Position numbers and translations under genes: made by a program
Assembly (NCBI GenBank): GCA_030528605.1
Contig: JAUMYO010000008.1
Coordinates: 1 to 47,734, forward strand
Length of the DNA stretch: 47,734 bases
Direction: 5' to 3'
DNA from: Peptostreptococcaceae bacterium
GTDB lineage: Bacteria; Bacillota; Clostridia; Peptostreptococcales; Filifactoraceae
Notes under the pieces: generated by a model
Told to the model about the DNA's origin: nothing
The model's database searches: none
The model's input: only the letters and a program-made list of their open reading frames with translations
Shown here: positions 1-47,734 of the stretch, in pieces
Position numbering within the stretch: position 1 is the stretch's first letter
Layout of the letters: every line of letters starts with the position of its first letter

Positions 1-531
1 TTTCCAAGTTTTTACCGATCGCCGTGTTGTTCGTTCCCAGTTGTCTGTGTGAATTCAGTGCTGAAATATTGTGTTGTATCCTCATTGTTTTACCTCCATG
101 TAAGTTCCTGAAGAAAATCCTTTTTCTTCGATGATTCGTGATCACATTTCTCCGAGCTGAACGTTCAAGTACTCTTTGATCTGCTATTAGTTTATCGTGT
201 CCTTATAGGCAATACTTAATACGATCAACAAAAACTTTTTCAATTTCTCAAAAAACATCCAACAATGACCGACCACGATGTTACAGAATCATGAACGAAC
301 ATTTTACAACACGATATTTTGAATCATATCCACGACTGTATGATAGAAGGTCGTAGGGAACGATGGCAGTAGGTCACGGATATCCGATCTCCCTGCGGTC
401 ATTGTATATCTCGTCAACCCATTCATGGAACCTACCGGAGATCTTTATCGCTTCGTTCAAAAATCAGGTTCGGTTCGTAACCCCATCGTTCCGCCGTTCC
501 AACAGAAAAAACAAAGTCCCGATCTGCAAAA
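1..531. other. Intergenic region downstream of abiEii-1
   Basis: No gene can be supported here. The only short open frame, on the plus strand at about 363-557, lies inside a dispersed repeat (357-500) and has no ribosome site. Bases 1-356 are AT-rich with no recognisable element; the window may cut a gene or regulatory region to the left. Confidence 0.5.
357..500 (+). repeat. Dispersed element RE1, copy 1 (144 bp)
   Basis: This segment aligns over its whole length with the reverse complement of 32001-32143 at roughly 80% identity by eye. Both copies begin with GGAAC and end with GTTCC, and the end regions (GGAACGATGGC against CCCATCGTTCC) form terminal inverted repeats. In this copy the left arm of the inner hairpin (after 425) has decayed, while the right arm (AAAAATCAGGTTCGGTTC, 459-476) is kept. 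It contains no gene. A non-autonomous palindromic element or a structured RNA are both possible. Confidence 0.75.
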
Positions 532-1398
532 TTATTGTTGATTCAAATTTTCCGTGATCTGTTTGAAAAAATCGGCTCCCCATAGATCGAGTTTGGAGAC
601 ATCGCGAATAAATGGTGATACATCTTGTTTTGCTTGTGCAAAATCCATACTGTCGAATCGTTCACAGAGCATTTGTTTTATATCATCAAGGGAGCTTTCT
701 TTATTTTCGTCGATATGCCCTGAATCGATCAAGCGTTCTCGCAAGTGCGGAAGATTTACCGCAGTACCTCTTGAGAGATAAAACACATAGTCATACAGAT
801 CTCTTCCCTTGATCCTCCCACGCCACGCTCGGGCAAGTACAGCATGGATCTTCCCTGCAAACAGAGATGGCAGATCATATAGATTAACTTCGTAAGGAAC
901 GGGAAGAAGTCGATACTTCCGTTCAAATGTAGCATATTTTGGCGGACTCACATCCACTTCAAATTTTATTTTAATGATCTCATTATTTGCTACCGAACCG
1001 GCAGCCTGCTTGTCAGCATAGAGCATGAGCAGATGCTCTCTCGTATTCGCTTTCAGAAAAGCAGAGCGGATAGTACTGTCTTTCGTTTTTTCTTTTTCCG
1101 TGATACCCACATTCAAGCCGAAGGATCGGATCTCTTTTTGAAGTACCGGAAAAAAATCAGACATCTTAAAATCAAGATCGATCGTCGCAAGCGAAAAATC
1201 CAGATCTTCCGAAAAACGATCTAATCCATAGAAAATACGCAGAGCCGTTCCTCCATAAAAAGCCGCTTCTTTGAAAAATCCTGCTCTGGAAAGCCCACAC
1301 AGGACGATTTCCTGCATGATCTCTTTTAACGCATTTTTTTGATCATAGAGCGTTTGGATCTCATACGCTTTGAGCATCTGTTGCAACATTTCATTCAT
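532..1398 (-). CDS. AbiEii/AbiGii-family nucleotidyltransferase toxin (first AbiE pair)
   Basis: A 288-residue cytoplasmic protein of the AbiEii/AbiGii (DUF1814-like) nucleotidyltransferase family, the toxin half of type IV AbiE systems that cause abortive phage infection. The core signature is visible: GGTALR at residues 49-54, then RFSEDLDF at 61-68, where the acidic S-E-D-L-D residues match the family's metal-binding nucleotidyltransferase motif. Length is normal for the family. The ATG lies one base after the stop of the upstream antitoxin gene (1400-1981), so the two are translationally coupled. The family transfers nucleotides to tRNA or other targets; the target here is unknown. The second AbiE toxin at 10563-11414 is only distantly related, so the two pairs were acquired independently rather than by local duplication. 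Confidence 0.88.
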   Translation of the reverse strand: MNEMLQQMLKAYEIQTLYDQKNALKEIMQEIVLCGLSRAGFFKEAAFYGGTALRIFYGLDRFSEDLDFSLATIDLDFKMSDFFPVLQKEIRSFGLNVGITEKEKTKDSTIRSAFLKANTREHLLMLYADKQAAGSVANNEIIKIKFEVDVSPPKYATFERKYRLLPVPYEVNLYDLPSLFAGKIHAVLARAWRGRIKGRDLYDYVFYLSRGTAVNLPHLRERLIDSGHIDENKESSLDDIKQMLCERFDSMDFAQAKQDVSPFIRDVSKLDLWGADFFKQITENLNQQ

Positions 1399-1399
1399 C

Positions 1400-1981
1400 C
1401 TATCGCCTCCTCATTAAGCTACAAAGTTTTTTGATGTTTGTGGCATGATATTTGTCGCTCAGTTTTGTGATCTTATCCGTCTCCAAGTTCCGAAGGTCGG
1501 ATCTCTCGATCCGAAGATCATCGAATAATAACATCGCAAGCTCTTTTGTATTTTTTACGGGACGCAAGATATACAGTTGATCGCACAGTGCCTTTTCGGG
1601 CGATGCGATACGATACCAGTAATCCCCCTCATTTTTCAGCTCAATATATAAAGGAAATGCTTCCGGTGGAACATCTCGATAGGTGAAGACCCCAAATGGA
1701 GTGTCATATCTTTTCTTTTTCTTTTTTTCAAAGGTGGCGCAGGTGATCGTATAGACAGCTTCGGGGATCATTCCGTGATATGAAAGCGCATATTCAAACG
1801 AAATGTAGGATGGTCCGTAAATGCTTGCAGCCAAAAGATGACCCGATACATTTTTGTCCGTTTCGTATAGACCCTTGGTGATCTGAACATACTCTCCTTT
1901 TTGAACCATCCGAGAAAGTTTGGTCTTTGGAGAGGCGTAGTTCTTTAATTCTTCTAAGATCATCGCCGTTGTTTTTATCAT
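1400..1981 (-). CDS. AbiEi-like antitoxin / transcriptional repressor (first AbiE pair)
   Basis: A 193-residue protein of the AbiEi antitoxin type: an N-terminal winged-helix part (residues about 1-50, with the typical 'ITKGLYET' wing around 34-41) and a C-terminal antitoxin domain with the recognisable YISFEYALSYHGMIPE stretch (about 59-74) and SPEKALCDQLY (about 127-137). AbiEi proteins bind inverted repeats in their own promoter and neutralise the adjacent nucleotidyltransferase. The start has a good ribosome site (GAGGTGAGA) and a near-consensus promoter just upstream at 2001-2029. It is first in a two-gene operon with the toxin at 532-1398. The antitoxin-first order fits AbiE systems. 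Confidence 0.85.
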   Translation of the reverse strand: MIKTTAMILEELKNYASPKTKLSRMVQKGEYVQITKGLYETDKNVSGHLLAASIYGPSYISFEYALSYHGMIPEAVYTITCATFEKKKKKRYDTPFGVFTYRDVPPEAFPLYIELKNEGDYWYRIASPEKALCDQLYILRPVKNTKELAMLLFDDLRIERSDLRNLETDKITKLSDKYHATNIKKLCSLMRRR

Positions 1982-2000
1982 ATTCTCACCTCATAGTACG

Positions 2001-2029
2001 ATTATATGCAACTTTCCGGTGAAAATCAA
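2001..2029 (-). promoter_or_regulatory. Promoter of the first AbiE operon
   Basis: On the minus strand, TTGATT (2024-2029), a 17-base spacer and a perfect TATAAT (2001-2006) lie 20 bases upstream of the antitoxin start. The AbiEi protein would be expected to bind here, but no long inverted repeat like that of the second AbiE operon is obvious. Confidence 0.75.
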
Positions 2030-2105
2030 GCATTTTTATAATTTCTATTTTGAGCTGACAAACATCGTTTGTCCTGTCAACCACCTCTGCCTTCCCCCAC
2101 AGACC

Positions 2106-2146
2106 ACATAAAACTCTACGCCCCTTCCGGATCCGTAGAGTTTTAT
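2106..2146 (-). terminator. Terminator of the sensor operon
   Basis: An 11-base stem (AAAACTCTACG paired with CGTAGAGTTTT) sits directly after the stop of the histidine kinase gene and before the AbiE operon. The A/T ends make it usable in either direction. Confidence 0.75.
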
Positions 2147-3412
2147 TTATTGTGCTTTGATCTCTTTATCGGGTATCCGTATCTCGAGGGCAAAATATTC
2201 TCCGTCCGCTACGCTCATGGATCCGCCGATGTCTTCCAGCTTTCGGCGGATCGTTTGGAGACCTTCTCTTTCGTGGATCGGATCTTGCGGTCGATCGCCG
2301 TCGTTTCGGATGCCGATCAGCAGTTCATCGCCTTCTCGGACGGCATCGATCCAAATATTTCTCGCCCGTCCGTGGATGACGGCGTTGATGACGGCTTCGG
2401 AGAAGATCTCCAAGATCAGAGACTCGGGCGCGCTGCGAAGTGTGAAGCGTTCGATATGGAGATCCGGTCCGAACGGCGCGAATACATCGATCATATTGTC
2501 GATCTTCTCGTGGAAGGTGTCTTCACGAAGGACGAGCCCCTGCTCGATGATGTCGGTGAGTTTGTCGATCTTTCGTTTGGCACTGTCTTCTCCAAATAGG
2601 ATGTGATCGATCACGCTGACATGGTAGCTGAGTTTGGTGTGGAGATGGTATTTGATCCGGAGCAGCATCTCCTGTTTTTTGTTTTCGTTGAGGTGGTCCA
2701 AAGCGTTTCGCAGTTTGTCTCCGAGCTTTTGTTGGTCGAGGGTCTTTTCTTCGAGCCGGCGGATCAGATCTTCGGCTCGGGTGATGTCGAAGCTGTGGAT
2801 CTGACGACAGGTGCGTCGTTTGAGAGGGATCTCGCTCTGCTCGAATCGCCAGTATCTGCCGCCGACCGAAAGCCGTGCGCCGGCTGCTTGGATCTTTTGC
2901 CAAAACAGATCGGCATTTCTGCTCTCGGTCCCGCAGATCGCCTGCTCGAGGGCTCGCGCTTGACCGTTTGCAAAGAGGATCCGTCCGTTTTTCTCGGAGA
3001 AGAGGATGCCTTCGGGCAGATGGTCGAGGGCTTCTTTGAGGCTGAGTACGGAGAGCCCTTCTTTGAGTCGCCGGATACGGTATCTCAGGGTGAAGATCGA
3101 TCGTACAAAGATCAGTATCAAGCTCGTCCACAGCAGCATCTCCTGTCGTTGTGTCTTGAGCTGAAATGGGATGTCGGCGGGTATATTGCCGGATCCGATC
3201 ATGCCGCGATCGAATCGGGCATACGCATAGTATAGAGCGATGAGTATGACAAGTAATGTCGCTTCCACAAGCAGGTCCGCGATCTTTTGGTTTTGTTCCG
3301 ACTCTTTGTCCAATATCAGGAGCAGAAGGGTCAAAAATTGCGATCCGGTCATCACAAAAAGGAATAGACCGATGACCGCTGTCTGTGAAGCGGTGAGTAT
3401 CGGTAGGCTCAT
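2147..3412 (-). CDS. Membrane sensor histidine kinase, HisKA_3/LytS-like, with altered H-box
   Basis: A 421-residue membrane kinase. The N-terminus has several hydrophobic segments (about 11-35, 47-65, 92-108), followed by a PAS-like segment (about 116-200), a dimerisation helix and a C-terminal HATPase domain. The ATP-site N-box is present (E339 to N343 and H347), followed by an NDGD loop near 370 and EGLQTI around 382-387. The phospho-acceptor region reads RIKYHLHTKL (252-261), matching the HisKA_3 pattern RIxxxLHDxL, but the acidic residue after the histidine (H258) is threonine. The start was set by AAAGGAGGGAG and by ATGA overlap with the upstream 811-residue gene, so the two are coupled. 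No response regulator is adjacent. Histidine kinase identity is likely; the signal is unknown. Confidence 0.75.
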   Translation of the reverse strand: MSLPILTASQTAVIGLFLFVMTGSQFLTLLLLILDKESEQNQKIADLLVEATLLVILIALYYAYARFDRGMIGSGNIPADIPFQLKTQRQEMLLWTSLILIFVRSIFTLRYRIRRLKEGLSVLSLKEALDHLPEGILFSEKNGRILFANGQARALEQAICGTESRNADLFWQKIQAAGARLSVGGRYWRFEQSEIPLKRRTCRQIHSFDITRAEDLIRRLEEKTLDQQKLGDKLRNALDHLNENKKQEMLLRIKYHLHTKLSYHVSVIDHILFGEDSAKRKIDKLTDIIEQGLVLREDTFHEKIDNMIDVFAPFGPDLHIERFTLRSAPESLILEIFSEAVINAVIHGRARNIWIDAVREGDELLIGIRNDGDRPQDPIHEREGLQTIRRKLEDIGGSMSVADGEYFALEIRIPDKEIKAQ

Positions 3413-5844
3413 ATCTCCCTCCTTTGCTTGCTCCCGATCTCTTCCGGCAACATGGCGATCCGGAGGGTCAGGACGGTCTCTTTTGCTTCTTTGTCGTATT
3501 TCGTTTGGGCGGTGAAGCCCGATCGACGGATGATGTCCAAGCTCTCCCGATCCCAGTCTTCTTCGCCAAATCGCTCCAGATAGACCGCGCATCGGCAGAT
3601 CTCTTTTCGTTGGCTGAGTCGGATCAAAACGGAGCTGCTCAGGACGGCATCCGCCTGTTTGATGATCGTGCATAGGATGTCAAAGAGGGCAAGTGCATCA
3701 TTTTCTCGGAGATGATCGCCAAAGTTGTTGATGATGTGTACGCGCATTTGGAGCACCTTGGCGCATTCTTGGATCCCATGGATGAGTTCTTCGATACGGA
3801 TCGGCTCATCGCTCTTGGCTGCGATCAACAATCGTGTCTTCCATTTGAGATAGCGGAATGAAAAGCTGATACGGTATAAAAATCGTTGCCCTTGTTGCTC
3901 CGTGGTGTTGCCCGGATCCGTCAGTCCCTGTTTTACTTGGGCAAGCTGTCGGCTGAACTGTTGTTCGATATCCTGATAGATGGCGTTTTTCCATTTTGCC
4001 GCCGCGAGCCTTGATTCGATCTCCTCTCTTTCGGCGAGCAGGTCGTTGTCTTTTTCGAGTTGGCGCAACAGGTCATGAAGTTTTCGTTGCAGTTCCCGGA
4101 TCGGGCGGATGTCGCTCCACCACAGGGTATGACCGCCGCGGATCTTTTTGCCGAAAAGCAGATATCCTCCGACCTCTTCTGCCGAAAAGTCTTCTTTTTC
4201 CTTCAGCTGTCGGATCCCGTTGTCCAAAAGCTCGGCAGGGATCTCTCGGCTGCTTCGATAGCGTATGGTGTAAGCTCGATCGAGCACGACCATATTGAGG
4301 TCGGAAACACAAAACAGGTGTTCGTAGTTCATCGTACCGCTCAGGATGCCTGCGTAGTAGCAGCTCTCGAGGAAGAGCAGATACACGATGCAGGTGGTGA
4401 ATGTCACTTCGGAATAATAAAAGAAGTCGATGCGATAAACGAAGCCCCAAGTATGGATCGCGTACAGTGCAAACGGTATGAGCAGTGCGATCCGTCTTTT
4501 GTTGCCGGGTATTTCCCGAGAAGCACCGTCCATGAGATAGAGGGTCAGGAGGATCTGCGCGGCGATGTAGATCACGATGATCGGATAGAGCGGTCCATAG
4601 CCGGCGTTTCGGTAGAGCAGGTGGTGGATGTCTTGCGTCAGGACGAGCAAGTAGAGCAGCGCGCCGAGGATCAGGAGCGGTCTCTTGAGGATCCGGAGTT
4701 TGGAGCTTGGTCTCTGCATAAGGGCGATCCTCAGCAAGCCGTGCGGTATAAAAAGGATCGGAAGATAGTAGTTGTAGCTTGCGAGCCGGTAGATGATGCT
4801 CCCTTTGTCGCTGAAGAAGGCGATCAGGCGCACGAAAAACCAACCGATCATCAGAGCGGTGATGATCAGCAGATCTTTTTGCGTTTTGGGATCGACGGTC
4901 CGAATGTACAATGTTCCTGCCCAAAACAGGATGATCAGTCCCATCCCGAGGTAGAACATCAGATGTTCGGTGCCGTCTGCCGATCCGTAGAGGCGTTGCC
5001 GGAGCACTTCGCGGCGGATGCGTGCGGTGGATGTGTCAAAAGCTTCGGAATAGGCTCGGATCGCCTCGGGATCGAGCTGTGTTCCGTAGACTTGGGTCTC
5101 ACCGGTGTCGATCGTCTGAAGATAGGGCTTCGGCAACGGTCGTTTGGACAACAGTCCATAGGTATAGACGAAGGTCCCTTCTCTCGGTATGACGATTTGT
5201 AGGTGGGGGTCTTGGCGGAGATCTTCTTCCGCCATATCGGAAAACATCAGAAGGACCGATGGAGAGATCGATCTTTGCGGTCGGTCTTCTTCGGTCATGA
5301 TATGTAGTCTGCGCTCGCGATGGAGCACTCGAAGATAACTGATGAGGGTGTCCAGATCCATCTTGCCGTCACTGAGGATGCAGTCCGCTCCGACCAAAAG
5401 CTCGTCGATGCCGTGCTGTTTGTTTATCCCAAAGCTGACCGGATGATCCAGGATGTCGTCAAAACTTTGGATCCAAGCACCGGTGGGCAGCTCCGCCGGA
5501 TCGACCAGCAGCACGAGAGCGATCTCGGTGTACGGATACCAGTGGAGATCGGGGTCTTGGGCACACATTTTCTCCGCTTGGATGGAATCGGTCCACACGG
5601 CGGTGATCCGTTCTTCTTTGAGATGTCCGAGCGGACTGCCGTATGCCGATCTTTCCGAACGCAGGATGGTCGCATAGGGAAGATTTTTTTGGACCAGACG
5701 ATAGGTGGCGGTCGGGATCTTTTGAGGCATAATGATCGTCGGCTCGGATCCTTGCACATCGGAAAGATCGGCTGACTCCGGAATAAGCGCACAAAAAAGA
5801 AGCAGTATGATCACCACTCCGCTGATAGCGTACCACTTTTTCAC
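3409..5844 (-). CDS. Large membrane sensor with extracellular binding-protein-like domain and multi-TM region
   Basis: An 811-residue protein starting at GTG with a strong ribosome site (GGGGGAGGGG). It has a signal anchor (5-22), an extracellular part of about 290 residues that resembles a solute-binding-protein fold (inferred from segments such as TAVWTDSIQAEKM and the hinge-like pattern), and then seven or more hydrophobic helices (about 310-520) like the 7TM module of some Firmicute kinases. A PAS-like stretch follows near 525-545, then a long coiled coil (about 580-650) and a cytoplasmic C-terminal domain. I see neither a phospho-acceptor H-box nor the N/G boxes of an ATPase domain, so this half cannot be an ordinary kinase. 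It overlaps the downstream kinase by ATGA, which suggests a split two-protein receptor in which this subunit senses and the other phosphorylates. Function is inferred. Confidence 0.6.
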   Translation of the reverse strand: MKKWYAISGVVIILLLFCALIPESADLSDVQGSEPTIIMPQKIPTATYRLVQKNLPYATILRSERSAYGSPLGHLKEERITAVWTDSIQAEKMCAQDPDLHWYPYTEIALVLLVDPAELPTGAWIQSFDDILDHPVSFGINKQHGIDELLVGADCILSDGKMDLDTLISYLRVLHRERRLHIMTEEDRPQRSISPSVLLMFSDMAEEDLRQDPHLQIVIPREGTFVYTYGLLSKRPLPKPYLQTIDTGETQVYGTQLDPEAIRAYSEAFDTSTARIRREVLRQRLYGSADGTEHLMFYLGMGLIILFWAGTLYIRTVDPKTQKDLLIITALMIGWFFVRLIAFFSDKGSIIYRLASYNYYLPILFIPHGLLRIALMQRPSSKLRILKRPLLILGALLYLLVLTQDIHHLLYRNAGYGPLYPIIVIYIAAQILLTLYLMDGASREIPGNKRRIALLIPFALYAIHTWGFVYRIDFFYYSEVTFTTCIVYLLFLESCYYAGILSGTMNYEHLFCVSDLNMVVLDRAYTIRYRSSREIPAELLDNGIRQLKEKEDFSAEEVGGYLLFGKKIRGGHTLWWSDIRPIRELQRKLHDLLRQLEKDNDLLAEREEIESRLAAAKWKNAIYQDIEQQFSRQLAQVKQGLTDPGNTTEQQGQRFLYRISFSFRYLKWKTRLLIAAKSDEPIRIEELIHGIQECAKVLQMRVHIINNFGDHLRENDALALFDILCTIIKQADAVLSSSVLIRLSQRKEICRCAVYLERFGEEDWDRESLDIIRRSGFTAQTKYDKEAKETVLTLRIAMLPEEIGSKQRREI

Positions 5845-5916
5845 AAGATCCCCTCCCCCCGTCGAATTTCTTGTTTTGCCTGCTTTCTATATGTATGATC
5901 TGTATCCTTGTAGCCT

Positions 5917-5946
5917 ATTATACCATAAGTGAAGGGATATGGTCAC
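5917..5946 (-). promoter_or_regulatory. Promoter of the two-gene sensor operon
   Basis: Minus strand: GTGACC (5941-5946), an 18-base spacer and a perfect TATAAT (5917-5922), about 70 bases upstream of the GTG start at 5844. Confidence 0.6.
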
Positions 5947-5972
5947 CGATCCTTATTACGGTGATCTGTATC

Positions 5973-6572
5973 TTATTCTTTTCGTGGATCCATATACATC
6001 TCTATTTCATTTTTCAGCTGCAAAAGTCTCTCATATGTCCATTTACTCGGATCCGTTTGAGGATATATCGCTATTTCATTCTTGACCTTTTCTACTATTA
6101 TCACCGGACTTTCCATAGAGTTATTATATACTGTTGCAATGTCTGCTAAAGCGATAGCATTTGGTAAAAATGACATCGTTCTCTCATATCTGGAAACGAT
6201 CTTGTCGGGTGGAACATCATGCCCTCCATTGCACACTCTAAATTCCACCCTTTTCTTATTGATCTCGGGATCAAAAGTAGTTACAAAAATAAGTCTGATC
6301 TCATAACCCAGGTCTTTCGCCTTTCTCATAAATTCCAATTTGCTCTCATGAGAAAAAACCGTTTCAAAACAAAGATCTCTCTTGTCTTTCAAACAGTCTT
6401 CTCTTAATCGTTCAGCCTTATCAAAGGCTTCTTTATCAGAAAGCTTCTCTTCTCTCTTGATGTCATCCGCATTGATATAAAGCATTGAAGAGATCCTATC
6501 TTTGTATAATTCTGTTATGGTAGTTTTTCCGCTTCCATTCGGACCGGCAAATAGTATAAGCTTCGGTTTCAC
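5973..6572 (-). CDS. Zeta-toxin-family P-loop kinase
   Basis: A 199-residue protein of the zeta-toxin/UDP-N-acetylglucosamine-kinase-like P-loop family. Walker A is GPNGSGKTT at residues 10-18. The N-terminal MKPKLILFAGPNGSGKTT, the 'YINADDI' stretch near 33-39 and the 'FETVFS' near 70-75 are hallmarks of the group. It is shorter than the streptococcal zeta toxin and closer to the ~200-residue chromosomal members. The start overlaps the stop of the small upstream gene (6572-6958), so they form an operon. By family, it could phosphorylate a sugar nucleotide or another small substrate; toxicity has not been shown for many chromosomal relatives. Confidence 0.82.
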   Translation of the reverse strand: MKPKLILFAGPNGSGKTTITELYKDRISSMLYINADDIKREEKLSDKEAFDKAERLREDCLKDKRDLCFETVFSHESKLEFMRKAKDLGYEIRLIFVTTFDPEINKKRVEFRVCNGGHDVPPDKIVSRYERTMSFLPNAIALADIATVYNNSMESPVIIVEKVKNEIAIYPQTDPSKWTYERLLQLKNEIEMYMDPRKE

Positions 6573-6958
6573 TATTCTACCACCTTGTCCACTACTTTAG
6601 TTCCATCCGGACGTAGCCAATAATGTGTTTTTCCATCGCAATGATAGGTAGAAAGCCCTTTCTCATGAGCCTCTTTAATGATCCTTCTTGTATGTTCTGC
6701 CAAAAGCCTCTCTCTTTCACTTTTTGGCAGTTCATCAAAAAATACTTTTTTCTCCGAAGGTGTCACGGAAGCAATATCTCTTCTCGAAAACTTTTCCTTC
6801 AAACTTTTTATTGCCGATCGTGCTGAATTTCTATTTATTCCGGAAAGTTTGACACAAGCCTCTTTTGTGGTCAGGGCAGTTGTGCCGGTATGTCTTTTCA
6901 AAAGCTTTACTTTTTTAACTTGAAGAGCCGTTTTTTTCCTTAACGCATTATTTCCCAT
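6572..6958 (-). CDS. Small basic protein, probable antitoxin partner of the zeta-like kinase
   Basis: A 128-residue protein with no family I can name. The start is chosen at the inner ATG because AAAGGAG lies eight bases upstream; a longer frame from 6979 has no ribosome site. The N-terminal half is very basic (RKK, KKVKLLKR) with an apparent helix-turn-helix-like stretch around 35-60 (TTKEACVKLSGINRNSARSAIKSLKEKF). The C-terminal part is mixed charged and ends with 'YWLRPDGTKVV'. It directly precedes and overlaps the kinase gene, which is the usual position of an antitoxin. It does not resemble the epsilon antitoxin. The antitoxin role is inferred from position only. Confidence 0.6.
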   Translation of the reverse strand: MGNNALRKKTALQVKKVKLLKRHTGTTALTTKEACVKLSGINRNSARSAIKSLKEKFSRRDIASVTPSEKKVFFDELPKSERERLLAEHTRRIIKEAHEKGLSTYHCDGKTHYWLRPDGTKVVDKVVE

Positions 6959-6993
6959 AACCTTGCTCCTTTCGATCATGTATATGTATTTTT

Positions 6994-7021
6994 ATTATAC
7001 CATTTTCGGCAATGTTTCAAA
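6994..7021 (-). promoter_or_regulatory. Promoter of the zeta-kinase operon
   Basis: A perfect TATAAT (6994-6999, minus strand) follows TTTGAA (7016-7021) with a 16-base spacer, about 40 bases upstream of the first gene. Confidence 0.6.
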
Positions 7022-7410
7022 CGGCTTTGATATCAGGTCTTGCTTACCGACCGTCCCTGTAATGTGTACTGCTCTGCCCCAATATCCTTCATACTATCTT
7101 ATCGACATCGTCTCGGATCCATCAAGCGTTCTCGATCACGATCTTATACTAAGATCTATCATCAACTCATTTTAGCAACAAACTCATATCCTCTCTGCCG
7201 TAAAACGGATCGATCGACAACCCATACTAATACTGAAACTTGATAGACAGTATAGAAAAATTTTCGTTCCTTATTGGATATGCTCGCAGATCGACCGAAC
7301 AGATATTTAGGAATATAACGCATAGAGATCGGATCGATCCTATATGTTCAAATAGACTTTAGTATAAAGCCCGATAGAAAGCATCGAAATATATTTATTT
7401 ATTGTATATC
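7022..7410. other. Intergenic region with a dispersed repeat
   Basis: No gene is supported between the zeta promoter and the tex terminator. The left part (7022-7225) shows nothing recognisable. The right part holds repeat family RE3 (7226-7340) and a partial second copy (7356-7392). Confidence 0.55.
7226..7340 (+). repeat. Dispersed element RE3, copy 1
   Basis: About 110 bp shared, at perhaps 65-75% identity by eye, with 13333-13460 (same strand) and the reverse complements of 27227-27335 and 38338-38452. The shared order is GATAGA(C/A)AGCAT(A)GAAA, then a TTTTC tract, an ATTCGATACGATC-like core, an 'AACAAATGTTT-GGAATAT' block and a 'CGCATA-GATCGGATC' end. A second, truncated start of the element follows at 7356-7392. 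No coding potential. Confidence 0.65.
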
Positions 7411-7440
7411 AAAAACCCGATGGAGATCCATCGGGCAAAA
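7411..7440 (-). terminator. Terminator of tex
   Basis: CCCGATGGA / TCCATCGGG forms a 9-base stem (7416-7435), followed on the minus strand by TTTTT. It lies downstream of the tex stop, beyond the 3'-end repeat at 7444-7514; a G-C rich stem plus U-run is a standard intrinsic terminator. Confidence 0.88.
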
Positions 7441-7443
7441 AAC

Positions 7444-7514
7444 AATTTTTTAGCTTGGAGTGAGCGTCTGAAATGTTTGATTTTCGAGCCGGATCACTCG
7501 GAGAGTATATGAGC
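7444..7514 (-). repeat. 3'-end element RE4 at the tex stop codon
   Basis: Directly after the tex stop (minus strand) lies GGCTCAT, a CGAGTGA block, CGGCTCGAAAATCAAACA, TTTCAGACGCTCACTCC and AAGCTAAAAAA. The same ordered blocks follow nanE (15988-16058) and glyA (36789-36863). GAGTGA can pair with TCACTC; in the nanE copy the pair is GAGCGA/TCGCTC, so the stem is kept by compensating change. Confidence 0.75.
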
Positions 7515-7520
7515 CTCCTA

Positions 7521-9680
7521 TTATAGAACTTCGTCTTTCATCGAAAGCTGGATCTTGCCTCGCTCTTTATCGATCCCGATGACGGTAACTTTGACGATAT
7601 CGCCTACAGATACGACATCCATCGGGTTTTTCACATATTTGTTGCTGAGTTTGGAGATATGGGCCAGTCCGTCGTTTTTGAGTCCGATATCGACAAACGC
7701 TCCAAAATCAACGACATTTCGTACCGTTCCGTCGAGTTTCATGCCGATGGTCAGATCGTCGATATCGAGCACATCGGATTTGAGCACGACCGGATCGAGG
7801 TTCTCTCGCACATCGCGTCCCGGTTTTTTGATCTCGGCGATGATGTCGGTCAGCGTCGGTATGCCGATATCCAGCTTTGTAGCAAGTTCTTTGACTTTTG
7901 CGGTCTCAAGCTTTTTGATCGCCTCCGGATCCGCATCGATCAGATCCTGTTCGGAGATGCCGATCTCGTTCATCAATGCTTTAGCCTTGTCGTAGCTCTC
8001 CGGATGGACCGCCGTATTGTCGAGCACTTCGGTCGAATCTTTGATGCGCAAAAATCCTGCCGATTGTTCAAATGCGCTCGCACCCAAACGCTTCACCTTG
8101 AGCAGTTCTTTTCGATTTCTGAATCGTCCCTGAGTCTCGCGGTATTCAACGATGTTCTTTGCTACCGAGGAAGAGATCCCCGACACATAGCCGAGCAAAG
8201 CGACGGAAGCGGTGTTGAGATCCACGCCGACATTGTTTACGCTCGCTTCCACGACTCCGCCGAGTGCTTCTTTGAGCCTGCCCTGATCGACATCATGCTG
8301 ATACTGTCCGACTCCGATATGCTCCGGATCGATCTTCACGAGTTCCGCCAACGGGTCGATGACACGACGCGCAATGGATACCGCCCCTCTCAGCGACACA
8401 TTCAGATCCGGGAATTCTTCCGTACCGAGTTTGGACGCCGAATAGACGGATGCGCCGGCTTCGTTGACGATGAGGTATTTCACATCGCGTTTTGCTTCTT
8501 TGATGATATCTGCAACGATCTTTTCCGATTCACGGGATGCGGTCCCGTTTCCGATCGCGATCAGATCGATCTGATATTTGTCGATGAGTTTGAGGATCTG
8601 CTCCTTGGTCTCGCGGACCTTGTTCTGCGGCTCGGTCGGAAAGACGGTCGTCGTGTCGAGCAGCTTGCCGGTATCATCGACGACTGCGATCTTGCAGCCG
8701 GTCCGAAATGCCGGGTCCCAGCCGAGCACGACTTTGCCGAGCACCGGTCCTTGCATCAGCAGGCTCGCCAGATTTTTCCCAAAGACCGAGATCGCGCGTT
8801 CGCCCGCCTCTTCGGTAAGGTCCGATCGGATCTCACGTTCCAGAGAAGGCAGCATCAGTCGCTTGAGCGCATCTTCGATGATGGTCATCATCAGCTCTTT
8901 GTGCAGGTCGGTACGGATATATTTTTTTGAAACGATGTTGAATATCTCTTCATCGGGGTGCAGGATCTTGACCCTGAGGACATCCTCACGCTCCGCACGA
9001 TCGATCGCCAGCACCTGATAGGATTTCTCACGGATCTTCTTGACGCTCTCGGTGAATTCAAAGTACATCTGGTAGACCTTCGCGTTTTCGATCTCCTCCG
9101 CTCCTTTTTTGAGCGAAGTCTCGATCATCGCATTGGCAAAGTCGAGATCACGAACGATCTTTTTGAGCTCAAAATCTTCGGCGATCATCTGCGCCAAAAT
9201 ATCGCTCGCTCCCTGTACCGCTTCTTCGACCGAGTTTACGCCCAGCTCCTCATTGAGGAATTCCGGTGCTCTTCCGAAAACATCCTCTTCGCCCCTCAAG
9301 ATCACGACCGACAGCGGCTCCAATCCTTTCTCGATCGCCACCGATGCTCTCGTCTTCTTTTTCTTCTTGTACGGCTCGTAGATGTCCTCGACCTCCACCA
9401 TCGTCTGAGCGGCATCGATCGCCACGCGAAGTTCATCCGTCAGTTTGCCCTGCTCTTCGATCGAACGAAGGACCGCATCCTTGCGGTCCAAAAGATTTCG
9501 AAGATATCTCAATCGTTCATAAAAATCACGCAATACCTCGTCCGACATCCCGCCCGTCTGTTCCTTTCGGTAACGCGCGATAAAAGGGATCGTCTTCCCC
9601 TCGTCGATCAATGCGATCGTATTGTCCACCTGCTCGTCTCTCAGCTTAAATTCCAGTTTCAACAGCTCTTTGATATCCAT
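7521..9680 (-). CDS. tex: Tex, S1-domain RNA-binding transcription accessory protein
   Basis: A 719-residue Tex protein. The order fits the family: N-terminal helical Tex_N region (from MDIKELLKLEF), with the 'IPFIARYRKEQTGGMSDE' block near 31-48, a YqgF/RNase-H-like domain (GWDPAFRTGCKIAVVDD onward, about 325-440), two helix-hairpin-helix segments (about 480-570) and a C-terminal S1 domain (about 645-715) with 'VDFGAFVDIG'. Tex binds RNA and transcription complexes and is cytoplasmic and widely conserved. The start at 9680 is preferred to an upstream ATG because of GAAAGGGAA just before it. The upstream XRE-cupin gene ends in a terminator that lies within the 50-base gap, so tex is probably transcribed separately or by read-through. 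Confidence 0.95.
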   Translation of the reverse strand: MDIKELLKLEFKLRDEQVDNTIALIDEGKTIPFIARYRKEQTGGMSDEVLRDFYERLRYLRNLLDRKDAVLRSIEEQGKLTDELRVAIDAAQTMVEVEDIYEPYKKKKKTRASVAIEKGLEPLSVVILRGEEDVFGRAPEFLNEELGVNSVEEAVQGASDILAQMIAEDFELKKIVRDLDFANAMIETSLKKGAEEIENAKVYQMYFEFTESVKKIREKSYQVLAIDRAEREDVLRVKILHPDEEIFNIVSKKYIRTDLHKELMMTIIEDALKRLMLPSLEREIRSDLTEEAGERAISVFGKNLASLLMQGPVLGKVVLGWDPAFRTGCKIAVVDDTGKLLDTTTVFPTEPQNKVRETKEQILKLIDKYQIDLIAIGNGTASRESEKIVADIIKEAKRDVKYLIVNEAGASVYSASKLGTEEFPDLNVSLRGAVSIARRVIDPLAELVKIDPEHIGVGQYQHDVDQGRLKEALGGVVEASVNNVGVDLNTASVALLGYVSGISSSVAKNIVEYRETQGRFRNRKELLKVKRLGASAFEQSAGFLRIKDSTEVLDNTAVHPESYDKAKALMNEIGISEQDLIDADPEAIKKLETAKVKELATKLDIGIPTLTDIIAEIKKPGRDVRENLDPVVLKSDVLDIDDLTIGMKLDGTVRNVVDFGAFVDIGLKNDGLAHISKLSNKYVKNPMDVVSVGDIVKVTVIGIDKERGKIQLSMKDEVL

Positions 9681-9698
9681 AACATTCCCTTTCAACAA

Positions 9699-9727
9699 AA
9701 AAATAGGGCTGCACAGTACAGCCCATC
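9699..9727 (-). terminator. Terminator between the XRE-cupin gene and tex
   Basis: Minus strand: GGGCTG, loop TACTGTG, CAGCCC, then TATTTTTTT. A compact strong intrinsic terminator immediately after the regulator stop and only about 20 bases before the tex start, so it may also attenuate read-through into tex. Confidence 0.85.
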
Positions 9728-9730
9728 CCA

Positions 9731-10291
9731 TTACAAATTATTCAGCCCTGGTGGCGATACGATATAATATCCTTCGGCAAAATTCTCGCCGATGTTTGAG
9801 ATCTTGTGCGGAATATTGCTCATAATATAAATGGTATCTCCCGGATGCAGCACATAGACATCATTGCCCATGGTCACTTCGATCACGCCCTTTGCCAACA
9901 TCAGGATCTCTTCGGCATCATGGATCGTAAACTCGTCCATATCCGTTGATTGAGGTCGGATACTGAATTTAGCCGCCAGCATTTTTGCACCGTGCTTCTC
10001 GCCGTTCTCCATCGAAGTCATCAATTCGTAAGAGACCGCCGAGTTTGGAAAAAACATCTTGACCCGCTCATTCTTGCGGACCACCGGATTGTCTTTCTTG
10101 ATATCGTCCATCAACAAATAGATGGGGATATTGAGTGCGTTTGAGATCTTGCGAAGTGATGTCAAAGACGGTTCGATCAGCCCACGCTCAAGCTGTGATA
10201 TGTAGCTTGAAGATAATTGTGTGATCTCTGCCAGATCGCCCAGCTTAAAACCTTTGTTTTTTCTCGTGTTTCTAATTTTCTCTCCGAGCAT
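9731..10291 (-). CDS. XRE-family regulator with cupin sensor domain
   Basis: A 186-residue protein with an N-terminal XRE helix-turn-helix (about 6-60; SSYISQLERG in the recognition helix, then EPSLTSLRKISNAL) and a C-terminal cupin_2 beta-barrel (about 105-180; 'HPGDTIYIMSNIPHKISN'). The arrangement is that of MngR/PuuR-type small-molecule repressors (XRE-cupin). The start at 10291 follows AAGGGGAAAG; the longer frame to 10342 lacks a ribosome site. It stands alone between an AbiE operon and tex, with its own terminator. The target genes are not evident; members often regulate polyamine, amino-acid or surface-related genes. Confidence 0.88.
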   Translation of the reverse strand: MLGEKIRNTRKNKGFKLGDLAEITQLSSSYISQLERGLIEPSLTSLRKISNALNIPIYLLMDDIKKDNPVVRKNERVKMFFPNSAVSYELMTSMENGEKHGAKMLAAKFSIRPQSTDMDEFTIHDAEEILMLAKGVIEVTMGNDVYVLHPGDTIYIMSNIPHKISNIGENFAEGYYIVSPPGLNNL

Positions 10292-10391
10292 TTCTTTCCC
10301 CTTACATAAAAATATCCATACAGCATCGCAGCACACGATCACTGTAATAACTCAACGATTTCTACATTCCATCTAAAAGGAATATATACTG

Positions 10392-10420
10392 ATTATATCA
10401 TATCTGAAAAATAAAGAACA
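10392..10420 (-). promoter_or_regulatory. Possible promoter of the XRE-cupin gene
   Basis: A perfect TATAAT (10392-10397, minus strand) lies about 100 bases upstream, but the corresponding -35 hexamer (TGTTCT, 17 bases away) is poor. The rest of the 270-base gap is AT-rich and featureless. Confidence 0.4.
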
Positions 10421-10562
10421 GTTACAGTATATAAATATTTTTATAGCAAGTTGTAGCGAAAAATCGATTTAATCAATAAATATACCGCTCGTTCGAGATC
10501 GTTGTAACAAAGAATGAGAAAAGCGGGATCGGATCGATATGAAAAACGATCATACTTCTTTT

Positions 10563-11414
10563 CTATCTTTCATTCAGCAGATCGATCCGAGCTGTTATGA
10601 TCCGTAATGTTTCCAAAGTATCATCAAAAAGGATATCTTCAGTATATTTATTTTCTTTCCGGTATGTTTCCCACTGTTCTTTCAGATACGGATCTTCTTC
10701 CATATCCTCCAATATCTCTTGGGCGCGATATAATATATCCAAGCTTTCTCTCTTTTTCGCTGTAGATATTATAGCTTTTTTCAAGACCTTCTGATCGATC
10801 GTATCCGGTCTCAATCGATAAAGGCTGTAAATGTCATAAAAATCTCTCATTCTGGTTGTCGTAATATTTCTCTTGATGATGCTTTCGTACTTTTCAGCGA
10901 GGATCGTTTCCGGAGGATAAGCCAATATTTTGATCGAACCGTCTTCAAACATACAAGGATAAGCATATTCTATCGCACGAGGCGTGATCACATCTCCCGT
11001 TGTGATATCGATCTTCATCGGATTATTGATCTTATCAAAAGTTGCGACCAAATGAACTCTGAAATTTTCATAATCATCCTCTTCTCTTATATAAGTGATA
11101 TCCTTCAGTTCAAAACGGATGCCGTCATCAACTTCTGAACGGATCATTTCCTCAACAACTTCTCTTATCTTCGCCTCTCCTAAAGGAATCCCTTTGATCG
11201 TCGTATCCATATCCATCGTTGTTCGATTTTCTATTCCGATCATTGAGGCTATCAAGAGTCCTCCTTTGATCACAAAATGCGATCTATATTTTGAGTGCGA
11301 AAGTCGATCCAAAAATCGTTCAAAGAAGAACATCTGCAATACTTCTTGCGAACTCAATCTTTTGATCTTTGCAATATGTCTGATCTTTCCCTTGATGCTC
11401 TCCGATCTTATCAT
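10563..11414 (-). CDS. AbiEii-family nucleotidyltransferase toxin (second AbiE pair)
   Basis: A 283-residue AbiEii-type nucleotidyltransferase of a different subgroup from the one at 532-1398. The motif region is KGGLLIASMIGIENRTTMDMD (K50 to D70): the GG turn is followed by the paired acidic residues D68 and D70 that coordinate metal. The second half carries 'AEKYESIIKR...TTRMRDFYDIY' (around 180-205), which is a conserved feature of the subgroup. The start codon overlaps the stop of the upstream antitoxin (ATGA at 11411-11414). Predicted type IV toxin acting by nucleotide transfer, with abortive-infection or stress role by family analogy. Confidence 0.87.
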   Translation of the reverse strand: MIRSESIKGKIRHIAKIKRLSSQEVLQMFFFERFLDRLSHSKYRSHFVIKGGLLIASMIGIENRTTMDMDTTIKGIPLGEAKIREVVEEMIRSEVDDGIRFELKDITYIREEDDYENFRVHLVATFDKINNPMKIDITTGDVITPRAIEYAYPCMFEDGSIKILAYPPETILAEKYESIIKRNITTTRMRDFYDIYSLYRLRPDTIDQKVLKKAIISTAKKRESLDILYRAQEILEDMEEDPYLKEQWETYRKENKYTEDILFDDTLETLRIITARIDLLNER

Positions 11415-11998
11415 GATAATACCTCCAAATATTTTCTGATCTCACTTTCGATCCCGAATATCCTGCTGTATTTGATCAGATGTCTAAGATCCCGATCTTT
11501 TTGTTTGAAGTATCGGTTCATCGCATCAATAAAGATCTGTTTATCCATTTTTTCTCTGGCAAGAACGATATCACATATACATCGTTCTCTATCGTAGACT
11601 TTTACGGGATTGCCCATCGGAGTGATCACTTCGGAAAGTCCGACTTCAAAATACTCTTTCTTCACATAATGGATCTTGATATTTTCATATTTTTTCTTCA
11701 AATGAGTGGCATTATACCCTTGGGGAACGCTGATGTGAAATATATTCGGTGTTCGATCGCTCAGATCATGCAGATACAGAGCACTCTGATGCGAAAAGAC
11801 GACCCTATCGTTATTCGCTGAGATCCGCATAAAATCATCCGAAACTTCTCCGGTTTTTTTATAGACTCCATTTTTGACTCGCTCCAGTTCCCCCACTCTT
11901 GCCAGGCGAGCAAGTGTATGCCTTCCGATACCAAGGAGTTGAGCTTCTTTATTCGTGATACTCCCATTCTTCAAAAGATACTTTTCCAACTTTTTCAT
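11411..11998 (-). CDS. AbiEi-like antitoxin / repressor (second AbiE pair)
   Basis: A 195-residue antitoxin. An N-terminal winged helix (about 10-50; 'ITNKEAQLLGIGRHTLARL' then 'ERVKNGVYKK') precedes the AbiEi C-terminal domain with 'FSHQSALYLHDLSDRTP' (about 68-84) and 'VYDRERCICDIVLAREKMD' (about 134-152). It is first in the operon and overlaps the toxin gene by ATGA. Its ribosome site is GGGGGTGATC. Just upstream, a long inverted repeat covers the promoter (12011-12057), which strongly suggests negative autoregulation by this protein. Confidence 0.86.
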   Translation of the reverse strand: MKKLEKYLLKNGSITNKEAQLLGIGRHTLARLARVGELERVKNGVYKKTGEVSDDFMRISANNDRVVFSHQSALYLHDLSDRTPNIFHISVPQGYNATHLKKKYENIKIHYVKKEYFEVGLSEVITPMGNPVKVYDRERCICDIVLAREKMDKQIFIDAMNRYFKQKDRDLRHLIKYSRIFGIESEIRKYLEVLS

Positions 11999-12010
11999 CC
12001 GATCACCCCC

Positions 12011-12057
12011 TTTACACTCTCGCTTTTAATTATATATTATGAAAGCGAGAATGTAAA
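12011..12057 (-). promoter_or_regulatory. Promoter and palindromic operator of the second AbiE operon
   Basis: The arms 12011-12026 and 12042-12057 are 16-base inverted repeats with one mismatch. On the minus strand the promoter TTTACA (12052-12057), 17-base spacer, TATAAT (12029-12034) lies inside this palindrome. Occupancy of the arms would block RNA polymerase. AbiEi proteins are known to bind inverted repeats in this position. Confidence 0.85.
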
Positions 12058-12226
12058 CAAAAGTAGATCACGCCGCCAGCCACCCCCTATCCACACATCA
12101 CTCTCAGCAGAAATATAACACTTGATCTTTGAAACGTATCTCACGGAGAACAAACGCCTAACGTTCGATTCTTGTCTCATTTTTGTATTTTTTTCGCCTA
12201 CATCAAACTTTTTTTCTCAAAAATTC

Positions 12227-12255
12227 TTGAACATTTTTTCGTTTTCCGTTATTAT
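12227..12255 (+). promoter_or_regulatory. Promoter of purC
   Basis: TTGAAC (12227-12232), 17-base spacer, TATTAT (12250-12255), 37 bases upstream of the purC start. No purine-riboswitch fold was seen in the short leader. Confidence 0.65.
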
Positions 12256-12291
12256 TGTTTTGTGATTTTGATTCAAGAAAGGGAGACCAAG

Positions 12292-12978
12292 ATGAAAAAA
12301 GTGTATCAAGGCAAGACAAAGGATGTATTCGATCTGGAGAACGGGACCTATCTGTTGAAGTTCAAGGACGATGTGACCGGCGTGGACGGTGTGTTCGATC
12401 CGGGCGCAAACACCGTCGGTCTGACGATGGAAGGTGCCGGCGAAGCGGGTCTGAAGCTCACAAAATTCTTCTTCGAGAAGATCAATGCGGCAGGGATCGC
12501 CACGCATTATGTCGATGCGGATATCGCGGACCGTACGATGACCGTGCTTCCTGCCACGGTGTTCGGAGAGGGCGTAGAGGTGATCTGTCGATACAAGGCG
12601 GTGGGCAGTTTTTTGAGACGCTATGGAAAATATGCGCAAGAAGGACAGGATCTCGATGCCTATGTCGAGGTCACGCTGAAAGACGATGAGCGCAACGATC
12701 CGCTGATCACTGACGAAGCCCTTGATATGCTCGGCATCATGAACAAAAAAGAGTACGAAACGCTTTGCGAGATGACAAGAAAGATCGCGTCGATCGTCAA
12801 AGACGAGCTTGCAAAAAAAGATCTGGAGCTCTACGACATCAAATTTGAGTTCGGTCGCATCGGCGAAGATCGCCACATCGCATTGATCGATGAGATCTCC
12901 GGCGGAAATATGAGAGCTTACAAAAACGGTGAATATATCGAGCCGCTCAAATTGGAAAAATTGATGCTCGAGGCATAA
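12292..12978 (+). CDS. purC: Phosphoribosylaminoimidazole-succinocarboxamide synthase
   Basis: A 228-residue SAICAR synthetase, the ATP-dependent step of purine synthesis that joins CAIR and aspartate. It is recognisable from the N-terminal 'VYQGKTKDVF', 'VTGVDGVFDPGAN' near 29-41, the 'GVEVICRYKAVGSFLRRYG' block (about 94-112) and 'LYDIKFEFGR...IALIDEISGGNMR' (about 180-208). The start is the ATG after GAAAGGGAG; an upstream in-frame ATG at 12172 has no support. Length is typical of the short bacterial form. It stands alone on the plus strand with its own promoter and terminator, not in a pur operon. Confidence 0.95.
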   Translation: MKKVYQGKTKDVFDLENGTYLLKFKDDVTGVDGVFDPGANTVGLTMEGAGEAGLKLTKFFFEKINAAGIATHYVDADIADRTMTVLPATVFGEGVEVICRYKAVGSFLRRYGKYAQEGQDLDAYVEVTLKDDERNDPLITDEALDMLGIMNKKEYETLCEMTRKIASIVKDELAKKDLELYDIKFEFGRIGEDRHIALIDEISGGNMRAYKNGEYIEPLKLEKLMLEA

Positions 12979-13026
12979 GCCGACAAAAAGATCCGGGGCA
13001 ACAGGATCCGACCTATGAACAAATTA

Positions 13027-13062
13027 AAGCGAAAGATAGTGATGAACGCCTTTCGCTTTTTT
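13027..13062 (+). terminator. Terminator of purC
   Basis: GCGAAAG ... CTTTCGC stem followed by TTTTTTT, about 50 bases after the purC stop. Confidence 0.85.
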
Positions 13063-13139
13063 TGGTTGTATCATATTTTCATCTGTTCCTTTTTTCAAAT
13101 TTGTAGTATGATACTTATATCCGATGAGAGGGGGAGATC

Positions 13140-13216
13140 ATGAAAAAACATCGTGGGCATGGGCTGCTGTTTTCTGTATGTTTATGGCGATGTGGAGCGG
13201 CTACAAAAGAAAATAA
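13140..13216 (+). pseudogene. Frame-shifted tiny membrane-peptide gene
   Basis: A strong ribosome site (GAGAGGGGGAG) precedes an ATG at 13140. Read in that frame it gives a meaningless 32-residue peptide. If one base were added in the A6 run (13143-13148), the frame would encode a 25-residue peptide M-K-K-T followed by a single transmembrane helix and a GYKRK end, which resembles the small two-helix/one-helix membrane proteins of the DUF6219 kind. Either the gene is broken by a one-base loss in the homopolymer, or slippage on the A-run restores it. No other gene lies between purC and the BrnA-like gene. Confidence 0.5.
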
Positions 13217-13247
13217 AAAAACACCACATAACATCTAAGTTATGTGG
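13216..13247 (-). terminator. Hairpin with T-run, terminator for the minus-strand BrnA-like gene
   Basis: A perfect 9-base stem (CCACATAAC, 13224-13232; GTTATGTGG, 13239-13247). On the minus strand it is followed by TG then TTTTTTT, so it works best for transcripts coming from the right. Confidence 0.7.
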
Positions 13248-13332
13248 TAGTTCATAAAAATTATTTTAGATATTTTTCCTGTCTGCCTGACAGGGGTCAT
13301 ATCATACCGATCACTTGTTTTTTGTTTTGAAG

Positions 13333-13465
13333 TCTTATCGCTTATCCTATACTGTTCTCCGATCGAACGCATAGAAATGTTTTCATTATCTATTCGATAC
13401 GATCCGACCGATCGATCTAACAAATGTTTGGAAATATCACGCATAAGGATCGGATCACGAAGTCT
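13333..13465 (+). repeat. Dispersed element RE3, copy 2
   Basis: Aligns with 7226-7340 in the same orientation: GCATAGAAATGTTTTC, ATTCGATACGATC, AACAAATGTTTGGAAATATC, and the CGCATAAGGATCGGATC end all recur in order. It runs up to the stop of the BrnA-like gene at 13455. Confidence 0.65.
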
Positions 13466-13661
13466 GTAGCTTTTTCTTCGCTGCACATTCCGAAAGATAA
13501 AAATTGATGAGCGTTTGATAAGGGATCCCTTCCTTCTCCGATCGCTCCTTGAAAAAATCGATCGTATCCGCGTCGATATTGATCGTGATCTTCTTCTTGC
13601 GCTTGCGACCATACGGATCTTTCCTATATAGACTTTTTCTGCTTTCTTCTTCTTTCCTCAT
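13455..13661 (-). CDS. Orphan BrnA/CopG-like ribbon-helix-helix antitoxin
   Basis: A 68-residue basic protein. The C-terminal half ITINIDADTIDFFKERSEK ... GIPYQTLINFYLSE (about 25-60) is the ribbon-helix-helix of the BrnA/CopG type. BrnA normally neutralises the BrnT ribonuclease encoded just upstream. Upstream here, between this gene and the ROK kinase (only about 80 bases), there is no room for a toxin; a short frame with FEMENDKKDH might be a BrnT N-terminal scrap, but this is weak. The ribosome site GCAGGTGC is moderate. It probably remains as an orphan regulator or antitoxin, possibly co-transcribed with the kinase gene. Confidence 0.68.
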   Translation of the reverse strand: MRKEEESRKSLYRKDPYGRKRKKKITINIDADTIDFFKERSEKEGIPYQTLINFYLSECAAKKKLQTS

Positions 13662-13742
13662 TTTGCACCTGCCATTCCTTTCATCGCTCTTTCTTTCGTT
13701 TCAAAAAGCGATGATCTTTTTTATCGTTCTCCATTTCAAAAA

Positions 13743-14627
13743 TCACTTCATTTTGTTTCTCAAATTATGATATGCGCCGAGCATCCCGGCGTTGTTGCCA
13801 TTTGCCGCAAAAGTGAACTCCGTGTTCTTACGCACGAGATCGAGCAGCATCTTCTCCATCGCACGATCGAGCCGTGGCTTCAAAAACTCGGACTGCTCCA
13901 TGATACCGCCTCCGAGTATCACGACTTTCGGGTTTACGACATAACAGATGTTCGCGATCCCAAAAGCCAGATGCTCCATCAGGTCGTCGATCGCCTCGTT
14001 GCAGATCGCATCGCCTTCTTTTGCCCGCTCAAAGATCCATCTGCCGTCGATCTCACCCTTTGAAATACCGAGCTTGTCCGCGACATTTTGCACCAATGCG
14101 GTCGTCGAAGCCAGATCCTGATAGATCCCCTGTCCGGTATTCATATACCCAACTTCGAACGCCGATCCGCTCGCACCGTGAAAAATTTTTTCATCCAAGA
14201 TCATACAGGCACCGATCCCCGTGCCTACCGTGATACATACACAGGGAGAAAGTCCTTTGCCCGCACCCGCCAGTGCCTCCGAAAGCCCGGCACAGTTCAC
14301 ATCATTTTCGACCTCACAACGAATGCCGAAAGCATCCTCGATGATCTTTTTCCATTTTGTACCGCTGTAATTTGGGATCTGCTTGCCCGAGTAGATGATC
14401 TCGCCTCGGTCCGGATCGACCATCCCCGCCGTCGAGATCCCGATCCCTTCGATCGTATGCTTTGCAAGATGCTCGCGACAGATCCCCAGCACCAGCTCCA
14501 CCAGATGCGGTCCGCCCTTGTGTGCATCGGAAGCGATCTCCGCACGCTCGACAAAAGTGCCGTCTTCGCCGATGATGCCATGCTTTAATTTTGTTCCGCC
14601 GATATCGATAGCGATATACTTTTTCAT
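13743..14627 (-). CDS. nanK: ROK-family sugar kinase, probable N-acetylmannosamine kinase (NanK)
   Basis: A 294-residue ROK kinase. The ATP-binding phosphate loop AIDIGGTKLKHG is at 5-17; the catalytic aspartate sits in ENDVNCAG (E107-N108-D109), and VGTGIGA follows near 131-137. The cysteine-rich zinc motif found in many ROK kinases is absent (the equivalent region reads VGYMNTGQGIYQ), as in several Firmicute members. Being last in the nan operon, downstream of NanA, it is best explained as ManNAc kinase making ManNAc-6-P for NanE; glucokinase-like activity cannot be excluded by sequence. The start at 14627 follows GGGAG; the longer frame has no ribosome site. A 390-base gap with a hairpin and a repeat separates it from nanA. 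Confidence 0.85.
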   Translation of the reverse strand: MKKYIAIDIGGTKLKHGIIGEDGTFVERAEIASDAHKGGPHLVELVLGICREHLAKHTIEGIGISTAGMVDPDRGEIIYSGKQIPNYSGTKWKKIIEDAFGIRCEVENDVNCAGLSEALAGAGKGLSPCVCITVGTGIGACMILDEKIFHGASGSAFEVGYMNTGQGIYQDLASTTALVQNVADKLGISKGEIDGRWIFERAKEGDAICNEAIDDLMEHLAFGIANICYVVNPKVVILGGGIMEQSEFLKPRLDRAMEKMLLDLVRKNTEFTFAANGNNAGMLGAYHNLRNKMK

Positions 14628-14647
14628 AAAAACTCCCGAAAATACGA

Positions 14648-14705
14648 TACAACAGAAAAGTGAAAGCACAGTGAGACATCCGCTCCAAACTTTCACTTTC
14701 TGCTT
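14648..14705 (-). promoter_or_regulatory. Stem-loop in the nanA-nanK gap
   Basis: AGAAAGTGAAAG on one side pairs with CTTTCACTTTTCT on the other (minus strand), a 12-13 base stem with a large loop, about 20 bases before the nanK start. It could be an attenuator or an mRNA-stabilising structure that sets nanK level. No clear promoter is seen in the gap. Confidence 0.5.
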
Positions 14706-14890
14706 CTTCTCTATTATTATAAAGGATATTGAGCAATATGGGTCTTTTGTGCTTGGCTCTACAGGCAACAGTCGTGTCAAAAGCGAGTTTGTCTTTTGAG
14801 ATCATTCGATTCAACGACTGATCGATCGCTTCGTATCATTTGTCGATCTCATCGGACAAAACGGATCCATTTATATGCTCTCTATGAGGT

Positions 14891-15010
14891 TTAATATTAT
14901 CCGATATGACCATCACATAATACCGTTCCGATGAAACGATCCGCGATGAAGGTACCATTACAAGCTATAAAAAATAAAATGTTGATACAGGTTCTAAAGG
15001 ATCAGTACTC
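14891..15010 (+). repeat. MITE-like element RE2, copy 1 (diverged)
   Basis: Shares with the other copies the ordered blocks ATTATCC near the left end, CCGTT-C-GATGAAACGA, the core AAGCTATAAAAAATAAAATG, TTGA, and GGTTCTAAAGGAT at the right end. It lies between nanA and nanK. Terminal repeats have partly decayed. Confidence 0.65.
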
Positions 15011-15019
15011 GTGTAAACT

Positions 15020-15907
15020 CTACTTTGCTGAAAAATATTTTTCGTAGATCTTCTTTGCATTTTCTTTTTGCACGGCAGTCGCACTCGCCATCGGCTGTCG
15101 GTTGGATCCTGCCTGCACACCTTGCAGCTCGAGCATCGCTTTGAGCGTCGGATAAAGTCCGTTACTCAGCACATCTTGGATAAAGTCGTTGGTGATATGT
15201 TGTTCCGCACGCGCTTTTTCGATATTGCCGGCATTGACATTCTCAAGGATCGCTCTCGCACGAACGCCGTTGAGATTGAATGTCGAGCCGATCGCTCCGT
15301 CGATACCGATGACCGCTGCCGGAAGCATCATCTCGTCAAAACCCGCGAACAGCAATTTGTCCGGGAAGGCTTTGCGCATCCTTTCCAACAGGAAGAAATC
15401 CCCTGCGGTAAATTTGACACCGACGATCTTCTCATTCTCAAACAGCTCGCCGAATTGAGCGATGTCCATATTCACTCCCGTAAGGACCGGGATGGAGTAA
15501 ATGATCATTTTGTTATCGACTTCTGCCAAGATCTTATTGTAATATTCCTTGATCTCATTAAAACTGAATTTGTAGTAAAACGGTGTTACTGCCGAGATCG
15601 CATCATAGCCCAGCTCCGTCGCATACTTCGCCAGCTCGATCGACTCATACACATTCAGCGATCCGACCTGCGCGATCAGTTTGATTTGATGCTTGGACTC
15701 CTCCATCGCCAGCTTGAAGATCTGCTTCTTCTCCTCTGTGCTCAGCATAAAATTCTCACCCGTGCTGCCACCCACATAAAGCCCGTCGATCTTCATCTTG
15801 TCGATATTGTGACGCACGATCTGTCTTGTTCCCTCTTCATTGACGCTTCCGTCCTCATGGAATGACACCAATAAGGCAGAGTATAATCCTTTTAATCCAC
15901 TACTCAT
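15020..15907 (-). CDS. nanA: N-acetylneuraminate lyase
   Basis: A 295-residue class I aldolase of the DHDPS/NAL family. The carboxylate-binding GGSTGE is at 46-51, the catalytic tyrosine is Y137 (IIYSIP) and the Schiff-base lysine is K165 (VGVKFTAGD), positions identical to the well-studied E. coli enzyme. It splits sialic acid into ManNAc and pyruvate in the cytoplasm. The start follows AGGAGAGATC. It is the eighth gene of the sialic-acid operon, between NanE and the ROK kinase. The family includes dihydrodipicolinate synthase, but the operon context and the residues favour NanA strongly. Confidence 0.94.
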   Translation of the reverse strand: MSSGLKGLYSALLVSFHEDGSVNEEGTRQIVRHNIDKMKIDGLYVGGSTGENFMLSTEEKKQIFKLAMEESKHQIKLIAQVGSLNVYESIELAKYATELGYDAISAVTPFYYKFSFNEIKEYYNKILAEVDNKMIIYSIPVLTGVNMDIAQFGELFENEKIVGVKFTAGDFFLLERMRKAFPDKLLFAGFDEMMLPAAVIGIDGAIGSTFNLNGVRARAILENVNAGNIEKARAEQHITNDFIQDVLSNGLYPTLKAMLELQGVQAGSNRQPMASATAVQKENAKKIYEKYFSAK

Positions 15908-15987
15908 GATCTCTCCTCGTTTGAACGATACATTCTTGCAAAAAAACTTCTTCTATTATAATAGTCATCACGACCTAAAACACTTAA

Positions 15988-16058
15988 CATTTTTAGCTTG
16001 GAGCGAGTGCCTGAAATGTTTGATTTTTGAACCGCATCGCTCGCAAAGCTTATGAGCG
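15988..16058 (-). repeat. 3'-end element RE4 at the nanE stop codon
   Basis: The element starts within the last nanE codons (CGCTCATAA contains the stop) and continues GCGAGCGATGC, GGTTCAAAAATCAAACA, TTTCAGGCACTCGCTCC, AAGCTAAAAA. It matches 7444-7514 and 36789-36863. GAGCGA can pair with TCGCTC. No separate terminator follows, so here it lies between two operon genes. Confidence 0.75.
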
Positions 16059-16739
16059 TTCGATCGCTTCTACATATTTCTTCGTGATCAGCTGCGGTCT
16101 TGTGATGGATGATCCCACGACCACGCTATAGCATCCGAGCTCAAGCACTCTGCGTGCTTTTTCGGGCGAGTCGATATTCCCTTCGGCGATCACCGGTTTT
16201 TGGGTCTTTGCCAGGAGGTCGCGGATGATCTCAAAGTCGTTGTCCTCGATCTTGAGCATCCTGCTCTGCGCGGTGTAGCCGACAAGAGTCGTCCCCAAAA
16301 AATCAAATCCGAGCTCATCCGCCTTGAGCAATTCCTCCGGCGTCGAGCAATCCGCCATAAAGAGCTGGTTTGGATATTTGCTTTTTACCTTCGCAAAAAA
16401 TCCTTCCAGATCGCTCCCATCCGGTCGTATCTCATCCGTCGCATGCATCGCGATGATCTCTACACCTGCCGCTACCAGCTGATCGACTTCCTCCATCGTC
16501 GGCGTGATATACACGCTCGATCCTTCATAATTCTTTTTGATGATGCCGATGATCGGCAGATCCGTATTCTTTTTGATCTCCGCGATATCCTCGACCGAGT
16601 TTGCACGGATCCCGCAAGCTCCGCCTTCTTCAGCCGCACGCGCCATCCGACCCATGATAAAAGACGAATGCAGCGGTTCATCTTGGAGTGCCTGACAGGA
16701 AACGACCAGCGCACCTTTTATTTTCTCTACCTTATCCAT
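16050..16739 (-). CDS. nanE: N-acetylmannosamine-6-phosphate 2-epimerase
   Basis: A 229-residue TIM-barrel epimerase that converts ManNAc-6-P to GlcNAc-6-P. The family's N-terminal '[17 protein letters not shown]', '[18 protein letters not shown]' (about 39-56), 'IIGIIKKNY' (about 63-71; catalytic lysine region), 'MADCSTPEE' (about 128-136) and '[11 protein letters not shown]' (about 190-200) are all present. The start overlaps by 8 bases the stop of the small membrane-protein gene, so translation is coupled. It lies in the nan operon and ends with the RE4 element. Confidence 0.95.
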
Positions 16740-17025
16740 ACTTCCCCTTCTTGCCTTTTCGATTTCTTGACCGCAGATAGACGACCAAGTTGGTGATGAT
16801 GCTGGTCAATACCACAGGTACATAGTTGAAATACATCGCATAGGTCGCCGCCCGGCGGTCGATCCATCCGAGTTTTGTCACCGTCAACAAAAGGATCGCG
16901 GCGATCGCATTGATCAAAAGCGGCGTGAGCCACAGATTTTTGAGCAGGCGATCCATCACGAGCGTGATCAGGATCCCGATCAGGATATAGTAAAAACTGT
17001 AGTAAAACCAAGCTAAAATGATCAT
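16732..17025 (-). CDS. Small membrane protein of the sialic-acid operon
   Basis: A 97-residue protein with three hydrophobic segments (about 5-23, 33-50, 62-83) and a very basic C-terminus ([13 protein letters not shown]). I do not recognise a named family with certainty; similar small membrane proteins (YIL/DUF2651-like) occur in Firmicute sialic-acid loci. It lies between the second permease and NanE and overlaps nanE, so it is clearly an operon member. It could assist the transporter or be an accessory for sialic-acid derivatives. Function unknown. Confidence 0.75.
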
Positions 17026-17041
17026 GTTTCTCCTCTAAACG

Positions 17042-17875
17042 CTAACCTTTGACAGCACCCATCGTCACACCCTGTGTGAAATAGCTCTGGAAGCTCAAAA
17101 ATACGATGATCATCGGCAGCGATGCAAGCAATGCACCTGCCATCAGCAATCCGTAATTCGTTGTAAACTCCGCGCTTTGTGCCAACGCCGACAAACCGAG
17201 CGGCAAGGTCTTCATCGTTTCCGAATTGGTAAAGACAAGCTGCGAGAAATAATCGTTCCAGCTGGAAATAAAGGTAAAGATCGCCAGCGCACCGATACCG
17301 GGCTTCACGATCGGCAACACGATGCTGGTAAAAGTCTTGAGCTCACCGCATCCGTCGATCTTAGCGGACTCCAGCAGCTCCTTCGGCACCGACATCGTGA
17401 ACTGCTTCATCAAGAACACCCCGAAAGGCCATCCCACAGCCGGCAGGATCAGCGCACGATAAGTGTCCATCATGCCGAGCTCGGTGATGAATTTGAGCAA
17501 AGGGATCAAAATGACCTGCTTCGGCAGAGCCATCGCTCCGACGAACAGAACGAAGATCAGCTTTGCACCCCAAAACTTCTTCTTAGCGAGCGCATAGCCT
17601 GCAAGCGAAGCCGAAGTACAGACGAGGATCGTCGTCATCGATGAGATGAACACCGAGTTGAAAAACCATCTTGCGGTAAGCGGCACGAGCAGTTTCTCAA
17701 AATTCTCCAGCGTAGGGTCCATCGGGAACCACTCCGGCGGCACCTGCACCGCGACGGATTGCAGCTTGAATGCTCCCGTTACGATCCAATAGAACGGGAA
17801 GATAAAAAATATCGTAAGTGCGAGCAATATGATCATCGATACGATGGAAAATACGCTCCATTTTTTCTTTTGCAT
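17042..17875 (-). CDS. Sugar ABC transporter permease, MalG type (sialic acid)
   Basis: A 277-residue inner permease of the CUT1 (carbohydrate uptake 1) family, with six predicted helices. The EAA loop that contacts the ATPase is at about 180-200 (ELLESAKIDGCGELKTF), and the protein ends 'GVTMGAVKG', the classic MalG-type C-terminus. It follows the MalF-type permease by 8 bases and precedes the small membrane protein. Together with the binding lipoprotein and ATPase it should form a sialic-acid importer like streptococcal SatABC; the specificity is inferred from the operon. Confidence 0.9.
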   Translation of the reverse strand: MQKKKWSVFSIVSMIILLALTIFFIFPFYWIVTGAFKLQSVAVQVPPEWFPMDPTLENFEKLLVPLTARWFFNSVFISSMTTILVCTSASLAGYALAKKKFWGAKLIFVLFVGAMALPKQVILIPLLKFITELGMMDTYRALILPAVGWPFGVFLMKQFTMSVPKELLESAKIDGCGELKTFTSIVLPIVKPGIGALAIFTFISSWNDYFSQLVFTNSETMKTLPLGLSALAQSAEFTTNYGLLMAGALLASLPMIIVFLSFQSYFTQGVTMGAVKG

Positions 17876-17883
17876 ACCTTCTC

Positions 17884-18798
17884 CTAATCAATATCCTTGG
17901 ACAAAAATCTGAACTGAACGAGCGATATCATCGCTATGATGATCGCCAGGATCACACCCATCGCCGAGGATACGCCGAATCGTCCCTCCTGGATCGCGGT
18001 ATGATATACCAGATACATCACCGTCGACGTTCCGTAATTCGGACCTCCCGCCGTCAAAAGCTGGATCAGCGCAAAGATCTGAAAACTGTTGATCGTCGTT
18101 ACCACGACGATATAAAGCGTCGTCGGCAGGATCTGCGGCCAGATGATCTTGCGGAAGATCGTCCAATCGTTCGCTCCGTCGATCGTCGCCGCCTCGATAT
18201 AGTCCTTCGGCACATTCCCCAGTGCCGCGACATACAATATGATCGGCTGACCCACCGAAGTGGTGATCAGGATCGCGATGATCGCATAGATCGCGGTGGA
18301 ATTGCTCCCGAGCCAGTCCACATTGTCCGAGATCGCGTTCATAGACTTGAGCACATAATTCAAGATCCCGTACTGCGGATGATAGATCCACGCCCACACG
18401 ACCGTCACCGACACGACGGACGAGATCGCCGGCAGATAGAATACTCCGCGGAAAAACGAGCGGACCTTCGGGCTCTTGTTGTAAATATTGATCGCAACAA
18501 AAAGTGCAAAAATAATGACGATCGGCACAGCCACCGCCGTGATAAAAGTCGTATTGCCGAGCGACTTCAAAAACACCCGATCATCGATCAAACTTTTGTA
18601 ATGACGGAGTCCGACAAACTCCTGATTTCTTCCTCTAAAACGAAAGAACGAAAGATACACACCTTTCATCATCGGATAAAGAACAAAGGTGCAAAAAAAA
18701 GTGAGGGCCGGCAGCAAAAACAGATATCCGACCAAGGTCTCCTTCATTTTACGCTTTTTTCTGAGACGATCCGCTGAGCTCTTCGCTAGATTTTCCAT
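17884..18798 (-). CDS. Sugar ABC transporter permease, MalF type (sialic acid)
   Basis: A 304-residue CUT1 permease. A basic N-terminal tail (RLRKKRKMKE) precedes the first helix (about 24-45), followed by 'SFFRFRGRNQEFVGLRHY' (about 52-69) typical of MalF-like sugar permeases and five more helices. The EAA motif is at about 204-220 (YIEAATIDGANDWTIF). It is separated from the upstream binding-protein gene by an intercistronic stem-loop (18829-18848) and is closely followed by the second permease. Confidence 0.9.
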   Translation of the reverse strand: MENLAKSSADRLRKKRKMKETLVGYLFLLPALTFFCTFVLYPMMKGVYLSFFRFRGRNQEFVGLRHYKSLIDDRVFLKSLGNTTFITAVAVPIVIIFALFVAINIYNKSPKVRSFFRGVFYLPAISSVVSVTVVWAWIYHPQYGILNYVLKSMNAISDNVDWLGSNSTAIYAIIAILITTSVGQPIILYVAALGNVPKDYIEAATIDGANDWTIFRKIIWPQILPTTLYIVVVTTINSFQIFALIQLLTAGGPNYGTSTVMYLVYHTAIQEGRFGVSSAMGVILAIIIAMISLVQFRFLSKDID

Positions 18799-18828
18799 TT
18801 TACCATCCTTCCCTCATTTGGAATGATA

Positions 18829-18848
18829 GGGAAGGGTCTCCCCTTCCC
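18829..18848 (-). promoter_or_regulatory. Intercistronic stem-loop after the binding-protein gene
   Basis: A perfect 8-base GC-rich stem (GGGAAGGG / CCCTTCCC) with a 4-base loop, without a U-run. Such structures after binding-protein genes protect the upstream mRNA from 3' decay and raise binding protein over permease levels, or partly terminate. Confidence 0.75.
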
Positions 18849-18862
18849 CATTTATTACATCT

Positions 18863-20218
18863 CTACTTTGCGTCTTCGATCGTCTTGTTCGCTTGCTCAA
18901 CAAACTGATCCAATGCCGCTTTCGGCTCCATGTCGCCATTGAGCACACCTTGTACCATCGGGAACCAAAGCTGTCTCATCTGGATGAATCCCGGGATCGT
19001 GTTGTAGTATGGTCCGAAGAATTGGCTCATCGTTTCAGCAAATTTCAACTCTTCATCATCATATAGACCGGTCACGCCCATCTTCGCGGAGAAGTTTCCT
19101 GTCGCCTTGAGCGTTCTTTCTCCCCAAACTTCGTCGTTGATCATAAAGTCTACGAATACTTTTGCAGCCGCTACTCTGTCCGCATCCGTGTTGTCAAAGA
19201 TCGCAGGTCCTGCTACAAGATACTCCAGTTCCGGCTTTCCGGAATTATTCGGGAAAGGTACCAAAACAGAGTCCATCTTGCCGTCTTTTGTAAATTCTTT
19301 GTATTTGTTCACAGGGTAAAGGATCGTTCCTGCCGCAGTTTGGTTCCCGAATTCCTCGATTGCCGCACCGGCATCCAATGCGATACCTTTGCCAAGAAGT
19401 CCCTTGTCGTAAGCCATTTTGATCCACTCCATAGACTTCACACCGTTTTCATCGTTGATCGTATATTTTGTTACCGCATCATCTGTGATCCATGATCCGT
19501 AAAGGTTGGATACGAACGCTCGCGGTCCCTGGTCTCCCGCCTGGGATTTTGTGTAAAGGATCACAGGAGCAACTTCCGGCTTCTTCTCCCGGATCGCTTC
19601 AAGAAGTGCCTGGAACTCTTCTACCGTCCATGCTCTGTTTTCTTTAGCAAGAGGAAGCATGTCCGCGATACCGAGTTCTTCAAGCATGCTCTTGTTGAAT
19701 CCCATCATAAAAGGTGCGACTCCTTGCGGATACATATAGATCTTTCCGTCGTAGCTGCTCGCTTTTACCGCCGCTTCGATCAGTTCCGACTTCGGCACGA
19801 TGTCCTCAAGATCTACCAGATAGCCCTTGCTTGCCCAGTCGATCACACGACCCGGTGCATCATAAACGACATCCGGATTTGTTTGAGACTGGATCGCCGT
19901 TTCAAGCTTTGCCGGTCCGTCACTGAACTCGATCGCCTGATACTCGACCTTGATGTTCGGATGTTTCTCTTCAAACGCTTTGATCAATGCCGCATCATAG
20001 CCTTTGGAATCAAACTCCGCATCCCCTGTAAAGTTCGGGAAGTTCCAGAATGTGATCTTGATCGGATCTTCAGCAGTGTATGCCTCAAGTCCTGTTGCCA
20101 TTTCGGTACCCTTATCATCTCCCGCCGGTGGCGTTTCTCCGCCTTCCTGCTTCGTACAGCCTGCGATCAGACCCATCATGATCACCGCTACCGAAAGCAT
20201 CGCAATAAATTTTTTCAT
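18863..20218 (-). CDS. Extracellular solute-binding lipoprotein, family 1 (sialic acid)
   Basis: A 451-residue family-1 binding protein. The signal peptide has lipobox LIAGC with acylated Cys21, then a Gly/Glu/Pro-rich linker (22-40). The mature part begins 'PIKITFWNFPNFTGDAEF', with 'AFEEKHPNIKVEYQAIEF' (about 94-111) and 'NPDVVYDAPGRVIDWASKG' (about 130-150) typical of CUT1 binding proteins. It binds the sugar outside the membrane and delivers it to the two permeases downstream. Sialic acid is inferred from NanA, NanE and the kinase in the same operon; the closest functional model is SatA of streptococci. Confidence 0.9.
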   Translation of the reverse strand: MKKFIAMLSVAVIMMGLIAGCTKQEGGETPPAGDDKGTEMATGLEAYTAEDPIKITFWNFPNFTGDAEFDSKGYDAALIKAFEEKHPNIKVEYQAIEFSDGPAKLETAIQSQTNPDVVYDAPGRVIDWASKGYLVDLEDIVPKSELIEAAVKASSYDGKIYMYPQGVAPFMMGFNKSMLEELGIADMLPLAKENRAWTVEEFQALLEAIREKKPEVAPVILYTKSQAGDQGPRAFVSNLYGSWITDDAVTKYTINDENGVKSMEWIKMAYDKGLLGKGIALDAGAAIEEFGNQTAAGTILYPVNKYKEFTKDGKMDSVLVPFPNNSGKPELEYLVAGPAIFDNTDADRVAAAKVFVDFMINDEVWGERTLKATGNFSAKMGVTGLYDDEELKFAETMSQFFGPYYNTIPGFIQMRQLWFPMVQGVLNGDMEPKAALDQFVEQANKTIEDAK

Positions 20219-20332
20219 GTTTTCCTCCTAATGTTTAAATATATGTCAACTCCCTTATTGAAGCTGATACCTCATACTTTGCGGCAACGGCGATCTCGCC
20301 TGTTCCGCGACCATCCCTTCGATCAAAAAGCC

Positions 20333-21412
20333 TTACGCGATACGATCTTGGCTGTCCTTGTCGAAGAAGTACATCTTCTCCGTTTCCAATCGGAACGGTA
20401 CTTTGCTGTGAGAAGCCACCGTCTCATCCACGCTGACTTTCGCGATCAGACGCTGCGCCCCTGCCTGTCCGTGCAGGATGCTCTCATGTCCGAGCAGCTC
20501 GCTGACTTCGACATCGTACAAAAAGCTGTTCGGCACGCCCTCGCTCGATCGGTGGATATTCTCCGGACGGATGCCCATCACGACTTCCTTACCCTCGTAG
20601 CTTCCGAGCTTCGCCAGCTTGTCTGACGGGATCTCGATCTTGATGTCATCCCAGACAAAATGCCTGCCCTCGATCTTTCCGTTGACAAAATTCGTCGCCG
20701 GTGCTCCGACAAAACTTGCGACAAACATATTTTGCGGATCGTTGTAGATCTCTTTCGGCGTACCGATCTGCTGGATATGACCCTTGCTCATAACGACGAT
20801 ACGGCTTGCCATCGTCATCGCCTCCGTCTGGTCATGCGTGACATAGATGGTCGTTGCGCCGATACGCTCATGCAGTTTGATGATCTCCGAGCGCATCTGC
20901 ACTCTGAGCTTCGCATCCAGATTCGACAACGGCTCATCCATCAAAAACACCTTGGCATTACGCACGATCGCCCGTCCGAGTGCCACACGCTGCCTTTGTC
21001 CTCCCGAAAGCTCCTTGGGTTTGCGGTCCAAGTGATCTTGGATCTCCAAGATCGCAGCCGCTTCCTGCACACGACGATCGATCTCCTCTTTCGGTACCTT
21101 CTTGATCTTCAGACCAAATGACATATTCTCCGCGACCGTCATGTGCGGATAAAGCGCGTAGCTCTGGAACACCATCGCGATGTCGCGATCTTTGGGTTCC
21201 ACATTATTCATCAACTTGTCATCGATATACAACTTGCCCTTGGAGATATCCTCCAATCCGGCGATCATTCGCAAAGTGGTCGATTTTCCGCAGCCGCTCG
21301 GACCGACGAATACGATAAATTCCTTATCCTTGATGTCCAAATTGAAATCAAAAACTACATGATTCCCATTCTCATAGATCTTGTCGATATGCTTCAGCTG
21401 CAGATTAGCCAT
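20333..21412 (-). CDS. MsmX/UgpC-type sugar ABC transporter ATPase
   Basis: A 359-residue ABC ATPase with Walker A GPSGCGKS (37-44), signature LSGGQRQRVALGRAIV (about 135-150), Walker B VFLMDEPLSNLDAKLR (about 155-170) and an H-loop 'YVTHDQTEA'. The C-terminal TOBE/MalK-like domain (about 240-350; 'MGIRPENIH') marks it as the MsmX/UgpC group that energises CUT1 importers. In many Firmicutes this ATPase is shared and encoded elsewhere; here it sits in the operon, right after the regulator, which it overlaps by 8 bases. Confidence 0.94.
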   Translation of the reverse strand: MANLQLKHIDKIYENGNHVVFDFNLDIKDKEFIVFVGPSGCGKSTTLRMIAGLEDISKGKLYIDDKLMNNVEPKDRDIAMVFQSYALYPHMTVAENMSFGLKIKKVPKEEIDRRVQEAAAILEIQDHLDRKPKELSGGQRQRVALGRAIVRNAKVFLMDEPLSNLDAKLRVQMRSEIIKLHERIGATTIYVTHDQTEAMTMASRIVVMSKGHIQQIGTPKEIYNDPQNMFVASFVGAPATNFVNGKIEGRHFVWDDIKIEIPSDKLAKLGSYEGKEVVMGIRPENIHRSSEGVPNSFLYDVEVSELLGHESILHGQAGAQRLIAKVSVDETVASHSKVPFRLETEKMYFFDKDSQDRIA

Positions 21413-22253
21413 TGCTTCCTCCCGAACTTTTCTTCTTATATTCTAAACTCTTCTTGATCACAGAATTTGCGGATCTTTCTCTCATCGTATAGGCACTCTC
21501 CAGATCTCGCATCGCATAACCCGTGCACAGCAGATCGATGATATACAGCTGTGACACTCTACCGCTCAGCGATCCTCCGTCCATCGGAGACTCCTTCCCC
21601 GCCGACAAGAGCACCACATCTCCAAGCTCCGCAGCCGGTGACAGCGTATGATTCGTGATAGTGACCACCTTCGCCCCGTTGCTCTTCGCCAGCGCAAGTG
21701 CCTCCACGATATCTTGCGTATAACCGCTCAGTGAAAAAGCGATCACCAGATCCTTCTCCCCGAGCACCGACGAAGTCATCGCCTGAAAATGCGAGTCCGT
21801 CACGACATGGACCACCTTGCCGTAGCGCAAGAGCCGCGACTGCATATCCAGTGCCGCATTGCCGCTCGTACCGATCCCGTACAGGATCACACGATCCGCC
21901 CCGCAGATCAGGTCCACCGCCTCCTCGATCTTATCTTTATCTAAGATCTGATTTGTATTCTTGATCGCATTTTGCAGATTCATCGTGATATAATCCACAT
22001 AATGTATCCCTTCCTCGATCGTAGCCGTCGGGACTTCCTTGGCAACCGTCAATTTGAAATCATGAAATCCCTCAAAACCGATCTTGTGGCAAAAACGAAC
22101 GATCGTCGCCTCTCCCACTCCGATGTCCTTTGAGATCTCCTGGAGCGTTCGGTAAATGATCTGATCCTTCTGCGAGATCACATGATCCGCTATTTTCTTT
22201 TCGCCCTTCGACAACGACGGGTAAAATGATCGAATGATACTGATATATCTCAT
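21405..22253 (-). CDS. RpiR/MurR-family transcriptional regulator of the sialic-acid operon
   Basis: A 282-residue RpiR-family regulator: an N-terminal HTH_6 domain (1-77; 'VGEATIVRFCHKIGFEGFHDFK' recognition region about 47-68) and a C-terminal SIS phosphosugar-binding domain (about 115-250; 'GTSGNAALDMQSRLLRYG'). Such proteins (NanR of several Firmicutes, MurR) sense ManNAc-6-P or GlcNAc-6-P. It is the first gene of the operon, so it controls its own transcription and the transport and catabolic genes. The ligand is inferred from the operon content. Confidence 0.92.
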   Translation of the reverse strand: MRYISIIRSFYPSLSKGEKKIADHVISQKDQIIYRTLQEISKDIGVGEATIVRFCHKIGFEGFHDFKLTVAKEVPTATIEEGIHYVDYITMNLQNAIKNTNQILDKDKIEEAVDLICGADRVILYGIGTSGNAALDMQSRLLRYGKVVHVVTDSHFQAMTSSVLGEKDLVIAFSLSGYTQDIVEALALAKSNGAKVVTITNHTLSPAAELGDVVLLSAGKESPMDGGSLSGRVSQLYIIDLLCTGYAMRDLESAYTMRERSANSVIKKSLEYKKKSSGGSNG

Positions 22254-22274
22254 GGACCGACCTCCTTAATCGGA

Positions 22275-22303
22275 ATTATACCAACAAAAAAATATTATGG
22301 CAA
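22275..22303 (-). promoter_or_regulatory. Promoter of the sialic-acid operon
   Basis: Minus strand: TTGCCA (22298-22303), 17-base spacer, perfect TATAAT (22275-22280), 22 bases before the RpiR start. The sequence just upstream (GAAAACCGTTGCCA) faintly resembles a catabolite-repression site but has three mismatches. Confidence 0.8.
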
Positions 22304-22561
22304 CGGTTTTCCTGAAAAAAACTCCATTTTTTTTATTTTTTTTGGAGCGTAACTTCTTTTTGAAACGGTCGAACGACACCATCCTCTTTTATCCGCCGTT
22401 TGCCCCAAAATTTCTTCTCGATCTTTTGAATTTGTTTTTTTGTAGATAGGCTTTATTTTTCGTGCTACAATATAATAGAGATCATTTATCTTTACCGCTC
22501 CACCACGCCGAGCCGCAAGCCGGCGATCCATAGAACTTTTGAAACCAAAAGGAGAGATCCG
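22304..22561. other. Divergent intergenic region
   Basis: The gap between the divergent RpiR and DUF2339 genes. It has A/T tracts and a TATAAT at 22471-22476 (plus strand) about 86 bases before the DUF2339 start, with no convincing -35 hexamer. No gene is supported. Confidence 0.4.
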
Positions 22562-24859
22562 ATGAAAAACTTAGAACTTCGTATCGATGAACTGGAGCTG
22601 CGCATCCGCGATCTGGAAAAAGAGGTCGCCGTGCTGCGAAGCGAAAAAGATCCGGCACAAGACCCGTCGTCCCGATACCGCACGACACATCCCGCGATCA
22701 TGCAAGACGACCCGGTGAGGACGCAAGCCGCTCCACACACCGATCATGCCGCTGCCCGAATGGAAGGTCTGCAGATCGAAAAAAATATGCCGATCCACGA
22801 GCAGACCGAGCCTTCGTTCGACCGAAACACGATGCTCATAGACCGGGAAGCGACCTACGACAAGAGGGCTACTCAAGCCGAAGCGAGTACAAAACATCCT
22901 CGTGAGTCGAAAAAACAGAGCTTCTTTGCCGATATGGCGCGCCCGAAACGACCGATCGATCCCGCACAGCAGAGCGCAAGACCCGGAGAAGACCGCGAAT
23001 CGCTCGTCGGTAAATACATCATCGGTGCATTGGCTGCGCTGCTCGTATTCATCGGCGCCGCATCCTTTGTCGCCATCGTATGGGATCACATCAGCGATGA
23101 GATGAAACTCGCCATCATCGGTGCATCCGGCGTGCTCCTCACCGCCGTCGGACTCAATCTCGCGCTCAAAAAACCCAATGTCATCACATCCATTTTGCTC
23201 GGCACGGGCTCGGGGCTGGTCTACATCTCCATCCTGTCGGCAAATCTGGCGTTCCATTTTATCGGACACAGCACATCGACGCTGCTCTGCGCACTGTGGA
23301 CTGCGCTTTTGATGCTTTCCTACCGATACACCGGACTGTTCTTCACCGTCATCGTCGCCTACATCGGCAGCTATGTCAACCTGTTGCTCGAACTGGACCG
23401 TGCGCAGACGACCAACGACCTCTTGCTGATCCTGTTCTTCGTGACCTCGGTCTCCGTCATCATGATCTACACCAGTCACAACAGCGGCAAGACCAAGTAC
23501 GCCGTCAGCATCCTGCTCTCATCACTGAGCTATGCGACGCTGCTATTCATCCGTGTGACCGAAGGGCTTTCTCAGAACGATCAGTACATCGTGCCGGTGC
23601 TCTGCTTTGTCGCGATCTTCGTGCTCAACAATCTGCTCTATCGCCTCGCCAACCGCGAGAAGATGCGAGCTGCACACTATATCACGACTCTGCTCATGTC
23701 GGCATCCCTGTTTTGGGTGCTCGCCTATGTCGATCTGCCATATCCGGGCAATACGGATCGTGATCGGATCTTCTTCAGCATACATCTGATCCAGGCAGTG
23801 CTCAACCACTTCCTCTACAAAGAGATCGAAGAAAAAATGCTCCCTTACTCGGTGATCTTGCTCTACATCTCATCGATCATCGTCATCCAGCGAGTATTCG
23901 AGGTATGGAGCGCCGCATCGGTCATCATCCTGCTTCTGCTGCTGCGTGACCGATCCCGGGCTACCGAAAAGACCTTTACGCTTGCGATCCCGATCCTGCT
24001 CATCGATCTGTTGACTCTACCGACCGGATATTTTGCAAGCTACGAACAGAATGACCTCCTTTATCGCGAATGGACAAGAGCCCTGTTCGCACTGGTCAAT
24101 GTAGGGCTTGTGATCTTTATGGTCACAAAACCGAGAGACAGACGCTTCTTCAAGATGATCGCGGCACTATTCGCCCTGATCGTCAACAGCTACTATGTCA
24201 TCGAGCGCATCCTCTTTGCGACCGAGCTGAGCTACCTGTCCTCAGGGATCGAACGCTCGATCGGATATTTTGGGATCGCACTCATCCTATTCGGCTTGTA
24301 TCGATCCGGGCTCTTCCGTGTCGAACCGGCTCAGAGCGACAGCCGATGGAGCACCGTCATCGCCACCCAAAACGATGCCGTTTACTACATCGCCGGACTG
24401 CTCTACTTTGTCGGGCTTGCATGGCTGGATGCCTACTACGGATCCTTCGCGCTCCAATTTATACTCGCGATCTCGATCCTTGCCGTCGCGATGCTCCAGA
24501 CCGGTATCGTACTCAAACGCACTCGTGTTCCGAGAGCACTCGAGATATGGAGCGTTTTCAAATACCTCATCTACACATGGACAGCTCTCAAGGTATTCTC
24601 CGAGCTTCCGTTCGGATCCGTCTCATACAGCATCAGCGGACTCCTGCTCGCTGTTGCGGCGATCTACATTGGATTTAAGATCCGTGCAATGACCACAAGA
24701 CGATTCGGACTCGCCATCGCCATGCTCATGGTCGCGAAATTCATCTTTATCGACCTCAGCGGTCAAAACTCTATGACAAGAGTCATCGCATTCGTCGCAG
24801 GCGGCGTTCTCTGCTTCCTCATCAGTGTCATCTACAATAAATTGAGCAAAGAAAGCTAG
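22562..24859 (+). CDS. DUF2339-family large polytopic membrane protein
   Basis: A 765-residue protein. The N-terminus is a short coiled coil (2-30, ELRIDELELRIRDLEKEV), followed by a charged, poorly conserved linker to about 155; then some 20 closely packed hydrophobic helices run from 'LVGKYIIGALAALLVFIGAASFVAIVW' to the end. This architecture, with 'GKYIIGALAALLVFIGA' and the 'AIIGASGVLLTAVGLNLA' repeat, is that of DUF2339 membrane proteins, whose role is unknown. Ribosome site AAAGGAGAG is good. It is monocistronic on the plus strand, divergent from the sialic-acid operon; no link in function is evident. Confidence 0.82.
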   Translation: MKNLELRIDELELRIRDLEKEVAVLRSEKDPAQDPSSRYRTTHPAIMQDDPVRTQAAPHTDHAAARMEGLQIEKNMPIHEQTEPSFDRNTMLIDREATYDKRATQAEASTKHPRESKKQSFFADMARPKRPIDPAQQSARPGEDRESLVGKYIIGALAALLVFIGAASFVAIVWDHISDEMKLAIIGASGVLLTAVGLNLALKKPNVITSILLGTGSGLVYISILSANLAFHFIGHSTSTLLCALWTALLMLSYRYTGLFFTVIVAYIGSYVNLLLELDRAQTTNDLLLILFFVTSVSVIMIYTSHNSGKTKYAVSILLSSLSYATLLFIRVTEGLSQNDQYIVPVLCFVAIFVLNNLLYRLANREKMRAAHYITTLLMSASLFWVLAYVDLPYPGNTDRDRIFFSIHLIQAVLNHFLYKEIEEKMLPYSVILLYISSIIVIQRVFEVWSAASVIILLLLLRDRSRATEKTFTLAIPILLIDLLTLPTGYFASYEQNDLLYREWTRALFALVNVGLVIFMVTKPRDRRFFKMIAALFALIVNSYYVIERILFATELSYLSSGIERSIGYFGIALILFGLYRSGLFRVEPAQSDSRWSTVIATQNDAVYYIAGLLYFVGLAWLDAYYGSFALQFILAISILAVAMLQTGIVLKRTRVPRALEIWSVFKYLIYTWTALKVFSELPFGSVSYSISGLLLAVAAIYIGFKIRAMTTRRFGLAIAMLMVAKFIFIDLSGQNSMTRVIAFVAGGVLCFLISVIYNKLSKES

Positions 24860-24907
24860 GAAAAAAGCACAAAAATCATAACAGATAGCAGGACGAATTA
24901 AGGATCT

Positions 24908-25040
24908 TATACTATTATCCAATAAAATGAACATATAAACACAGTCTTGATCGAACACTGCAGCAGTGTGCTCGCCACTTCCTACAAGCTATAAAAATAA
25001 AAATGTTGTCAAGTGATAGTTCTAAAGGATAATAATATTA
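24908..25040 (+). repeat. MITE-like element RE2, copy 2
   Basis: Begins ATACTATTATCCAATAAAAT and ends GGATAATAATATT, giving a 12-base terminal inverted repeat. The core AAGCTATAAAAATAAAAATG matches the other copies. The middle (CACTGCAGCAGTG) is a local palindrome not seen in the other copies. Confidence 0.75.
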
Positions 25041-25140
25041 ATAAGAAGCGACCGAAAAACAAAAGAAAAAGCTATATAAAAGAAAAAACATCTGTAACTC
25101 TATAATGAAGATCCGATGAAAAAGGCTGACAAGAATATTA

Positions 25141-25274
25141 ATACTATGATCCAATAAAATAAGCATATCAACATTCCGTTCTAATAAAACGACGAAACGG
25201 GTGAGGGCATCATCCCATATAAGCTATAAAAAATAAAAGTGTTGTTAAGTGCCGGTTCTAAAGAATAATAGTAT
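25141..25274 (+). repeat. MITE-like element RE2, copy 3 (134 bp)
   Basis: Runs from ATACTATGATCC to GAATAATAGTAT. It is about 90% identical to the reverse complement of 33923-34056, with identical length and ends, so the two mark the exact borders of the element. No open frame; consistent with a miniature inverted-repeat element. Confidence 0.85.
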
Positions 25275-25351
25275 AAACAAACATAACAAAAAACCAACCG
25301 GAAAAATATAAAATAAATCGGTTAAAAAAGCCGATGAACAAACAGCAAAAC

Positions 25352-25405
25352 CTCTTTCCCAACGATCCGTGGCAAAGCCGCAAGATCTCGGGAAAGAGGT
25401 TTTTA
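25352..25405 (+). terminator. Strong bidirectional hairpin between DUF2339 and lipoprotein genes
   Basis: AACCTCTTTCCC pairs with GGGAAAGAGGTT (12-base stem) and inner bases ACGATCC/CGAGATC extend it imperfectly. The right arm is followed by TTTTAATTTT on the plus strand; on the minus strand only a short T run follows. It lies between convergent genes and can serve both. Confidence 0.7.
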
Positions 25406-25476
25406 ATTTTGTATTATGTCGTTTTAATTATGCTGATTTTGATTTGTATATTTATTTAATTCAATTTTGTTGAGGA

Positions 25477-27147
25477 TCATTTCCCTTCTTCGCCATAAAC
25501 GAGCAATTCGCCACTTTTGATATTGTCGATCAGATATTGTTTCCAATCCGCATCGAGCTGTTCGTAGCTCTTGCCGAAGTATTCTTCAAAGGTGATCTTC
25601 TCAAAATCCTGCACTCCGAAATACAGCATCTTTTCCAATCCGTACTCTTCCATCAGATAAGCGACAAAGCTATAATTTGCATAAACATTTAAGTTATCCG
25701 GTTCTTCGATCCCATCGTATTTTTTAGCCGGATTCCCGGTAAACGCGGCGACTTTCGTATCTTTTCCAAAACCCGAAATCTCACTCATATCTCCAAATTG
25801 CAACCCTTCTCCGAATATAATATGAAGAAATGTTCTCCGATTTTCCAAATTATCGATCTGCTCCTCAACCGTAGCAAAATTTTCTTGGATCAGTGTGTCT
25901 ATAGCATCTATATACTGCTGTTCTCGCGGACTTAGCTTTATTGTCGTCTCCGATCTGCTAAAATCAATGTATTTTACCAAAAGCTCTTTATAAGGGAAAG
26001 AATCCCCGTAAAGCTTAAATAAGCACATATCTAATCCATCCAGTAACCATGTCGGTCTATTGACGAATATTCCATGTGAGCGAAAAGAATCTTGTAATAG
26101 GATATGATTGTATTCGCCAATTTGAAGTTCGATATCCCTAAGATTCACGGCATAGCTCCCATGGTATACAAAACTGAAGTCTCCTCGCTTTTCGAGCTTA
26201 TACGTGATCCTCGGCACTTCGGTCAACGGTTTTTCAAACTCTTTGTAAAAGTTCGGGGCTTGCTCTCGAATGACCTTCAGGTTGGCAGCGATATCTTCAT
26301 CAAAGGTTTTGATGATATTTTCCAGCTCTTTTGCCGTATCGTATCTTTCGTTTCGGTCGATCAAATGAATGTTGAATCCGTTGATCTCTCGTTTTGTTTT
26401 TATTTCCGGACGAAAGAACATCCATGACTCCCCTACACTGATGTTTTCAATATGGGGGTAGATGGTCTCCAGATACTCGGTGTCGATCTCATTCTCGCTT
26501 GCCCATGCTTTGATGTCATCGATCGTAATTTCTTCTTTTAATAACTGTTCTTTTTTGCCTTGCTTCAAAAGATATTTTACCAGGTCGATAGATACGAGTT
26601 TTAGATTTTCGACTTCTTCGTGGCTGGAATACTCTTCGTCAAAGCGTAGGCTGAACAGTGACAATTCATTTTGTTGAAAGTAGGATCGAAAATCTACAGT
26701 AGCATTTTCACCCGTTGGTTCGGTTTTTCCTTGTACTTCATCTGCGAACAGATTGCCGTAGATCCCTTCTACTTTCCATTGGTCATACAGATCGTAGGCT
26801 CCGACGATGATCGCTTTGCGAAGATCATCCGTTGAAACAAGCTCCGGACGGATCAAGATCTGATCTTCTTTTCTCGCTCGTGAAGGATTGCGCTCCACGC
26901 GGATCTCAAGACTTTTGATCGGCGCAAAGTCGTTGATGATGTTCAGATCTTGTTCAATCCTTTGGAATAGTTCGTCGTGATTTTCCACATTGTTTGCGAT
27001 CTGTATGTTGATATTCGGGTTTGTATATGTAGAACCAAAGTCATCCTGCTCTTTTTCAAATTTTATTCTCGAATCACAGGCGACCATGCTCATAACAGAA
27101 AAAAATATCACAATGATAAAATATAACGCTTTCTTATGTATATTCAT
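25477..27147 (-). CDS. Lipoprotein with degenerate peptidase-MA/gluzincin-like domain, paralogue A
   Basis: A 556-residue lipoprotein; the start at the second ATG is supported by AAAGGA nine bases before it. Lipobox SMVAC (acylated Cys24). The second half follows the layout of peptidase-MA-like gluzincins: an NHILLQ segment where the family has HExxH, WLLDGLD (about 361-367) where it has WxxEGxA, and near the end 'YSFVAYLMEEYGLEKMLYFG' and 'FGKSYEQLDADWKQYLIDN', which match the family's C-terminal sfv-YL--yG and g-s-eel---W--yl pattern. The zinc ligands HExxH are missing, so it is probably not an active protease of that kind. It faces outward on the membrane. First-diverged relatives B and C lie upstream; the C-terminal part is nearly identical in all three. 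Function unknown. Confidence 0.75.
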   Translation of the reverse strand: MNIHKKALYFIIVIFFSVMSMVACDSRIKFEKEQDDFGSTYTNPNINIQIANNVENHDELFQRIEQDLNIINDFAPIKSLEIRVERNPSRARKEDQILIRPELVSTDDLRKAIIVGAYDLYDQWKVEGIYGNLFADEVQGKTEPTGENATVDFRSYFQQNELSLFSLRFDEEYSSHEEVENLKLVSIDLVKYLLKQGKKEQLLKEEITIDDIKAWASENEIDTEYLETIYPHIENISVGESWMFFRPEIKTKREINGFNIHLIDRNERYDTAKELENIIKTFDEDIAANLKVIREQAPNFYKEFEKPLTEVPRITYKLEKRGDFSFVYHGSYAVNLRDIELQIGEYNHILLQDSFRSHGIFVNRPTWLLDGLDMCLFKLYGDSFPYKELLVKYIDFSRSETTIKLSPREQQYIDAIDTLIQENFATVEEQIDNLENRRTFLHIIFGEGLQFGDMSEISGFGKDTKVAAFTGNPAKKYDGIEEPDNLNVYANYSFVAYLMEEYGLEKMLYFGVQDFEKITFEEYFGKSYEQLDADWKQYLIDNIKSGELLVYGEEGK

Positions 27148-27226
27148 GTGCTTCATCCTTTATCTCAAATAACATACATCGATCCATATGTTATACTAAT
27201 ACGCTTTTATTTCGTTGCGTCAATCC

Positions 27227-27335
27227 AATCCCATGAGTGATACTGCGAAATATTTACCGGGAGAATTTATCGATCGTATCGAATCAGGAATGAAAACAGT
27301 TTCGATGCTTTCTATTGGGTTTTTAGCATTAGATC
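27227..27335 (-). repeat. Dispersed element RE3, copy 3
   Basis: On the minus strand: CCAATAGAAAGCATCGAAA, TTTTCATTCCTGATTCGATA, CGATC, and an AAATATTTCGCAGTATC block followed by CTCATGGGATTGG. It matches the order of blocks in 7226-7340 and 13333-13465. It abuts a perfect hairpin at 27334-27368. Confidence 0.6.
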
Positions 27336-27368
27336 GCATAAGGAAAATATTTTATTTTCCTTATGCGA
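27334..27368. repeat. Perfect 16-bp inverted repeat (hairpin)
   Basis: TCGCATAAGGAAAATA (27334-27349) and its exact reverse complement (27353-27368) with a 3-base loop. It lies downstream of the small peptide gene and next to RE3 copy 3. It lacks a clean U-run on the minus strand, so it may be a stabilising 3' hairpin rather than a textbook terminator. Confidence 0.75.
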
Positions 27369-27448
27369 AGTATCTCTGTCTTGATCCCTAGGATCCGAAA
27401 TATAACTAGCGAACCTGTAGCAATGGCTTGCTTTTTAATGGGATTCCA

Positions 27449-27628
27449 TTATCTTACGGGCCGTTCTCTTGGAGGTTCTGGACCTATCCCACCGACTCCG
27501 CCACAGCTGGAGAATAATTCGTAACATGCTACTCGCATAACGGATGATTCTTCCAAATTTGGGTTTTCTTCAGAAAGTATCTCTTCTACACTCTCTTTGT
27601 TCCATAAAAGCTCATTTAGATTTTTCAT
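27449..27628 (-). CDS. Orphan Cys/Gly-rich peptide, RiPP-precursor-like
   Basis: A 59-residue peptide; the ATG at 27628 has an excellent ribosome site (AAAGGAGAAAAG), better than the longer frame from 27691. The first about 30 residues are acidic and leader-like (MKNLNELLWNKESVEEILSE, then ENPNLEESS). The rest is VMRVACYELFSSCGGVGG followed by IGPEPPRERPVR: two cysteines seven residues apart, a GG-rich turn and a Pro/Arg-rich tail. This leader-plus-core layout is that of ribosomally made, modified peptides, but no maturase, protease or exporter gene is nearby and I cannot name a family. It lies between lipoproteins A and B, and a decayed copy of its 5' part lies between B and C. Confidence 0.6.
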   Translation of the reverse strand: MKNLNELLWNKESVEEILSEENPNLEESSVMRVACYELFSSCGGVGGIGPEPPRERPVR

Positions 27629-28026
27629 CTTTTCTCCTTTTCCGAGCAATTCTAATTCGTTTGCAAAAATCATTGTGTTGATGATAGACAACTGGAATTC
27701 ACTTTGAACCTGCCACTACATCTTAACACAAACCTTTGTTTGAAATAGATCCAACCTCTCGAGATCACATGTCGTCGGTTCATTTCTAAGTAGGCGACCT
27801 ATCCGGACGGATAGTTGATCCTCACAAATGTTTCGTATCGCTCTTTCACTTTAATATTTTACAAATCTATGTTAAGTAGAATTGTAATCCATTATATTTG
27901 TTATCAATATAAACTTAAAAGACAAAGTAGTTTATCGAGATAGATTTTTATTAATGTAGTCGATTTGTTGATAGCATAAAACAAAATATTTCCATTGTCA
28001 ATTCTTTTTACATAATTTTTACAAAG
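27629..28026. other. Upstream region of the peptide gene, partly duplicated
   Basis: Bases 27877-28026 are about 94% identical to 29785-29939, so the same non-coding block lies on both sides of lipoprotein gene B. It ends next to a palindrome CTATCCG-GA-CGGATAG (27799-27814), a possible operator for the peptide gene. No other gene is supported. Confidence 0.6.
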
Positions 28027-29766
28027 TTATTTATTCCGAGATCCTTCTTCACCATAAACAAGTAATTCGCCACTTTTGATATTGTCGATCAGATATTGTT
28101 TCCAATCCGCATCGAGCTGTTCGTAGCTCTTGCCGAAGTATTCTTCAAAGGTGATCTTCTCAAAATCCTGCACTCCGAAATACAGCATCTTTTCCAATCC
28201 GTACTCTTCCATCAGATAAGCGACAAAGCTATAATTTGCATAAACATTTAAGTTATCCGGTTCTTCGATCCCATCGTATTTTTTAGCCGGATTCCCGGTA
28301 AACGCGGCGACTTTCGTATCTTTTCCAAAACCCGAAATCTCACTCATATCTCCAAATTGCAACCCTTCTCCGAATATAATATGAAGAAATGTTCTCCGAT
28401 TTTCCAAATTATCGATCTGCTCCTCAACCGTAGCAAAATTTTCTTGGATCAGTGTGTCTATAGCATCTATATACTGCTGTTCTCGCGGACTTAGATTTCT
28501 TGTCGGCTCTGATTTACTTTGCTCAATATAACTTGCCATAAGCTTTTTATAAGGGAAGGAATCAGAATACAATTTCGCTAAACACACATCGAATCCATCC
28601 AATAACCACATTGGTTTATTGACGAATATTCCATGTGAGCGAAAAGATTCTTGTAATAGGATATGATTGTATTCTACCATTTGAGATTCGATACGGGTGA
28701 GATGCACGCTATAGCTCCCGAGCGGGACAAAACTAATATCTCCTCGCTTTTCGAGCCTATAAGTGATCCTCGTCGGCACTTCGGTCAACGGTTTTTCAAA
28801 CTCTTTATAAAAGTTCGGGGCTTGCTCTCGAATGACCTTCAGGTTGGCGGCTATGTCTTCATCAAAGGTTTTGATGATATTTTCCAGCTCTTTTGCCGTA
28901 TCGTATCTTTCGTTTCGGTCGATCAAATGAATGTTGAATCCGTTGATCTCTCGTTTTGTTTTTATTTCCGGACGAAAGAACATCCATGACTCCCCTACAC
29001 TGATGTTTTCAATATGGGGGTAGATGGTCTCCAGATACTCGGTGTCGATCTCATTCTCGCTTGCCCATGCTTTGATGTCATCGATCGTAATTTCTTCTTT
29101 TAATAACTGTTCTTTTTTGCCTTGCTTCAAAAGATATTTTACCAGGTCGATAGATACGAGTTTTAGATTTTCGACTTCTTCGTGGCTGGAATACTCTTCG
29201 TCAAAGCGTAGGCTGAACAGTGACAATTCATTTTGTTGAAAGTAGGATCGAAAATCTACAGCAGCATTTTCATCCGATCGTTGATCCTCGGAGATACCGT
29301 TATTTTTGCTATTGCTCTTTTTCGTATTTGGATCTTGATCGGGGTCCCCAGATCCCTCAGCCTCAAACAGATTGCCGCAGATCCCTTCAACTTTCCATTG
29401 ATCGTACAGATCGTAGGATCCGGCGATGATCGCTTTGCGAAGATCATCCGTTGAAACAAGCTCCGGACGGATCAAGATCTGATCTTCTTTTCTCGCTCGT
29501 GAAGGATTGCGCTCCACGCGGATCTCAAGACTTTTGATCGGCGCAAAGTCGTTGATGATGTTCAGATCTTGTTCAATCCTTTGGAATAGTTCGTCGTGAT
29601 TTTCCACATTGTTTGCGATCTGTATGTTGATATTCGGGTTTGTATATGTAGAACCAAAGTCATCCTGCTCTTTTTCAAATTTTATTCTCGAATCACAGGC
29701 GACCATGCTCATAACAGAAAAAAATATCACAATGATAAAATATAACGCTTTCTTATGTATATTCAT
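28027..29766 (-). CDS. Lipoprotein with degenerate peptidase-MA/gluzincin-like domain, paralogue B
   Basis: A 579-residue paralogue of gene A. Residues up to about 137 and the last about 150 are practically identical to A; between them lie a variable Ser/Asn/Asp linker (GSGDPDQDPNTKKSNSKNNG region, absent in A) and a diverged patch around the would-be active site (EYNHILLQ ... WLLDGFDVCLAKL). Lipobox SMVAC as in A. As in A, HExxH is missing and the downstream WxxEG glutamate is aspartate. The mosaic pattern suggests gene conversion. It is preceded and followed by the duplicated non-coding block. Function unknown. Confidence 0.75.
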   Translation of the reverse strand: MNIHKKALYFIIVIFFSVMSMVACDSRIKFEKEQDDFGSTYTNPNINIQIANNVENHDELFQRIEQDLNIINDFAPIKSLEIRVERNPSRARKEDQILIRPELVSTDDLRKAIIAGSYDLYDQWKVEGICGNLFEAEGSGDPDQDPNTKKSNSKNNGISEDQRSDENAAVDFRSYFQQNELSLFSLRFDEEYSSHEEVENLKLVSIDLVKYLLKQGKKEQLLKEEITIDDIKAWASENEIDTEYLETIYPHIENISVGESWMFFRPEIKTKREINGFNIHLIDRNERYDTAKELENIIKTFDEDIAANLKVIREQAPNFYKEFEKPLTEVPTRITYRLEKRGDISFVPLGSYSVHLTRIESQMVEYNHILLQESFRSHGIFVNKPMWLLDGFDVCLAKLYSDSFPYKKLMASYIEQSKSEPTRNLSPREQQYIDAIDTLIQENFATVEEQIDNLENRRTFLHIIFGEGLQFGDMSEISGFGKDTKVAAFTGNPAKKYDGIEEPDNLNVYANYSFVAYLMEEYGLEKMLYFGVQDFEKITFEEYFGKSYEQLDADWKQYLIDNIKSGELLVYGEEGSRNK

Positions 29767-29784
29767 GTGCTTCATCCTTTCTAT

Positions 29785-29942
29785 GAAGTAGAATTGTGAT
29801 CCGTTATATTGGTTATCAATATAAACTTAAAAGACAAAGTAGTTTATCGAGATAGATTTTTATTAGTGTAGCCGATTTGTTGATAGCATAAAACAAAATA
29901 TTTTCATTGTCAATTCTTTTTACATAATTTTTACAAAGTTAT
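29785..29942. repeat. Duplicated non-coding block (second copy of 27877-28030)
   Basis: About 155 bases nearly identical to 27877-28030, ending TTTTTACATAATTTTTACAAAGTTAT in both. It is upstream of gene B here and downstream of gene B in the other copy, so it marks the borders of a tandem duplication that included gene and peptide. Confidence 0.8.
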
Positions 29943-30023
29943 CAAAGTAAAGATCGTTAATGAGTTGGAAAAGGATGCAGTCTATTTCAACTTGTATTTT
30001 AGATCTCGCGATCCGCTTTGTAT

Positions 30024-30075
30024 TTTTTCTTCAGAAGTTATCTTCCGCACTCTTCTTATCCCACAAATATTGACG
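30024..30075 (-). pseudogene. Remnant of a second peptide gene
   Basis: On the minus strand the stretch encodes YLWDKKSAEDNF then a stop; the intact peptide has LLWNKESVEEIL at this point, and the DNA matches over about 40 bases (AAGAGTGCGGAAGATA against AGAGTGTAGAAGAGATA, both followed by CTTCTGAAGAAAA/CTTTCTGAAGAAAA). The start codon is missing and a one-base change breaks the frame. It lies just after lipoprotein C, as the intact peptide lies after B. Confidence 0.55.
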
Positions 30076-30081
30076 CCAAAG

Positions 30082-31926
30082 TTATTTATTCCGAGGTCCT
30101 TTTTCGCCATAAACAAGCAATTCGCCACTTTTGATATTGTCGATCAGATATCGTTTCCAATCCGCATCGAGCTGTTCGTAGCTCTTGCCGAAGTATTCTT
30201 CAAAGGTGATCTTCTCAAAATCCTGCACTCCGAAGTACAGCATCTTTTCCAATCCATATTCTTTTATCAGATAGGTCACGAAACTAATGTTTGCATGGAA
30301 ATTCTGTCGGTTCGGCTCATGGATCCCTTCAAAATACTTTTCATCCACTGAATAATGCAAAAAAACCGTATTATTCCCTTTATAAACTTCATCGAAAAAA
30401 ACATCGAAAGGAAGTGACGAAGCAAAAGTGATATGCAGGATCTTTTCCAAATTTGCTTGTTCCTCTAAAAATGTCTCTAAATTCAAGCGGTCTTTCTCCG
30501 GGATGTTTAGAAGGAATAGTTTTTGTCCCAAGTTCAAGTATTCGATCTCTCTCGGGTCGACAGTGGGATCCATATTTTGTGGTGCAAAGATCATATCTTT
30601 CAACTTTGCTCGAAATGCTTTTGCATGTATCATCCCCATATACGCATCGAAGCCTTCAATGAGCCATTGAGGTCTCCTGTTCTTGAACGAATTTTTTTGA
30701 ACAAAATTGTATTCCAGCAAGAGATGATCATACTCGACCATTTGCGCTTCCACATTTTTCAAAAATATTTTTGTGGTCTTAGGCAAATAATAGTTCCATA
30801 TCTCCCGATTATCAAAAGTGTAGATCACTTTTGGAATTTCCCTCAGTTCTTTTTCATATTCTTTGTAAAAATCGGGGGCTTGCTCGCGAATAACATCCAA
30901 ATTTTCGACGATCATTTCGTCGTAGAGCTTGATGATCTGCTCCAGTTCGCTTGCTGTGTCGTATTCTTTGTCATCGGTTATGATATTCATCGAAAAACCG
31001 TTTATATCTCGCCTCGTATCAATAAAAAGTTTCTCAAAAACTGACGGATCGCTGACTTTGACCTCGTTGATATGAGCATAAAGCTCTTCTAAATATGTAA
31101 TATCCATATTGTTTGCCTCTGCCCAAGGCTTGATGTCGCCGATCGATATTTCTTCTTTCAACAATTTTTCTTTTTGTCCGTTGTCCAACAGATATTTGAC
31201 AAGACTTGTCGATGCGTGCGTCAGATTTTGGACCTCTTCTTCGCTTGAAAAGGCAGGGAAGAAATGTGCACCGAACAAGGAGAAGTCGTGATCTTGGTAA
31301 TAAGATCGAAAATCGACTTTGTTGCTATCGGCATTTTGTCCTACTTTTCCACCGATATTTTGGTTGGAATTTGGCTCTATATTTTTTGTGTTCTCTCTTG
31401 TGGTTTGATTTTTTTCTTCACTCTTGCTTTCTTGTTCTTCTTTTGAGCTATTTGAAGCCTGATTTGTTTTTTGCTCGGTCGTTTTGTTGCTTGTATTTAC
31501 ATTCATTTCATCCGCAAATAAATTACCGTAAATTCCGACCGCTTTCCAATTATCGTATAAGTCATACGCATTGGCGATCAAGAGCTGTTTGAACTGAGGG
31601 GTTTTGACGAATTCCGCATTACATTCCACGCCACTTTTATCATTTGCTTTTAGAAGTCTGTTATCCACTCGTATGGTCATTTTTTCGATCGGTTCAAAGT
31701 CGTTGATGGTGTTTAAAGCCTGTTCTATGCTTTTGAAGATCTCTTCGTGATCTTCGACATTGTTTGCGATCCGTAGGTTGATATTCGGGTTTGTATATGT
31801 AGAGCCAAAGTCATCCTGTGCTTTGTCAAATTGCAGTTTGGAATCACAAGCGGATAATAAAACACAAAATGATAGAGGCGATAATATGATCTTGCTCACT
31901 TTGCTAATATGATGATGTATATTCAT
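30082..31926 (-). CDS. Lipoprotein with degenerate peptidase-MA/gluzincin-like domain, paralogue C
   Basis: A 614-residue paralogue; the start at 31926 follows GGGAGATCAGAA and gives lipobox LLSAC. The body is clearly older than the A/B split (about half identical to them), with a long Ser/Asn/Gln/Glu linker near 150-200. The active-site region is best kept here: EYDHLLLEYNF and then RRPQWLIEGFDAYMG, where the WxxEG glutamate of gluzincins is retained, but HExxH is still not present. The last about 60 residues and their DNA are almost identical to A and B, showing recent conversion of the 3' end. It is the first gene of the array. Probable cell-surface protein, function unknown. Confidence 0.75.
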   Translation of the reverse strand: MNIHHHISKVSKIILSPLSFCVLLSACDSKLQFDKAQDDFGSTYTNPNINLRIANNVEDHEEIFKSIEQALNTINDFEPIEKMTIRVDNRLLKANDKSGVECNAEFVKTPQFKQLLIANAYDLYDNWKAVGIYGNLFADEMNVNTSNKTTEQKTNQASNSSKEEQESKSEEKNQTTRENTKNIEPNSNQNIGGKVGQNADSNKVDFRSYYQDHDFSLFGAHFFPAFSSEEEVQNLTHASTSLVKYLLDNGQKEKLLKEEISIGDIKPWAEANNMDITYLEELYAHINEVKVSDPSVFEKLFIDTRRDINGFSMNIITDDKEYDTASELEQIIKLYDEMIVENLDVIREQAPDFYKEYEKELREIPKVIYTFDNREIWNYYLPKTTKIFLKNVEAQMVEYDHLLLEYNFVQKNSFKNRRPQWLIEGFDAYMGMIHAKAFRAKLKDMIFAPQNMDPTVDPREIEYLNLGQKLFLLNIPEKDRLNLETFLEEQANLEKILHITFASSLPFDVFFDEVYKGNNTVFLHYSVDEKYFEGIHEPNRQNFHANISFVTYLIKEYGLEKMLYFGVQDFEKITFEEYFGKSYEQLDADWKRYLIDNIKSGELLVYGEKGPRNK

Positions 31927-32234
31927 TTCTGATCTCCCTGATCCTAAAACTCTGTAGATCCGCTCCGATGGAATGTGCATAAATACATTCCCACTCCGAT
32001 GGAACAGCGAAACGGTGGCGTTACGAACCGGACCTGATTTTTATCGCTACGCTCAAAAATCAGGTCCGGTTCCATACATGGGTCAACAAGATATACAAGG
32101 ACTGCAAGGAAATCGTATATCCGTAACCTACTGCCACCGTTCCTTACAAACTTGAAACAACAAAGTAACTATTTCTGCGCTCTCTTTTTCGAGCCTGCTC
32201 AAATCGCTAAGCGAATATTTCTCCAAAACAGATC
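31927..32234. other. Intergenic region with RE1 copy 2
   Basis: Holds RE1 (32001-32143). The rest (32144-32234) follows the cardiolipin-synthase stop on the minus strand and contains GGCTCGAAAAAGAGAGCG, which is faintly like the RE4 3'-end element; this is too weak to call a copy. Confidence 0.5.
32001..32143 (-). repeat. Dispersed element RE1, copy 2, with an 18-bp perfect hairpin
   Basis: Pairs with 357-500 in inverted orientation. The centre is a perfect 18-base stem (32025-32042 and 32055-32072; GAACCGGACCTGATTTTT) with a 12-base loop ATCGCTACGCTC. The ends carry GGAAC/GTTCC and AACGGTGGC/GCCACCGTT inverted repeats. No coding capacity. Confidence 0.8.
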
Positions 32235-33791
32235 CTACAACAAAGGTGCAAACAACCGAAGTACAAAACGTCCGACAAACTTCTGACCGATGCTCAGCTT
32301 GCTCGCTTCCTCCGCTGTGATAAGATGCGAACGTTTCAGAGTCTCCGAAAAATCATGTTCCACTTCGCGGACCGCATCCCCGCCAAAAAGATAGACGCCA
32401 TTCTCAAAATGCAGATATAGACTTCGGTAATCCAGATTCACCGTTCCGACTGTCGCCTTCGCCCCGTCCGAAACAAAAACTTTTGAATGTACAAAGCCCG
32501 GCGTGTACTCATAGATCTTCACCCCCGAACGGATCAGATCTTCATAATAAGTTCTCGCCAACGCATACGCATACCATTTGTCCGGGATATGTGGCATGAT
32601 GATCTTCACATCCACACCACTTTTTGCCGCAAAAGCCAACGCACTCACCATTCCGTCATCAAGGATCAGATAAGGTGTCATGATATGCACATACTTCTTC
32701 GCATTCGCGATGATATCCAGATAGATATTCTCCCCGATACGCTCATTATCCAGCGGACTGTCCCCATACGGCATCACATAGCCGTCGCAGTCATCATTCC
32801 CGTGTGGCACTCTCAGATAACGTTCATAATCCTCCGGCACATTCTCATCCACATTCCACATCTGCAAAAACATCAGCGTAAAAGATTTCACCGCATCACC
32901 GCGGATCATGATGCCGTTGTCCTTCCAATGACCGAATCGCTTTCTCTTGTTGATATATTCATCCGCGATGTTGATCCCACCGGTAAAAGCCACACGACCG
33001 TCGATGACCAGGATCTTGCGATGATCCCGATTGTTGTAGCTTGTCGATAAGATCGGTTTGATCGGCGAAAACTGCTTGGCGTGGATCCCCAGCTTGTTCA
33101 ACTCATCCACATAGGAGTTCGGCATCTGAGCCAAAGACACCATCCCGTCATACATAAAACGGACCTCGACCCCTTCACGCACCTTATCCTCCAGGATCTT
33201 TTGGATCGTATCGAGCATGATGCCGCTCTCGATGATAAAATACTCCATAAAGATGAAATGCTTCGCCGTCTTCAGCTGCTTCACCATCTCCTCAAAAACT
33301 TCCTCCCCGATCGGATAATACTTCGCATTCGAATTCTTGTAGATCGGATAACCGCTCGTATTGTTCAGATATCTCGTCAGACGCGCCACATTCGGATCCT
33401 GCGCTTCCACCTCGCGCAAAGCCTCCTCATCCTGTACCAACATATGACGTGTATTCGCAAAGATACGACGCAAATTTTTTGCCATCAGCCGTGCACCGAT
33501 CCCCGTCTGCACATAGATATAAAACAAAGTCCCAAATACCGGGATCACCATGATCGGAATGACCCATGCCAACTTGAAATTCGGATTGGACGGCGAATTG
33601 ATGATGTATACGATCACCAGCGTACTGAGCAAAGTAAAGCCCCCGAATATGTAATTGATCGACTCGCTCATCCACGAAAACATCCCCATCAGGATCAAGA
33701 TCTGGATCCCGAACAGCATCAATATGATGATCGTCCGCCCAAAAATGATCTGAGAGATCTTCTCTTTACTCTTCTCCAAATTTTTACTCAT
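32235..33791 (-). CDS. cls: Cardiolipin synthase (PLD superfamily)
   Basis: A 518-residue membrane phospholipase-D-family enzyme that makes cardiolipin from two phosphatidylglycerols. Three N-terminal hydrophobic segments (about 18-38, 45-64, 75-96) precede two HKD motifs: H257-x-K259-x4-D264 in DHRKILVIDG, and the second HSKVFVSDG near 430. The 'GINIADEY' and 'GTVNLDYRSLYLHFE' stretches that follow each HKD are typical of Cls. Length matches the bacterial ClsA/YwnE size. The start follows GAGGAGG. The gene stands alone. Confidence 0.95.
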   Translation of the reverse strand: MSKNLEKSKEKISQIIFGRTIIILMLFGIQILILMGMFSWMSESINYIFGGFTLLSTLVIVYIINSPSNPNFKLAWVIPIMVIPVFGTLFYIYVQTGIGARLMAKNLRRIFANTRHMLVQDEEALREVEAQDPNVARLTRYLNNTSGYPIYKNSNAKYYPIGEEVFEEMVKQLKTAKHFIFMEYFIIESGIMLDTIQKILEDKVREGVEVRFMYDGMVSLAQMPNSYVDELNKLGIHAKQFSPIKPILSTSYNNRDHRKILVIDGRVAFTGGINIADEYINKRKRFGHWKDNGIMIRGDAVKSFTLMFLQMWNVDENVPEDYERYLRVPHGNDDCDGYVMPYGDSPLDNERIGENIYLDIIANAKKYVHIMTPYLILDDGMVSALAFAAKSGVDVKIIMPHIPDKWYAYALARTYYEDLIRSGVKIYEYTPGFVHSKVFVSDGAKATVGTVNLDYRSLYLHFENGVYLFGGDAVREVEHDFSETLKRSHLITAEEASKLSIGQKFVGRFVLRLFAPLL

Positions 33792-33922
33792 TCACGCCTC
33801 CTCATATCCGATCCAAAACCGTTCTACAAAAGAAAGAGCTCGCATCCCGGTTTGGATCCAATTCCCAATTTTTATATCTTATACCCTGAAAATGGTGTAC
33901 ATAGTCTCAAGTTTTTCATCTC

Positions 33923-34056
33923 ATACTATTATTCTTTAGAACCGGCACTTAACAACATTTTTATTTTTTATAGCTTATATGGAACGATGCCCCCGCCCGT
34001 TTCGCCATCTCATTAGAACGGAATGTTGATATGCTTATTTTATTGGATCATAGTAT
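33923..34056 (-). repeat. MITE-like element RE2, copy 4 (134 bp)
   Basis: Reverse complement of 25141-25274 at about 90% identity with exactly the same length; ends ATACTAT/ATAGTAT. It lies between cls and the AAA-TOPRIM locus. The remaining bases of this gap (33792-33922, 34057-34116) show nothing else. Confidence 0.85.
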
Positions 34057-34116
34057 CAGCTTCATTTTTAAGTATTTTTTGTAAAAAACAATAAGCGGCA
34101 GCTCCTCCATCTCAAG

Positions 34117-34146
34117 CACAAAAAACAGCCGACATAATGCCGACTG
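34117..34146 (-). terminator. Terminator of the AAA-TOPRIM locus
   Basis: Minus strand: CAGTCGGC, loop ATTAT, GTCGGCTG (8-base stem with two G-U pairs), then TTTTTTG. It lies 20 bases after the stop of the 83-residue gene and ends the operon. Confidence 0.8.
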
Positions 34147-34166
34147 CTCCTTCACTATATTTTGAA

Positions 34167-34418
34167 TCAGTTGATGCTGCATTCCGCCTTCTTATTATTA
34201 ACAATAAAGAAGCCTACCAGACTTTTATCGATCAAGTTCGTGTCATACAAATACCGGATCCCTCTCTCGATCTCCTCATCCGTAAACCGAGAGGTCGTTC
34301 CCTTTGACCGATCCCTAAACGAGTGAATGATATCCTCTTTTTGCAAAGACGGATTTTGGGCTAAAATATAAAGAATGGTCGTTATACATCCCAAGTCCTT
34401 GTCACTATAAAATGCCAA
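34167..34418 (-). CDS. Small protein of unknown function, last gene of the AAA-TOPRIM locus
   Basis: An 83-residue protein from a TTG start; no good ribosome site is visible, so the true start is uncertain. It looks like a small winged-helix-like fold (LGCITTILYILAQNP, KEDIIHSF, then SRFTDEEIERGIRYLYDTNLI) and ends FFIVNNKKAECSIN. Just before it, in another frame, a short peptide STELKSILGKLKQIGIL runs into a stop, so the 5' part of a longer protein may have been split off by a frameshift. It lies between the TOPRIM-like gene and the terminator, so it is probably part of the same locus. Function unknown. Confidence 0.45.
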   Translation of the reverse strand: MAFYSDKDLGCITTILYILAQNPSLQKEDIIHSFRDRSKGTTSRFTDEEIERGIRYLYDTNLIDKSLVGFFIVNNKKAECSIN

Positions 34419-34463
34419 TTTGTTTTAATTTGCCAAGTATTGATTTAAGTTCTGTGCTTATTG

Positions 34464-34988
34464 TTATTTAAGAATATCTGACAAGCACAATTCCCCTTTC
34501 GAAAATTTATGCTTACTTTTATAATCTTTTATTACAGCTTCCAGCTCTGCTACATCAGAAAAATATCCCTCCACAAAATCCTTCGATTTTACATTAGAGA
34601 TATTTAACTTTTGACTACAATATTCGCTTGGCTTGAGTTTACTTTTATATTTGCAATAGTCATGGTATTTCCCTTCTTTGATTATTACAAGAATTTCAAT
34701 CTCCGGAGCAGTAATGACATTGATCACATCTACTTTGTCTTGATATATTTTCCGTAACTTAAATTCTTCATTTTTAGAATCCAATATTCTGTAAACAATG
34801 ATTTCTGATTTAAAGCTTTTCCCTAAATACCTTTCCTCAAACGTTCTTGCATTCCTACTTCGCAGAAGTTCTCCGTCCAATAGCTCTTCTCTAGAAAATA
34901 TTAATCTCTTTGCATCCAACAATCTTTCTATTATTACTCTTTCTGCAGTTCCCTCCACAATACAGGCAATTATTTTAGAATTTACCAA
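34464..34988 (-). CDS. Small TOPRIM-like protein, partner of the AAA15 ATPase
   Basis: A 174-residue AT-rich gene from a TTG start, with GGAAG and AAAGGAAGGGG just before it. The start of the protein, IACIVEGTAERVIIERLLD (residues 6-24), has the hydrophobic strand plus E-G-x-x-E pattern that opens TOPRIM-like nucleases (RloB, OLD and AriB-type effectors). The middle 'APEIEILVIIKEGKYHDYCKYKSKLKPSEYC' (about 93-125) may supply the next acidic strand. It begins 6 bases after the ATPase stop. In AbiL, RloAB and PARIS defence systems an AAA15 ATPase is paired with such a TOPRIM effector. The assignment is by motif and context only. Confidence 0.6.
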   Translation of the reverse strand: MVNSKIIACIVEGTAERVIIERLLDAKRLIFSREELLDGELLRSRNARTFEERYLGKSFKSEIIVYRILDSKNEEFKLRKIYQDKVDVINVITAPEIEILVIIKEGKYHDYCKYKSKLKPSEYCSQKLNISNVKSKDFVEGYFSDVAELEAVIKDYKSKHKFSKGELCLSDILK

Positions 34989-34994
34989 AGCTTC

Positions 34995-36143
34995 CTACCC
35001 CTTCCTTTCTACCCGATCCATAATAGCTTTTTTTAAGTTTATATAGGATTCGTAAGAAGGAACGGTCCCTTCCAGGTAATCACTTTTAAATGCCTCGCTC
35101 TTCTTTATATCATTTCTCTTTAAAACTTTATACAATTTTTGAGCTGTGATCCCCCCTCTATTCCTTACAATATAAATATTATCATTTCGCTCAAATTCAT
35201 CTAACAGTTCCGAGTAATGAGTTGAAAAAATTAAAGTTGCTCCCTTTTTATTCACAGTTTCACTCATAAAGAACCTTACCAATGTCGCTACGATTTCTCG
35301 ATTAAAGTGATTCTCCAATTCGTCTACTATCAAATAGCCACCTTTTTCAAATGCCCACATCGCATTTAGAAAAATATTTATTCCTTTTATTGTCCCGGAG
35401 GATAAGTACCTTTCTATTTGAAAAGGATTACTAACGGAAATTTCTTCTCTGTCACAAAACTCCAACTTGATTTCGTTAGTATTTGGATCAACGCTGATCT
35501 TATTGATACTCGAGTCTAAAAATTGTATCAATTCTCTTGGGAAATTACCTGTTATTCGTAAAAAGTTAAGGTTAGTTAATTGAATAAGATTACGTACATT
35601 AAATCCATTCTTCTTGTTAATAGAAATAGCTATACTAACATCCTCTTTCAAAAATTCCGCTGATTCATCACGTACTATCTTATAGTCTGATTCAGCGAAA
35701 ATAAACATATCTTTTTTGGATCTTATTTGCGTAGCTTTCTTTCTATATAAGGTCTCTTCACCGATCACATAGCGTTCCTCCAAATCATTCTCTTTTGCCG
35801 GCAAGATTTGTGTATTAAGTTTGCAAATACCCTTATTATCATCGTAAAAAACAATTTCAAAATGTACATTTTCGGATTCCGTCAATATGTCTCTCGTCAC
35901 AATACTATTGATCGATTCACCATTCAACAAGTTTAGAGAAAAGGCGATCAACTTTAATAAAGATGTCTTTCCTGAAGCATTTATACCTACAATGGATATC
36001 ACGTTGTTGGTATAAATTTTGCCGAATGGATTAAAAAGCATCTCTGTATTGTCAGACATGACATTTTGTTCCGTAAAAAAATCAATCTCCACCTTCTCCT
36101 TAAAAAGCATCAGCCCTTCTACAGATAGTTTTAATAATCTCAT
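34995..36143 (-). CDS. AAA15-type ATPase, putative phage-defence sensor
   Basis: A 382-residue ATPase of the AAA_15/AAA_21 (SMC/RecF-like) group. N-terminal 'LLKLSVEGLMLFKEK' matches the usual opening; Walker A is GINASGKTS (53-61), a signature-like S-S-G-T (about 247-250), Walker B 'YLIVDELENHF' (about 275-285) and 'ATLIFSTHYSELLDEF' (H-loop, about 310-325). These proteins work as ATP-dependent sensors or scaffolds next to a nuclease effector. Coding GC is clearly lower than in neighbouring housekeeping genes, a sign of transfer. Ribosome site AGGAGGTGGATC; its own promoter is upstream. It is the first gene of the locus. Confidence 0.78.
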   Translation of the reverse strand: MRLLKLSVEGLMLFKEKVEIDFFTEQNVMSDNTEMLFNPFGKIYTNNVISIVGINASGKTSLLKLIAFSLNLLNGESINSIVTRDILTESENVHFEIVFYDDNKGICKLNTQILPAKENDLEERYVIGEETLYRKKATQIRSKKDMFIFAESDYKIVRDESAEFLKEDVSIAISINKKNGFNVRNLIQLTNLNFLRITGNFPRELIQFLDSSINKISVDPNTNEIKLEFCDREEISVSNPFQIERYLSSGTIKGINIFLNAMWAFEKGGYLIVDELENHFNREIVATLVRFFMSETVNKKGATLIFSTHYSELLDEFERNDNIYIVRNRGGITAQKLYKVLKRNDIKKSEAFKSDYLEGTVPSYESYINLKKAIMDRVERKG

Positions 36144-36178
36144 GATCCACCTCCTGCTTACATCTCGATCATACTACT

Positions 36179-36208
36179 ATAATAGCACAACCCAACCCTA
36201 GTTTTCAA
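36179..36208 (-). promoter_or_regulatory. Promoter of the AAA-TOPRIM locus
   Basis: Minus strand: TTGAAA (36203-36208), 18-base spacer, TATTAT (36179-36184), 36 bases before the ATPase start. Confidence 0.65.
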
Positions 36209-36519
36209 CATAAATTAACGCAATTCCTGTGTTTTTATGAAATTATTTCAGCTCATTCAAATAAATTTGTACATTTCTATACGAGATTTGTGTTGTTATA
36301 TGCGTTAATATTATTTAGAGCGAAATAAATATTTATATCATAAAAATCCGCTCGGATGATACTCCTTTTTCATCCTTTCCCAGATGATATTTATCGATCC
36401 ACACCGCTCCATCGGTACAATCCCAAACACTCCACTTCCCACACTCTCCACATTTTAGCAGTAGGTTGCGGATATTCATCTTGCTTCGCTTGGTTAGGTC
36501 TCGAACCCCCACAACAAAA

Positions 36520-36562
36520 AAGACCTTCGCCGTCAGCTTCCCGACAACGAAAGTCTTTAGTA
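36520..36562 (-). terminator. Intrinsic terminator downstream of glyA region
   Basis: Minus strand: AAAGACTTTCGTTGTCGG, short loop, GACGGCGAAGGTCTTTTTT, a long mostly paired stem followed by T6. It is some 300 bases after the glyA stop and probably ends its transcript. Confidence 0.75.
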
Positions 36563-36578
36563 GTAATTTTAGAGTGTA

Positions 36579-36622
36579 ATGTTCAATTTTTGAGCCGATC
36601 CGCTCGCAAAGAACATGAGCGT
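36579..36622 (-). repeat. Partial extra copy of 3'-end element RE4
   Basis: 44 bases are identical to 36819-36862 (offset exactly 240), ending AACATGAGCG, without an adjacent gene stop. It suggests a former gene end or a local duplication. Confidence 0.75.
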
Positions 36623-36788
36623 CCTGCTCCACTCCTATAATATTAGAATGCCCTAGGCATTCTTTCCGATAAACCTCGTAAGCGAATGTGTTTGGAGAGC
36701 GGTCTTGCGATAAAATTTCCAACATTTCGCGCGTAACGAACAAGCTCGTCAAAAAAATTCTGTTTGCGCTTGCAATAGCAAGCAAGTC

Positions 36789-36863
36789 AATTTTTTTAGC
36801 TTGGAGTCAGCGCTTGAAATGTTCAATTTTTGAGCCGATCCGCTCGCAAAGAACATGAGCGCT
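36789..36863 (-). repeat. 3'-end element RE4 at the glyA stop codon
   Basis: Directly after the glyA stop: AGCGCTCATG, GCGAGCGGATCGGCTC, AAAAATTGAACATTTCAAGCGC, TGACTCCAAGCTAAAAAAA. Same block order as the tex and nanE copies. Confidence 0.75.
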
Positions 36864-38093
36864 CTATTTATAGATCGGATATTTTGTAGTAAGCTCGGTT
36901 GCGATCTTCTTACCTGCTTCGATATCTTTCTTCGTAAGCACAAGATCGATCGCCTCTGCGATCTTCGCCATATCTTCTTCGACCATTCCGCGAGTCGTGA
37001 CCGCTGCCGTACCGATACGGATACCGCTTGTCTTAAAGAAGTTTTGCGGATCGAACGGGATCGAGTTCTTGTTTACCGTGATGAACGCTTCGTCAAGAAG
37101 AGTCTCCGCTTCTTTACCCGTCATCTCCTTGCCGATCAGGTTGACAAGGATCAGATGGTTATCCGTTCCGCCGGACACAAGATCAAACCCGCGCTTCACA
37201 AGCTCTTCCGCCAAACGCTTACAATTCTTCACGACTTGCTCCTGATACTTCTTGAACTCCGGAGACAATGCTTCCTTAAAGCTCACAGCCTTCGCCGCGA
37301 TGATATGCGCCAGCGGTCCGCCCTGAATACCCGGGAAGATCGCCTTATCGATCTGAGCTGCATACTCCGCCTTGCAAAGGATCGCTCCACCTCTCGGTCC
37401 ACGAAGCGTCTTGTGCGTAGTAGTCGTTACGAAATCCGCCACCTCACAAGGGTTGTTATGAAGACCTGCCGCAACAAGACCCGCGATATGCGCCATATCG
37501 ACCATAAAATATGCGCCCACTTCTTTTGCGATCGCACCGATCTTTTTGAAATCGATCTCTCTTGGATAAGCCGAAGCTCCTGCAACGATCATTTTCGGCT
37601 TCTCCGCCAAAGCGATCTCACGAAGCTTGTCATAATTGATCTGCTCCGTATCCTTCTCCACGCCATAAGCGATGAAGTTGAAATATTTACCGGAGATATT
37701 TACCGGCGAACCATGTGTCAAGTGACCGCCCTGCGAAAGATCCATGCCCAGTACCTTGTCGCCATGCTCCAGCATCGCAAAGTACACGCCCATATTCGCC
37801 TGAGATCCCGAATGAGGCTGAACATTCGCATGCTCCGCACCAAAGATCTTCTTCAATCGATCGATCGCGATATTCTCCATCTCATCCACATGCTCGCACC
37901 CGCCATAATATCTCTTCGCCGGGTAGCCTTCTGCATATTTATTCGTGAAATAGCTGCCCATCGCCTCCATCACCGCTTCCGAAACGATATTCTCCGATGC
38001 GATAAGCTCGATATTTCGTTGCTGACGGTTTAGCTCCTTTTCCAGTGTTGCATAAATTTCCGGATCATTTTTTATCAGATTGTCAAAATTCAT
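36864..38093 (-). CDS. glyA: Serine hydroxymethyltransferase
   Basis: A 409-residue PLP enzyme that exchanges serine and glycine with a one-carbon unit on tetrahydrofolate. The PLP lysine is K228 in [15 protein letters not shown]; '[12 protein letters not shown]' (27-38), '[19 protein letters not shown]' (53-71) and '[13 protein letters not shown]' (92-104) are all signature stretches of GlyA. Length is standard. Start follows TAGGAGGTAAC. It stands alone with its own promoter (38122-38151) and carries an RE4 element on its 3' end. It supplies one-carbon units also for purine synthesis. Confidence 0.97.
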
Positions 38094-38121
38094 AGTTACC
38101 TCCTAAGGTTTATTTGTTACC

Positions 38122-38151
38122 ATTATACCCTTATACAATAATGATTAGCAA
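38122..38151 (-). promoter_or_regulatory. Promoter of glyA
   Basis: Minus strand: TTGCTA (38146-38151), 18-base spacer, perfect TATAAT (38122-38127), about 30 bases before the start. Confidence 0.7.
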
Positions 38152-38934
38152 GCAAAAATACAAAGTTCGCAAAAATAATTCCTACGAAGTTAGTCGAATA
38201 TTGACACAGCAATGCGATCATAGAAAAAATTTTTTAGATTGATTCTCCGTACCAAAGATAACAAAAAAATCTTCGCTCAAAAAATCCCCCTAGATCTTGA
38301 AAATATCTGATACTAAAACCTTTTTTATCTCATAGGTATTGATCTGATTTCTATGAGCGATATTCCGAAACATTTGTTAAGAATAATTTTGCTGATCGTA
38401 TCAAAAGGCGAGAAAATTTTTCTATGCTGTCTATCAGGTTTTAGTATAAGCAAAAAATCTTTGTCACTCATCATAATATCCCTACAAATATAATTCCCTG
38501 CCATCGAAAAAGCATCCTGATGAGAAGTATTACCTGTATTTCCATATAACAAAAGAGCTCTTGTCCTACATAGTAGTTCCAAAAGCTCTTATTTTTTAGT
38601 TGGATATTTTACCGATAGACGTGCAGGAGATCATTTGTTCACACTGCTTTGGCTGTGAGCGATGTCGTATTTGTATGACTGATTACTTTCCATCCAAAGA
38701 GCAAGTTTTTAGTATCAATCGCTTGCCATCGAAAGAATGATTTTTAGTATATCACTTGTTCTTGATCCGCATTACGAAGTCGTGTTTTTATACAGCCACT
38801 TTCGATAATATATTGATGCAAAGTTGTATTGGTACGACTGTTCGCTTGCACTTGTTAGTCAATTAAGATCGTCCTTCTGCGACCGGTCGGATCTTGACGA
38901 TCATCGAATAGTCTTCCGCTTCTTCTGTGCGATC
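38152..38934. other. Long intergenic region with decayed sequence
   Basis: Almost 800 bases with no supported gene. It holds RE3 copy 4 (38338-38452) and an inverted repeat around 38552-38590 (AAGAGCT ... AGCTCTT, minus strand followed by TTTTG) that could end the stalk-protein transcript. A minus-strand frame at 38325-38582 starts at TTG without a ribosome site and runs into the repeat; part of it (38455-38582) might be a gene scrap. The A/T-rich part 38635-38770 contains the phrase TTTTTAGTAT twice. Confidence 0.5.
38338..38452 (-). repeat. Dispersed element RE3, copy 4
   Basis: Minus strand: ACTAAAACCTGATAGACAGCATAG, AAAAATTTTC, TTTTGATACGATCAGC, AACAAATGTTTCGGAATATC, GCTCATAGAAATCAGATC. 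It is the closest match to copy 1 (7226-7340). Confidence 0.7.
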
Positions 38935-39693
38935 TTATTTTGTGTTGTCGAAGTAGATGGTTACAGTATCGTCTTTTTCGCCATTATCTCGAAGGTAAAA
39001 TACGACAGATCCTTTGACTTTAATATCACTTAATTTGTCAAAAACTATTCCACCATATCTGACTTCTCCACCGACATTCACCGATGAATTAAGAACTGCA
39101 TCGGTATGTTGGCTGCTAGCTGTGTACTCCTTTCCATCTACATATACTTTTGTTTTGAATGGATCGACAACAAAAAATCGGTCTTTAGATTTATTCTTAA
39201 ATTCGACATAGAACTTAGCTCCGTTGCCTTCATTATATATCGAAAGTAATTTTATGTTAAGATCATTTGTACTGTCTTGTGCAGTAGGTAATGTCTTATA
39301 ATTCATCGTATTATTGATCGCTGTCAGCTTGGTGTTCAATTCTTTGTTCTCTTTTTTGAGTTTCTCTACCTCAGCTTCAAGTTCTTTGATCTTTTTGCTG
39401 TCTTCCGGCTGAGACATCGTGGTAGTCGGTTTTGTTCCGATGGTGATCGTGCCTTGTTTGTAATCCACATCCGCTCCGAGTGTCTCCGAGATAAATCGCA
39501 GTGGCACATAGGTCGTACCGTTCTTACTCATCACGAGGTAGTTCTGAGGAAGTTCGACCGCCTTTTCATTGATGACGAATTTGTAGTTGACCTTGGACAC
39601 CCCGCTGACTGCATTGTTGGACGCGATACCCATACCGGTAGCGATCGTAAGGGATGCAAAAGCGACTGCCATAATTTTGGAATATCTTTTCAT
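38935..39693 (-). CDS. Exported stalk-domain protein (copper-amine-oxidase N-terminal-like)
   Basis: A 252-residue exported protein. A signal peptide (1-25, ending near GIASNNA) is followed by a copper amine oxidase N-terminal-like 'stalk' domain (about 34-90; 'VELPQNYLVMSKNGTTYVPLRFISETLGADVDYKQGTITIG'), a strong coiled coil (about 98-130; EDSKKIKELEAEVEKLKKENKELNTKL) and a C-terminal beta domain (about 145-250) of the kind seen in DUF5067/DUF4352 lipoprotein-like modules. It lacks an obvious cell-wall anchor. The start follows AGGAGGAAAC; promoter at 39730-39758. Stalk domains are common in Clostridia surface proteins and are not enzymes. Confidence 0.85.
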   Translation of the reverse strand: MKRYSKIMAVAFASLTIATGMGIASNNAVSGVSKVNYKFVINEKAVELPQNYLVMSKNGTTYVPLRFISETLGADVDYKQGTITIGTKPTTTMSQPEDSKKIKELEAEVEKLKKENKELNTKLTAINNTMNYKTLPTAQDSTNDLNIKLLSIYNEGNGAKFYVEFKNKSKDRFFVVDPFKTKVYVDGKEYTASSQHTDAVLNSSVNVGGEVRYGGIVFDKLSDIKVKGSVVFYLRDNGEKDDTVTIYFDNTK

Positions 39694-39729
39694 TTGTTTC
39701 CTCCTTTAGAATTCAAATACTATATCCTC

Positions 39730-39758
39730 ATTATAGAGTATTCGCCATCTTTTGTATA
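39730..39758 (-). promoter_or_regulatory. Promoter of the 252-residue stalk protein gene
   Basis: Minus strand: TATACA (39753-39758), 17-base spacer, perfect TATAAT (39730-39735), about 37 bases before the start. Confidence 0.65.
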
Positions 39759-39789
39759 GCATCGGCGAGGATTTGTTATCCAATCGTAA

Positions 39790-39822
39790 CAAAAAAGAGA
39801 AGCCTTTCGACTTCTCTCTTAT
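39790..39822 (-). terminator. Terminator of the 735-residue surface protein gene
   Basis: Minus strand: AAGAGAGAAG, loop, CTTCTCTT then TTTTTT, about 20 bases after the stop. A standard strong terminator, fitting a highly expressed gene. Confidence 0.85.
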
Positions 39823-39842
39823 TGTTATTTTTTACAGCCTAA

Positions 39843-42050
39843 TTATTTAGAAACTGTAGCTGTCTTAGCAGCAGCATCCCAGTCGATTTGTACGCCGAAT
39901 GCAGTTGCTAGAGATCTAAGCTCTACGAAAGTAGTTCCGTTTACAAGCTCAGCTTTTGCTCCTAGTGGAATAGGTGTTCCATTTACATACATTCTTTCAG
40001 CACCGATTGTTACAGCAGCAACTTTTGTAGAATCTGTAAATGTAGCTGTCTTAGTAGCTCCGTTCCACTGAACTGTTAGTCCTAGAGACTCAGAAAGTGC
40101 TCTGATTGGAAGCATTGTCTTACCATTCTTGATGTATGGTGCAGACGCAGCAGTTTTTGCTTCACCGTTTACAGTGTACTGAGTTTGTCCGATTGTGAAT
40201 ACTGTTAGGATAGATTCAAGAGCGTACTCTTTAACTACTTTTACATACTCAGCAGTTGAAACTGTAATTAGGTTTGCCAATTTAGGATCATCACCACGCT
40301 TAACTAGTCCGGTAGTAAGCTTGATCACATCATCTGTAGCGGAACCGTCAACAGAAACTTTTAGTCCGGAAATAGTAATTACTGAAGGCTCTCCAGTAGA
40401 AGATTTTAGTACCGGAATTGCAAGACCAACTTTTTGTCTACCATCAGCTCCGTCAACCCACTTAATATCAGCTGCATCGGTATCAAGCTTCATACCATTT
40501 GTAGCTTCTACTTTAATAGATCTAGAAGTGAACTGAGTGTAGTCTCTTCTTGTATTGAATGTTAATACAAGTCTTTCTCCTTTTTCAAGAAGACCCGCTT
40601 TTGCTTCAGTTATTTTAACTTCAGAAACTTCTCTTGCTTCACCTTTTTTGATTGGGTTAAGCTCAGCAGTTGTTTTGAATTTAGGAGTAACTTTTACAGC
40701 ATCTGCTTTTACTTCCCAGCCTCTTTGAGCAGCTGTAAGTGTAGCAACGCCGTCTTTGCTTCCATCAGTCTGAAGCTCAATATCAAATTTCACTTCTACT
40801 TTATCTTGAAGTGCAGTGTTTGAATCCGGTTTAAGACTGAATTGAGCATCTTTAAAAGTACCTTTATCATCTTTTCCATCAAGCGTTACAGCTCCACCAC
40901 CACTTGGTTTTACTGTAGCAGAAGCTGTAGAGTATGTTACATCCATACCATCTGCAGAGAAATCAATTGCTCTAGGAAGGATTGAACCTTTTGGTCCTTT
41001 AAGCGTTACAGTGACCATAACTTTTTCACCACCCCATACAGATGGCATCTCTTTCTTACCTTTTTCAACAATTGTCATTGTTACATTGTAATCAACAACT
41101 TTACCGATTGTTGCAGAAGCAGAATTTCCAAGATATGATACTTTTTCATTTGCACCATTTGCATCTTCTATTTTTGCATACTGTGCATAAGCTCTTACAG
41201 TACCTTCTGTTGCATTTCTTCCCATTCCTTTAAGTTTTGGGATTACAAGAACGCTCTTTGCTGCAGAAACATCTGTTACAGCTAGCACAAGACCATCAAG
41301 CTTTGTAGCAACATCTGCTTTTTCACTACCATCTACAAACATTTTTGTACCAGTAGCTGTAGTGTCAAAAGAGTATTCATCATCACTTAGTGTAATCACT
41401 AGGTGAGTTGCACCATTTGGAGCAGGAGCCAAATTCTTAATTTCAAATTGAGACAGCTCTCCACCATCAAAGCTGATTGTTTTCTCAGCATCTTTTGAAG
41501 TCATAGTTAAACCAGCTACATAGTCTTTTACAACCGCTATTTTAACCGGTGCAAGAGAACCGAATCCAACATTCGACTCATCTACTAACTTCAGCATTAC
41601 ATCACCTGTGTTAGGGAAGTAAACAGGAACATTAAGAGTAAGTGTTCCTTCAGCATTTGAGTTTACAACTGAAGCCGGTGCAGCTTTTACATCAACAAAA
41701 ATAATGTTACCTACTGGATTTGTTACATCCGCATTAGCAACAGACGCAGTGTTTGTTCCATCTGTTATGTCTGCAATAACAACATTCTTATTGTCAACCA
41801 GCTGAGCTTTATCTGTCGGTCTAAACTCAGCACCATTGTCGAGCTCCAATCTTAGCTTACCAGCATTGATTGTTGATCCTTTAGGTACTTTGAATGTAAC
41901 AGATACATTTTTGTACTCATCTGTTTTGTCTTCAGCACTCGCTGTAATATCAAGAGTAGTGTTTACTACACTTGCTGCAGCAAATGCCGACATTGGTAGC
42001 AACGTGATGATCATCAACGCTGCCAACAAAAGAGATAATCTCTTCTTCAT
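39843..42050 (-). CDS. S-layer-like surface protein with C-terminal stalk domain (paralogue 1)
   Basis: A 735-residue exported protein: signal peptide with AFA cleavage near residue 24, large beta-rich region (about 25-610) of Ala/Thr/Val/Lys-rich repeats, and a C-terminal pair of stalk modules (about 620-735; 'YTVNGEAKTAASAPYIKNGKTMLPIRALSESLGL' and 'VELRSLATAFGVQIDWD'). It is a paralogue of the gene at 42467-44614 in the same layout ('GKKEMPSVWGGEKV...' against 'GRREIPTLAKG...' in the middle). The codon use is unlike its neighbours (AGA, CTA/TTA, GCA, ACA preferred; few CGN or CTG), which is typical of very highly expressed genes. Two consensus promoters precede it. Together this suggests the major surface (S-layer-like) protein, though there is no SLH or CWB2 anchor. 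Confidence 0.8.
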   Translation of the reverse strand: MKKRLSLLLAALMIITLLPMSAFAAASVVNTTLDITASAEDKTDEYKNVSVTFKVPKGSTINAGKLRLELDNGAEFRPTDKAQLVDNKNVVIADITDGTNTASVANADVTNPVGNIIFVDVKAAPASVVNSNAEGTLTLNVPVYFPNTGDVMLKLVDESNVGFGSLAPVKIAVVKDYVAGLTMTSKDAEKTISFDGGELSQFEIKNLAPAPNGATHLVITLSDDEYSFDTTATGTKMFVDGSEKADVATKLDGLVLAVTDVSAAKSVLVIPKLKGMGRNATEGTVRAYAQYAKIEDANGANEKVSYLGNSASATIGKVVDYNVTMTIVEKGKKEMPSVWGGEKVMVTVTLKGPKGSILPRAIDFSADGMDVTYSTASATVKPSGGGAVTLDGKDDKGTFKDAQFSLKPDSNTALQDKVEVKFDIELQTDGSKDGVATLTAAQRGWEVKADAVKVTPKFKTTAELNPIKKGEAREVSEVKITEAKAGLLEKGERLVLTFNTRRDYTQFTSRSIKVEATNGMKLDTDAADIKWVDGADGRQKVGLAIPVLKSSTGEPSVITISGLKVSVDGSATDDVIKLTTGLVKRGDDPKLANLITVSTAEYVKVVKEYALESILTVFTIGQTQYTVNGEAKTAASAPYIKNGKTMLPIRALSESLGLTVQWNGATKTATFTDSTKVAAVTIGAERMYVNGTPIPLGAKAELVNGTTFVELRSLATAFGVQIDWDAAAKTATVSK

Positions 42051-42142
42051 TTTGTTTTCCTCCTTTGAAATATAAAAGATAATTTTCTTTTGAGAGTATG
42101 GGCTCTCTTCCCTTTTCAGTAAAATACCGATTTACAACAGCC

Positions 42143-42171
42143 ATTATATCAATCGACCGTATGGATGTCAA
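42143..42171 (-). promoter_or_regulatory. Consensus promoter P1 of the 735-residue surface protein gene
   Basis: Minus strand: TTGACA (42166-42171), exactly 17 bases, TATAAT (42143-42148): a perfect sigma-A promoter, leaving a 92-base leader. Confidence 0.9.
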
Positions 42172-42244
42172 TTGCTAATGACAAATTGTAACATAACTGT
42201 AATTTTACCTGTTGAACCGAGCTTTGCTCTGTCCCCTATTGCTA

Positions 42245-42274
42245 ATAATACTATAAAATGCAGTTTAGCGTCAA
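42245..42274 (-). promoter_or_regulatory. Second promoter P2 of the 735-residue surface protein gene
   Basis: Minus strand: TTGACG (42269-42274), 18-base spacer, TATTAT (42245-42250), about 100 bases upstream of P1. Tandem promoters are usual for S-layer genes. Confidence 0.7.
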
Positions 42275-42401
42275 TGTTTTTGCCAAAAACCGCAAAGTAT
42301 TATCTCGATGGTATTATCATAGCACAGTTTTTTACTCTTGTGTGTTACAAGTTTGTTGTTTTTTGTTACAAATCTGTTACTATGTATCCTCTTAATGACA
42401 G

Positions 42402-42428
42402 GTCAGCAGCCTCCGGAGAGACTGCCGA
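42402..42428 (-). terminator. Hairpin after the 715-residue surface protein gene
   Basis: GCAGTCTC / GAGGCTGC (8-base stem with one G-U pair) and TCCG loop, about 40 bases after the stop. No proper U-run on the minus strand, so it is a terminator of moderate credibility. Confidence 0.5.
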
Positions 42429-42466
42429 AATGATTTTTTACCTTAATCATATTCCATTCGTAAATA

Positions 42467-44614
42467 TTAGTTTACGGTCACGGTCTTAGCGACTGCATCC
42501 CAGTGAATGTTCACGCCGAATGCCGATGCCAGTGAACGAAGCTCGATCATGGTCGATCCGTCTTTGATCTCAGCCGGCACGGTCAACGGAAGCTGTGTAT
42601 TGTTCACGCTGATGGTGCTCTGTCCGATCTTGACGATCGCTGTCTTGCTGTCATTCCTGAATGTCGCTGTTTTTGTCGCATTGTCCCAGCTCGCTTCAAG
42701 ACCCAGAGATTCCCCTACCGCTCTTACCGGCAACATCGTTCTGCCGTTGTTGATATATGGAGCAGTGTTCAGTGTCTTAGTCTGTCCGTTCACAGTATAG
42801 GTCTTATTATTGATCGCGAATACGGTCTTGAGCGATACCGGTTTTACGACTGAGAAGAATGGGGTCGATGCCTCGATATTGTTGTTGATCTTGGTTTGCA
42901 GATAGATCTGATTCATCGGTGCCTTCTCGGTCAAGTACCCTTTGATCCCCGATAGCGTGATCATTCCCGGTCCTTCAAAGGATCTGGATCCTACGGTCAA
43001 CACGAGGATATTCTCCTGTGCGCCCAGCTCGACGGAGTCGATCTTTAGGCTGTTGGTTGTTTCAACTTTTATTTCTTTTGCCGAGTTGAATGCTACTGCC
43101 TTACCTTTGTCATTCTCGTGTCCCGGATAGATCAGCTCCAGATAGATCTTGTCGCCTTTTTGCAGCAGATTCTTTTCGGTTTCCTTGATCACGACTTTTG
43201 GAAGATCGGCTTTTACACCTTTGTCTACCTGAGCCGGCACGATGGATACTTCGACGGTCTTAGCTACCTTCGCAAGGTCGATCTTGACATCGTCCATACG
43301 AGATGTGCTGACGGTCAGTGTCACATTTTTGTCCGCCTTCGGATCCGCTACGACATCGAATGCTAATTTGATATTCTGCACATCGTATTTGTGTGTACGA
43401 AGGGAGAATTTGCTATCTGAATAGACTTCGTATCCTGATACTTTGTCCGCGTCTTTGGATCCTGCGGATCGTGGAGCTGTGAGGATCAGTCCGGACGGCT
43501 CTACGACTTTGAGAGTTTTGTAGACGATCTGTGCCCCGTCTACCTTAAGGTCAAGGACTGCTCCATTGGTCAATGTCCCGTCTACTGCCTTGAGCGTCAC
43601 TTCGATGCTTTTGGACATTCCCTTCGCCAATGTAGGGATCTCTCTTCTGCCTTTTTCTACTGCTGTAACAGTCAATCCGTATGCTACAAGCTCTCCGATC
43701 ATCGCGTCCTTGGCAGAGACCTTCTTGTCATTGACACGAAGTTCAAATCCTGCCACGACCTTGCCGTTGGAAGCTGTGCCCGATGCCTTGAGCAATACCA
43801 TCGGCTCGATCTTCACATAGGCGGTATTCTTGGTGATGCCTGTGATGATCATTTCATTCTTGTCTGAAGAATAGCTCACAGTCGGCGTCGCTCCGTCGGT
43901 CGTTACCTTGGATGACGTTGAGAAGAGGTATCCGGATGGCAGGGATACGACCAATTTGTTTTCGGATGCGGTTGCAGAAAGTTTTTTCAGCTCCAATACA
44001 AGTATCGGTGACAGCGATCCGCCTGCAGGACCGATCTTGGTCTCCGGCTTATCTACTTTCAGCTCGATATCTTTTGCTTCAGTCTGTCCTGTTGTCGGTT
44101 TGATCGTATGATTTCCAATCCCTGTTGCTACACCGTCTTTTCCGATGTCTCTTAGAGATAGTGTCACATCGCCCGGTACCGAGTCCGAGAAGTCCAGTCT
44201 TAGAGAGATCACAACCTCCAATGTATCTTTGTTGTTTGCTTTTACTTCTTTGTTGATGTCAAGGTTGAAAAGCTTCTCGCCACCTGCAAGCACTCCGCCC
44301 GGCGCAGAAAATACCACATCCGGATCGGTCAGACCGGTCGCTCCCTGAACAACAGTCGCCTTTGCCGCTCCGGCTACGGTCGCAAGCTTCGCATTCTCCA
44401 GTTCAAAAATCACTCGCCCCATCTTAAGATCAAAATATTTGCTGAGGTCTACCTTAAATCTTACTTCCTTATCTTTGTCCGCTGTCGTGAAGGTCTGCGC
44501 CTGTCCGATCAGACTGACCTGCGGATATTCGTCCGCAAATGCCGTCATCGGTACGAGTGACAGAATCATCATCAGCGTCAACAAAAATGAAAATCGTTGT
44601 TTCAAAATCTTCAT
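42467..44614 (-). CDS. S-layer-like surface protein with C-terminal stalk domain (paralogue 2)
   Basis: A 715-residue exported protein. Signal peptide ends AFA near residue 27; then a long beta-rich body (KVDLSKYFDLKMGRVIFELENAK near 50-75) and two stalk modules at the C-terminus (about 600-715; 'YTVNGQTKTLNTAPYINNGRTMLPVRAVGESLGL' and 'MIELRSLASAFGVNIHWD'). Its layout mirrors the downstream 735-residue gene, but codon use is that of the average gene (CGN and CTG are common), so this copy is probably less expressed. Start follows AAAGGAGGAAATGG. Likely a surface-layer or cell-envelope protein; whether it forms part of the same layer or is a switchable variant is unknown. Confidence 0.8.
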   Translation of the reverse strand: MKILKQRFSFLLTLMMILSLVPMTAFADEYPQVSLIGQAQTFTTADKDKEVRFKVDLSKYFDLKMGRVIFELENAKLATVAGAAKATVVQGATGLTDPDVVFSAPGGVLAGGEKLFNLDINKEVKANNKDTLEVVISLRLDFSDSVPGDVTLSLRDIGKDGVATGIGNHTIKPTTGQTEAKDIELKVDKPETKIGPAGGSLSPILVLELKKLSATASENKLVVSLPSGYLFSTSSKVTTDGATPTVSYSSDKNEMIITGITKNTAYVKIEPMVLLKASGTASNGKVVAGFELRVNDKKVSAKDAMIGELVAYGLTVTAVEKGRREIPTLAKGMSKSIEVTLKAVDGTLTNGAVLDLKVDGAQIVYKTLKVVEPSGLILTAPRSAGSKDADKVSGYEVYSDSKFSLRTHKYDVQNIKLAFDVVADPKADKNVTLTVSTSRMDDVKIDLAKVAKTVEVSIVPAQVDKGVKADLPKVVIKETEKNLLQKGDKIYLELIYPGHENDKGKAVAFNSAKEIKVETTNSLKIDSVELGAQENILVLTVGSRSFEGPGMITLSGIKGYLTEKAPMNQIYLQTKINNNIEASTPFFSVVKPVSLKTVFAINNKTYTVNGQTKTLNTAPYINNGRTMLPVRAVGESLGLEASWDNATKTATFRNDSKTAIVKIGQSTISVNNTQLPLTVPAEIKDGSTMIELRSLASAFGVNIHWDAVAKTVTVN

Positions 44615-44666
44615 GTTCCATTTCCTCCTTTGGTTTATGGTTGAATATTTTTGTATTCCCGCTTAC

Positions 44667-44695
44667 ATTATAGCCTATATTTTAGGTTTATGGTA
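44667..44695 (-). promoter_or_regulatory. Promoter of the 715-residue surface protein gene
   Basis: Minus strand: perfect TATAAT (44667-44672) with a poor -35 (TACCAT, 17 bases away), about 53 bases before the start. Much weaker than the promoters of the paralogue. Confidence 0.55.
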
Positions 44696-44706
44696 GATTT
44701 TCGATG

Positions 44707-44773
44707 ATATGTTACGGTTTTTTAATCTTTTTGTAATAAAAAGCGCGAAGGCTTACCATTCTTCTGAAATAAG
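44707..44773. repeat. 67-bp direct repeat, left copy (end of DUF4143 ATPase gene)
   Basis: Identical over 67 bases to 46198-46264, offset exactly 1491. It covers the last codons (LISEEW, stop) of the ATPase gene plus 46 bases downstream. Confidence 0.9.
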
Positions 44774-45964
44774 AAAGTTGCGGATGTTTTTATGGATGAT
44801 GCCGTTTTGGCTACGGTCGAGCTCGTCCATGGTAATGACATATTTGGGAAAATGGTCTCGTATCTTGTCGAATGCACCGAACTCTCGATCGATCGTGGCT
44901 TGGTCGGCAAGGATATAGGCGACTTGGATATAGCATTTTTGTCCCTGTTTTTCGCACACAAAGTCGATCTCTTTGTTATCCGTTTTGCCTACGGTGATCT
45001 GATATCCTCTACGCAAAAGCTCCATATACACGATGTTTTCCAATGTAAGCTGAATGTCTCGCATATTGCCTCCATAAACCGCTTCTCGTATCCCGTGGTC
45101 GGCGATATAATATTTTTCATTGGTGGTAAGGATCTGTTTGCCTTGAAGATCTTCCCTTTTTACTTGGTAAAACAGATATGAATCACAGCAGTATTTGATA
45201 TAGTTCATCACGGTATCGGTCGAGCCGGTACGGCGTTCGTTTTTTAGGAATTTGACAAGCGAAGAGGCGGAAAAGGTCGTCCCTATGTTTCCCATCACAT
45301 AGACGATGATCCTTTCCAAAAGTTCCACATCTCGTACTTTGTATCTTTTGACGATGTCTTTGAGCTGAACGGAATTGAACAGATCGGTCAGATATTGTCT
45401 TGTCGGTCCACTCTGATAACGGATATTGAAGAGATAGGGCATCCCTCCCGTGATCAGGTATTTTTGGAAAGAATGCTCGATCGACGCATCGCGATCGATC
45501 TGCCGGTATAGCTGCATAAATTCGGCAAATGAAAACGGATAGATGACAAATTCCACATATCTCCCTCCCAGATAGGTTGCCAGTTCTCCGGAGAGCAGCT
45601 TGGCATTGGATCCGGTAATGTAGATATCGCAGTCCAATGATACGCGCAGAGAGTTGATACATTTTTCCCAGTCGGCAACCTCTTGGATCTCATCAAGAAA
45701 CACATATACTTTGCCCCCGATGTTTTTTGCTCTTGCCAATATCTCCTGATGAAGATCTCGTGCGTTCAAAAGATGTTCGACTCGCAGATCTTCAAAATTG
45801 ATCGCAATAAATCTTTTCGGGTCGATTCCGACTTCGATCAGATCCTGCTGGATGAGTTGGAGCATCACGGATTTTCCGGATCGCCGGATCCCGGTGATGA
45901 CCTTGATCAGTTCGGTATTCATAAAGGGGCGGATACGGTCCATATATAATTCTCGTTTGATCAT
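44753..45964 (-). CDS. AAA_14/DUF4143 ATP-binding protein
   Basis: A 403-residue P-loop ATPase of the AAA_14-plus-DUF4143 group. Walker A GIRRSGKS (25-32), Walker B 'VYVFLDEIQEV' (about 87-97), sensor 'DIYITGSNAKLLSGELATYLGGRY' (about 113-136), and the DUF4143 C-terminal part (about 200-400; 'YYIADHGIREAVYGG', 'NIVYMELLRRGYQITVGKTDNKEIDFV'), which resembles a PD-(D/E)XK nuclease-like fold with E-x-D-F-V. The role of these proteins is not established. Start follows CGAGGAGGATC. The last codons are repeated at 46198-46264 next to the HTH gene, so a second copy has been lost here. Confidence 0.87.
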   Translation of the reverse strand: MIKRELYMDRIRPFMNTELIKVITGIRRSGKSVMLQLIQQDLIEVGIDPKRFIAINFEDLRVEHLLNARDLHQEILARAKNIGGKVYVFLDEIQEVADWEKCINSLRVSLDCDIYITGSNAKLLSGELATYLGGRYVEFVIYPFSFAEFMQLYRQIDRDASIEHSFQKYLITGGMPYLFNIRYQSGPTRQYLTDLFNSVQLKDIVKRYKVRDVELLERIIVYVMGNIGTTFSASSLVKFLKNERRTGSTDTVMNYIKYCCDSYLFYQVKREDLQGKQILTTNEKYYIADHGIREAVYGGNMRDIQLTLENIVYMELLRRGYQITVGKTDNKEIDFVCEKQGQKCYIQVAYILADQATIDREFGAFDKIRDHFPKYVITMDELDRSQNGIIHKNIRNFLISEEW

Positions 45965-46060
45965 TTTGATCCTCCTCGTATTTTATGATCGCTTTTTATC
46001 ACCTGCTTTCAGTTTATATCATTTGTATTCGATAAGCAATGATTTTTTCATTTTTTATCT

Positions 46061-46112
46061 AGTATAGTCGATGATCTTGTCGAAATTTGGATTTTTGTCG
46101 AGTATAGTCGAT
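46061..46112. promoter_or_regulatory. Direct repeat pair upstream of the DUF4143 ATPase gene
   Basis: AGTATAGTCGAT occurs at 46061-46072 and again at 46101-46112 (40 bases apart, about four helical turns), with TTGTCGA between them also repeated. This looks like a pair of binding sites for a regulator about 100 bases before the gene. Confidence 0.5.
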
Positions 46113-46197
46113 AAAATTCCTTCTCCGTCGGATCGTTTTTTCGGTTCGACCTTTGTATTTTTTGTGTGCTTTTGTCTTGATCTTTTCATTTTCCACA

Positions 46198-46264
46198 ATA
46201 TGTTACGGTTTTTTAATCTTTTTGTAATAAAAAGCGCGAAGGCTTACCATTCTTCTGAAATAAG
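46198..46264. repeat. 67-bp direct repeat, right copy (remnant 3' end of another ATPase gene)
   Basis: Same 67 bases as 44707-44773. On the minus strand it still encodes an in-frame end ...SADDLISEEW plus stop, preceded by different sequence. It is best read as the remaining 3' end of a second DUF4143 gene after deletion or recombination. Confidence 0.75.
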
Positions 46265-46312
46265 GTCATCTGCCGAAAAGATCGACCTTTTTCTTTCGTT
46301 GTGGATCGGCTC

Positions 46313-46942
46313 TCATTGGATAAGATCGGATGCTTCGCAACCCAAAACCTTGGCAAGGCGCATAACGGTGTCGAATCGAGCTTTGTTGAGAGGTTTGGTT
46401 TTGCGTTCGTAAGCTCGAATAGCGTGGACGGATACTCCGGCTGCCTCGGCGAGTGCTTCTTGGGTCAAGCCGCGACTTTTTCTCATTATCTTAAGATCGC
46501 TCTGTGCATTTGAAAAATACAGATCAATGGTTTCATAGCTTTTTTGAATGTCGGCTTCGTGAAGTGTCGGATACAGTTTCAACAATTTTTCATAAGGCAC
46601 CACGCGAAGGATCTTGTCAAAGCTGCGACCGGAATACCACTGGTAGTGCGCCAGGATCCATCCGACCCAATAGACATCACTTCGCTCGTACGATCGGATC
46701 GGCTTCGATCCGAAGCTTTCGCCGGTATCTTCCATCACATCCAAAAAAAGTTCCAAACCGCTTTTGCCTGAAATATATTTTGGATTTCCCGTTTCAAATT
46801 GTTTGGCGATGCCGCTTCGGATAAATTTTTTCAAAAAATCCGAGCCGTCCATCCCAAAGATCCGTACGGCATCGTGGAGCATATTACCGATGGTGCGGGA
46901 TGCTTTCGCCAAGTATAGCGGATCGTAGGCGTGGATCATCAT
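46313..46942 (-). CDS. HTH antitoxin/repressor partner of the DUF3990 protein
   Basis: A 209-residue protein. Residues 1-140 are an uncharacterised domain of the type paired with DUF3990 toxins (DUF3791-like neighbourhood; 'YWVGWILAHYQWYSGRSFDKIL' around 90-111). The C-terminal 60 residues form a helix-turn-helix (SDLKIMRKSRGLTQEALAEAAGVSVHAIRAYERK, about 147-181). It overlaps the DUF3990 gene by 59 bases and is second in the operon. It is probably both antitoxin and autorepressor. Start codon is ambiguous between two adjacent ATGs. Confidence 0.72.
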   Translation of the reverse strand: MMIHAYDPLYLAKASRTIGNMLHDAVRIFGMDGSDFLKKFIRSGIAKQFETGNPKYISGKSGLELFLDVMEDTGESFGSKPIRSYERSDVYWVGWILAHYQWYSGRSFDKILRVVPYEKLLKLYPTLHEADIQKSYETIDLYFSNAQSDLKIMRKSRGLTQEALAEAAGVSVHAIRAYERKTKPLNKARFDTVMRLAKVLGCEASDLIQ

Positions 46943-47606
46943 TTTTCATATCCTCCCTCATTATATCAAGTATAAACAGATCGTCCATGAGTTGTTGAAG
47001 GTTCTTCTTTTGGTTTGCATAGTCCGCGCGGGCATTTTTGTCACGCTCGACTCTTTTGGGATAGTATTCATGTCCGCCGGCGATCTCGTATCCGGTAAAT
47101 TCGATCCTTTCAAAAGCACGCTCGGAAATCAGCACCACTTGCTCCCCCAAAGTTCCGAGCTGCATGGCTTTGCTCAGATCTCTTAATGAGATCGTGTTGT
47201 TGACAAAATCTTCGGCAAAAGAAAAGTATGAATCATCCGCGCGATATCCGATGAGGATATCTACGTCGCCGATATCCGGCAAAAATCGTGACAGAATAAA
47301 ATCTCTTGCATTGTTTCCGATTGGGGAGAAGATATCGAACTTGCGGTTTGCAAGCAAGATCGCTAACCAGTTTAGGATATTGAAATTCCCTCGGGTCAGG
47401 CACATAATATTCAGATCTGCGATGTGTAGAGTGTATCCGTTCGCATATCCGTCGATCTCTCTCATGCAAGCCCATTCTTTGGCAAGTTCAAGATCTTGAG
47501 TGCAATAAAACCCTTTTCCGTAGTCGTTGTAGCTTTTGCCTGCTCCGAATATCGGTTTTTTGATAATATGATCCGAGCCGTGATATATCACAAGATCTTG
47601 TTTCAT
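46884..47606 (-). CDS. DUF3990 protein, putative ADP-ribosyltransferase-like toxin
   Basis: A 240-residue protein of the DUF3990 family. The first block, YHGSDH (8-13) and DYGKGFYCT (28-36) followed by LAKEWA (about 41-46), matches the R/H-G-x and Y/F-x-T elements of ADP-ribosyltransferase-fold proteins (the PARP/ART-like group to which DUF3990 is related). Length is in the usual range for bacterial DUF3990 proteins, though the C-terminal 80 residues are charged and variable. It is first in a two-gene operon with the HTH protein, with which it overlaps. ART activity is inferred from fold similarity, not shown. Confidence 0.7.
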   Translation of the reverse strand: MKQDLVIYHGSDHIIKKPIFGAGKSYNDYGKGFYCTQDLELAKEWACMREIDGYANGYTLHIADLNIMCLTRGNFNILNWLAILLANRKFDIFSPIGNNARDFILSRFLPDIGDVDILIGYRADDSYFSFAEDFVNNTISLRDLSKAMQLGTLGEQVVLISERAFERIEFTGYEIAGGHEYYPKRVERDKNARADYANQKKNLQQLMDDLFILDIMREDMKNDDPRLRSAILGESIPHHR

Positions 47607-47638
47607 AGGTCACCTCTCACAGAATACTTGTTGCTTTA

Positions 47639-47667
47639 ATTGTAATACTGCAGTATCATTTTGTCAA
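47639..47667 (-). promoter_or_regulatory. Promoter of the DUF3990-HTH operon with internal palindrome
   Basis: Minus strand: TTGACA (47662-47667), 17-base spacer, TACAAT (47639-47644). Within the spacer lies the perfect 12-base palindrome ATACTGCAGTAT (47645-47656), a natural operator for the HTH protein. Ribosome site AGAGGTGACC precedes the start. The remaining bases to 47734 show nothing else. Confidence 0.8.
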
Positions 47668-47734
47668 TTTTGTTATGATCGATGGTCGTGTCAAGTTGTT
47701 GTGGAGTTTTTCTATTGACAAGCTCCAAATGGTT

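Follow-up and report, generated by a model that had tools for sequence, protein, structure and literature searches.

Tandem surface lipoproteins with an altered gluzincin-type active site in a Peptostreptococcaceae bacterium

The lipoprotein array and its small peptide gene

The window analysed here, a stretch of 47,734 nucleotides, belongs to a Peptostreptococcaceae genome which is only 85% complete and fragmented. It carries three adjacent minus-strand open reading frames, A, B and C (Table 1), described in a first-pass annotation as paralogous lipoproteins; A is 92% identical to B and 48% identical to C. The start of C was taken at MNIHHH (the longest reading frame there starts at 31980), and the N-terminal module of this copy is followed by a low-complexity linker. 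The lipoboxes noticed earlier are present in all three copies, canonical LSA-C in C and MVA-C, with a non-standard Met at -3, in A and B; G1a, the closest relative of A and B, has IVA-C. Together with homologues from other genomes the copies form a clade of 13 members from four genomes, and in 13/13 the lipobox +1 Cys stands invariant behind a hydrophobic helix, which is the signal peptide layout of a bacterial lipoprotein.

Table 1. Features of the lipoprotein array (positions within the window)
Feature	Position	Strand	Remarks
Lipoprotein A	25477..27156	-	559 aa; xExxH pseudo-peptidase; AlphaFold-modelled
Small peptide gene	27449..27628	-	59 aa; RiPP- or bacteriocin-like precursor; between B and A
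Conserved region upstream of peptide gene	27629..27830	-	77% identical in G002:C33
Promoter block upstream of peptide gene	27865..28026	-	TTGACA-17-TATGCT
Lipoprotein B	28027..29775	-	582 aa; site V-E-Y-N-H and P-M-W-L-L-D-G-F-D
Promoter block upstream of B	29776..29940	-	TTGACA-17-TATGCT
Degraded peptide-gene remnant	30022..30068	-	LWDKKSAED..., frameshifted; between C and B
Lipoprotein C	30082..31926	-	614 aa; site V-E-Y-D-H and P-Q-W-L-I-E-G-F-D; AlphaFold-modelled

The array also contains the small peptide gene reported before, with a GGAG-type ribosome site. Its promoter block is 95% identical over 162 nt to that of B, which was duplicated upstream of the peptide gene, and a CTATCCG-TC-CGGATAG hairpin lies at the far end of the conserved region that precedes it. 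No Rfam element was found over threshold in the array (best E 0.2). The remnant between C and B matches the peptide gene weakly at the nucleotide level (78% over 45 nt, E 4e-4). The peptide consists of a leader, MKNLNELLWNKESVEEILS..., and a tail containing Cys, Gly and Pro. The leader is 82% identical between the two known sequences (pN 0.07, pS 0.67); the gene is real and its leader is under protein-level constraint. The core cannot be aligned between the two copies and differs from one to the other, containing Cys in each, so that the conserved leader and variable core of RiPP and bacteriocin precursors are found in a comparison of two sequences only. No NCBIfam or Pfam precursor model matches the peptide, no maturase, exporter or SPASM protein is encoded beside it in the window or beside its counterpart in G002:C33, and there is no immunity gene of known type near either peptide. 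A double-glycine leader (EL-x4-GG) was considered for the window peptide and dropped because its G002 homologue has no such motif.

Probable descent from gluzincin metallopeptidases

Neither the three lipoproteins nor the peptide had a convincing hit in Pfam, NCBIfam, PHROGs or PADLOC, and a PDB sequence search gave no match. On the lipoproteins every Pfam and NCBIfam model stays below its cut-off, although sub-threshold matches to Peptidase_MA_2 (PF13485), covering the C-terminal helical layout, occur in 13/15 members scanned singly, with 13.0-13.8 bits for A, B and C against a cut-off of 32.4. Full-length homologues of about 540 aa, uncharacterised so far, are present in other Clostridia (G383, G181 and tandem pairs in G728 and G528); they share the tandem arrangement and, wherever the N-terminus is present, the lipobox, but differ in their intact active sites (HELGH, HEAVH, HETVH, HEIVH). 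Profile-profile comparison (hhalign) of the family with seven intact relatives gave a full-length match of 99.6% (E 3.9e-24, 475 columns), and 99.1% when only the first two were used. Between the intact relatives and bona fide Peptidase_MA_2 proteins the alignment does take in HExxH...WxxEG (71%), and these relatives were needed as a bridge, since the direct comparison with Peptidase_MA_2 proteins aligned the C-terminal helices alone.

AlphaFold models of A and C (pLDDT 63-68) place both motifs on two consecutive helices, and in Foldseek searches M1 aminopeptidases, which are gluzincins, lead the results for both models and make up 48 of the top 50 for A, although the match is weak, the best E-value being 1.1e-3 and such values not being significant by themselves. 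It could be argued from these weak values, from the lack of Pfam and NCBIfam models over cut-off and from the empty PDB search that the resemblance is spurious and the fold unrelated; such a coincidence is highly improbable in view of the full-length profile match to HExxH/WxxEG lipoproteins and of the leading rank of gluzincins in both fold searches. The proposed peptidase-MA-like descent thus largely holds, as judged from sequence comparison: A, B and C appear to derive from a lipoprotein metallopeptidase with HExxH, of peptidase-MA/gluzincin type.

The former active site

It had been stated that HExxH is simply absent from the three copies, and this has to be corrected. The motif is changed, the aligned position reading [GVAS]-E-Y-[ND]-H in 13/13 clade members and nowhere the HExxH of an active gluzincin. 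As the position is still recognisable in A (G-E-Y-N-H, residues 347-351), B (V-E-Y-N-H) and C (V-E-Y-D-H), only the first zinc His has been lost, replaced across the clade by Gly, Val, Ala or Ser, while the catalytic Glu and the second His are invariant in all 13. In the second motif, PxWxxEGxD (P-T-W-L-L-D-G-L-D at 368-376 of A), the W, the G and a new Asp are likewise invariant in every member, and this Asp at +3 is lacking from every intact relative and every Peptidase_MA_2 protein examined. The third-ligand position of WxxEG is Glu in C (WLIEG) and eight others and Asp in A, B, G1a and G2_61a (WLLDG in A and B), just as first noticed for the window copies. One zinc ligand is accordingly gone clade-wide, the 13 members forming one side of a tree branch with support 100/100, and the altered motif is no product of chance, because identical substitutions are fixed in 13/13 homologues from four genomes. 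A parallel loss of the +4 acid of the glutamate helix with the first His was also considered, and was abandoned because that position is mostly Leu in bona fide Peptidase_MA_2 proteins.

Only 9 of the 128 columns of the active-site module are invariant and 7 of those 9 lie within the two former active-site motifs (P 3.8e-6), which points to a conserved, remodelled site and not to a decaying one. The loss of the first zinc His throughout the clade suggests that A, B and C are no longer ordinary zinc proteases. The loss of catalysis inferred earlier is likely on this ground, although the Glu and the second His are invariant and could mean that some chemistry remains. The proteins might even still be metal-dependent hydrolases, with the classical His-His-Glu set replaced by the remaining His together with the WxxEG Glu/Asp and the Asp at +3, and with the invariant Glu still as general base. 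E348, H351 and D376 (A numbering) are invariant in 13/13 inside the fastest-evolving module, the Asp at +3 is peculiar to the clade among the proteins compared, and the fully dead relatives of other lineages (G714 and anti-sigma factors, remote and left out of the main claims) have lost most active-site residues, so that retention in the clade is selective. Nevertheless Gly, Val, Ala and Ser are unusual at a zinc-ligand position, the model cannot show metal geometry and we know of no gluzincin protease that uses these ligands, which makes persisting hydrolysis unlikely.

The lipoproteins might instead act on an active sister peptidase of the same cell, as its decoys or regulators, which is a common theme for pseudopeptidases (PMC11266112). 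This is very unlikely here, for the searches revealed no active family member in either the genus or the family, and the 11 genomes searched from that family yielded no Peptidase_MA_2 match, although the window genome is only 85% complete. The plasmids and viral contigs searched contained no relatives, and matches in G014, G025 and G053 were too short and weak to be used.

Variable clefts, possible peptide pairing and known systems

The selective conservation of both helices suggests that the former active-site helix and the glutamate helix now form a remodelled, non-hydrolytic binding site. Around this site the copies differ: paralogues share 50-92% identity in the N-terminal scaffold, 65-92% in the C-terminal scaffold and only 23-36% in the cleft module. 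A and B form a mosaic, near-identical except for the cleft module and a linker, although the exact identity of their blocks may partly be an assembly effect, since there are metagenome-assembled genomes among the relatives and the window comes from a fragmented genome as well. Recombination keeps the scaffolds of the copies alike, and because the module around the site differs among them the copies probably bind different peptides or proteins outside the cell. A diversifying surface antigen or adhesin, with gene conversion altering an exposed cleft so as to change contacts with the host or evade its immunity and with the peptide gene as a bystander, would produce the same scaffold pattern and the A/B mosaic, and it would suit the five family copies on three contigs of G002 and the lack of an intact peptide gene at most loci. 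This is quite unlikely, however, as cleft modules of orthologues are 79-87% identical across genomes (pN 0.06-0.12) and the two motifs never vary; such conservation argues for stable specificity and not for rapid antigenic change.

With one zinc ligand lost, the site kept, the cleft variable and a peptide gene at the flank, the lipoproteins probably bind peptides and do not cut them. We give a probability of about one half to the reading that the three proteins, anchored by their lipids, bind peptides without cleaving them, each copy with a cleft of its own specificity. The suggested link with the peptide gene stands in part. Two of the 198 relatives contain an intact peptide gene, one copy each, both directly upstream of a family member and in different gene surroundings, but most family loci (orphans, G002:C61, G002:C78 and G005:C6) have none, so homologues are not always found beside one. 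At the two loci the precursor peptide is the most plausible ligand, for which the lipoprotein might be the receptor or self-immunity protein; this is the weakest step of the reading, and the receptor, immunity or processing role suggested at first stays hypothetical. A surface recognition system that keeps the Glu and second His, has lost the first His and gained the Asp, and matches copies to peptides, is a tentative proposal of rather low probability; equally tentative is its second part, namely that the surrounding module is diverging or exchanged on a shared scaffold, each copy having its own secreted precursor peptide.

Among known families, Peptidase_MA_2 resembles the array proteins in its C-terminal helical layout, with the HExxH and WxxEG helices recognisable through the intact relatives. 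It differs in that the A-C family has lost the first zinc His (Pfam score 13.4 vs 32.4) and in that the model is without its N-terminal module and lipid anchor. In eukaryotes, ADAM, M14 and FtsHi pseudoenzymes have lost zinc ligands and taken up binding or regulatory roles, the FtsHi forms NEAAM, REAAV and TEVGV keeping Glu and losing the first and second His (PMC11266112); the present clade keeps the second His as well as the Glu. CAAX/Abi (CPBP) membrane metalloproteases of bacteriocin loci are described as acting in immunity, processing or reception (Kjos 2010, discussed in PMC9298176). They too are protease-like proteins beside peptide genes, but they belong to another family and span the membrane several times, whereas A, B and C, lipid-anchored extracellular gluzincin relatives, have no such Pfam match and a single N-terminal hydrophobic helix.

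Bacterial pseudo-peptidases are little studied in comparison with pseudokinases or animal pseudoproteases. The proteins compared here offer a natural series, from intact tandem HExxH lipoproteins of one lineage, through a clade with one ligand removed and the rest fixed, to fully eroded relatives elsewhere, and with this series one can test if the loss of one zinc ligand is enough to turn a protease cleft into a specific receptor. A true peptide pairing would also mean that anaerobic Clostridia have a peptide-receptor or self-immunity pair not recognised before.

Organisation of the array

The 47.7-kb contig belongs to a 2.19-Mb genome in 134 contigs that is 85% complete, and its relatives include the Peptostreptococcaceae bacterium MAGs JAUNKR and JAUNKE. 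The array of three lipoproteins and one small peptide gene is flanked by two genes that we take to encode a cardiolipin-synthase-like protein and a large membrane protein. In G001, a relative's genome, the array is likewise followed by a hairpin similar to the one found after A. Fragments resembling the nested repeats beyond C occur near family copies of another relative, G002, and the repeats possibly represent a small repeat element. The 382-aa ATPase encoded further on matches AbiLi (PADLOC, E 3.5e-38); the unassigned 174-aa protein directly downstream of it may be an RloB-like partner, the two making a candidate abortive-infection pair.

Coordinates of features in the window and in loci of relatives (L numbers, own coordinates)
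Feature	Location	Strand	Remark
Lipoprotein C	window 30082-31926	minus	first in transcription order
Lipoprotein B	window 28027-29775	minus	second in transcription order
59-aa peptide gene	window 27449-27628	minus	third in transcription order
Lipoprotein A	window 25477-27156	minus	fourth in transcription order
Strong terminator-like hairpin (AACCTCTTTCCC...GGGAAAGAGGTTTTT)	window 25345-25410		downstream of A
Nested inverted repeats	window 32011-32141		between C and cardiolipin-synthase-like gene; 18 nt 100% complementary inside 22-nt 73% pair
AbiLi-like ATPase and 174-aa protein	window 34464-36143	minus	
Second peptide gene	L031 2204-2389		G002, contig C33
Small secreted-type peptide and divergent 304-aa HTH protein	L031 2707-3963		G002, contig C33, next to second peptide gene
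Fully dead relative	L101 4277-6337		G714
zf-HC2 anti-sigma factor	L042 1477-2664		after sigma factor gene
zf-HC2 anti-sigma factor	L043 1468-2652		after sigma factor gene

The remnant active site and its ancestry

HExxH is found in none of A, B or C, and the first-pass annotation, which had called the motif absent, was literally right; the site, however, is not erased but one ligand short. The residues aligned to HExxH of intact relatives are G-E-Y-N-H in A, V-E-Y-N-H in B and V-E-Y-D-H in C. In all 13 members of the clade, from four genomes, the first His is replaced by Gly, Val, Ala or Ser while the Glu and second His are unchanged; the Tyr after the Glu and a Pro, a Trp and a Gly are also invariant. 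The third-ligand position holds Glu in nine members and Asp in four, and the earlier observation that C keeps the WxxEG glutamate which A and B exchange for aspartate was borne out (WLIEG against WLLDG). An Asp three residues beyond the third-ligand position (EGxD) is invariant in the clade and is found neither in intact relatives nor in the Peptidase_MA_2 proteins examined.

Single-sequence family searches returned only sub-threshold, C-terminally located Peptidase_MA_2 matches, obtained independently in 13 of 15 family members. Whole-genome searches recovered two full-length, intact-site relatives in the order of the window genome: a 542-aa lipoprotein in G383 (HELGH, WQYEGLCE) and a protein in G181 (HEAVH, WTFEGIAE) whose N-terminal part lies in a separate frame. 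Tandem pairs of uncharacterised, intact HExxH lipoproteins, also full-length, occur in a different Clostridia family (G728, locus L098; G528, L099), and one intact copy was seen in G691; sites in these three genomes read HETVH, HEIVH and HETMH, with EGLACYL or EGLPCYL. Profile-profile comparison of the 13 members gave 99.1% (E 4e-19) against the first two intact relatives and 99.6% (E 4e-24, 475 columns) against all seven, with the Glu and second His aligned, and the alignment of the first two with bona fide Peptidase_MA_2 proteins (71%) exactly spans HExxH...WxxEG. One branch of the tree separates the 13 xExxH members with 100/100 support; finer statements are unsafe because other parts of it contain long branches. 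Common descent of the clade and HExxH peptidases is established at the level of sequence comparison.

The AlphaFold models came from shallow alignments (mean pLDDT 68 for A, 63 for C) and place the two motifs on consecutive helices (342-360 and 369-383 in A). Foldseek against the PDB ranked M1 gluzincin aminopeptidases first for both models (48 of the top 50 for A), and since the best E-values are weak (1.1e-3 and 0.08) this is taken as agreement with a gluzincin ancestry and not as proof. Neither a fold unrelated to gluzincins nor an unrelated enzyme with an intact site elsewhere, the outcomes named beforehand as refuting the idea, was encountered.

Divergence of the cleft around a conserved site

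No other part of the protein evolves as fast as the module around the site (the cleft module). Between paralogues this module is 23-36% identical, compared with about 50-92% for the N-terminal and 65-92% for the C-terminal module, the close pair A/B being the exception; between orthologues its identity is 79-87% and it evolves like the remaining protein. The G002 copies G2_78a and G2_78b, for instance, are 92%, 35% and 82% identical in the N-terminal, cleft and C-terminal modules. A and B have three blocks with 0-2 differences per 360-400 nt, a cleft module with 67 differences in 400 alignment columns and a diverged linker; the cleft of B is more similar to that of the G001 orthologue than to that of A. 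The last 60 codons of C are common to A and B (92% protein identity). Such a pattern is that expected when a scaffold recombines or undergoes gene conversion around a specificity module private to each copy, and A and B would be a snapshot of this. Exact identities are provisional, as the relatives are metagenome assemblies in which repeats can collapse and copies in G002 lie at contig ends.

Nine of the 128 gap-free module columns are invariant across all 13 members, and seven of these fall within the 16 columns that make up both motifs of the old active site (hypergeometric P 3.8e-6, a guide only, as the motif windows were picked from the same alignment). Retention of the site in the clade of A, B and C is selective because fully dead relatives lost the motif: the membrane-anchored relative in G714 has SATAR at the HExxH position, and a group of zf-HC2 anti-sigma proteins, similar in their extracellular domain, lacks the motif as well. 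The remnant site would thus still do something, whether structural, ligand-binding or perhaps chemical. The loss in G714 is seemingly a further, independent one. The L042 and L043 anti-sigma factors, whose extracellular part weakly resembles the peptidase domain without HExxH, are possible pseudo-peptidase sensors.

The peptide gene and a proposed role

The peptide gene is real because its homologue in G002 has a constrained leader (82% identity over 22 residues; pS 0.67, pN 0.07); the tails are unalignable and Cys-containing, and the 200 nt upstream are conserved too (77%). Only these two copies were found among 198 relatives, the next match having E 0.0067. Both lie directly upstream of a family lipoprotein, which is A in the window and a C-type copy in G002; their gene surroundings differ, and neither peptide gene is adjoined by a maturase or exporter. 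The promoter block before B recurs upstream of the peptide gene (95% identical). Between C and B there is a weak match to the leader, read as a degraded remnant; G001 has a homologous gap. The duplicated block and the remnant suggest a repeating unit of peptide and lipoprotein from which peptides were lost. The proposal that array and peptide form one system is partly supported: the peptide gene is under constraint and stands next to a family member at two loci, few as two cases are, but other family loci carry no intact peptide gene. The small peptide and HTH protein next to the second copy resemble a quorum-sensing pair of peptide and regulator.

No named family covering these proteins was found in this analysis. 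Protease-like CAAX/Abi proteins act in immunity, processing or reception in bacteriocin loci (PMC9298176); they are unrelated to the present family. Some metallopeptidase homologues are known to use a pseudo-active site for binding (PMC11266112). A, B and C are lipoproteins in which one ligand is lost clade-wide, the remainder is conserved and divergence between copies is cleft-specific, and they are best described as predicted pseudo-peptidases of the peptidase-MA/gluzincin line. What is unusual is that the Glu and second His are kept and that a fixed remnant site is paired with a variable cleft. Ordinary zinc proteolysis would be gone from the clade, and the cleft would bind extracellular peptides or proteins instead of cutting them, with a separate ligand for each paralogue; the local peptide may be among these ligands, in which case the lipoprotein would act as a receptor or self-immunity protein for it.
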